Part shown: positions 1-37,902 of the stretch, one piece after another
Layout: every line of letters starts with the position of its first letter
How positions within the stretch are numbered: the stretch's first letter is position 1
Source of the DNA: Candidatus Aphodenecus pullistercoris
GTDB taxonomy: Bacteria > Spirochaetota > Spirochaetia > Sphaerochaetales > Sphaerochaetaceae
NCBI GenBank assembly: GCA_017694495.1
Contig: JADIMU010000021.1
Location: 1-37,902, forward strand
Length of the DNA: 37,902 nucleotides
Reading direction: 5' to 3'
Notes under the pieces: generated by a model
Databases searched by the model: none
Told to the model about the DNA's origin: nothing
Seen by the model: only the letters and a program-made list of their open reading frames with translations
Translations under genes and position numbers: made by a program

Positions 1-1
1 C

Positions 2-796
2 ATCAAGGCGATCCACGACAGCTCGATTCCCGTCATCTCGGCCGTGGGACACGAGATCGACACGGCACTGTCCGACTATGTCGCCAGCCGGAGGGCGATC
101 ACGCCCACCGACGGCGCCTCGATCGCGACGGAGGGCATCTGGGCGCTGCGCCAGAACCTTGCGAAGCTGCCACAGGAGCTGTCATCCCTCATGGAGACAA
201 GGACAGGCAAGCTGTCGGCAAGGCTCCCCTCGCTTGACGAGCTTGGCCGCTCCATGCGCTCGCGCACAGGCTCGCTCGAGATGCGTCTGGGCTATGCATC
301 CGATCTCGCCCGGCAGGCTCTCGATTCGAAGCTTGAGGACGCGCAAAGACGTCTTGGACAGTGCGTCGAGAGGATGGAAGGCGTGCTTGGGACCAAGGCG
401 GCACAGACCATCGGCGATGTGTCGCGGCTGTGGATGGAGGGCTGCCATGCGATGGACGCGGCCCTGGGCAGGGCACAGTCCCGTCTGGAGCGCGCCACTG
501 TGGATGAGGACCTCATCATGGGCAGGATCGGGGCCCTGGCCCAGCGGATCGCCTCAAACTGGCAGACGCTGTCCCTCCTCATGGCACACCGCATCGGGAC
601 GGCCAGCCTCTCGCTCGAGGCTCTGCGCTCCCCCCTGGAGGCTCTGGACCCGAGGGCCGTGCTGAAGCGCGGCTATGCGATGGTAAAGAGGGAGGATGGC
701 ACCATCGTGCGCTGTGCCAAGGACCTTGGTGGGCATGAGACAATGACGATAAGCTTCGCTGACGGCAGCGTCAGGGCGAGGAGACTGGAGGATTGA
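2..796 (+). CDS. xseA: Exodeoxyribonuclease VII large subunit, 3' part
   Basis: This is the C-terminal part of XseA; the reading frame is open to the left edge, so the N-terminal OB-fold and the start lie outside the window. Exonuclease VII degrades single-stranded DNA to oligonucleotides in the cytoplasm. The visible start of the fragment carries the family signature around [21 protein letters not shown] followed by [11 protein letters not shown] long helical, coiled-coil-like stretch (about residues 30-200 of the fragment) comes next, as in the XseB-binding region. The end [10 protein letters not shown] resembles the usual 'RGYaivr' C-terminal motif. xseB starts 1 bp downstream, so the two subunits are co-translated. 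Assignment is firm; only the length is truncated. Confidence 0.95.
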
Positions 797-797
797 G

Positions 798-1001
798 ATG
801 AGTTTTGAAAGCGAGCTGAAGAGGCTTGAGGAGATCACTTTGAAGCTGAAGAGCGAGGAGACGGGGCTCGAGGAGAGCCTGAAGCTCTACGAGGAGGCGA
901 GCGCGCTTGTGAAGAAGCTCACAGCCACGCTCGAGGACGTGAAGAGGCGTGTCGAGATCGTCAGCCAGGACGGATCTGTAGAGGAAGTCGACGAAGCCTA
1001 G
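798..1001 (+). CDS. xseB: Exodeoxyribonuclease VII small subunit
   Basis: A 67-residue protein with the XseB pattern: FESELKRLEEI, then a helical hairpin with LEESLKLYEEA and a second helix LVKKLTATLEDVKRRVEIV. The small subunit binds the coiled-coil arm of XseA and is needed for activity. Its ATG lies 1 bp after the xseA stop and is preceded by GAGGATTGAG, a usable ribosome binding site. The last 4 bp overlap the end of the convergent pseudouridine synthase gene. Confidence 0.95.
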   Translation: MSFESELKRLEEITLKLKSEETGLEESLKLYEEASALVKKLTATLEDVKRRVEIVSQDGSVEEVDEA

Positions 1002-1693
1002 ACTGTGATCGTCAGGTAGTTTCCCGATTCCGGGTCGCGGAAGGAGAGGCCAACGGCCTCCAGGCCGAAGACGTCGGCCTGTCTGCCCCCGTAGCGCTCA
1101 TCACCCTGGAGGGGATGGCCTGACCAGGCCAGATGGGCCCTGATCTGGTGGCGGAAGCCGCGTGTCAGCGTGCATATGATGCTCCCATCGCCGTCCGGCT
1201 CGGTCAGCGTCGAGTAGACGACCCCGCTGCAGCGGCGGGCCTGGGCGTCAAGTGTCGGTCTCACGGAGGCGCCCTTGGGGCCGTATGATCGGAAGCACGA
1301 GGAGATCGCGCCAGCCTCACAGAGCACATCATGATAGGGATAGTCCGGGAAGCCCTCGGGCAGCGGGCAGCTGCCCCATGAGGGCGTGGCCCTGTACTGC
1401 TTGACGATGCCGTCCTTCTTCTGCTGGGCCATGAGGTCGTCGTAGGCCCTCTGCGTGAGGGCGAAGAGGACGAGGCCGCGCGTGGGAGTGTCGAGTCTGT
1501 GGACCAGCCCCCCTTCCCGCCTCAGCCGTCCGATCGGGACCATGACGCGGGGCTCGAAATCCTTCACGAGGTTGACGAGACAAAACTCATCCCCATCCTC
1601 CGTCAAGGGGGCGCTGGGGATGGATGCGGGTTTGTATACGACGAGGACCTCGTCGTTGGAATAGATCGTCCTAATCGCGGTCGCTCGCGGCAT
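998..1693 (-). CDS. RluA-family pseudouridine synthase
   Basis: A 231-aa protein with the RluA-type catalytic motif GGLVHRLDTPTRGLVLFA (about residues 61-78), where the Asp of HRLD is the nucleophile. The C-terminal motif TRGFRHQIRAHLAWSGHPL-GD is also typical. It probably isomerises uridine to pseudouridine in rRNA or tRNA; the target cannot be read from sequence. It lacks an S4 domain at the N-terminus, so it is closer to the RluA/TruC type than to RluC/RluD. The ATG overlaps the end of the upstream Bax-inhibitor gene by 23 bp and has GAGGA a few bases before it, so the two are likely co-transcribed. Confidence 0.9.
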   Translation of the reverse strand: MPRATAIRTIYSNDEVLVVYKPASIPSAPLTEDGDEFCLVNLVKDFEPRVMVPIGRLRREGGLVHRLDTPTRGLVLFALTQRAYDDLMAQQKKDGIVKQYRATPSWGSCPLPEGFPDYPYHDVLCEAGAISSCFRSYGPKGASVRPTLDAQARRCSGVVYSTLTEPDGDGSIICTLTRGFRHQIRAHLAWSGHPLQGDERYGGRQADVFGLEAVGLSFRDPESGNYLTITV

Positions 1694-2381
1694 AGATCCT
1701 CAACAGGTAGAGGAAGATGTTGATGAAGTCGAGGTAGAGGTTCAGGGCCCCGATGATGCCAAGCTTCGTGTGCTCCGTGCTGGTCATCTCGGCTCCGTAC
1801 TCCTGGTTCATCGCGACGATCCTCTTGGTGTCCCAGATCGTGAGTCCCATGAAGAGGACGACGCCCACGAGCGAGATGATGAAGTCGAGGAAGCCGGAAC
1901 GGAAGAAGAGCGTCACCAGACTGGCGACGATCAGGCCCCACAGTCCCATGACGAGGTAGCTGCCCCAGCGGGCGACGTTGCGCTTCGTGAAGGTCGCGTA
2001 GACGGAGCAGCCGACGAACATCAGGGCCGCCGTGACGAAGGCGTGCCAGATCGTCAGGTCCGCGTAGGCGATGAAGATGGACGAGAGGCTGATTCCCGTC
2101 AGCGCCGAATAGGCGAAGAATGCGGCTATGGCCGAGCCCGTGCGCATGTTCTCGACCCTCGAGGAGAGGAAGAAGACGATTGCGAACTGGGCGACGACCA
2201 GGATGATCGAACCGAAGGGATTGAGCAGGATGTAGCGCAGGACGGCCTCGTTCGTCGATGCGAACCAGGCGACCAGGGCCGTGAGGGCCAGACCTGCAGT
2301 CATGAAGAGGTAGACATTGCGGATGAGGCTGTTCTCCCTCTCGATCGTATTCTTGTATACGGTAAGATTGTTGTTTGTCAT
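1671..2381 (-). CDS. Bax inhibitor-1/YccA family membrane protein
   Basis: A 236-aa integral membrane protein with about seven hydrophobic segments. It ends in the family-typical GALNLYLDFINIFLYLLRIY followed by a short charged tail. Members of the BI-1 (TMBIM) family are pH-sensitive calcium-leak channels or modulate the FtsH protease (YccA); which role applies here is not visible. The start ATG has GAGGATAT just upstream and a good promoter at 2402-2429. It is the first gene of a two-gene minus-strand unit with the pseudouridine synthase. Confidence 0.92.
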   Translation of the reverse strand: MTNNNLTVYKNTIERENSLIRNVYLFMTAGLALTALVAWFASTNEAVLRYILLNPFGSIILVVAQFAIVFFLSSRVENMRTGSAIAAFFAYSALTGISLSSIFIAYADLTIWHAFVTAALMFVGCSVYATFTKRNVARWGSYLVMGLWGLIVASLVTLFFRSGFLDFIISLVGVVLFMGLTIWDTKRIVAMNQEYGAEMTSTEHTKLGIIGALNLYLDFINIFLYLLRIYAASDRD

Positions 2382-2401
2382 CTATATCCTCACTGACTCC
2401 A

Positions 2402-2429
2402 AATGTAGCAAATACCAGACAAAGGTCAA
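2402..2429 (-). promoter_or_regulatory. Sigma70-type promoter of the Bax-inhibitor gene
   Basis: On the minus strand TTGACC (plus 2424-2429) is followed after 16 bp by TACATT (plus 2402-2407). This lies 20 bp upstream of the ATG and leaves room for the GAGGATAT ribosome binding site. Confidence 0.55.
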
Positions 2430-2575
2430 GGCAGGAATGCCTCGCGGGCCGCAGCAAGACGGATCTGAACCAGAAATGTCAATTTGCGACATGGCCAGCG
2501 AAGGGGCTTCGAAGCACCGGAAATGTGCACACAGTTTTGGTCTCCATGTTATTGATATGCCATTGTAGGGGAAAG

Positions 2576-2605
2576 TGGACAAGCCTACCCTGCCGGGGCT
2601 ATCAT
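2576..2605 (+). promoter_or_regulatory. Promoter of the lipoprotein-rarA operon, probably leaderless
   Basis: TGGACA (2576-2581) and TATCAT (2600-2605) are separated by 18 bp. The -10 element ends 8 bp before the ATG at 2614, so transcription would begin almost at the start codon. No good Shine-Dalgarno sequence is present, which agrees with a leaderless or very short leader message. Confidence 0.5.
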
Positions 2606-2613
2606 TGACCATC

Positions 2614-3279
2614 ATGAAAGCGCTCCTTACAGCCCTCGTCCTCTGCCTTGCCCTGACCTCATGCTCCACAGGAGATGGCAGCGTCATGAGCAGCGAGGAG
2701 GAGGCCCAGGCCATGGCCATGCTGCTTCACAGCGAGCGCAACGCCCTGATCGCCACAGAGAGCGAGGCCTTCTCCAGCCTGGACAGCTTCGCCGTGCCTT
2801 CCAGCTGGGCGCCCTACTCGGGCCTCATCCCACAGCTGGACGCCGCGATCGAGAGCTATCTGGAAGCTGTCCGCCTTGTACTGCACTCAGCCTGTGGTGA
2901 TGTCACCGACCACCTCTTCAGCGTCCTCGACACGCTCGACCTCAGCCCGGTACAGAGCTACTACGAGGGTGGCTACTCCAGCGTCACAGACAGCCTTGTC
3001 CAGAGCGAGGCGGACAGGGTCGAGGAGATCTTCCTTTCTGCGATAGATTCCAACAGGCAGGCTCTGGACTCGGCCTACGCCACCCTCGACAGGGAGGCCC
3101 GCATCTGGGCCGAGAACCAGGCGAACCTCCTGGCCGTCGGCCAGGGCAGCCAGATTCCCCCACTCACGCCGCTCGAAGATGGAGACATCGCCCATTACGC
3201 GACGCTGGCCTGGTTCGAGCTCCTCTCGCAGAACGAGATCGTGCAACGTGGCAGCCTCCAGACGGGAGGTGCGGCATGA
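2614..3279 (+). CDS. Predicted lipoprotein of unknown function
   Basis: A 221-aa protein that I do not recognise. It starts with a lipoprotein signal peptide: MK, a hydrophobic stretch, then the lipobox LTSC with Cys17 as lipidation site. A longer frame opens 39 bp upstream, but the signal peptide places the start at the second Met. The mature part is acidic and mostly helical, with many Ser, Glu and Ala and no motif I can name. The stop overlaps the rarA ATG by 4 bp, so it leads the operon. It should be anchored in a membrane facing the periplasm or outside, which makes its tie to cytoplasmic DNA-repair genes positional only. Confidence 0.75.
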   Translation: MKALLTALVLCLALTSCSTGDGSVMSSEEEAQAMAMLLHSERNALIATESEAFSSLDSFAVPSSWAPYSGLIPQLDAAIESYLEAVRLVLHSACGDVTDHLFSVLDTLDLSPVQSYYEGGYSSVTDSLVQSEADRVEEIFLSAIDSNRQALDSAYATLDREARIWAENQANLLAVGQGSQIPPLTPLEDGDIAHYATLAWFELLSQNEIVQRGSLQTGGAA

Positions 3280-5528
3280 GCGGGGACGAGAGGGACCTCT
3301 TCAGCGCGGCACAGGACATCAGCGTCGAGCCCCTTGCCGCCCGCATGAGGCCACGCACCATCGACGAGTACATAGGACAGGAGCACATCATAGGCAAGGG
3401 ACGCCTGCTCAGGCGTGCAATCCAGGCGGACCTCCTGTCGAGCGTCATCTTCTACGGTCCCCCGGGGACGGGCAAGACGACGCTCGCCCGCGTCATAGCC
3501 AACACGACACGCAGCCACTTCTCAACGCTCAACGCCGTCCTGTCCGGCGTCAAGGAACTGCGCTACGAGATCGACAACGCCCGCGACAGGCTCAAGCACT
3601 ACGGCCAGAAGACGATCCTCTTCATAGACGAGGTCCACCGCTGGAACAAGAGCCAGCAGGACGCCCTCCTGCCCTGGGTCGAGAACGGCACGATCATCCT
3701 GATCGGAGCGACGACTGAGAACCCCTACTTCGAGGTCAATGCCGCCCTCGTCTCCCGTTCCCGCATCTTCCAGCTGACGAAGCTGAGCGACGAGGAGATG
3801 ATGCGCGTCGCCATGCAGGCCCTCAAGGACAGACAACGCGGCTACGGCGCCTACAAGGTCCACTTCGAGGAGGGGGCGCTCGAGCACCTCGTCTCCGTCG
3901 CCGCCGGCGATGCCCGCAGCCTCCTGAACGCTCTCCAGCTGGCCGTCGAGACGACGCCGGAGCACTTCCCGCCCCAGGAAGGCGAGACGATAGAGATCAC
4001 GATGGCCGTCGCCGAGGAGTCGATCCAGAAGCGTGCCGTCCTCTACGACAAGGAGGGCGACTACCACTTCGACGTCATCAGCGCCTTCATCAAGTCGCTG
4101 CGCGGCAGCGATCCCGACGCCGCGATGTACTGGCTGGCGAAGATGGTCGCCGCCGGCGAGGAGCCGCGTTTCATCTTCCGCCGCATGCTGATCCTGGCAT
4201 GCGAGGACGTTGGCATGGCAGACCCCGCTGCGATCCGCGTCGTCGAGTCCTGCGCCGAAGCCTACGACAGGATAGGCCTTCCCGAAGGACGCTTCCTCCT
4301 GACCCAGGCAGCACTCTACCTGTCGACCTGTCCCAAGAGCAACTCCTCGCTCGGCTTCTTCGACGCCCTCAGCGACGTCGAGAAGGAGGCCGACGACGAG
4401 GTGCCCAACCATCTCAAGGACCCATCGAGGGACGGCAAGGACCTCGGCCACGGCAAGGGCTACCTCTACCCCCACTCCTACAGGGAGCACTTCGTCGCCC
4501 AGCAGTACCTGCCTGACGGATTGCAAGGCAAGATCTACTACCACCCCTCCGACCAGGGCTACGAGGACAGGATAAAGGAGGCCGTCGAACGACGCCGTGA
4601 GGCCCAGCTGGAGAGCATCAGTGCAAGTCCCTTCGTCGAGAACCTGACTTACTCTCCTCCCGACAGGGCCGCAGAGCGCTGGCTGAAGCGGGCCAGCTCG
4701 AACGGCTCGCAGCTCCTGCTGCAGATCAGGGACAATCTCTTCGAAGGCCTCCTGATCCGCAGGAGCGACAACATCCTCGTCCTCAACGCCTCCCATGGAC
4801 TGCTGCTGTGGCAGGCGATGAAGTCGAATCCGGAGGGGCTGGCCGTGGCCATCGTCAGGAGCGATGAGGACAAGGCCTACATCGACCACTACAAGAGCCA
4901 GCTCGAACTGCTGCGCCAACCGATCGTGCTATCGGGACCGGCCACCCAGGCCATCGCCCAGCTGGATGACGACCTGAAGTTCGAGCTCGTCATCGCACGC
5001 AACGTCCTCACCCGGCTGTGGGATGACGAGGACCTCGTTCGAGCCATCTTCCGCGTCCTGAAAAGCGATGGTCTCCTGCGTCTGTGCGAAGGCGTACCCA
5101 GCCAGGGCAGCGCCCTGTCCGACTTCGTCGCCGATCCGGCCCTGAAACTCACGCTGGAGAAGGCTGAAAGCCTCGTCTTCCACGACAAGGCCAATGCGAA
5201 GACGAACTGGAGCGTGGATGACGTGCCACGTTTCCTGGGCAAGTTCTTCTCAGCAATCGAGTGCCGGCAGGAGACGGTCCAGGAAGAAAGGCTCCTTGAC
5301 AAGACGAGCCTGACGGCCTGGATCACAGGCAGCTATTCGAAGGCCCTGGACCGCCTGGGACTGCCGTCGGAAGGCCTTCTCGAGAGGGTCCTCGCACAGC
5401 TGGAAGGCAGGTGTGTCCGCTGGAGGCACACTCTGGTCTACATCAGCGCATCGAACAGTCCACTGAGGAAGTCGGACAGAAAGGATGGCGACGCCGACTG
5501 GCATGAAGTTTTGGAGAAGACGAAATGA
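3276..5528 (+). CDS. rarA: RarA/MgsA AAA+ ATPase with C-terminal methyltransferase-like domain
   Basis: A 750-aa protein. Residues 1 to about 430 are a complete Rar[10 protein letters not shown] Walker A (61-69), [21 protein letters not shown] Walker B (DE at 118-119), [12 protein letters not shown] sensor 1 and an SRSRIFQL arginine-finger region. The RarA C-terminal helical domain follows ([27 protein letters not shown]). RarA acts at stalled replication forks. Normal RarA ends near 430-450 aa. Here about 300 more residues follow, with a Rossmann-like pattern ([10 protein letters not shown], then [16 protein letters not shown] and [13 protein letters not shown]) like a class I SAM methyltransferase. 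Motif I lacks the usual glycine-rich DxGxG, so activity is doubtful. It overlaps both neighbours by 4 bp. Confidence 0.88.
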
Positions 5529-6268
5529 GTCAGAACATCTTCGACGACCCGACCTTCTTCGAAGGCTACAGACAGCTGAGGGAGGGGGCGAACTTCAACG
5601 ACCTGCTGGAGCAGCCGGCGATGAACGCCCTCCTTCCCCCTTTGGATGGGGCGCGGGTCCTGGACATCGGCTGCGGCTATGGGCGCAACTGTCTGGCCTT
5701 CAGCGAAGTCGCCCAGCATGTCGACGGTGTGGACATCAGCGTCAGGATGCTCAACGTCGCGCGCAAGGAGAACTGCGCGGGGAACATCAGCTACCATGAG
5801 ATGGACATGGCCGACATCTCCACCCTCCCGGGCAGCTATGACCTCATCTACAGCTCCCTCGCCTTCCACTACTGCCTCGACTTTCCCCGTCTGATGAAGG
5901 ACTGCCACGACCTGCTGAAGGAAGGCGGCGTCCTCCTCTTCAGCCAGGAGAATCCGATCACGACATGCGCCCGCAACACGGACAACCGCTATGTAAGGGA
6001 CGAGGAGGGAAACACCTTCTTCAAGGTGGCCGACTACCAGGACGAAGGGGAGCGCCATGTGCGCTGGTTCGTCGACGACGTCGTCCACCAGCACCGCAAG
6101 TTCTCCTCCATCGTCCACGACATCGCATCGGCGGGACTCATCCTCACCGACTGCGTCGAGCCCTGTCCCGACAAGAGCGCGATCAAGAAGCTCCCAGGCC
6201 TTGCCAGGGAGCTCATCAAACCCTCGTTCATCATCTTCAAATGCATAAGAAAGGAGACGACAAAATGA
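5525..6268 (+). CDS. Class I SAM-dependent methyltransferase
   Basis: A 247-aa protein with motif I VLDIGCGYGRN (45-55), motif II VDGVDIS, YDLIYSSLAFHY as motif IV, and LLKEGGVLLFSQENP. It belongs to the UbiE/Methyltransf_11-like small-molecule group; the substrate cannot be inferred. Its ATG overlaps the rarA stop by 4 bp and its stop overlaps the next gene by 4 bp. It therefore belongs to the same transcript and is likely translationally coupled. The canonical SAM motifs contrast with the degenerate methyltransferase-like tail of the RarA protein just upstream. Confidence 0.85.
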   Translation: MSQNIFDDPTFFEGYRQLREGANFNDLLEQPAMNALLPPLDGARVLDIGCGYGRNCLAFSEVAQHVDGVDISVRMLNVARKENCAGNISYHEMDMADISTLPGSYDLIYSSLAFHYCLDFPRLMKDCHDLLKEGGVLLFSQENPITTCARNTDNRYVRDEEGNTFFKVADYQDEGERHVRWFVDDVVHQHRKFSSIVHDIASAGLILTDCVEPCPDKSAIKKLPGLARELIKPSFIIFKCIRKETTK

Positions 6269-7125
6269 TCATCACACTGAAAAAAGGAAACACGACGATG
6301 GCCATCTCGAGCCTGGGCGCCGAGCCCCAGTCCCTCATCAGGGACGGCATCGAGTACATCTGGCAGGGAGACCCGGCCTTCTGGCCGAGGAAGGCTCCCC
6401 TCCTCTTCCCGATGTCTGGACCGACGAAGGACAACAAGCTCAGCTGCAAGGGCAGAATCTACGACATGCCCAACAACGGCTTCGCCCGCGACAACGAGTT
6501 CAAGGCCGAGCAGCTCACCGACGACATCGCGCAGTTCACCCTCGAGGACAACGAGACCTTCCGCGAGAAGTACTACCCCTACGGCTTCGTCCTGACGGTC
6601 ACCTACACCTTGCACGAGGACGGCTACACGGCCCGCGCCGAGATCTACGCGAAGGAGGACCTCCACTACACCTTCGCCTGGCACCCCGGCTTCAGCCTGG
6701 ACATCAACGGAAAGGGCTGCGACCTGGAGACCTACAGCCTGTCCTTCCTCGAGGAGGAGCGGCTCGACAGGCTCTACCAGAGCGGCGAAGGCTACGTCAG
6801 GGAGAAGGACTTCCTCATCGGCGACAGTCTGGACCTCAAGCGCGCCGAGACGGACAAGGGTCCCATGGTCTTCAGGAACGTCAAGTCCCGTGAGATCACG
6901 CTCACATCCAGCCAGGGCGAACATGGCGTCACCGTCGACCTCGGCGACATGACGACCTTCGTGTGCTGGACCCAGCTGGCCAAGCATGCCCAGTTCGTCT
7001 GCCTCGAGCCCATGGCCTCCTTCGGCTTCGCCGACAGGCCCCTCGAGATCGAGAAGATGGACGAGGCCTTCTTCCTCGCCGAGGGCGAGAGCGCCGTGTG
7101 GGAAAACACCTTTACGGTCTTCTGA
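6265..7125 (+). CDS. Aldose 1-epimerase family protein (LacX-like)
   Basis: A 286-aa protein of the galactose mutarotase fold. It shows the family pattern GAEPQSLIRDGIEYIWQGDPAFWPRKAP near the N-terminus, an FAWHPGFSL motif and TTFVCWTQ-CLEPMAS toward the C-terminus. Mutarotases interconvert alpha and beta anomers of hexoses. In LacX-like relatives a HGFARD motif is expected; here the sequence reads NNGFARDNEF, so the usual His is Asn. That may alter or abolish catalysis. A longer frame exists upstream, but the ATG at 6265 overlaps the methyltransferase stop (ATGA) and gives the family-normal length. Confidence 0.8.
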   Translation: MIITLKKGNTTMAISSLGAEPQSLIRDGIEYIWQGDPAFWPRKAPLLFPMSGPTKDNKLSCKGRIYDMPNNGFARDNEFKAEQLTDDIAQFTLEDNETFREKYYPYGFVLTVTYTLHEDGYTARAEIYAKEDLHYTFAWHPGFSLDINGKGCDLETYSLSFLEEERLDRLYQSGEGYVREKDFLIGDSLDLKRAETDKGPMVFRNVKSREITLTSSQGEHGVTVDLGDMTTFVCWTQLAKHAQFVCLEPMASFGFADRPLEIEKMDEAFFLAEGESAVWENTFTVF

Positions 7126-7135
7126 GGAATACGGC

Positions 7136-7960
7136 ATGGAAGACTTCCAGAAGATGATCGTCCTCATCGACGCCGACAACACACAGCTGAACAAGCTCGA
7201 TGAGGTCATGCATGAGATCTCGACCTACGGCCGCATCATCGTGAAGAAGGCCTATGGCAACTTCACCAAGCCCCAGCTGCACAAGTGGGAGAGCAAGATC
7301 AAGACGCTGGCGATCAAGGCCGAGCAGCAGTTCGACTACGTCGCAGGCAAGAACACGACCGACATCGCCCTCGTCATCGACGCGATGGACATGCTCCACA
7401 CTGGGATGTACGACGCGGCTGTCCTCGTCTCCAGCGACAGCGACTTCACTCCCCTCGCCGTCCGCCTCAAGGAGAGCGGCATGTACGTCATCGGAGTCGG
7501 CGAGAAGAAGACGCCCGAGGCCTTCTGCAACGCATGCGACGACTTCATATACCTGGAGTACCTGACGAGCACCAAGGCAGAGAAGGCCAGCGAGGCCAAG
7601 GTGAAGGCGGTGAAGAAGACGGCCAAGGGCCAGGCGAAGGCGAGCACCTCCAGCGCCGCCGAAAGCCAGGTGAAGGAGGCTGCCCAGACGGACAGCGGAG
7701 CCCATGATGCCGACATCCATGAGATCCACGCCCTGCTGCGCATCGCCTACGACCGCTTCGTCGAGGATGACGACGACTACGTCAACATCTCCTCGGCGGG
7801 CGTGTACATCAAGCGCGTCAAGCCGGAGTTCAGCCCCCTGGCCTACGGCTACAAGAAGCTGAGCGAGCTGATCAAGGACTACCCCCAGCTGTACGAGATC
7901 AAAAGGGACGGCGACAAGAAGAGCTCCGGCTATTCCTACCGCTGCCTCGGCCGCTCCTAG
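7136..7960 (+). CDS. NYN (PIN-like) domain protein with C-terminal OST-HTH/LOTUS domain
   Basis: A 274-aa protein. Residues 5-145 form a NYN/LabA-like PIN nuclease fold with acidic residues in LIDADNTQ (D12, D14), NTTDIALVIDAMD (D76) and VSSDSDFTPL (D101, D103), the set expected for metal-dependent RNA cleavage. A Lys/Ala-rich linker (about 146-190) follows. The C-terminal domain (about 192-272: IHEIHALLRIAYDRF, YVNISSAGVYIKRVKPEFSPLAYGYKKLSELI) matches OST-HTH/LOTUS, an RNA-binding winged helix. The start at 7136 is preceded by TGAGGAATA, 10 bp after the epimerase stop. The protein probably acts on RNA; the target is unknown. The last 4 bp overlap the convergent membrane gene. Confidence 0.82.
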   Translation: MEDFQKMIVLIDADNTQLNKLDEVMHEISTYGRIIVKKAYGNFTKPQLHKWESKIKTLAIKAEQQFDYVAGKNTTDIALVIDAMDMLHTGMYDAAVLVSSDSDFTPLAVRLKESGMYVIGVGEKKTPEAFCNACDDFIYLEYLTSTKAEKASEAKVKAVKKTAKGQAKASTSSAAESQVKEAAQTDSGAHDADIHEIHALLRIAYDRFVEDDDDYVNISSAGVYIKRVKPEFSPLAYGYKKLSELIKDYPQLYEIKRDGDKKSSGYSYRCLGRS

Positions 7961-8631
7961 ACGTTGATCGAGAAGACCGCCAGGGCCAGGAAGACGTTGG
8001 CGAGGATGTAGCTGAGCATGACAAGAAAGTCGCTCGTCCTCGCCACGCCTGCCATGTTGTAGGCGATGCGGCTGTCCGACCAGCCGAAGAGGACGACGCC
8101 GATGAGGGCCGTGGCCGAGCTGAGGATGTGTTCAGTCGAGAAGACGCCGGCCATGCCTGTGGCGAAGATGAGGATCATGAGGCCGTAGACCAGGAAGCCC
8201 GCAGTGAGCTTGTGGCCCATCGAGATTATCTTCCGACAGTAGATGAAGTAGAGCGCGCCGAATACGGCCAGGCCCACAATCAGGGCCAGCCAGGAGAAGC
8301 CGAAGTGGGCGAAGTAGGCTATGTAGATGCAATGGCCCACCATGAAGGAGACGACGCCCAGGTAGAAGCAGAAGGACTGGCGGAAGATCAGGAGCATGTC
8401 GCCCAGCGTATAGAAGATGGCGACCAGGAGGACGAGCTCCTCATTGGCAAGAGTCCTGCCGAAGGCCAGGCCGGCCAGATGGAGACTCATGTAGAGCGAG
8501 GGCATGAGCAGGACCTTGGTCACGGCCCCGCCCCTGCCCTCGACGCCGTCGGCCTTGTGGTACTTCTGGATGTAGAGGTGGGCTACGGCGTCGCAGATGA
8601 AGAATACGAGTGTGATGATGAATGCGCTCAT
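7957..8631 (-). CDS. YhhN/TMEM86 family membrane protein (lysoplasmalogenase-like)
   Basis: A 224-aa protein with about eight transmembrane segments. It has the YhhN family landmarks: TKVLLMPSL, FYTLGDMLLIF, VGHCIYI and a late WSDSRIA. YhhN-family enzymes hydrolyse the vinyl-ether bond of lysoplasmalogens. Plasmalogens occur in many anaerobic bacteria, so a lipid-turnover role is plausible, though activity is not proven by sequence. There is no Shine-Dalgarno; TACAAT on the minus strand (plus 8638-8643) ends 6 bp before the ATG, suggesting a leaderless message. Confidence 0.8.
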   Translation of the reverse strand: MSAFIITLVFFICDAVAHLYIQKYHKADGVEGRGGAVTKVLLMPSLYMSLHLAGLAFGRTLANEELVLLVAIFYTLGDMLLIFRQSFCFYLGVVSFMVGHCIYIAYFAHFGFSWLALIVGLAVFGALYFIYCRKIISMGHKLTAGFLVYGLMILIFATGMAGVFSTEHILSSATALIGVVLFGWSDSRIAYNMAGVARTSDFLVMLSYILANVFLALAVFSINV

Positions 8632-8709
8632 GGCACAATTGTATCATGGAAAATATGGCTCTTCCCCCTTTTCAAAGAGTGCAATTCCATGCTAAAAGGA
8701 TTGAGCAAT

Positions 8710-8781
8710 GCGAAAGTAGCTCAGTGGTAGAGCTCCACCTTGCCAAGGTGGATGTCGCGGGTTCAAGTCCCGTCTTTCGCT
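8710..8781 (+). tRNA. tRNA-Gly(GCC)
   Basis: A complete 72-nt cloverleaf: acceptor GCGAAAG/CTTTCGC, D arm GCTC-AGTGGTA-GAGC, anticodon stem CCACC/GGTGG with loop TTGCCAA (GCC), T arm GCGGG-TTCAAGT-CCCGT, discriminator T and no encoded CCA. Its last 42 nt form the attachment site of the element that begins here, so the 3' half may have been supplied by the element on integration without changing the tRNA. Confidence 0.97.
8740..8781 (+). repeat. attL: 42-bp core shared with attR
   Basis: The 42 bp from the anticodon loop to the discriminator base of tRNA-Gly recur without mismatch at 24856-24897. The flanking bases differ on both sides, so the limits are sharp. This is the classic footprint of tyrosine-recombinase integration into a tRNA 3' end. 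Confidence 0.93.
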
Positions 8782-8784
8782 TGA

Positions 8785-8831
8785 AGCCTAACTGATTCTG
8801 ATACAAGGAATTAGTTGGGCTTTTTCTTTTA
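8785..8831 (+). terminator. Element-borne terminator behind tRNA-Gly
   Basis: A 13-bp stem (8785-8797 with 8809-8821, including G-T pairs) is followed by TTTTTCTTTT. It lies just inside attL and replaces the host terminator that now sits beyond attR at 24902. Confidence 0.8.
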
Positions 8832-8855
8832 TTTGCGCATTGCCCAAAAAGCCAA

Positions 8856-8875
8856 TGGGCAGAAAAATGGGCAGA
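8856..8875. repeat. TGGGCAGA pair near attL, possible integrase arm sites
   Basis: TGGGCAGA occurs at 8856-8863 and 8868-8875, with an inverted TGCCCA at 8841-8846. The same octamer pair occurs at 24712-24732 near attR. Tyrosine integrases bind short arm-type repeats inside both ends of their element, which would explain the arrangement. Confidence 0.5.
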
Positions 8876-8923
8876 TGAAATTGAAAAAAACTCATTTCTG
8901 AAAACAATCCATCGGCAGCCTTA

Positions 8924-8953
8924 TTTGGAGATAATCCCCGAATTTGCTAAAAT
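8924..8953 (+). promoter_or_regulatory. Probable integrase promoter
   Basis: TTTGGA (8924-8929) and TAAAAT (8948-8953) are spaced by 18 bp. The expected transcript start near 8960 lies downstream of the alternative TTG start at 8944, which supports the ATG at 8995. Confidence 0.5.
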
Positions 8954-8994
8954 TCAGGAGGAAACATTTGTTTTACAACATCAGAAGGAGCACG

Positions 8995-10302
8995 ATGGGA
9001 ATTACAATCGGAGATGTAAGCATCTACAAACGAGGCAGGAAGGAATACAACGGGGTCAAAAGAAAGCCTTCATGGTATTGCCAGCTCAGGAATCCTCTCA
9101 CCGGTCAATTTCCTGGAGGAAGGACATACAGCGTTACGAAACTGGCAAAGCAGTTGGGATATCGGAACACATTCAAGCTGAATGGTACTGATGCAAAGAA
9201 CATAGTACAGGAAGCGATCAGCAAGGGGCTCATCAAGGGCGTGTCGCAATATGAAGTTGACGGTTCACTTTCTCCCCTCATCCCCTATGTGGAGAAGATA
9301 CTCAACTATGATGAATCGCCATGGGTGCAGTCTGAAAACAGAAGAAAGATAGACCGGCTATCTCGCGCAAACGTGAAAAACATGGAATCCGCATTCAGAC
9401 TTCATGCGAAACCCCATATCGATCCCAAGACAACAATAATCGGATTCTCGAAACTCGATGCGCAGAAATTGCAGGACAAGATGCACGAAGCTGGAGCAAG
9501 TCCTGACAACATCAACATGGCCATCAAGGCCATGAGAACAGCTTACAACTTCGCCGTTCAGACCGACATCGTGGATTTCAATCCTTTCTCTTACGTCAAG
9601 CCGTATTCAGTCAAACGCCGTGAAAGAGAGATTCTATCAAGAGCCGAGGCGAAGCAGGTTCTTGAATTCATGCAGATTTTCGCTCAGGAGTCCCCATCAA
9701 GGCACGTCGCCTATCTTGCGGCAAAGCTCGCTGTATATGGCGGAATGCGGGAATCCGAAATCCGCGTATTCAGTCTGAACAAGCTCAAAAGAGTGATGAA
9801 TGATGCTGGAGAGCCCACACCGTTCTACAAGGTAGATGTATCGGAAAGCTGGGTCGACGCTGAAAAGGATATAGGCCCCACAAAAGAGCGATACAAGAGG
9901 ACGACAGTCATTCATGAAGACCTAGTGAAAGAGCTGATTGCCTTTGCGGAAAAATATGGCAGGAGCGAATCTGATCTGTTGTTCGCTTCCTTCTCCAAAG
10001 GGAAATCCTCCCAGCCCTATGTCAAAAACATTTTCCAAGACTATTTCTATGATGCTCTTGAAGCCATGGGGATATCAAAAGAAATACGCATGAGCCGGCA
10101 TATCGATTTCCAGAGCCTCAGGCACTTCCATGATTCAGAAAGCAAGGCATCTGCGGAACGGCTTGAACCATACAAGGCGGAAATCAGAGCAGCCATCGGT
10201 CACAAAAGCAAGACTGTTGACGAACTGATCTATACACACGACACACCGACAAGTCTGGTTACGCTCGGTGTGATGTCGAAACACATACTGGACACAAAAT
10301 AG
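8995..10302 (+). CDS. int: Tyrosine recombinase (element integrase)
   Basis: A 435-aa phage-type integrase. It has an N-terminal arm-binding-like part, a SAM-like core-binding domain (about 95-205), and a catalytic domain with YGGMRESEI (R252), SLRHFHD (R376), AIGHKSK (H403) and LIYTHD (Y413, nucleophile). The His of the usual HxxR box II is Gln here (QSLR, Q373). It is next to attL inside tRNA-Gly, so it is expected to integrate and excise this element. The ATG at 8995 has AAGGAG 4 bp upstream; an in-frame TTG at 8944 would lie before the likely transcript start. The unknown 402-aa gene follows after 9 bp. Confidence 0.92.
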   Translation: MGITIGDVSIYKRGRKEYNGVKRKPSWYCQLRNPLTGQFPGGRTYSVTKLAKQLGYRNTFKLNGTDAKNIVQEAISKGLIKGVSQYEVDGSLSPLIPYVEKILNYDESPWVQSENRRKIDRLSRANVKNMESAFRLHAKPHIDPKTTIIGFSKLDAQKLQDKMHEAGASPDNINMAIKAMRTAYNFAVQTDIVDFNPFSYVKPYSVKRREREILSRAEAKQVLEFMQIFAQESPSRHVAYLAAKLAVYGGMRESEIRVFSLNKLKRVMNDAGEPTPFYKVDVSESWVDAEKDIGPTKERYKRTTVIHEDLVKELIAFAEKYGRSESDLLFASFSKGKSSQPYVKNIFQDYFYDALEAMGISKEIRMSRHIDFQSLRHFHDSESKASAERLEPYKAEIRAAIGHKSKTVDELIYTHDTPTSLVTLGVMSKHILDTK

Positions 10303-10311
10303 GAGAAGTAC

Positions 10312-11520
10312 ATGATCACATACATAGAAGCAAAACAGCGTACAGATGCCTTTCTTGAGAAAAAGGTACAGGAAATCAGCAATCTGAATCATAAAATCAT
10401 GGGCAAGTCCCATTCAAAGGAGTTCCGTTGGAACGCCAAGAGCGAGTCATTGCTCCATTTCGAGCATATAGCTTTCGTGATACTCCGCGACTATCTGGTT
10501 GAAGCGGTCAGGCAAGGCATTGAAGGTTCAGACAAGAATGTCACCAACTGCATCAAACAGAATGTCATTCTCTTTATCATGGATCAGGCAAAGATCAAGA
10601 TGAAGAGAATGCTCTGGGACAAGCTCTTCGGGAAATACGACGACAGAAGAACCGAGCTGGACTCACGTTACGCTACTGCGAATTGGCTCATCATCGCAAT
10701 GCGTCTCTGGTTTGATGATCATCCCGAAGAGAAGGATGCATTTGGGGACGCGATTAACTGGAAGAATACGACACTTCTGCGAAAATACATCATTGAAAAC
10801 CGCTTCAGCTCAGAACATCCATTCAATGACTTCTTCAACGATACAGACTACAGGACTCTTGTCGAGACCTTCTGTATCCCGTATCTCTCCCCTGAAGCGG
10901 AAGAAGAACTCAATCCGAAGCCAGAACCTGATGATCCTAAAAAGGATGCTCTCATCGACGCCCTTGAGCAGCTTCGCGAAAAGCTTGATTCCGGAAAATC
11001 AAGTCTCCAAAAAGTATTAGAAGAACTTGGAGAACTTTCAAGGAAAGTCAAGGATATCTTTAAACAGGGTGGAACGATTGCAACAGCGTCAAAAGAGATC
11101 AGTACAAAACTCAAGTCAATAAGCAATCAGAACACAGAGATTGCCAATGATGTTCAGGATGCACTCGATAACATCAGTAAAATCTGGGAGGACAAGTTCG
11201 CCAATGAAGAAGACAGACTTGCCCATTACAAAGCAATAGCCGCCGACAAAATATTTCTTGGCGCGTTTCTTGCGAAATACAAGGCTGAACATGGAGACTG
11301 GCTTCAGAAACATGCAAAAGGTCAACAAATCTTCTATACCATCAAGAAAGAGGATCACCTTCTCAACCAGATCCTCTTTGCAATCTTCGATAAACGTCCT
11401 GACATCAAATTCGAAGCAATCGATGCCTACCTCAGATATGAAGATGGCTACAAGACAATACCGTCAAATACAATCTACGATGCAAGAAAGAGATGGAATT
11501 ACAATCGGAATGGCAACTGA
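10312..11520 (+). CDS. Hypothetical protein of the element, 402 aa
   Basis: I do not recognise a family. The ATG has TAGGAGAAG upstream and lies 9 bp after the integrase stop, so both are probably on one transcript. The N-terminal 200 residues look helical and globular (HFEHIAFVILRDYLVEAVRQGI, TANWLIIAMRLWFDD). A Pro/Asp/Lys-rich hinge (about 203-212) follows, then a long coiled-coil-like region (about 213-310: ALEQLREKLDSGKSSLQKVLEEL and later heptads). The C-terminal part (about 320-402) is basic near the end (ARKRWNYNRNGN). There is no transmembrane segment or signal peptide. It could be an integrase accessory, a regulator or a defence gene; nothing in the sequence decides. Confidence 0.7.
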   Translation: MITYIEAKQRTDAFLEKKVQEISNLNHKIMGKSHSKEFRWNAKSESLLHFEHIAFVILRDYLVEAVRQGIEGSDKNVTNCIKQNVILFIMDQAKIKMKRMLWDKLFGKYDDRRTELDSRYATANWLIIAMRLWFDDHPEEKDAFGDAINWKNTTLLRKYIIENRFSSEHPFNDFFNDTDYRTLVETFCIPYLSPEAEEELNPKPEPDDPKKDALIDALEQLREKLDSGKSSLQKVLEELGELSRKVKDIFKQGGTIATASKEISTKLKSISNQNTEIANDVQDALDNISKIWEDKFANEEDRLAHYKAIAADKIFLGAFLAKYKAEHGDWLQKHAKGQQIFYTIKKEDHLLNQILFAIFDKRPDIKFEAIDAYLRYEDGYKTIPSNTIYDARKRWNYNRNGN

Positions 11521-11526
11521 TTCAAA

Positions 11527-11775
11527 CTGAGAGGGGACAACCTATATGCGTTACCTTTTCCCCTCAGACTCTCCTTTCCCACCATTGCAACATCTAGGAG
11601 CTTTCCTCTCCTGGATGTACCACACCTTCCCCTTCAGTGAGACTGTCAGCGCGGAAAGTAAAGGACAAGACAAGAGCCAGAGGCTTCCTTGACTGTCCGC
11701 TTGCTGACATCTCTTCGGGATGCAGCCACATTCCTGTCAAGGGCCAAGACGAGACACTGCGTGTGCCCTGTGACA
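11527..11775 (+). ncRNA. Candidate structured RNA or leader upstream of radC
   Basis: The 359-bp gap between the 402-aa gene and radC has no convincing gene but several consecutive stems. They are: 11531-11537 with 11559-11565 (7 bp); 11590-11600 with 11608-11618 (11 bp, one G-T); 11645-11655 with 11696-11708 (11 bp, TT bulge); 11708-11722 (UUCG-type hairpin); and 11735-11744 with 11765-11775 (10 bp, one-base bulge) enclosing ACAC/GTGT. The reading frame upstream of the radC ATG is open but has no family similarity. It may be a cis-regulatory leader, a free RNA or DNA folded as a single strand. No known RNA class was recognised. Confidence 0.45.
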
Positions 11776-11879
11776 TCCATTACCACCTGATCCCAGGCTT
11801 CATTTCTTCTCGCCCCGTCGCGGGAGATGTAACCACCGCAACGGAGATTGCAAATCCTGAATTTCTGGAGGTAGAGGAA

Positions 11880-12557
11880 ATGGCCTACACACAGATGGAA
11901 CTTTTCGAGACATTCGAGAAGACACAGACGATTGCAGAGAAGATTGCCCAGTATGGAGTCAAAGGACTTGGAGACTGCGAGCTCATGGTTGAGCTCATCA
12001 GACCGTATCTCTCATCAAGAGCGGATGCAAAGAGGACAGCAAACGAGATACTTGACGCATTGAATTGCAACGTAACCCCTTCGCTGACAGACCTGACAAG
12101 TATCAAGGGAGTATCAAAGGAGCTGGCATCCGGCATACTCATCGCTCTTGAGTTCGGCAGACGCAAGGGAGAGAAGACGGCAAGATCAATCACCAGCCCG
12201 AACGACATCTACAGGGAGACCTATCACTTCACGCACGAGGAACAGGAGCACTTCATCGTCATGGCTCTCAATGGAGCTCACGAGATTCTCTTCACCAAGT
12301 GCATAACAACTGGGATTGTCAACAAGACGCTGGCCCATCCCAGAGAGGTATTCTCGGATGCAATCAAGGCAAGAGCGACGGCAATCGCCATAGCCCACAA
12401 CCATCCATCGGGCACACTTGAGCCGAGCGATGATGACATCTCGCTCACGAAGCGGATAAGGTTGGCCGGAGACATACTGGGAATCAAGGTTCTTGACCAT
12501 CTGATAATCACAGACAAGAGCTACTATAGTTTTCTGGAACATGGAATGCTGGATTAG
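11880..12557 (+). CDS. radC: RadC-family JAB-domain protein
   Basis: A 225-aa protein with an N-terminal helix-hairpin-helix-like part (LTSIKGVSKELASGILIALEFGRR) and a C-terminal JAB/MPN domain. The metal-binding motif HNHPSGTLEPSDDD contains H173, H175 and D186. RadC proteins are common on mobile elements and are often near replication or anti-restriction genes; the biochemical role is unsettled. The ATG at 11880 has GGAGG 8 bp upstream. An in-frame GTG at 11637 would add 81 residues without family similarity, so it is rejected. The structured region 11527-11775 precedes it and a terminator follows. Confidence 0.9.
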   Translation: MAYTQMELFETFEKTQTIAEKIAQYGVKGLGDCELMVELIRPYLSSRADAKRTANEILDALNCNVTPSLTDLTSIKGVSKELASGILIALEFGRRKGEKTARSITSPNDIYRETYHFTHEEQEHFIVMALNGAHEILFTKCITTGIVNKTLAHPREVFSDAIKARATAIAIAHNHPSGTLEPSDDDISLTKRIRLAGDILGIKVLDHLIITDKSYYSFLEHGMLD

Positions 12558-12568
12558 AGCCAGCACTT

Positions 12569-12595
12569 GAGGGGGCATCGTCTCCCTCTTTTTTT
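12569..12595 (+). terminator. Rho-independent terminator after radC
   Basis: GAGGG (12569-12573) pairs with CCCTC (12584-12588), followed by a run of seven T. A further hairpin (TGCTGG 12547-12552 with CCAGCA 12560-12565) overlaps the radC stop. Confidence 0.75.
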
Positions 12596-12628
12596 GCCCT
12601 CACACCAACCATACTTGAAGAAAGTTCA

Positions 12629-12704
12629 CAGACATGAATAGTCTGATTTTTCTTATCCTGTAACAACTTACATGAAGAGAAAAACCAGAAAGTCTGTGTA
12701 TAAT
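12629..12704 (+). promoter_or_regulatory. Hairpin with T-run, then a TATAAT promoter element for the HTH genes
   Basis: CAGAC (12629-12633) pairs with GTCTG (12641-12645) before ATTTTTC, a second weak terminator. A perfect TATAAT -10 box follows at 12699-12704, 29 bp before the GTG of the first HTH gene. No good -35 is seen, so activation by a regulator is possible. Confidence 0.4.
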
Positions 12705-12733
12705 CTTTTGCTCATAACTTCCAGACTTGAAGT

Positions 12734-12967
12734 GTGATCAAAAGTGAAACGAGGACCGACAAATTTAAGATAGACCACACTCGTCAGACGCGAGTTCTCC
12801 TGACTGCGAAGGAGGTCGCTGAGCGATACGGATACACCGTAGAAACAGTGTATGTGAAAAAATGTCGTCGAGAGTTGCCGTTTGTCAAGATTCCAGGTCA
12901 TCGCGCGATGTATCCACTCGATGAACTCGAGAAGATGGAGGCGGAGGGTCTTTATGAAGTCAGATGA
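12734..12967 (+). CDS. Small helix-turn-helix protein (excisionase-like)
   Basis: A 77-aa protein starting at GTG. The core LTAKEVAERYGYTVETVYVKKCRRELPFVKIPGHRAMYPLDELEKM follows the MerR-like excisionase pattern (HTH_17): a helix-turn-helix, then a wing ending in a YP-DEL motif. Such proteins steer integrase toward excision or regulate element genes. It overlaps the next small gene by 14 bp. It is likely the excisionase or a control protein of this element; which of the two small HTH proteins has that job is not clear. Confidence 0.7.
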   Translation: MIKSETRTDKFKIDHTRQTRVLLTAKEVAERYGYTVETVYVKKCRRELPFVKIPGHRAMYPLDELEKMEAEGLYEVR

Positions 12968-13151
12968 GAAGCTTGGCGCTGATGAAAAAGAGCGGATGTC
13001 ATACAAGGAGTTCGCCTTCGAGCTGGGATACTCATACGCGACGATACGGGTTTACGCCTCGCAGGGACGCATTCAAGTCGTCCGCCCCAAAGGTCGAAGG
13101 CCGTACATCCTTCGTTCTTATGCCGAGGAGGTTAAAAAGAATGGATTCTGA
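12954..13151 (+). CDS. Second small helix-turn-helix protein
   Basis: A 65-aa protein; the ATG at 12954 follows GGCGGAGGG with 6-7 bp spacing inside the end of the preceding gene. MSYKEFAFELGYSYATIRVYASQGRIQVVRPKGRRPYILRSYAEEV again has the excisionase-like winged HTH layout, with a basic wing (RPKGRRPYI). A longer frame opens upstream at 12882 in another frame of the first gene and is not supported. Two adjacent excisionase-like genes suggest a regulator and excisionase pair or a duplicated module that has diverged. Confidence 0.65.
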   Translation: MKSDEKLGADEKERMSYKEFAFELGYSYATIRVYASQGRIQVVRPKGRRPYILRSYAEEVKKNGF

Positions 13152-13239
13152 TATACGAGCTCCACCAAGCACAACGCCACACCGCAACAACGGCCATGTT
13201 ATGGTCGGTTATCACCAAATCATAAGAAGGAGAAATTTT

Positions 13240-13707
13240 ATGGCAGTAAATGTCAACAAGCTTGAACCGCCCATCAATGCCGAATTGCACGACGGAACGT
13301 ACGAGGCGGTTATTGAAAAGTGTGAGGAGCGCGTGCCCCGTTCTGGCAACGGTACGCAGCTCTTCCTCATGCCACGTGTCGCAGGCCCTGCCTGCATCGG
13401 AGCAGCCGCATTCGACCATATCACTCTCACGAGCAGCAGCGTAGGCGCTGTTTATTACGGTACGAGGAAACTGCACCAGCTGCTTGAGGCTGTCGGGCTC
13501 GGAGGAGTCTCCTCGTTCGAGCCGTCAGACCTCATCGGCAAGCGTGTGCGCATCGTCATCAGGATGAAGCACACCGACCGGTGGGGCTGGCAGCCGGAGG
13601 TTGTCGCCTACGAAAAGGCGGAGAACGGATCCGCACCGGCTGACGAGGCCGATGCGGACGAGAATTACGAAGAAGCTCCGGACACGAAGGACGACATCCC
13701 GTTCTGA
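13240..13707 (+). CDS. DUF669-like, single-strand-binding-type protein
   Basis: A 155-aa protein with an N-terminal beta-rich domain (LHDGTYEAVIEKCEERVPRSGNGTQLFLMPRV) and a central RKLHQLLEAVGL and LIGKRVRIVIRM section. It ends in an acidic tail closing with DDIPF. This matches the phage DUF669 pattern, thought to act beside replication or recombination genes. The DDIPF end is the type of tail that single-strand-binding proteins use to recruit partners. The ATG at 13240 follows AAGAAGGAG. A longer upstream frame overlaps the HTH gene in another frame and is rejected. A strong hairpin follows, then the primase-like gene. Confidence 0.65.
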   Translation: MAVNVNKLEPPINAELHDGTYEAVIEKCEERVPRSGNGTQLFLMPRVAGPACIGAAAFDHITLTSSSVGAVYYGTRKLHQLLEAVGLGGVSSFEPSDLIGKRVRIVIRMKHTDRWGWQPEVVAYEKAENGSAPADEADADENYEEAPDTKDDIPF

Positions 13708-13717
13708 GCTTCACGAG

Positions 13718-13743
13718 AAGGGGCCTCCGGCACGAGGCCCCTT
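13718..13743 (+). other. Strong GC-rich hairpin between DUF669-like and primase-like genes
   Basis: AAGGGGCCTC (13718-13727) pairs perfectly with GAGGCCCCTT (13734-13743) around a 6-base loop. There is no T-run, so it is more likely an mRNA-stability or partial-termination element than a full terminator. Confidence 0.55.
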
Positions 13744-13765
13744 CCCTGTCATGAGGACAGTATAA

Positions 13766-14635
13766 ATGACGAGAATTGAAGAGCTCAAGGCCAACATGGC
13801 ATCGAACGGCATCTATCCGGCAGGCGACATCCACCTCCGCTCAGACCGCATGGAGCGGATCAGATCCTTTGACGGGAAGCGAGGAAACAGCGATATCTTC
13901 CTCCGTTACGATCCTGTTCATGATTCTGTCATGTATGGAGACTGGAAAGAAGGAGGCAAACACTACGTATACCGTTTCAGGCGCACTGACGACAGACTCA
14001 AAAGCGTCTTTGACATGCTTCCATTCTTCATGCGTGACAACCGTAAGACCGACACATGCGACGAGGCCTTCCTGAAAGCCTATGCAACTGCCATAGTCCA
14101 GTGCAACGCACATGCCTCTTTTGAGCATCCGTATCTTCAGAGGAAGCGTGTCATGCCTCATAGCCTCAGGCAGTCATCAGACGGCCTACTGATCGTCCCA
14201 GTCTACAATGACATGTCGGAGGTGGTAGGCGTCCAGTTCATCGCTCCTGACGGCAGCAAGCGCTTTCTGAGAGGTAGCAGGATGAACGGAGGACATCTCA
14301 TCGTCGGAGGCATGAGGAAGGGTCTTATCTTCATCGTCGAAGGATTTGCAACAGGTGCATCCGTAGCCGAACAGACAGGCATGCTCACATATATCGCGTT
14401 CTCGGCAGGCAATCTTGCTACAGTCGCACACATGGTGAAGAAGCGCCACCCGACAGAGAGGATCGTCATCATCGCTGACAACGATAAATCAGGAACAGGG
14501 CAGATGAAAGCCCAGGAAGCTGCTGTTGCAGCTGGAGTCGAACATGTCGTCATCCCGACTGAAGGTCAGGATGCCAATGACTTTGTAAATCACGGAGGCG
14601 ATATCATGCGCCTCAAAAAAGAGGAGACAAGATAA
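13766..14635 (+). CDS. Toprim-domain primase-like protein
   Basis: A 289-aa protein. The C-terminal half is a Toprim fold: LIFIVEGFATGASVAEQTG (E192) and ERIVIIADNDKSGTG (D238, D240), the acidic set that binds metal in DnaG-type primases. The N-terminal half resembles the region before Toprim in phage and plasmid primases (SDGLLIVPVYN, VVGVQFIAPDGSKRFLRG). No CHC2 zinc finger is seen, so template recognition would differ from DnaG. The start has GAGGACAG upstream. The stop overlaps the helicase ATG (TAATG), which makes a primase-helicase pair for replication of the excised element. Confidence 0.8.
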   Translation: MTRIEELKANMASNGIYPAGDIHLRSDRMERIRSFDGKRGNSDIFLRYDPVHDSVMYGDWKEGGKHYVYRFRRTDDRLKSVFDMLPFFMRDNRKTDTCDEAFLKAYATAIVQCNAHASFEHPYLQRKRVMPHSLRQSSDGLLIVPVYNDMSEVVGVQFIAPDGSKRFLRGSRMNGGHLIVGGMRKGLIFIVEGFATGASVAEQTGMLTYIAFSAGNLATVAHMVKKRHPTERIVIIADNDKSGTGQMKAQEAAVAAGVEHVVIPTEGQDANDFVNHGGDIMRLKKEETR

Positions 14636-16236
14636 TGAACACAGACATCATCAATCAGATTACAGCCAACACCGAGGAGGTCAGCTTTCTCAGCGGTGTC
14701 CGCAAGGATAACGCCATGAGCTTCTATCTGCCCTACAGGGATGACAATGGGATCATCGTCAACTACCTGAAGGTCGGCATAGACGGAAAGGAGCGCTTCA
14801 TCCGCAACCGGTTCCGTTTTCCTGGAACATTCGTCCTTGGAACGATAGAAAGGAAGCAGCCCGTCTATGTCTGCTCGGACTGGAGGGAGGCACTCTCCAT
14901 CTACACGATGCAGAAGGAGACCGTTGTTCTTCCTTCATTCAGAAGCAGCGGGCACAAGGTCGAAGCGACGCTCAAGGCAAGAGGCTGCATCATCAAGGAG
15001 CCGACAGTCGAGGATCAGATCAGGCCAAGGGAGACATCCCAGGTTCCTGCCGAATGGACTTCACCCGCAATGCCACTATCGACAGACCCCCTCAACAGGA
15101 CGGCATCCAGCGGCCAGGACACCTTCTACATCGGCAAGTCCCTCCTCGGACACTTCACTCCGGTAAGATGGCTCATCAGGGGCTTCTTCCCCAGAGGGCG
15201 ATTCCTAAACTTTATCTACTCGCCCTCTGGAGTCGGCAAGACCATCTACGCCCTCGATTCCGCGCTTCATATGGCGGCGGGGCTTCCTTCCTGGCATGGG
15301 TTCATCTGCCACAAGGCGAAGGTGCTCTATGTTGCTGGAGAGAGCGAAGCCGCAATCAGGTCGAGGATAATAGCATTCGCGAAAGCCTATACGGACGCCT
15401 TCCTTGAGAATTTCTGCTTCTATCCCCTGTCGGCACCGCTGTCATCCGCAGAAGGCATGGAGAGGCTTCAGAATACGCTGAGAGAACTCGAAGCCGCTCC
15501 GTATGGCTTCAAGCCCGACATCATCTTCTTCGACACATGGAACACCTTCTTCACAGGAGAGGAGAACAATGCCGTCGATATCGCGCGCTTCCGCGCTGAT
15601 GTCATCCTCCGCCTCCAGATCTTCCATGACTGCGCCATCGTATTCCTCCACCACACGACAAAGGCGAATGACGAAGACATGCGCGGCTCGGGAGCCATCA
15701 AGGGCATGGCAGACTTCACACTGCGTGTCAGCTACAACAAGGAAGGAGGAATCCGCCAGACTGTGACAAAGAACCGTCTCGGCCCCGAAGGCGATTATGT
15801 GGATGCAAGAATCAAGACGGTAACCATCGAGAGCCTTGGCAAGGATGAGGACGGATTCCATGTCAGCGGCGCCTGTCTTGAGCATTCAGGCAATTCGAAG
15901 AGTCTTGGCATGCTCTCGGCAGAAGCAACATCCAAGCTCTCTGCCATCCGTGATGCCATGACTCTTCACGGAACTCCCAGTTGCACAGGGGTGTGGTCAC
16001 TGTCCGGCTCGGCGATCGAGGATCATATGAGGGATGTGTATGGGAAGGATGAAGCCTGGCTCTCTGAGAACCTCTCCAGGACAGGATCATTCTTCGATGA
16101 GCTTGTCGACTCGGGACATATCTGCATCAGCAGGGATGAGGATGGGCGGCTTGCATCAATCACAATGCTGTCTCCTAATGAGAACGACTCGATATCCCGC
16201 AACAGGAGACTTACCACAGGTCAGCAGGCCACATGA
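14635..16236 (+). CDS. RepA-like AAA_25 ATPase/helicase
   Basis: A 533-aa protein. Residues 1-125 form an N-terminal domain reminiscent of the pre-Toprim and Toprim parts of primases (YLPYRDDNGIIVNYLKVGIDGKERFIRNRF, QPVYVCSDWREALSI), without clear catalytic residues. The ATPase follows: Walker A SPSGVGKT (196-203), LYVAGESE, Walker B PDIIFFDTW (D300) and the FLHHTTK motif (339-342), as in hexameric RepA-type replicative helicases. The C-terminal 150 residues may bind DNA. It overlaps the primase-like gene and is followed by the origin-like palindromes, which fits a self-contained replication module. Confidence 0.82.
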   Translation: MNTDIINQITANTEEVSFLSGVRKDNAMSFYLPYRDDNGIIVNYLKVGIDGKERFIRNRFRFPGTFVLGTIERKQPVYVCSDWREALSIYTMQKETVVLPSFRSSGHKVEATLKARGCIIKEPTVEDQIRPRETSQVPAEWTSPAMPLSTDPLNRTASSGQDTFYIGKSLLGHFTPVRWLIRGFFPRGRFLNFIYSPSGVGKTIYALDSALHMAAGLPSWHGFICHKAKVLYVAGESEAAIRSRIIAFAKAYTDAFLENFCFYPLSAPLSSAEGMERLQNTLRELEAAPYGFKPDIIFFDTWNTFFTGEENNAVDIARFRADVILRLQIFHDCAIVFLHHTTKANDEDMRGSGAIKGMADFTLRVSYNKEGGIRQTVTKNRLGPEGDYVDARIKTVTIESLGKDEDGFHVSGACLEHSGNSKSLGMLSAEATSKLSAIRDAMTLHGTPSCTGVWSLSGSAIEDHMRDVYGKDEAWLSENLSRTGSFFDELVDSGHICISRDEDGRLASITMLSPNENDSISRNRRLTTGQQAT

Positions 16237-16244
16237 GCCGTAAC

Positions 16245-16483
16245 GACACAGCCCTTATTAATAATTAATAATTAATCTATTAATAATCACTGTGTCATCT
16301 ATGAACCCTGTGTAAGCAGGGTTCATAGACTTCATAGCACATATGTGCTGTTTTCCCACTGGCATCTGTTGATGCCTTATCCCATGGTTGAACCCACATA
16401 TACACATGCTTCCCATGAACCATGTGAGCCAGAAGGAAAAGTGTCTCAGGAATTAACAATTCTTAACACTAATTCCTTCTGGC
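16245..16483. other. Palindromic AT-rich region, candidate replication origin or oriT
   Basis: Together with 16557-16811 this fills a 606-bp gene-free gap (16237-16842). An AT-rich core is flanked by nested inverted repeats: GACACAG 16245-16251 with 16290-16296, and TTATTAATA 16255-16263 with 16278-16286. Next come a perfect 12-bp hairpin (16299-16310 with 16317-16328), a 14-bp palindrome AGCACATATGTGCT (16336-16349), a CATGGTT/AACCATG pair (16383-16389 with 16418-16424) and an 11-bp inverted repeat (16428-16438 with 16473-16483). ATGAACCCTGTG (16301) and ATGAACCATGTG (16415) look iteron-like. It lies between replication and mobilization genes, so it could serve either function. Confidence 0.5.
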
Positions 16484-16556
16484 ATAAGGCTTTTCTCATT
16501 CTTTATATGTGTCAAGAATGTTATACTTCAAGTATGAGAAAAGCAGTATCGGGACA

Positions 16557-16811
16557 GAAGATGAGCCATGGTTGCTCCAGACATCCAGTGCCGGTTCCGG
16601 ACTACGAGATTTCATCCTAGTCAATCGAAATCTCTCCGCTACACGCGCATCACTGTCTGTCTTCCGGAACCATGTCCCGTCTTCAGTCAGCAAGGGGTAA
16701 GAATGCTTCACATTCTTGTCCCCCCACATGCTCAGGCATGTGCCCCCGTTCCCTCTGGTCAGGGGGTTGCCGATACTGGATTCAGGCCTCTGTTGTCGGC
16801 CTGTCATCCAG
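16557..16811 (+). promoter_or_regulatory. Structured region upstream of mobC, candidate oriT or RNA leader
   Basis: A chain of stems precedes mobC: GAGATTTC 16606-16613 with 16627-16634; GGGG-AAGAATG (16694-16705) with CATTCTT-CCCC (to 16723); CACATGC-TCAG-GCATGTG (16725-16742); CCCCC 16743-16747 with 16762-16766; and CTGGAT-CAGGCC (16776-16788) with GGCCTG-ATCCAG (16798-16811). Upstream, AACCATG (16668-16674) can pair with 16567-16573, while the overlapping CCGGAACC (16664-16671) can pair with 16593-16600, so two folds exclude each other. A weak -10-like TATACT sits at 16522-16527. Confidence 0.5.
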
Positions 16812-16842
16812 ATTGTCCCACTGCTTTCAAGGGAGGTCAGGA

Positions 16843-17145
16843 ATGAGAGAACACTTCGTGAACACAAGGCTGAACGATGAGGAGATCAGCCTGCTGGACA
16901 GTCTGAGGAAAGGGACATCCCTTTCACGCTCATCGTACATGAGAGCGGCAGCCTTGGGGACTCCGCCCCGTATAGTTCCCGATGCGAATAGAGAGTTATG
17001 GGTTGCTCTTTCGCGTGTGGGAAGCAATCTCAATCAGCTTGCAGCGGCGGCGAACATCGGCGGTTTTCCTGCTGGGCTCGAGGCATCGATCGAGGAGACC
17101 AGACGCCTTCTCCGCGATGTGAGGGCGCAGCTGGTAGGAGGATGA
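16843..17145 (+). CDS. mobC: MobC-like relaxosome accessory protein
   Basis: A 100-aa protein. The N-terminal part (VNTRLNDEEISLLDSLRKG, SRSSYMRAAALG) has a ribbon-helix-helix-like layout. The second half carries the MobC signature VGSNLNQLAAAAN, followed by a helix (EASIEETRRLLRDVRAQLVG). MobC proteins bind near oriT and help open DNA for the relaxase. The ATG at 16843 follows GGGAGGTCAGGA; the longer frame from 16672 runs through the hairpin region and is not coding-like. mobA starts 3 bp after the stop. Confidence 0.82.
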   Translation: MREHFVNTRLNDEEISLLDSLRKGTSLSRSSYMRAAALGTPPRIVPDANRELWVALSRVGSNLNQLAAAANIGGFPAGLEASIEETRRLLRDVRAQLVGG

Positions 17146-17148
17146 GCC

Positions 17149-17973
17149 ATGAAGGCGAACATCACGCGGGGAGATGTCTACAAGCCACTTGTCCAGTATG
17201 GAGCCGATATCGGGAGGAAAGGTACTGGCAGAAAACATGCCGAGTACATCGGAGGGACTATCGAGGAGTCGTCTGTTGACGACATCGTGAAGACCCTCCT
17301 AGTGCCCCAGAAGGTGCGCAAGGTGGACAGGCCGGTCTATCACATATCGCTATCACAGCCGCCTGGTGAGCGTCTGACGAGCGCCCAGTGGAGAGATGTG
17401 ATAGAAGCCTTCCTGAGGAAGATGGGAATACCTCCTGACACGCCCTGGATCGCCTACAGGCACAACGACACGCCACATGACCATGTGCATATCTGCATGT
17501 CCCGTGTGTCGCTCAGTGGCAGTCTGTATCTCGGACAGTTCGAGATGCTGAAGGCGATACAGGCGACGCAGGAGATCGAGGAGGAGTTCGGGCTTACCCG
17601 TACAAAAGGCCTCGGGAAGGACAGGAACGGACTGACAAGAGGAGAACGGAGGATGATTGAACGGACACAGAAGCTGAGCGACAAGCAGCTCATAAGAATC
17701 CAGGTCGACAAGGCCCTCGCAAGGTCTGCCTCGATGGAGGAGTTCACGATCCGGCTTGGAGATGTCGGCATCGAGGTCAGGCTCAACGGTTCCAAGGCTG
17801 GTCGCATATCCGGAATCAGCTTCAGCCGTGACGGATTTTCAGTGAAGGGATCGAAGCTCGGTTCGAAGTACAGCTACAGCGCTCTCAGCAGAAGGCTGCC
17901 TTCAATCGCCGAGATATCGATTGGATACGAGAAGAACCTTGGCTCACGTACAAGGTCAGTCAGAACCAGATAG
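17149..17973 (+). CDS. mobA: MobA-type relaxase
   Basis: A 274-aa protein of the relaxase/mobilization nuclease family. It has a candidate catalytic Tyr in HAEYIGG (Y33), the PVYHISLSQPPGERLTSAQW segment, and the metal-binding motif RHNDTPHDHVHI (H105, H110, H112, H114). Relaxases nick oriT, stay covalently bound to the 5' end and lead the strand into the recipient through a conjugation system supplied by another element. The C-terminal part is short, without a primase or helicase extension. It is co-transcribed with mobC and followed by the coiled-coil/TM gene. Confidence 0.88.
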   Translation: MKANITRGDVYKPLVQYGADIGRKGTGRKHAEYIGGTIEESSVDDIVKTLLVPQKVRKVDRPVYHISLSQPPGERLTSAQWRDVIEAFLRKMGIPPDTPWIAYRHNDTPHDHVHICMSRVSLSGSLYLGQFEMLKAIQATQEIEEEFGLTRTKGLGKDRNGLTRGERRMIERTQKLSDKQLIRIQVDKALARSASMEEFTIRLGDVGIEVRLNGSKAGRISGISFSRDGFSVKGSKLGSKYSYSALSRRLPSIAEISIGYEKNLGSRTRSVRTR

Positions 17974-17984
17974 GAGGAATTACG

Positions 17985-18530
17985 ATGGACAGGTTTGACG
18001 ATGGAAGAAGCAGGAAGAAGACATCTTATGACGACCCTCGCGACACGAGGCTCAGGGAGCATGACGAGGAGACGAAGGTCGGTGACAAGACCCAGAAGCT
18101 GAAGAGCGTGAAAGAGCTCATGGAGGCCGAGCTTGCCCTTGAGTCCGGCTACAAGAAGGAACAGGCGGAGATCACGGAGAACGGGAAGCTCAATCCGAAA
18201 TCGGCGCTGCTCCAGATGGCACAGAGGGAGGAGGTCTTCGAGAAGATGTGTGCTCTTTACGACAAGTACCGCAAGAAGCTTCAGGAGGACTTCCTCGAAT
18301 ACCGTAAGAGTATCATCGCCTACAGGAACGAGAAGGAGAGCTTCCAGGTGCAGCATTATCGCGAAGGTTACAAAGAGGGGCTCAGCGCTGGCAGAGCACG
18401 CATGGAGGAGGAGCTTGAACCCGACTTTGAGGATCTCCGCCATGCCCTCAGGAAGAGCAGGATTCTCAACTGGCTTTGCGGAGTCTATGGGCTTATCGCA
18501 ACAGCCGTAGCCATTGGATTGGTTCTCTGA
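17985..18530 (+). CDS. Coiled-coil protein with C-terminal membrane anchor
   Basis: A 181-aa protein of no family I recognise. The N-terminal 35 residues are charged and probably disordered. Residues 40-150 are strongly charged and helical (KLKSVKELMEAELALESGYKKEQAEI, FEKMCALYDKYRKKLQEDFLEYRKS), suggesting a coiled coil. The end is a single hydrophobic segment (about 160-181), making a tail anchor. It sits 11 bp after mobA with an AGGAGG-type site, so it belongs to the mobilization operon. It could attach the relaxosome to the membrane or to a coupling protein; this is inference from position and shape. Confidence 0.7.
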   Translation: MDRFDDGRSRKKTSYDDPRDTRLREHDEETKVGDKTQKLKSVKELMEAELALESGYKKEQAEITENGKLNPKSALLQMAQREEVFEKMCALYDKYRKKLQEDFLEYRKSIIAYRNEKESFQVQHYREGYKEGLSAGRARMEEELEPDFEDLRHALRKSRILNWLCGVYGLIATAVAIGLVL

Positions 18531-18545
18531 GAATCCATAAAACAC

Positions 18546-18582
18546 AAGCCAGGGTGACCGATTGGGGCGCCCTGGCTTTGTT
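18546..18582. terminator. Bidirectional terminator between mob and restriction operons
   Basis: AAGCCAGGG (18546-18554) pairs with CCCTGGCTT (18570-18578). The plus side continues TTTGTTAT and the minus side TTGTGTTTT. It lies between convergent transcription units. Confidence 0.75.
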
Positions 18583-18606
18583 ATATTGGGATTCGTCAAT
18601 AGTTTC

Positions 18607-19179
18607 TTATACCGGACTTTCGACGTATGTCATATACTCATCGACAATGGCTTCAGCCATAGTTTTACAGGCCGGTTCTATGCTCTCAGTCATTGAATGG
18701 TATAGATTCTCCTCGCAGTTTATTGCACCACTGACTCGAAGAACGATTTCTGAAGCCTCATAATCTGCCATATTTGAATCAAATGACATCTGTGAGATTC
18801 CTCCACCATACTCATATGTGTAGAAGTCATGGGCTCCTGCAATCAGGACGTATCGACAGTCATTCTCCATGGCTACGGCATAAAGATATTCAATGAATGG
18901 AGGCTGTGATTCTATTTCGATACTGGAATAAGCAAATGCCGTAATACCATTCTCATTGAAAGCCTCGACCATGCTTGTTTCGACATCCCTCTGGAACATG
19001 AAGTCACCAGAGTCACAAAGGACAAGAACCTTGACATCCTTTGAAATAGGCTCATTTGTGTAGTGCACCGAATATGCCTGTGCTTCATAAGTTGGGGTAT
19101 TTGTCAATTCCGACATCATAGAAGTACAGGAACAAAGCATCACTAAACACATCAAGCAACAGATCAATATCCTTCTCAT
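18607..19179 (-). CDS. Predicted lipoprotein, third gene of the restriction operon
   Basis: A 190-aa protein. MRR plus a hydrophobic stretch ends in the lipobox LCSC (Cys18), a clear lipoprotein signal. The mature part looks like a compact alpha/beta domain (DVKVLVLCDSGDFMFQRDVETSMVEAF, GITAFAYSS, CRYVLIAGAHDF, ASEIVLRVSGAINC). That pattern is loosely like periplasmic CsgG/LpoB-type lipoprotein domains, but I would not assign it. Its ATG overlaps the stop of the membrane-protein gene by 4 bp, so it is translationally coupled to the restriction operon. A lipoprotein coupled to a restriction enzyme is unusual. Confidence 0.72.
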   Translation of the reverse strand: MRRILICCLMCLVMLCSCTSMMSELTNTPTYEAQAYSVHYTNEPISKDVKVLVLCDSGDFMFQRDVETSMVEAFNENGITAFAYSSIEIESQPPFIEYLYAVAMENDCRYVLIAGAHDFYTYEYGGGISQMSFDSNMADYEASEIVLRVSGAINCEENLYHSMTESIEPACKTMAEAIVDEYMTYVESPV

Positions 19180-19682
19180 TTCTCTTCCTCCTTTCGTTTA
19201 GGCCATTCTTCATATATCGCACTACCATTACCACTGACATCTATTGTAAACCGTTTTCTTTTTCGAATAGCACCAAAAATCTTGTAACTAACCATACCAT
19301 GTAACAGTACTGTTTCTTTTGCAAATTCGCCTCTATCTCCTTGAAGATAAAGTATATATCTTTTCATCTCTCCTGGCAGAAGCTGAAGCTGATGGGTATG
19401 TAATTCTTTCAAACAGCCAACTTTGTTCTTTATCTTTGGATCTGCAACCTTCTTACCGATTATATCAACGTCAGCAGTTTCAAATTTGACTATTACATTC
19501 TCAGCTCCAGTGGTTCCGATATTCACTATTTCAAGGACAGTTCGATCAAAGAAGGAATGAGTCCGTAACACAACATTTGGCCGATATGCTAAACGCAATT
19601 GAAAACATGTCAGTATCAAAGCTAGGAAAGCAATGATTGTGGATAAGATACCTGCAAAATCAATACTTCCTGTCATGCTCAC
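19176..19682 (-). CDS. Membrane-anchored protein, second gene of the restriction operon
   Basis: A 168-aa protein with one N-terminal transmembrane segment (about 9-29, FAGILSTIIAFLALILTCFQL). The rest is a beta-rich soluble domain (NVVLRTHSFFDRTVLEIVNIGTTGAENVIVKFETADVDI; LLPGEMKRYILYLQGDRGEF) ending in charged residues. The soluble part resembles a small immunoglobulin-like or beta-sandwich fold; no catalytic motif is seen. It overlaps the restriction enzyme stop and the lipoprotein start by 4 bp each. It may be a membrane effector or sensor of the system, or just a passenger. Confidence 0.72.
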   Translation of the reverse strand: MSMTGSIDFAGILSTIIAFLALILTCFQLRLAYRPNVVLRTHSFFDRTVLEIVNIGTTGAENVIVKFETADVDIIGKKVADPKIKNKVGCLKELHTHQLQLLPGEMKRYILYLQGDRGEFAKETVLLHGMVSYKIFGAIRKRKRFTIDVSGNGSAIYEEWPKRKEEEK

Positions 19683-22600
19683 TCCTTATCCCAGTCCACT
19701 TCTGGAAGTGAATTGACAATATCTACTGTCTGACAGCTGACATTGATGACAGACAGTAGCAGGTCGAGAATGTATCTAGGATTTCCATGCTCCTTACCCC
19801 AGTCGTTTGGATCATTAGTTATGCCACTGTCCTTGTCTGTCTTGACCTGATAACGCTCCATAATCCAGTCGATTGCGCTTTTGCCATTGACGACATACTC
19901 AAATGCCTTGGCAGGGATATTCGTCACTTTGATGGAATCGTTGTAGAGAATAGTGTCAATCTCTCCTTTCTTCGGATAGCGCATCTTGGTGACGGCATAG
20001 TCTCCGATGTCGCCTTCGACAACGACATCCGGATGAGCTGGCACTGATTCATAGTTGAGATGGAGATCGGCAAGCTTGCGCCCTGCCTTCGATAAATCCC
20101 AGAACTTCTGTGGCTCCGTGACTAAAGGAAGACGAGGAAGTTGCATCTTAAGATCATCTGCGAACTTCTCTATATAGCTCTTGGAATGAAGGATGCCATA
20201 GACATAGTAGAAAATGTCCTCTTTGGTTACACGAGGCCCATATTTCTGCTGAGCTTGAGTGAGGATGAAATCTGTTATTCCATCATACTTTGAATAAGTT
20301 ATCTCATCCCCAAATAGAGCAATCTGTCCATAATCAATATCTTTATCTTCTTTATACCAATACAAAGGATACCATTGCCCATTCATCTGTAATTGAACAT
20401 CTGGTAATACATTGCAAATCATAGCAGAAAGCTGTTTTGTACCCCCAACTCCACTAACACCAATAAGCAGGTTTTTTGTTTCTAGAGTAGGAAACAATTT
20501 ATCCATTTGGCCAGGACGATGAATCATTCCGTCTCCAAAATAGGCGTTCTGTTTGCAGAACGGTCTATATAGTCCTTGATATAAGCTTTTTTCTTGAAAC
20601 ACAAGAGTTTGTTTTTTCTTCAATCTGTTTTCAAGGCTACTGGACCACGAAATCTGTGTTGGATTAGTATTCCTCAACTTGCTTGATTCCTTTTCATTTT
20701 CTATCTCTTGATTAAAGAAAAACATCATTCGTTTTACAGAGGTTGCAAGTTTTTCTGTAGAAAAATTATAAACCCATGCATCTCTAGAAGTTTCTAACCC
20801 CCTTGAGTACCAATTACAAAAAAAAGTCTTTTCGTTATCTTTATCCTTTTTTGCTCCGAGAAGGATGTACTCATCGAATTTCTTATTCTTCTTGCGAATC
20901 CAGCCACCATATTCATCAGGAACAAGTTCTGCGCCCTTGAATTTTCTGTCCACCACAGAGCGATATTCCTTGCACAACTCAAGCTTCTGCTCTCGTGTCA
21001 AGTAATCATCGACAGCCTTGTACATTATCTTTGCACGCCCACTAAAACCCTGTTTTTTTACAAGAATCGTGATTGCAATAGGAGTTCGACTACCTGAACC
21101 GAAAATCTTACCACCTTCTTTTCTTGAAAGTTCTCCAGATGTCCTCTGGTTTCCTCTCAGGTTGAAGATATAGATGTTCGAGAACTCCTGCTCAAAGCAC
21201 TTGCGCATGCCATCCATTGCATTGCCGTCAAGCCAGCCAGCATTGGTAACAAAACCTATTATTCCGTCTTTATTCTCAAGACGGTCAGCACTCCAACGGA
21301 AGGCCTTGATATAGGAGTCATAAATGGCATTCTTGTTCGTTGCATTCGTTTTCGCCGCATATGTATCTGCTATTCTGGCTTCCAGTTTTTCATAATGCTG
21401 ATTCTGCGCGTTGTCATTTGCTGAATCTTGGCCTACTGAATATGGAGGATTGCCGATGATAACCGTTATTGGAGTTTCCTGAAGATTTGAAACCCGTTTT
21501 GAATTCTGCGGAAATACTTCTTCCATAGGGAGCTTCGTCTCACCCATCTGGAATGTATCCGTCATGCAGATGCCTTCAAACGGCTCATACTCAATCTTCT
21601 GCTGAGGGAATGTAATCTCATTATCTTGGTCTGCAACCTGTTCGAAATCATATTTGTCGTCTACATCTTCAGAACGCATCTGGTCAGCAATGAAGTCATG
21701 ATAAGCATTCTCTATGTTGATGGACGCTATGTAATAGGCAAGCAGGACAATCTCACAGGCATGGAGCTCGCTCTTGTACTTCCTTGCCATATCCTCCGGT
21801 TTAATGATACCGCTCTGAAGAAGCCTGACAATGAATGTTCCGGTGCCCGTGAACGGATCAAGGATATGGACATTCTCATCAGAAAGAGAACGGCCAAATT
21901 CCTTCTTCATGACATCTTCAACGGAGTTTATGATGAAGTCGACAACCTCAACGGGAGTGTAGACGATTCCAAGTTTCTCCACGGTCTTAGGGAATGCTGT
22001 CTTGAAAAACTTGTCATATAGCTCGACTATGACCTTCTGCTTGCCTTCTGCGTTATCGATGTCCTTGGCTCTCTCTCGTACGGACTCATAGAATCTCTCC
22101 AGTTTCTCGTTGTCTTCCTTTGGAGTCTGTTCATTGAGAATCTTCACCATTCCCTGCATCGACTTCGAGACGGCATTGTTCTGGACAAACGAGTAGTCCT
22201 GGAACAAAGCCTCGAAGACAGGCTGTGTGATGAAGTGCTGTGCAAGCATCTCGATTGCATCATCATCCGTGACAGAAGGATTGATGTTTTTCCTCAGTCC
22301 TTTGACGTATCTCTGGAAAGCCTTCTGAGCCTGGCTTCCATCTTCCGAGATTAGTTTCTTTATCTGGGTGATATGACGTTCGGCAATATCTGCAACATCA
22401 GCTGCCCACTGTTCCCAATAGCGCCTGTCGCCGACCTTCTTAACCAGCCTGGAGAAAACGGCATTCTGCATGTTCTCAAAATTGAGATATAGCTGCTTCT
22501 GTTCCTTCTGTCGGAAGGCGTCATCCATTCCATCGCTGCTTCCATCAACGTCATGGATGTTTGCAACACCTCCGACAAGAATCTGCGCTGGCCGCTTCTT

Positions 22601-24598
22601 GTTCAGTTCAATCTTGTTTACCGTTGCATTGAATCTGTCATCATGGGCACGAAGAGCCTGAAGGACATCCCAGACAATTCCAAAGTACTTGTTGTTATCC
22701 AGAGCTTTCTCAGGCTCCCTTCCAGAAGGAATGACAACGGGGATGATGATGTATCCATATTTCTTCCCTGGAGCTCGACGCATGACACGACCGACGGACT
22801 GGACAACATCAATCTCGCTGTTACGCGCAGAGAGGAAAAGGACTGCATCAAGAGATGGAACATCGACACCTTCGCTGAGACAGCGGACGTTCATCAGCAC
22901 ATTGCAAGTATTCGACTCCCTGTCGACATCCTTGAGCCACTGAAGCTTTCTCGATCTCTCTGTAGATCCCATGCTTCCGTCGACATGATCTGCATTGATG
23001 GAAACAATCCTGGCTCGCTCTTCCGGAGTAAGAGTGTCATAATAGGCATCACGGCACGTATCCATCATGGAGACTGTCTTCTTTGAAATCTTGATGTTCT
23101 GACAGAAGGCGATGGCGTTGTGCATCAGGCCAGGATCGACCTCGTTGAGAAGCTTCGTGTCCTTGGTTATCTTCGACAGCGCATTGATGCAGCCAATAAG
23201 CTTCAATGAATCATCAGCAGGAATCTCTTCATCCTTGCTGTTGATATGATTCTGCAACTCTGTCGACATCTCGTCCTCATTGAGTGTAAGGACAAGAACC
23301 TTGTAGTCGGATAGTAGTCCAAGCTGAACAGCCTTTCCGAATCCTATCCGGTAAATCTCCTCGCCATACCAGAGAGGATCATCCATTGTCCAGATTGTAG
23401 CCTCGGCATCTGTGGCTTTCTTTACATCCTTGCTGGAGTAGAGGCGCGGAGTGGCTGTCATGTACAGACGCTTCCTGGCATTTATATTCTTGTTGTCATG
23501 AACCTTTGTAAATTCGGATTCGTCGGTATCCTTCAGTTTCAAGCCAGTGGTTCTATGAGCCTCATCGCAGACGCAGAGGTCAAAAGGCAGACCATCGCTG
23601 AAACGCTGCTGAACAGCTGAGACTACACTGATTGACTGGTATGTCGAGAAGATGACGACCATGCCACCATCCTGTTGCTGATTCATCTTGGCTTCTCTGA
23701 TCTGATGCTCAATCTCCGAATATGATGTCGATGCAGGAAGTGCCAGATCGATGATGGATTCTCCAACTTCATCATCGCAAGTCACTTTCTGAGAGACCTT
23801 CGGGTCGGAACAGATACAAATGCCATGTATCGGTTTTTCTGCCTGAGCAGACCATTCCTTGAGAGTCTGTCCGACAAGGGCAATAGAAGGAGCCAGGAAG
23901 AGTACAATCGGAGCAGTGCTTGTTCTTGTTTCATTCTCAGCTATCTTCAACGAAGTATATGTCTTACCTGTACCACAGGCCATGATGAGCTTACCTCGGT
24001 CATGGGTTTTGAAATACTCGTGTGTCTTGTCAATGGCTTCCTTCTGATGAAGGCGAGGTTCATACTTCGGAGCTTCCGCTTCAGCTCCGAACAGTCCTTC
24101 ATCGAGCTTGTCCCAGTCGACATTGGCCTCTTCAAGATCGTACAGTCCCATCCTCATTACAGGTGGTGTCTGACCTTTCAACGTGTTCTCAGCATTGACT
24201 GTGAATCCCTTGCCAGATGTGTCGAACCAAAGCCGTCTTGAGAAGTTGACTATATGACCATACTGATCGACATCGTTGAACTTCTTTGCCGAGGTTGAAA
24301 GAAATGTGTCGACGGCGCTCTTGTCTATGGATGTATTCTCTCCATAGCACTTGCACTGGACAGCCCAGTATTCCCCGAGTTTGGTTCTGACGACGAGGTC
24401 TATTCCCGTATCGACTCCGGTACCGAAGTCGGTTCGAGATGGAAATTCATTCCAGAGCCACACGTCCCTTATCATCTCGCCTTTGTAAGTTGGAACCGTA
24501 AGGAGGAAAGCCTTCATCAGACGTTCGAACCTGTTTCCCTGATCCCTTTTGCTGAATGATAAAGTCCTGTATTTCTTGATTATTGTCCAAAAGCTCAT
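19679..24598 (-). CDS. Single-chain Type ISP-like restriction-modification enzyme
   Basis: A 1639-aa protein. Domains in order: an Mrr-like nuclease (D67 in TGIDLVV; Q81 and K83 in AVQCKCY); a superfamily 2 helicase with ACGTGKT (207-213), CDEAH (345-348), MTATPRLY and QSVGRVMRR; a helical coupler; an N6-adenine methyltransferase with DPFTGTGTF (near 915) and NPPYSVG (near 1050); and a C-terminal target-recognition region. This order and length match LlaGI/LlaBIII-type enzymes, which methylate one strand of an asymmetric site and cut after two translocating enzymes collide. The ATG at 24598 has AAAGGGG 6 bp upstream; a TTG two codons earlier would touch it. The gene appears intact and lower in GC than host genes. 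Confidence 0.88.
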   Translation of the reverse strand: MSFWTIIKKYRTLSFSKRDQGNRFERLMKAFLLTVPTYKGEMIRDVWLWNEFPSRTDFGTGVDTGIDLVVRTKLGEYWAVQCKCYGENTSIDKSAVDTFLSTSAKKFNDVDQYGHIVNFSRRLWFDTSGKGFTVNAENTLKGQTPPVMRMGLYDLEEANVDWDKLDEGLFGAEAEAPKYEPRLHQKEAIDKTHEYFKTHDRGKLIMACGTGKTYTSLKIAENETRTSTAPIVLFLAPSIALVGQTLKEWSAQAEKPIHGICICSDPKVSQKVTCDDEVGESIIDLALPASTSYSEIEHQIREAKMNQQQDGGMVVIFSTYQSISVVSAVQQRFSDGLPFDLCVCDEAHRTTGLKLKDTDESEFTKVHDNKNINARKRLYMTATPRLYSSKDVKKATDAEATIWTMDDPLWYGEEIYRIGFGKAVQLGLLSDYKVLVLTLNEDEMSTELQNHINSKDEEIPADDSLKLIGCINALSKITKDTKLLNEVDPGLMHNAIAFCQNIKISKKTVSMMDTCRDAYYDTLTPEERARIVSINADHVDGSMGSTERSRKLQWLKDVDRESNTCNVLMNVRCLSEGVDVPSLDAVLFLSARNSEIDVVQSVGRVMRRAPGKKYGYIIIPVVIPSGREPEKALDNNKYFGIVWDVLQALRAHDDRFNATVNKIELNKKRPAQILVGGVANIHDVDGSSDGMDDAFRQKEQKQLYLNFENMQNAVFSRLVKKVGDRRYWEQWAADVADIAERHITQIKKLISEDGSQAQKAFQRYVKGLRKNINPSVTDDDAIEMLAQHFITQPVFEALFQDYSFVQNNAVSKSMQGMVKILNEQTPKEDNEKLERFYESVRERAKDIDNAEGKQKVIVELYDKFFKTAFPKTVEKLGIVYTPVEVVDFIINSVEDVMKKEFGRSLSDENVHILDPFTGTGTFIVRLLQSGIIKPEDMARKYKSELHACEIVLLAYYIASINIENAYHDFIADQMRSEDVDDKYDFEQVADQDNEITFPQQKIEYEPFEGICMTDTFQMGETKLPMEEVFPQNSKRVSNLQETPITVIIGNPPYSVGQDSANDNAQNQHYEKLEARIADTYAAKTNATNKNAIYDSYIKAFRWSADRLENKDGIIGFVTNAGWLDGNAMDGMRKCFEQEFSNIYIFNLRGNQRTSGELSRKEGGKIFGSGSRTPIAITILVKKQGFSGRAKIMYKAVDDYLTREQKLELCKEYRSVVDRKFKGAELVPDEYGGWIRKKNKKFDEYILLGAKKDKDNEKTFFCNWYSRGLETSRDAWVYNFSTEKLATSVKRMMFFFNQEIENEKESSKLRNTNPTQISWSSSLENRLKKKQTLVFQEKSLYQGLYRPFCKQNAYFGDGMIHRPGQMDKLFPTLETKNLLIGVSGVGGTKQLSAMICNVLPDVQLQMNGQWYPLYWYKEDKDIDYGQIALFGDEITYSKYDGITDFILTQAQQKYGPRVTKEDIFYYVYGILHSKSYIEKFADDLKMQLPRLPLVTEPQKFWDLSKAGRKLADLHLNYESVPAHPDVVVEGDIGDYAVTKMRYPKKGEIDTILYNDSIKVTNIPAKAFEYVVNGKSAIDWIMERYQVKTDKDSGITNDPNDWGKEHGNPRYILDLLLSVINVSCQTVDIVNSLPEVDWDKE

Positions 24599-24623
24599 CG
24601 CCAACCCCTTTGTGATACTCGAT

Positions 24624-24710
24624 TGTGAAACAGTATATCAGAACAGATGAAGAAACTTAAGAGTAATGTATGCTTTACTTACAGTTTATTCGTTTCTTGA
24701 CTGTTTCACA
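24624..24710 (-). promoter_or_regulatory. Restriction-operon promoter with inverted-repeat operator
   Basis: TGTGAAACAGT (24624-24634) and its exact inverse ACTGTTTCACA (24700-24710) lie 65 bp apart. On the minus strand the first copy overlaps a TATACT -10 box (plus 24632-24637), about 34 bp before the ATG. A repressor joining both copies could loop the DNA or shut the promoter. No control-protein gene is adjacent. Confidence 0.45.
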
Positions 24711-24711
24711 G

Positions 24712-24732
24712 TGGGCAGATAAAATGGGCAGA
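24712..24732. repeat. TGGGCAGA pair near attR, possible integrase arm sites
   Basis: TGGGCAGA at 24712-24719 and 24725-24732 mirrors the pair near attL at 8856-8875, in the same orientation and with nearly the same spacing (13 against 12 bp). Confidence 0.5.
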
Positions 24733-24855
24733 AAAAAAGCAATAAGAAGGATTAAAACCGATTAAGGTTTATCAAGGATTTGCTTTCTGTAAGTCTTTGT
24801 GTCAGATAAGGTTTGTTAAGATTTCATAAGGAGTCTTAAACAAATACCATCCAGT

Positions 24856-24897
24856 TTGCCAAGGTGGATGTCGCGGGTTCAAGTCCCGTCTTTCGCT
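24856..24897 (+). repeat. attR: 42-bp copy of the tRNA-Gly 3' end
   Basis: Exact copy of 8740-8781. The base before it (T) differs from the tRNA (C), and no acceptor or D arm precedes it, so it is a tRNA fragment and not a gene. Confidence 0.93.
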
Positions 24898-24901
24898 CTC
24901 G

Positions 24902-24941
24902 ACCTGACCGCCTCTGGACATAAGACCGGTCAGGTTTTTCT
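24902..24941 (+). terminator. Original terminator of tRNA-Gly, displaced by the element
   Basis: ACCTGACCG (24902-24910) pairs with CGGTCAGGT (24927-24935), followed by TTTTC. It stands directly after attR, where the terminator of the uninterrupted tRNA gene would be. Confidence 0.75.
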
Positions 24942-24957
24942 TTCTTTGCATGTCCCA

Positions 24958-24972
24958 GAATGGGGGCATTCA
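24958..24972. repeat. 15-bp direct repeat, copy 1
   Basis: GAATGGGGGCATTCA here and at 26408-26422. This copy contains the stop codon of the DUF4143 gene. The unit is itself nearly palindromic (GAATG/CATTC arms). Confidence 0.6.
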
Positions 24973-26292
24973 CTTTCCAAGGATGTGGAGCACATTCTCA
25001 CCACTGAGAAGGAATGCGGCATAGAGAGGGACCGAGAAGAGTCCCTCTGAAAGGGAGAAGTTCCTTGTGGACAGCCTTATGCCCACTTCTGGAGCAAAGC
25101 GGCCACGGTACACGGAAAGGCTCCTGGATCTGACATTATCGGAAGCTTTGACTTCAAGCGGAACGATTCCACTTCCCACTTGCATGAGGAAGTCCACTTC
25201 AGCCTGTCCTGCAGATTCCCAGTAATGGAGGGGAACATCATTTGCCGTGAGGGTGGATGCTACATAATTCTCCGTCAGTCCGCCCATGAAACGCTCTGCA
25301 AGCTGGTTGAGAACGACCTCCTTAGGCAAAGCCGCCATCTGGACGAGCAGGCCAGGATCAAGGAGGTACAATTTGAATGATGAGATGTCCTCATAGGCAT
25401 TGAGAGGCAGCTCAGGTGTCGTGACTTTGACACATCTAAGAGCCAGCCCTGCACTGCACAGCCATTCAATGGATTTGCCGAACAGTGCTGATGTCGCCCC
25501 CTTGCGGATCAGGTTGTACTGGAACTTCCTGTTCTCCTTCGCAAGCTGCATGGGCAGCGTCTCAAAGGCCCTTTGTGCGAGGACCTTCTGTGAATCCGCA
25601 TCGTATTTTGCGATGTCGGCCTTGTAGTTGGAAAGGATTTCCGCCTGGACATCCTGGACTGCGATGAAGCTCCTCCCGTCCAGAAAGGTGGACACAACCT
25701 CGGGCATACCTCCTGTCACAAGATACGTCCTGTAAAAAGAAAGCAGCTCCTCATGAACAGCGGCGGGCAGAGGGGAAGACGAAAAGAAAGCGGATCTGCA
25801 CGCCTCGAGAAGGACCGTCTCATCCATGGCGATGAGGAACTCCTCAAAATCGAGTGGATGTAGCCTCACAGTCCTCACCTTCCCTACAGGAAAGGAGAAG
25901 TCGTCCCGCCTTATGGCTACGCCGAGAAGACTTCCTGCTCCAATCACGTGGATGTCCAGACCGCTGTCATAGAAATATTTCAAGGCTGTGATGGCCCGGG
26001 GGCATGCCTGTATCTCATCAAGCACGACCAATGTTCGTCCAGCTATGAAACGGGTTCCCGTCAAAGCTTCGAGCTGCGGGAGGATGACAGATGGATCCAG
26101 GTCTCCATCAAACACGCTCTTTGCCCTCGGCCTCTTCTCGAAATCGATGAAGATGGTCGAATCGAAGTGGCTGGAACCGAAAGATTTCATGAGATAAGTT
26201 TTGCCGGTCTGCCTGGCACCCATAATCAGCAAAGGCTTTCTGTGCGGCTGAGACTTCCAAGTCTCAAGTGTCTTCTCCAGTTTCCTGTACAT
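24970..26292 (-). CDS. AAA_14/DUF4143 family ATPase
   Basis: A 440-aa protein with Walker A GARQTGKT (25-32), Walker B LVVLDEIQACP and a GAGSLLGVA sensor region, followed by the DUF4143 domain. That domain includes AEVDFLMQ and IVPLEVKA, a D-E-K arrangement like PD-(D/E)XK nucleases. Such proteins are common, scattered in distribution and often laterally moved; their cellular role is poorly known. It lies just outside attR and is flanked by 15-bp direct repeats, suggesting a separate acquisition. A likely leaderless promoter lies at 26299-26328. Confidence 0.88.
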   Translation of the reverse strand: MYRKLEKTLETWKSQPHRKPLLIMGARQTGKTYLMKSFGSSHFDSTIFIDFEKRPRAKSVFDGDLDPSVILPQLEALTGTRFIAGRTLVVLDEIQACPRAITALKYFYDSGLDIHVIGAGSLLGVAIRRDDFSFPVGKVRTVRLHPLDFEEFLIAMDETVLLEACRSAFFSSSPLPAAVHEELLSFYRTYLVTGGMPEVVSTFLDGRSFIAVQDVQAEILSNYKADIAKYDADSQKVLAQRAFETLPMQLAKENRKFQYNLIRKGATSALFGKSIEWLCSAGLALRCVKVTTPELPLNAYEDISSFKLYLLDPGLLVQMAALPKEVVLNQLAERFMGGLTENYVASTLTANDVPLHYWESAGQAEVDFLMQVGSGIVPLEVKASDNVRSRSLSVYRGRFAPEVGIRLSTRNFSLSEGLFSVPLYAAFLLSGENVLHILGK

Positions 26293-26298
26293 GTCTCG

Positions 26299-26328
26299 AT
26301 TCTATGCTTAAAATGATTTTTAAGTCCA
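26299..26328 (-). promoter_or_regulatory. Promoter of the DUF4143 gene, probably leaderless
   Basis: On the minus strand TGGACT (plus 26323-26328), an 18-bp spacer and TAGAAT (plus 26299-26304). The -10 box ends 6 bp before the ATG, and there is no Shine-Dalgarno sequence. Confidence 0.5.
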
Positions 26329-26407
26329 GAAAAATCATCAGGTGTGTGATTTTTCCGAACTTGAAAATTCTTCTTAAGAGGAATATGCATGCCAGTCCTG
26401 AAACTGG

Positions 26408-26422
26408 GAATGGGGGCATTCA
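26408..26422. repeat. 15-bp direct repeat, copy 2
   Basis: Exact copy of 24958-24972. It contains the stop codon of the ABC-F gene, so both copies begin at a TGA stop on the minus strand and the DUF4143 gene lies between them. Confidence 0.6.
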
Positions 26423-27934
26423 TGCCTCCATGAAGGCCCTTCCCCTCCGCCCCTCGCGCACCAGACGCACGGTGCGGGAGCACAAGGCCTTGCGCAATGC
26501 CTCGTCATGGCTCACGAGCACGAGCGTGAGATCGCTTGATGAAAGCATCTCCTCCATCGCCATCAGGCTCGTGATGTCCAGATGGTTGCCTGGCTCGTCC
26601 ATGATCAGGAAGGCGGGTTGAGAGGAGAGCGAGAGGAGGAAGTCGAGCTTCCTCAGCTCTCCAGGCGAGATGGCCTGGCCGGAGAGGAAGGACTCTGGAG
26701 TGCTGGAGAGGCGGTAGAGGTCGCTGACGATGGCCGCCCGCATCCTGTCGTCAAGACAGCGGAAACGTGAGACGACAGCCTCCACATCCTCATCTCCATA
26801 CTCCTGGGCGAGGACTACGACCTTCTCCCTTCCCCAACGCTGGACTGCCTCCTGTGCGATTCTATGTACGAGAAGGCTCTTGCCCACACCATTGTCGCCG
26901 ACGAGTGCCGTCCTCGAGGATGGAGGAAAGACGAGCTCGTCGACACTGAGGCTGTAGCCTGGCACTTCGACAACACATGGTCCGACCGTCAGGGCTGAGT
27001 GGAGGCTCTGGAAGCTCTTCGCCGCAAGACCGCTCTTGCGCAGGCGTACCTGGTCGAGCTGGCCTAGCGAGGCCTCCAGGTCTTCCCTCCGGCTGGAGAC
27101 TGCCTTCTTCCTGTCGCCCACCCCTCTGTCCTTTCCACTGAGGCGCGCCGCATCGATGCGGCCCTGGGCGTCGTGGTCTTTTGGACTGACTGTCTTCTTC
27201 GAAAGCCGTCGTGCGGAGGCCTCAGCCTGGCTTTGCAAGCCTGCCTCCAACGTCCTGATCCGTCCAAGCTCCTGGCCCAGCCTACGCCTCTGGGCAAGGA
27301 GGCTGCCACGCCTCGCCTCACGCTCCCTGAAGGCCTCGCTTGCCGCCAATGGGATGTCATCCACAACCACACAGCCATCCCCACCCTCACGGGAGAAGAT
27401 CAGGGTGCGCGTCACGAGAGAGTCCATGAAGGCCCTGTCATGGCTTATCAGTATGCCGATGCCTTTGTATGTGGAGAGGGCCGAGGCGATGAGCTGCCTC
27501 CCGTCCTCATCCAGATGGTTCGTCGGCTCGTCGAGGATCAGGACCTCAGGATGACGGCTCAATGCCAGGAAGAGCTGGAGGCGTTTCTTCTCTCCTCCCG
27601 AAAGGCTGTCAGTGCGCTGGAACATTCCATCGTCGAGACCGAGGCGGCGACGCAGCTCCAGGGCTTCGGCAGAGTAGTCGTACAGGTACTGGTAGTCATC
27701 GAGTCCGATGTCCTCGAAGAGCTGAGGGCAATAGACGACTGACGATGGAGTGCGGATGGAACCCGAGTCGGGAGCAAGGCGGCCATCGATGAGGAGGGCG
27801 AGGGTCGTCTTCCCGCTGCCGTTGGCGCCGGCAAAGGCCGTCCAGCCAGGATGGATCGTGAGCGAGAGGGACTCGAAGAGACGGGCGGACTGCTCAGGGT
27901 ATGAGAAGGAGAGCGATGAAATGATGATGGACAT
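26420..27934 (-). CDS. ABC-F family ATPase
   Basis: A 504-aa protein with two ATP-binding cassettes and no membrane domain. Cassette 1: GANGSGKT (36-43), LSGGEKKR (111-118), LILDEPTNHLD and ISHD. Cassette 2: GDNGVGKS (346-353), a changed signature ISPGELRK (422-429), LIMDEPGNHLD and VSHD. The linker (about 200-300) holds KKTVSPKDHDAQGRIDAAR, close to the PKDHDA segment of antibiotic-resistance ABC-F proteins. ABC-F proteins act on ribosomes, either as translation factors or protecting against antibiotics; the linker hints at the latter. The ATG has AAAGGAG 8 bp upstream. Confidence 0.88.
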   Translation of the reverse strand: MSIIISSLSFSYPEQSARLFESLSLTIHPGWTAFAGANGSGKTTLALLIDGRLAPDSGSIRTPSSVVYCPQLFEDIGLDDYQYLYDYSAEALELRRRLGLDDGMFQRTDSLSGGEKKRLQLFLALSRHPEVLILDEPTNHLDEDGRQLIASALSTYKGIGILISHDRAFMDSLVTRTLIFSREGGDGCVVVDDIPLAASEAFREREARRGSLLAQRRRLGQELGRIRTLEAGLQSQAEASARRLSKKTVSPKDHDAQGRIDAARLSGKDRGVGDRKKAVSSRREDLEASLGQLDQVRLRKSGLAAKSFQSLHSALTVGPCVVEVPGYSLSVDELVFPPSSRTALVGDNGVGKSLLVHRIAQEAVQRWGREKVVVLAQEYGDEDVEAVVSRFRCLDDRMRAAIVSDLYRLSSTPESFLSGQAISPGELRKLDFLLSLSSQPAFLIMDEPGNHLDITSLMAMEEMLSSSDLTLVLVSHDEALRKALCSRTVRLVREGRRGRAFMEA

Positions 27935-28002
27935 GGAAAAGCTCCTTTGATGGTAAATTTGGTCAGTTTCAAAGTGCTTTCGCTATCATCACCACCTCCA
28001 TG

Positions 28003-28030
28003 CAAAAAGAGGACCCCGATCGAGGTCCTC
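28003..28030 (-). terminator. Terminator of the tRNA array
   Basis: GAGGACC (28009-28015) pairs with GGTCCTC (28024-28030); on the minus strand it is followed by TTTTT, directly after the last tRNA gene. Confidence 0.8.
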
Positions 28031-28036
28031 AAAGAG

Positions 28037-28108
28037 AGCGAAAGACGGGACTCGGACCCGCGACATCCACCTTGGCAAGGTGGAGCTCTACCACTGAGCT
28101 ACTTTCGC
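28037..28108 (-). tRNA. tRNA-Gly(GCC), second copy with C55
   Basis: A 72-nt cloverleaf identical to the tRNA at 8710-8781 except for two T-loop bases: the loop is TCCGAGT instead of TTCAAGT. Position 55, almost always U (pseudouridine), is C. Acceptor, D and anticodon arms are intact. It is the last gene of the minus-strand array. Confidence 0.93.
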
Positions 28109-28140
28109 ATTTGAAGCTTCCACTCCAGAAGAGTTCTGCA

Positions 28141-28221
28141 TGCGAGAGGCGGGACTTGAACCCGCACATCCAGGATACTAGAACCTAAATCTAGCGTGTC
28201 TGCCAATTCCACCACTCTCGC
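28141..28221 (-). tRNA. tRNA-Leu(TAG)
   Basis: An 81-nt class II tRNA: acceptor GCGAGAG/CTCTCGC, anticodon stem CTAGA/TCTAG with loop TTTAGGT (TAG), a short variable arm, T loop TTCAAGT, discriminator A and no encoded CCA. Confidence 0.93.
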
Positions 28222-28230
28222 GATGGGTCT

Positions 28231-28303
28231 TGAGCCGCAAAGGGATCGAACCTTTGACCCGCAGATTAAGAGTCTGCTGCTCTACCAGCTGAGCTAGCGG
28301 CCC
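28231..28303 (-). tRNA. tRNA-Lys(CTT)
   Basis: A 73-nt cloverleaf: acceptor GGGCCGC/GCGGCTC with one G-T pair, anticodon loop CTCTTAA (CTT), T loop TTCGATC, discriminator A and no encoded CCA. Confidence 0.95.
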
Positions 28304-28309
28304 ATGTTT

Positions 28310-28382
28310 TGCGCCCGGCAGGACTCGAACCTGCAACCTGCGGATTCGAAGTCCGACGCTCTATCCTTTGAGCTACGAGCGC
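28310..28382 (-). tRNA. tRNA-Arg(TCG)
   Basis: A 73-nt cloverleaf: acceptor GCGCTCG/CGGGCGC with a T-G pair, anticodon loop CTTCGAA (TCG), T loop TTCGAGT, discriminator A and no encoded CCA. Confidence 0.95.
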
Positions 28383-28404
28383 TTGCCTTCCGAGGAAAGC
28401 CGTG

Positions 28405-28477
28405 GGTGGAAGAAGGGGTTCGAACCCTCGACAACCAGATCCACAATCTGGCGCTCTACCACTGAACTACTTCCACC
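28405..28477 (-). tRNA. tRNA-His(GTG)
   Basis: Anticodon loop TTGTGGA (GTG), acceptor GTGGAAG/CTTCCAC preceded by a genome-encoded G at -1 that faces C73, the identity element of bacterial tRNA-His. It is the first gene of the array. Confidence 0.95.
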
Positions 28478-28523
28478 ATTGTGTGAAGCATCCGGTGTAA
28501 CACCAACGCAATCAACGGTGCTT

Positions 28524-28552
28524 AACTTTGCATAAGTCCAAACTTTTGTCAA
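28524..28552 (-). promoter_or_regulatory. Possible promoter of the tRNA array
   Basis: A perfect TTGACA on the minus strand (plus 28547-28552) lies about 70 bp before tRNA-His. The hexamer 17 bp downstream (AAAGTT) is a poor -10, so the start point is uncertain. Confidence 0.35.
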
Positions 28553-28622
28553 GCAAGCTTTGGACAAAAATCCACATTTTTCCCACAAAGCCTGCTTAAC
28601 AATTCCACCACAACGAATTGCG

Positions 28623-29564
28623 CTACACGATCCTGTTGAGCTGGCGGCCTTCCAGCCAGGCTTCCAGGTTGTCCGAAGCGATATCGAGCAGGCGGCTCCT
28701 CGTCTCGAGGGGAGCCCAGGCGATGTGCGGTGTGATGAGCGTGTGCGGATGATGGACGAGCATGTCGTCGCGCGGAGGCTCCACCTCGAGCACGTCTGCG
28801 CAATACCAGGACAGCCTGCCGCTGTCCAGCGCCCTGAGGACGGCCCCACTGTCGACCAGGGGACCGCGCGAGCAGTTGATGAGGATCGTCCCCTCCCCCA
28901 TCCTGCCAAGCGCCTCATCGTCGACCATATGGAGCGTGTCGACGCTCAGCGGACAGTGGAGGCTTATGATCGGGCATGAGGCGACGAGCTCGTCGAAGGA
29001 GACGAGGCGCGCACCCTCGATCCTTGAATGCGGAGAGGTATAGAGGACCTCCATGCCGAAGGCTCTGGCCAGGGATGCGACGCGCCGGCCGATGTTGCCC
29101 GCGCCCACGATGCCGATCCTCTTGCCCTCGAGCTCGAAGAGGGGCCGCTTCCAGTAGCAGAAGGACGCGCTCCTCTCCCAGTCGCCCGCCTTGACCGAAG
29201 CGTCGTGGAGGCCGACTCCATCCGCAAGCTCCAGCAGGAAGGCGAAGACGTGCTGGGCGACGGCGTTCGTGCTGTAGGCCGGGATGTTCGTCACTGCCAC
29301 TCCATGTTCCTTCGCCGCCTGTGTGTCTATGATGTTGTAGCCTGTGGCCGTCACTCCGATGTAGCGCAGCTGAGGCAAGGCCTCGATCACCTTCCTGTCG
29401 AAGGCCACCTTGTTCGTGATTACGACCTCACAGCCGCTGCAGCGTTCAAGGACCTCGTCAGGCGAGGTGCCTTCGAATATCGTGAAGTCTCCCTTGTCAG
29501 TCAGGACTGACCAGTCCAGGTCGCCCGGGTTGAGGGCGTGTCCGTCAAGTATCGTTCCTTTCAT
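28623..29564 (-). CDS. D-2-hydroxyacid dehydrogenase (HprA-like)
   Basis: A 313-aa NAD-dependent dehydrogenase. The start MKGTILDGHALNPGDLDW is like glycerate/hydroxypyruvate reductases. The Rossmann motif is IGIVGAGNIGRRV. Catalytic residues appear in INCSRGPLVD (Arg), DVLEVEPP (Glu) and ITPHIAW (His). It probably reduces hydroxypyruvate, glyoxylate or a related 2-keto acid. An ATG four codons upstream is possible, but the chosen Met fits the family, and TATGAT (plus 29572-29577) ends 7 bp before it, suggesting a leaderless message. Confidence 0.87.
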   Translation of the reverse strand: MKGTILDGHALNPGDLDWSVLTDKGDFTIFEGTSPDEVLERCSGCEVVITNKVAFDRKVIEALPQLRYIGVTATGYNIIDTQAAKEHGVAVTNIPAYSTNAVAQHVFAFLLELADGVGLHDASVKAGDWERSASFCYWKRPLFELEGKRIGIVGAGNIGRRVASLARAFGMEVLYTSPHSRIEGARLVSFDELVASCPIISLHCPLSVDTLHMVDDEALGRMGEGTILINCSRGPLVDSGAVLRALDSGRLSWYCADVLEVEPPRDDMLVHHPHTLITPHIAWAPLETRSRLLDIASDNLEAWLEGRQLNRIV

Positions 29565-29576
29565 ACGCCCTATCAT

Positions 29577-29625
29577 ATAGAAATGGGGAGGCGGCGGAAA
29601 AGGTCTCCCATTCCACAGCCTCCCC
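29577..29625 (-). terminator. Terminator of the flavodoxin operon
   Basis: On the minus strand GGGGAGGC (plus 29618-29625) pairs with GCCTCCCC (plus 29585-29592), then CATTTCTAT. The loop holds a smaller TGGAA/TTCC stem. The T-run is imperfect. Confidence 0.5.
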
Positions 29626-29646
29626 GACTTTACGCGTAGGAAGAGA

Positions 29647-30066
29647 TCAGCTCAGCATGCTGTCCGCCAGGGCGTCCAAGGCCTCGTTGGTGGACTCGTC
29701 ACCTCCCTCCTGTGCAATCACAGGATCCGTGACCAGGATGGCGCCATCGTCGATGCAGCGCTCCTGCCAGGTGCGCATCCACTCACCATCCCCCCAGCCG
29801 TAGGAGCCGAAGAGGGCTATGCGGCGACCGGAGAGGGAGGACTCGATCGAGCTGAAAGCCGGCTCGAAAGTATCCTCCTCCAGAACTTCGTTGCCCATCG
29901 CAGGGCAGCCGAAGGCGACCACGTCATAGCCGTCCATGGATGCGAAATCCTTCTGCGAAAGGTCGAAGACGTCGACTTCGGCCTTGTCCGACAGGCGTGC
30001 GATGATCCGCTCGGCCATCGCCGCCGTATTCCCCGTCAGGGAAATGTAGACTACTGCAGCCTTCAT
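29647..30066 (-). CDS. Flavodoxin
   Basis: A 139-aa single-domain flavodoxin. The phosphate loop SLTGNTAAMAE (9-19) binds FMN, and the FGSYGWGDGEWMRTW segment is the second flavin loop with aromatic residues. Flavodoxins replace ferredoxin as low-potential electron carriers, often when iron is scarce. It follows the DUF3793 gene by 15 bp on the minus strand and shares its promoter region with the palindrome at 30707-30724. Confidence 0.92.
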   Translation of the reverse strand: MKAAVVYISLTGNTAAMAERIIARLSDKAEVDVFDLSQKDFASMDGYDVVAFGCPAMGNEVLEEDTFEPAFSSIESSLSGRRIALFGSYGWGDGEWMRTWQERCIDDGAILVTDPVIAQEGGDESTNEALDALADSMLS

Positions 30067-30081
30067 TTTTGCAGCCTCCTG

Positions 30082-30618
30082 TCAAATCGCAGGGCACAGC
30101 TCATCGAGCCTTGCACCGCTTTCAAGCGCTTTCAGGAAGGAGAGTGTGCATCGCCTGTACTTCTCACAGGTCGCCTTGCCCTCCTCCACCCTGTGGTACA
30201 TCTTCCACATCCCGCTGTAGAGATAGCCCCTTCCCCCACGCTCCAGAAAGGCGATGACGTCGTCCTTCGGGTAGCCTAGGAAGAAGCCTATCTCATGTGG
30301 GAAGTCGTCCTGCTCGAGGCGTGAGCCGAGGTGGTCGAGCATGGCCTCCAGGTCCCCCAGCGGGTAGCCCAGGGCCGCCAGACGCTCCTCCACATCCTGA
30401 GGCGAGAGCGCCTTCTCGAGCATGAGGGGGCGGTAGGAGAAGAGGAGCGTGCATCCCTGGGCGTTGTGGAAGAATCGGAAGCCGAGGCCCCTGATTCGGA
30501 GCGTCCCGATCAGCTCGGGCGCGGAGAATGCTTTGCGCCCGAGACAGGAGAGGGAAGAGCACTTCAGCCCGGCCAGGGTGGGTGCATGGTGTCTCGCGAT
30601 CAGCTCGTCAGGTGCCAT
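30082..30618 (-). CDS. DUF3793 family protein
   Basis: A 178-aa protein with the family landmarks HHAPTLAGLKCSSL near the start, RIRGLGFRFFHNAQGCTLLFSYRP, and EIGFFLGYPKDDVIAFL toward the end. A longer frame exists, but the ATG at 30618 is preceded by GGAGGAGGAGG and gives the family-normal length. The function is unknown; DUF3793 genes are often next to flavodoxins in anaerobes, as here. A role in iron or redox adaptation is inference from that pairing. Confidence 0.85.
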   Translation of the reverse strand: MAPDELIARHHAPTLAGLKCSSLSCLGRKAFSAPELIGTLRIRGLGFRFFHNAQGCTLLFSYRPLMLEKALSPQDVEERLAALGYPLGDLEAMLDHLGSRLEQDDFPHEIGFFLGYPKDDVIAFLERGGRGYLYSGMWKMYHRVEEGKATCEKYRRCTLSFLKALESGARLDELCPAI

Positions 30619-30706
30619 CGGCCTCCTCCTCCACAATTCTTGTCCAGCCTCCGTCAAGTGGACCAGAGTTTTTGGCAACATCTGAAAGAAGGAGTGGTCC
30701 AACATG

Positions 30707-30724
30707 AGTTAGCTTGAGCTAACT
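30707..30724. promoter_or_regulatory. Palindromic operator between DUF3793-flavodoxin and diaminobutyrate genes
   Basis: AGTTAGCT and AGCTAACT flank a TG centre, a near-perfect 18-bp dyad. The TTAGCT-AGCTAA core resembles operators of DtxR/TroR-type metal repressors. It lies about 90 bp upstream of the DUF3793 start and 250 bp from the aminotransferase. Confidence 0.5.
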
Positions 30725-30974
30725 ATCACACAATCCAGCCCCATTTCCTAGCGCAAAAGTGACAAAAGTGGCGCCAAGCGGCGACCAGTCGGGGCAAGTC
30801 CTTGCAAGAGCACAAAATGAGGTGACGAAAAAATATTTTGGCCAATTTCCCATATGTGCTGGTACACTTTGAGTGGCATTGCTATGATTCATCCGGCCAC
30901 TGCCGGCTCATCACCAGCGGTGTGAGACTATCGATATCTAAGGTTTTATATGGAATAAGGAAGAAAGGAAAGAG

Positions 30975-32333
30975 ATGAACGAGGCAAAACTGACCAACAA
31001 GTACTTCATCGACCGTCAGAGCGACTTCGAGTCCTCTGCTCGCAGCTATCCCAGGAAGTTCCCCTTCGCCCTGAAGAAGGCGAAAGGCAGCTGGGTCGAG
31101 GATGTGGAAGGAAACCGCTACCTCGACTTCCTGTGCGGCGCCGGCACACTGGCGCTCGGCCACAATGACGATGAAGTCAACGCGGCCATGGTCGAGCTCA
31201 TCCAGTCCGGCTCCCCTCTGCACACGCTCGATCTTACGACACCGGTCAAGGACCGCTTCGTCCAGACCATTCTGGACCATCTTCCAGGCACACTCAAGGA
31301 CAATGCCAAGATCCAGTTCTGCTCGCCCTCGGGCACAGACGCGACGGACGCCGCAATCAAGCTGTGCAAGACCGCGACGGGCAGGTCGACAGTCATCGCC
31401 TTCCACGGCGCCTTCCACGGCATGGGACACGGAGCCCTCTCGCTGACGGGCAACCTCGCGGCCAAGACTCCGGTCGCCAACCTCATGCCCGGCGTCCAGT
31501 TCATGCCCTACCCCAACTCCTACCGCTGCCCCTTCGGCCTGGGCGGAGAAGCGGGCGCACAAGCCTGCTCGGCCTACTTCGAGCGCATGCTCAAGGATCC
31601 TGAAAGCGGCGTGACGAAGCCTGCCGCCGTCATCCTCGAGGCCATCCAGGGCGAAGGCGGAGTCATCCCGGCCCCAGCCTCCTTCCTTCAGACGGTCAGG
31701 CGCGTGACAGCAGAGCTCGACATTCCGCTGATCTGCGACGAGATCCAGTGCGGCATGGGACGCTCGGGCCGCCTCTTCGCCTTCGAGCATGCAGGCATCA
31801 CGCCCGATGTCATCCTGGCCAGCAAGGCCATCGGAGGCAGCCAGCCCATGGCCGTCGTCATCTACGACAGGAAGCTCGACAAGTGGGCCGCAGGCGCCCA
31901 TACAGGCACCTTCCGCGGCAACCAGCTGGCCATGGCGGCCGGCACGGTCGTCCTGAACCGCGTCAGCAATCCCGCCTTCCTCGTCGAAGTCACCCGCAAG
32001 GGCGACAGGCTCAAGGCCGAGCTCGAGAAGCTGAAGGATGAAGTCTCCATCATCGGCGACGTCAGGGGTACTGGCCTGATGCTCGGCGTCGAGTTCATCG
32101 ACCCCAACGGAAAGGTCGACATCATGGGCCATCCTGAGCCCAGCGGAGAGATCGCGGCGCGCATCCAGCATCTGTGCTTCGAGGACCATCTGGTCATGGA
32201 GAAGGGAGGACGGAACGGTTCCGTCATGCGCTGTCTGTGCGCCCTCACCGTCAGCGACGAGGAAATCGATACGATGCTCTCCATCTTTGGAAAGGCTGTC
32301 AGGAAGGTGGATGGTGATGTCACAAAGGCTTGA
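30975..32333 (+). CDS. dat: Diaminobutyrate-2-oxoglutarate aminotransferase
   Basis: A 452-aa class III PLP aminotransferase. FLCGAGTLALGHNDDEV, CSPSGTDATDAAIKL and HGAFHGMGHGALSLTGN are typical of the Dat/EctB group. CDEIQCGMGRSG carries the PLP Asp, and the Schiff-base Lys is in ILASKAIGGSQP (K284). It makes L-2,4-diaminobutyrate from aspartate semialdehyde and glutamate. The ATG has AAGGAAAGAG upstream. The 250-bp upstream gap holds small hairpins (for example CCGGC-CACT-GCCGG at 30893-30906) but no convincing promoter. It overlaps the decarboxylase by 17 bp. Confidence 0.87.
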   Translation: MNEAKLTNKYFIDRQSDFESSARSYPRKFPFALKKAKGSWVEDVEGNRYLDFLCGAGTLALGHNDDEVNAAMVELIQSGSPLHTLDLTTPVKDRFVQTILDHLPGTLKDNAKIQFCSPSGTDATDAAIKLCKTATGRSTVIAFHGAFHGMGHGALSLTGNLAAKTPVANLMPGVQFMPYPNSYRCPFGLGGEAGAQACSAYFERMLKDPESGVTKPAAVILEAIQGEGGVIPAPASFLQTVRRVTAELDIPLICDEIQCGMGRSGRLFAFEHAGITPDVILASKAIGGSQPMAVVIYDRKLDKWAAGAHTGTFRGNQLAMAAGTVVLNRVSNPAFLVEVTRKGDRLKAELEKLKDEVSIIGDVRGTGLMLGVEFIDPNGKVDIMGHPEPSGEIAARIQHLCFEDHLVMEKGGRNGSVMRCLCALTVSDEEIDTMLSIFGKAVRKVDGDVTKA

Positions 32334-33756
32334 GACCGTCATCAGCGACAAGGCTGAGGTCAAGGACCTCCTGCGCAGCGAAGTGTCCCAGGCCCTGGAG
32401 GCCGTCCTCTCGACGGCCCAGGGCAGCGCGGCCTTCAGTGGAATCGACCCCATCGAGCTGAGGAGGAGGATCTCTTGTCTGGACTTCCTTCCCGAGGAGG
32501 GGCTCGGCTTCACTGAGGCCCTGCGCCTCCTGAAGGACGAGGTCCTGGAGCACATGCTCCGCACCTGGTCGACACAGTACATGCCCCACCTCCACTCGCC
32601 TTCCCTCCTCGAGTCGATCGCATGCGAGCTCATCATCGCATCCTACAACGACTCGATGGACAGCTGGGACCAGAGCCCTGCCACGACCGAAGTCGAGCTC
32701 GCCGTCGTCAGACAGCTGTGCTCCCTCGTCGGCTACGGTGCACACAGTGACGGCGTCTTCACCTCAGGAGGCAGCCAGTCCAACCTCAGCGCGATCACAG
32801 GCGCACGCGACGCCTGGTGCCGACGCAAGCTAGGGTGGGACGTCAAGAAGCATGGAAACCCTCGCGAGTACAGCCGCCTCAGGCTATACACGAGCGCCAT
32901 CTCCCACTTCTCCATGGAGAAGAGCTGCCACCTCCTCGGCCTGGGCTACGAGGCCGTCGTCAAACTTCCCGTCGACGACATGTGCCGCATAGACCTGGAC
33001 AAGGCCGATGGGATCATCGCCCGCGATGTGGCCGAGGGCAGACTGCCATTCTGCATCGTCGCGACGATTGGAACGACGGACTACGGCTCCGTCGACGACC
33101 TCGCTGGACTCAGGAAGCTTGCCGACAAGTACGGCGCCCATCTCCATGCGGATGCCGCCTACGGCTCGGGAGCCCTCATGAGCCGCCGCTACAGGGAGCG
33201 CATCGGAGACCTTTCGCTCGCCGACAGCGTGACCGTCGACTTCCACAAGATGTTCCTGTTGCCGATCAGCTGCTCGGCCATCCTCGTGAAGGATGCATTC
33301 CTCCTGGACTGCTTCAGCCTCCACGCAGACTACCTCAACCGTGAGGAGGACGAGGAGGAGGGCTACGTCAACCTCGTGGGCAAGTCGATCCAGACGACGA
33401 GGCGCGCCGACGCCCTCAAGGTGGCCTTCAGCTTCCTCGTGCGCGGACGCAAGGGCTTCGAGGAGATCATCGACACTGTCATCGGCAACGCAGACCACCT
33501 GTACAGACTGCTGGAGGCGGACGACGACTTCATCGCACCGGTGAGGCCGACGCTCAGCTCCGTCGTCTTCGCCCTCAAGGGAGGAGATGAGGTCAACAAG
33601 GCCGCCAGACGGCGTCTGATGGCCGAGGGCCTCGTCCTGGGCCAGACCGTCAAGGATGGCCGCGTTATGCTCAAGGCGACGCTGCTCAACCCTGCCCTGG
33701 GGGAGGACGACCTGGCAGCCCTTCTGGAGCGGGTGCGCTTCTGCCGCGGGGCTTGA
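32317..33756 (+). CDS. ddc: L-2,4-diaminobutyrate decarboxylase
   Basis: A 479-aa group II PLP decarboxylase. Landmarks are TSGGSQSNLSAITGARD, the ATIGTTDYGSVDDL motif, HLHADAAYGSGAL (PLP-binding Asp) and VDFHKMFLLP (K311, Schiff base). Next to dat, the most likely reaction is diaminobutyrate to 1,3-diaminopropane. Other aromatic or glutamate substrates cannot be excluded from sequence alone. The start at 32317 lies inside the end of dat with AGGAAGGTGG upstream; an earlier in-frame start at 32287 is less likely. Confidence 0.83.
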   Translation: MSQRLETVISDKAEVKDLLRSEVSQALEAVLSTAQGSAAFSGIDPIELRRRISCLDFLPEEGLGFTEALRLLKDEVLEHMLRTWSTQYMPHLHSPSLLESIACELIIASYNDSMDSWDQSPATTEVELAVVRQLCSLVGYGAHSDGVFTSGGSQSNLSAITGARDAWCRRKLGWDVKKHGNPREYSRLRLYTSAISHFSMEKSCHLLGLGYEAVVKLPVDDMCRIDLDKADGIIARDVAEGRLPFCIVATIGTTDYGSVDDLAGLRKLADKYGAHLHADAAYGSGALMSRRYRERIGDLSLADSVTVDFHKMFLLPISCSAILVKDAFLLDCFSLHADYLNREEDEEEGYVNLVGKSIQTTRRADALKVAFSFLVRGRKGFEEIIDTVIGNADHLYRLLEADDDFIAPVRPTLSSVVFALKGGDEVNKAARRRLMAEGLVLGQTVKDGRVMLKATLLNPALGEDDLAALLERVRFCRGA

Positions 33757-33847
33757 TGACAAAGATTCCTCTCTCTGATATTATTAGCAAGTTGCGTTGC
33801 AAAAGAATAAGTACAGACAACTGTAAAGATACAAGGACGGAATAAGA

Positions 33848-35242
33848 ATGGCTGACGTTAAATTGGAAGCTAGGGAGAAGTCTCAGAAGGCTCTCACCAT
33901 GACAATCGCCGCCGCCGACCTCCAGAAGGCCTATGGCGAGAAGCTCGCGAAGTATGCCCGCGAAATGACCTTCAAGGGCTTCAGGAAGGGCAAGGCGCCC
34001 ATCGACTTCGTCACCCGCCAGATCGGTGACTACGTCAGGGAAGAGGTCGTCTACGACACGATCGACTCGACCTTCAACGCCGAAGTCGAGAAGCTCGCCA
34101 TGGAGGACAGGCCCCTGCCCTACGCCAAGGCCAGCATCGAGGGTGAGGACAAGCTCAAGGACTACAAGCTCGGTGAGGATCTGACCGTCACGATCGCCTA
34201 CGACGTCTTCCCCGCCGTCGAGCTGGGCCAGTACAAGGGCCTCGAGCTCGAGGTGCTTGACGGCCAGGTGACCGACGCCGACATCGACGCCGAGGTCGAG
34301 AGCCTCAGGGAGCAGAACGCCAACATCATGAACAAGGAGGGCGAGGCCAAGCTCGGCGACATCGCAACCGTCGACTATGCCGAGCTCGACGAGGCCGGAG
34401 TGGCCATCGAGGCGACGAAGAGGAACGACTTCACCTTCACCCTCGGCTCCTCCTACAACCAGTACAAGATCGACGATGAGGTCGTCGGCATGAAGGTCGG
34501 CGACCAGAAGACCGTCGACAAGAGCTACGGCGAGGACTTCAGCGACGAGAGCCTGCGCGGACGCAGCGTCAAGCTCTCCATCACGCTGACCAAGCTCAAG
34601 GAGCGCGTCCTTCCCGAGGTCGACGACGACTTCGCCCAGGACGTCAAGGAGGAGTACAAGACCGTCGCCGACCTCAGGGAGGGCATCAGGAAGAACCTGA
34701 CTGAGAGCCTGGAGAACATGCAGAAGGACGAGAAGCTCGACCTCGTCTTCTCCGCCCTCAGGAAGAGCAGCAAGTACACCATCCCCCAGTCGATGAGGGA
34801 CTTCTCGATCCGCACCGAGACCCGCAACCAGCTGCGCCAGATGGGCTATGATGCCCAGACCGTCGACAGGATGATGGAGGAGAACGACAACACTGTCCTC
34901 TACTTCCAGACCCTGATCGCACAGCGCGTCGACACCAACCTCGCCGACCAGGTCATCATGCACGCCATCCAGCAGTCTGGTGCCATCACGCTTGGCGAGG
35001 GCGAGCTCGACAAGGCTGTCGAGGAGCAGCTCAAGGGCGAGATGAGCGATGAGGAGAAGAAGGCCGCTACGGAGAACATCAAGATGGACCTCGAGTTCGC
35101 CAAGGTGCCCGACTTCCTGCTCGAGAACAACAGCTTCAAGCCCACCGGCGACAAGCTCGACTACCGCGCCTACAGCAAGGCCTACTACGACAGGCTCTAC
35201 AGCGCGGACAAGGATGAGGAGACCTCCGCATCCGAGGAGTGA
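33848..35242 (+). CDS. tig: Trigger factor
   Basis: A 464-aa ribosome-associated chaperone and prolyl isomerase. The N-terminal ribosome-binding signature [14 protein letters not shown] is clear. A PPIase-like FKBP domain follows ([40 protein letters not shown]), then a long helical C-terminal chaperone domain. It heads the tig-clpP-clpX cluster, an arrangement common in bacteria that links folding of nascent chains to Clp proteolysis. The ATG has ACGGAATAAGA upstream, a weak ribosome site. Confidence 0.95.
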
Positions 35243-35244
35243 AA

Positions 35245-35849
35245 TTGTCCAAGTTGAATACAAGACTCAGTACGCTGGTGCCCTACGTCGTCGAACAGTC
35301 GGGCGCCGGCGAGAGGTCCTATGACATCTTCTCCCGCCTCCTCAAGGACAGGATCATCTTCCTTGACGGGGAGATCAGGGACGACATGGCCGACCTGGTC
35401 ATCGCCCAGCTGATCTTCCTCGAGAGCGAGAACCCGAAGAAGGACATCAACCTCTACATCAACAGCCCCGGCGGTTCAGTGACCGCTGGGCTTGCCATCT
35501 ATGACACGATGCAATACATCAAGTGCGATGTGAACACGATATGCATCGGACAGGCATGCTCGATGGCAAGCATCCTGCTCGCCGCGGGGACAGCCGGAAA
35601 GCGCTCCGTCCTCCCCCACTGCCGCGTCATGATCCACCAGCCCTACGGCGGAGTCGAGGGCCAGGCCAGCGACATCATCGTCGGCTCGAAGGAGCTGCAG
35701 CGCCTCAAGAAGCTCTCGGTCGACATTCTCGCCGAGCACACAGGCAAGAGCGTCGACGAGATCGCCTCCGTCATAGAGCGCGACTACTACATGGATCCGG
35801 ACGAGGCCGTAGCCTTCGGCATCGCCGACCGCGTCATGAGGAAGCACTG

Positions 35850-35850
<1 letters not shown>
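35245..35850 (+). CDS. clpP: ATP-dependent Clp protease proteolytic subunit
   Basis: A 201-aa serine protease. The triad is Ser106 in GQACSMAS, His131 in MIHQPYGG and Asp180 in [30 protein letters not shown] and FGIADRV are family motifs. The ATG is missing; TTG at 35245 with GAGGAG 5 bp upstream gives MSKLNT, the usual ClpP start, while a GTG at 35239 would overlap that site. The stop overlaps the clpX ATG (TGATG). ClpP forms the barrel that ClpX feeds. Confidence 0.94.
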
Positions 35851-37089
<1,239 letters not shown>

Positions 37090-37100
<11 letters not shown>

Positions 37101-37902
37101 GCAGCTCTATCCGCCCTTTCCCCCTGCCCTGCTCGAGGCCATCGACAGGGCCAGGGAGGTCATCGTCGTAGGCCACGCCAATCCCGACGGCGACTGCATC
37201 TTCAGCGAGCTGGCCATGAAGGAGATCCTGACAAGCCTTGGCAAGAGAGTGACCCTCGCCAACGAGGGCCCCTTCGACAGGGACGAGATCAAGGCCTATG
37301 AGGGGGAATTCACAGCCACGATTCCTGAAGACCTCATCGCCCGCCGTCCCCTTGTAGTCATCGTCGACTGCTCGACCCCCGACAGGCCCGGTGAGCTGAT
37401 GCGTCCCCTCATGGACCTTGAGACGATAGTCCTCGACCACCACAGCTCCGGCAGCCCCTTCGCCAAGGATGGTCTGGGCTACATCCAGCCGGCCTCGGTC
37501 TCGACGACGATGATCGTCGACGCCCTGCGCCGCCACCTCAATGTACCCCTGACGGGCCGCCTCGCGCGCTGCCTGTACAAGGGTTTCGCGACGGACACAG
37601 GCTTCTTCCACTTCATCAACGCAGAAGTCGGAGGCGAGACCCTCCGCCGCGTCGCCGCCTTCGTCGACGAGGGAGTCAGTCCCTACGAGCTCTACGACGA
37701 GATGCACGATGGCCGCCCACTGTCCTACTTCAAGGCCCTCGCGGCCCTGATGGACAGGGTCGTGAGCCTGAAGGACGGTGCCCTGCTCTACACCTGGCAA
37801 GGCATCGATGAGGAGGTTGAAGGCAAGCCTGCGGACGACATCTACGCCCAGCTGTTGCAAGTGGCCGGCGTCAAGGCCGTCCTCTTCTTCAAAGAGAAGG
37901 AG
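37090..37902 (+). CDS. DHH-family phosphoesterase (NrnA-like), 5' part
   Basis: The frame is open to the right edge, so 271 residues are visible. Motifs are [11 protein letters not shown] (H29, D33, D35), [16 protein letters not shown] (the DHH motif) and TDTGFFHF. These match NrnA-type bifunctional oligoribonuclease/pAp phosphatase or related nanoRNases. The usual Ser after PDGD is Cys here. The ATG at 37090 overlaps the end of clpX, so it is probably read from the same message. The DHHA1 domain lies beyond the edge. Confidence 0.9.

Follow-up and report, generated by a model that had tools for sequence, protein, structure and literature searches.

A conserved fold with a repeated bulged-hairpin unit upstream of radC in a mobilizable element of Candidatus Aphodenecus pullistercoris

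In this study, we analysed a window of 37,902 nucleotides, contig C3 of the 2.07-Mb genome of Candidatus Aphodenecus pullistercoris (labelled G000), and found that the non-coding region directly upstream of radC is a conserved fold, confirmed by compensatory changes in its homologs. Two of its domains are copies of one bulged-hairpin unit, which pairs without any G-U. Both the structure and the unit appear to be undescribed before. The explanation which we favour, although tentatively, is that the region acts as a folded single-stranded DNA site that is read by a protein.

Results

The structured region belongs to a mobilizable integrative element of about 16 kb. An exact 42-bp direct repeat was found at 8740-8781, corresponding to the 3′ end of a tRNA-Gly gene (8710-8781, + strand, ARAGORN), and again at 24856-24897 (+), and about 16.1 kb are therefore inserted in tRNA-Gly. 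The element starts with a tyrosine recombinase gene, its integrase (8944..10302, +; Pfam PF00589), followed by the gene of a 402-aa protein (10312..11520, +), which has no assigned function and gave no match in Pfam and NCBIfam searches. This gene ends just 5′ of the structured region, after which come radC (11880..12557, +; JAB domain; Pfam PF04002, NCBIfam TIGR00608) and genes for DUF669, Toprim_3 and AAA_25 proteins; a NikA-like accessory protein and a MobA/VirD2-type relaxase are encoded further downstream (16672..17973, +; Pfam PF21983 and PF03432). The last gene of this series, at 19679-24604, encodes a type ISP restriction-modification protein of 1641 aa.

An inverted repeat at 16606-16634 and a sharp edge of homology at 16583 suggest that oriT is located left of nikA, in a putative region of 16583..16640 whose nick position and direction of transfer are predicted from the sequence. 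The relaxase side of an element usually enters the recipient last. By this rule and the above placing of oriT, the leading region would include the hairpins, radC and its neighbours, and the incoming strand would be the one from which they are read. The order and orientation of the relaxase, putative oriT, AAA_25, Toprim, DUF669, radC and the structure were identical in the window's own copy (W) and in genome G007. Between AAA_25 and the putative oriT, 16245-16330 contains AT-rich nested inverted repeats with a perfect 13-bp stem (TCTATGAACCCTG/CAGGGTTCATAGA), which could be a candidate replication origin.

The first-pass annotation had drawn attention to a 250-bp non-coding stretch of a mobile element, at 11527-11775, filled by five or more stems of 6-11 bp. 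The stems were indeed present in the predicted fold and the stretch was structured and non-coding as described, but it does not stop at 11775: the structured region, between the 402-aa protein gene and radC, covers about 11529-11856. On the + strand, 11527-11775 folded with -85.4 kcal/mol. Dinucleotide-shuffled sequences averaged -70.0 (sd 4.8), which gives z -3.21, and one in 200 of them folded equally well; the minus strand of the same stretch was unremarkable as RNA (z -1.05). When widened to 11520-11885 (366 nt), the + strand reached z -4.57 as RNA, with 0 of 100 shuffles as good; with DNA parameters the values were z -4.11 for the + strand (0/100 shuffles) and z -2.54 for the - strand (2/100 shuffles). 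The 146-nt radC-side part showed no excess of folding energy alone (z -0.06 to -0.77, + strand, five copies tested), and its support therefore comes from covariation and not from energy.

The region has four to five domains, described here as A to E, all on the + strand. Domain A (11531..11565) is a GGGGA/TCCCC stem with the conserved loop CAACCTATATGCGTTACCTTT, identified from the fold and from the homologs G047a, G063 and G050, and domain B (11590..11618) is a ACATCTAGGAG/CTCCTGGATGT hairpin with a CTTTCCT loop, identified in the same way, whose stem differs in sequence in G063 and G050 and still pairs. Domains A and B are each supported by three distinct sequences, with one G-U pair each in W. 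Domain C (11639..11713) is a long interrupted stem of the fold containing unit copy 1 (core 11656-11698), with the bulge CAAGACAAG at 11666-11674; it was matched by the unit model R2 with an E value of 1.9e-10, as a copy that belonged to the training set of this model. Domain D (11717..11794), established by covariation and by the homology to G007 and G012 that begins at 11717, is a GGGATGCAG/CTGATCCC stem around unit copy 2 (core 11733-11778; bulge CAAGACGAG at 11745-11753). Domain E (11814..11844) was defined by the covariation analysis and comprises the hairpins CCCG/CGGG (11814-11824), a helix 100% paired over nine copies, and CCG/CGG (11836-11844).

A single bulged-hairpin unit is present twice, as domain C and as domain D. 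It is composed of an outer stem GTMAAGG/CCTTKAC, a nearly invariant unpaired 5′ bulge of 9 nt, CAAGRCRAG, with nothing opposite, and an apical hairpin of 4 bp that varies freely and is always Watson-Crick. The architecture of the unit is AAGGA-CAAGACAAG-AGCC-AGA-GGCT-TCCTT in domain C and AAGGGC-CAAGACGAG-ACAC-TGC-GTGT-GCCCT in domain D. As for the UUCG-type loop also pointed out in the annotation, the hairpin CATCTC-TTCG-GGATG was present in W and in its 98% copy G047a only; at this position TTCG was absent in the other five copies of alignment A4, and the 3′ arm GGGATGCAG covaries instead with CTGATCCC at 11787-11794. The loop is thus real in two copies but is not a conserved feature.

Several simpler accounts of the stems were considered and rejected. 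A simple terminator, already thought improbable by the annotation, was dismissed, as no U run follows the stems and a scan showed no terminator-like site in 11527-11880. Chance folding was rejected by the covariation described below. Hidden coding was rejected as well: although W has an open frame upstream of radC, the lengths of the alignment gaps are not divisible by three. As claimed earlier, radC has its own ribosome site upstream; a helix CATTTCTTCT/AGAGGAAATG which would sequester this site showed no covariation (0 both-side cells).

To find homologs, 139 genomes of the family were searched at the DNA level. One near-identical copy (G047a, 98%) was obtained, along with several loci that share the radC-side half only and one, G063, that shares the 5′ half only, at a contig end. 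In this contig (G063:C77, L116), a long imperfect inverted repeat, ATCATCAGGGGG..CCCCCTGATGAT, is located about 600-700 bases before the end, upstream of the genes preceding the 5′ half copy. A covariance model (R1) of the radC-side half (module DE, W 11711-11856) was built from seven loci. At E≤0.1 it matched 10 of the 138 family genomes, and at E≤2e-16 eight loci in 7 of the 138, seven of these loci being the training copies; among 394 genomes of the class, the eight found at E≤0.01 were all known already. The weak match G050 was recognized, by eye and by alignment, as a full-length but divergent copy containing domains A to D, that in G040 (E 5.5e-4) lies chiefly in domain E, and a further match was obtained in G136 (E 0.09).

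Downstream of the eight strong module loci, radC was intact at four (W, G047a, G012 and G007), truncated at two (G047b and G033, by tblastn) and left as a remnant, recognized by eye, at G061; at the eighth locus, G045, its state is ambiguous. The homology block between W and both G007 and G012 covers 11717-12556, from domain D to the end of radC, and the module and radC therefore travel together. In viral contigs, a search with the radC protein gave one 57-residue radC piece only and that with the 402-aa protein gave nothing, while blastn of the 376-bp region against phages and a plasmid collection showed no similarity. At the G061 locus, a DUF3800-I RNA (RF02969; L102 3235-3355, -) was also seen 2 kb from the decayed module copy.

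The check for compensatory changes proposed by the annotation gave a clear result. Over nine loci, both-side changes occurred in 13 of the 29 pairs of module DE, with 31 both-side cells compared with 10.4 in shuffles (0/500); slid versions of the structure gave at most 3 cells, a comparison in which the unslid structure is favoured because alignment A7 was fitted to it. With the first seven loci, from which the structure was derived, both-side changes were found in 8 of 29 pairs (17 cells vs 6.1 in shuffles). For the unit, 26 copies gave 73 both-side cells compared with 23 in shuffles (0/500), with 93.3% paired; alignment A10, like A7, was fitted to its model. Furthermore, the module is 82.1% identical between W and G012, compared with 50% at the fourfold sites of radC (78 sites), and is hence under purifying selection. 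The annotation was ready to give up the structure if homologs lacked compensatory changes and folding was no better than in shuffles; both the changes and the folding excess were found.

The compact unit was then searched for on its own with model R2 (11 training rows), which recovered the trained copies plus new ones. In genus g21, one to three tandem units were found between a nifU-like and a uridine-kinase-like gene, and one unit with a gamma-glutamyltransferase-like gene on one side and a membrane-protein gene on the other (neighbours named by eye from translations); in G131 and G134 the units stand in tandem two to three times. Another family (f23) contained three units, and downstream of each there was a GxxExxY (PF13366) gene or what is left of one, the remnants being recognized by eye. 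The bulged strand was sense to the GxxExxY gene in 3/3 of these cases, as it is to the downstream gene at radC, and antisense to the neighbours at two g21 loci. In genome G180, two GxxExxY genes (L208 6866-7141 and L225 1663-2034) share a similar stretch, SSSMSAPxYVHPCT, apparently one small insert present in both.

Copies of the unit are few: the strict pattern was found in 1 of 237 phylum genomes and in 2 of 7 genomes of f23, and G000 has two units at one locus. Many copies have C or T directly before GTC. Further R2 matches were obtained in G009, G132:C89, G023, G011, G090, G071 and G045:C43; those in G109, G110, G036 and G065 looked by eye like chance matches in coding sequence and were rejected, and those in G107 and G115 fall in the score class of G110. 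When viral contigs were scanned with the unit pattern, 14 stretches were found, compared with 5 for the pattern read backwards as a control. Eight of the 14 loci were viewed in context and seven, chosen for complete hairpins, were passed to R2; six of the seven gave E≤0.0042, all six with a complete hairpin. Six viral-contig stretches with the D core pattern lacked the hairpin on inspection. Blastn searches with single hairpins against plasmids and phages returned short partial matches, and none of the three inspected had the CAAGRCRAG bulge.

Pairing in the unit is strictly Watson-Crick. The 26 copies contained 275 Watson-Crick and 0 G-U pairs, although all four Watson-Crick types occur in the apical stem; 212 and 0 remained in 20 copies when the six viral-contig copies, chosen for good hairpins, were dropped. 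Six module copies had 2 G-U in 180 paired cells, a count that leaves out G061, G045 and G050; nine copies with these three included had 228 Watson-Crick, 5 G-U, 10 A-C and 17 other pairs. By the same counting method, 11 HEARO RNAs of the window's bacterial family had 60 G-U in 498 (12%), and minimum free energy folds of six tRNAs of the window had 16 in 149. For the G-U share of the module against that of HEARO, Fisher p was 1e-6, and 7e-5 when only the four least related copies were counted, the rows of the test being not independent.

Discussion

An RNA helix normally drifts through G-U, and a DNA hairpin gains nothing from it. The helices described here are almost purely Watson-Crick while the HEARO RNAs of the same family carry G-U, and relative to the genes the bulged strand changes orientation, from sense at radC and GxxExxY to antisense at the g21 loci; for these two reasons, the reading as DNA fits best. 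The predicted geometry, with the relaxase-to-structure gene order and orientation shared by W and G007, also agrees with it, being like that of leading regions with single-strand promoters (PMC11541004; PMC9849209). Among the three roles that the annotation had offered, folded single-stranded DNA is thus preferred on G-U counts and strand orientation, a radC leader stays a live rival, and a free RNA is hypothetical. In the DNA mechanism, the units would fold when the element becomes single-stranded during conjugative transfer or replication, and a protein partner would read the invariant CAAGRCRAG bulge of the folded unit. Such reading might lead to primed replication, to an early start of transcription or to DNA processing in the leading region, which would carry radC together with the primase-like and helicase-like genes of the element.

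Some observations count against a DNA site. The + strand folds better relative to shuffles than the - strand with both DNA and RNA parameters, and this speaks against the DNA reading because the transferred strand would be the - strand. The module at radC is always in sense and ends near the ribosome site, like RNA leaders. An RNA selected for stability could also avoid G-U, and a few such pairs are in fact present among module copies that are decayed or distant (5 in nine copies).

These points lead to the first alternative, which we hold to be possible although rather doubtful: a cis-acting structured RNA leader of the riboswitch or protein-binding type, co-transcribed with radC and controlling its translation or stability. 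The module does point to a same-sense radC at the strong loci (intact, truncated or remnant at seven of the eight), the units precede GxxExxY genes in the same sense in all three f23 cases, and the + strand has its strongest folding excess as RNA (z -4.57). On the other hand, the near absence of G-U (0 against 275 in the unit, 2/180 in the module) is not expected from such a leader, as passage through G-U in covarying helices is typical of structured RNA leaders, if not strictly required. A helix hiding the ribosome site did not covary, no intrinsic terminator was found by the scan between 11527 and 11880, and the g21 copies are antisense to the adjoining genes.

Known structured RNAs gave no match. 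Rfam searches at the gathering threshold were negative, and a cmscan of 11480-11900 at E values up to 10 returned only four chance-level animal RNA families, without a covariance-model match to the radC RNA motif (RF01754), and nine other unit loci had no family match, with two chance-level matches elsewhere. Our literature searches did not find a published description of the structure or the unit, with most subscription papers outside their coverage. The radC RNA motif is listed as a candidate structured RNA, likely cis-regulatory, of Proteobacteria (Weinberg et al., 2010; PMC2864571), and it is named for radC, the gene which our region precedes; judged from its table entry and not its drawing, it differs in its host group and in the lack of any match of our region to its Rfam model. 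STAXI (RF01728), according to the portion of the same paper available to us, consists of two, usually three, tandem units near DNA-handling protein genes in Enterobacteriales, and its authors weighed folded single-stranded DNA (Weinberg et al., 2010). The tandem copies of one structured unit near DNA-handling genes resemble this arrangement, whereas STAXI units are described there as pseudoknots with frequent UUCG loops, the region has no conserved UUCG, and no covariance-model match to STAXI was found in the window region. Since that discussion, conserved structured RNAs beside DNA-handling genes in mobile elements have been under suspicion of working as folded DNA, a suspicion that had lacked a clean test. 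Covariation free of G-U can itself tell folded DNA from structured RNA.

With more reserve than the DNA reading of the radC region itself, we would suggest that the unit represents an undescribed family of DNA-acting bulged hairpins, present in several bacterial groups and viral contigs and placed next to DNA-handling genes. In such a family, CAAGRCRAG would be the recognition element, with the rest held by Watson-Crick pairing only. In mobile elements the hairpins would lie in the first part to enter and would act there, with a protein bound, as a start site or a processing site for single-stranded DNA. If true, a compact bulged unit would provide a sequence handle on the single-strand steps of mobile DNA outside Proteobacteria. 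The unit with its invariant bulge is easily made and can be tested for protein binding, priming and transcription.

Less likely, the hairpins could be a mobile or formerly mobile palindromic repeat of the REP/MITE kind, standing before radC by chance, with copies spread by a nuclease or transposase. The unit occurs near unrelated genes and in tandem in G131 and G134, its complete hairpin is present in six viral contigs, and its loci precede nuclease-like genes (radC JAB and GxxExxY PDDEXK_3). However, its copy number is very low, both in G000 and under the strict pattern across the phylum, and the module moves with radC as a single block. GTAG and CGTC REPs are short extragenic palindromes like the unit, which they also resemble in the C or T that stands before GTC in many of its copies, but have unpaired tags and short loops; the CGTC type, as far as described in the accessible text, has an unpaired tag, an 8-9 bp stem starting with AT, a loop of 4-5 nt and a high copy number (PMC3733652). 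In our unit GTC is paired, the bulge has 9 nt and the copies in G000 are confined to one locus, and identity with CGTC REPs was rejected.

An improbable further option is a Frpo-type promoter of single-stranded DNA, from which, on the incoming strand, radC and the genes lying towards oriT would be driven. Frpo and ssi are reported, in the parts of the sources at hand, as folded non-coding DNA upstream of leading-region genes that point to oriT, and the predicted leading-region geometry of our element resembles regions with such promoters (PMC11541004; PMC9849209). The predicted position and gene direction, the folding of both strands with DNA parameters (z -4.11 and -2.54) and a TTGACA-like hexamer, which by eye most copies have in the right arm of domain D, would agree with this. 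Nevertheless, a promoter scan found no sigma-70-like promoter in 11500-11880, where the -35 and -10 boxes of a Frpo promoter would be rebuilt in the stem, no -10 element stands at the proper distance by scan or by eye, and the 376-bp region has no blastn similarity to any record of the plasmid collection; lacking a -10 box, the region was not classed as Frpo.

Finally, the HEARO omega RNA of IscB (RF02033) is likewise a structured RNA of mobile DNA that precedes a nuclease gene, and is common in the window's family, but an orphan omega RNA is refuted for the window region and next to impossible as an explanation, given its other sequence, its 12% G-U and the absence of a HEARO match in the window region and in L001, L097, L099, L100, L101, L102 and L125, while 11 other loci, retrieved for IscB, did contain HEARO RNA. 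The one circumstance in its favour comes from G050, in which an IscB gene (L132 2763-4004, -) with a HEARO RNA (L133 2872-3109, -) lies directly downstream of the full-length copy; the HEARO match starts where the module copy ends, and the IscB element adjoins the copy without being part of it. This would place the guide position of that omega RNA within the copy. In G000 itself, eight IscB-like matches, many of them partial, were seen on contigs C2, C6, C13, C19, C28, C40, C42 and C61, with a HEARO RNA on contig C2 (L158).
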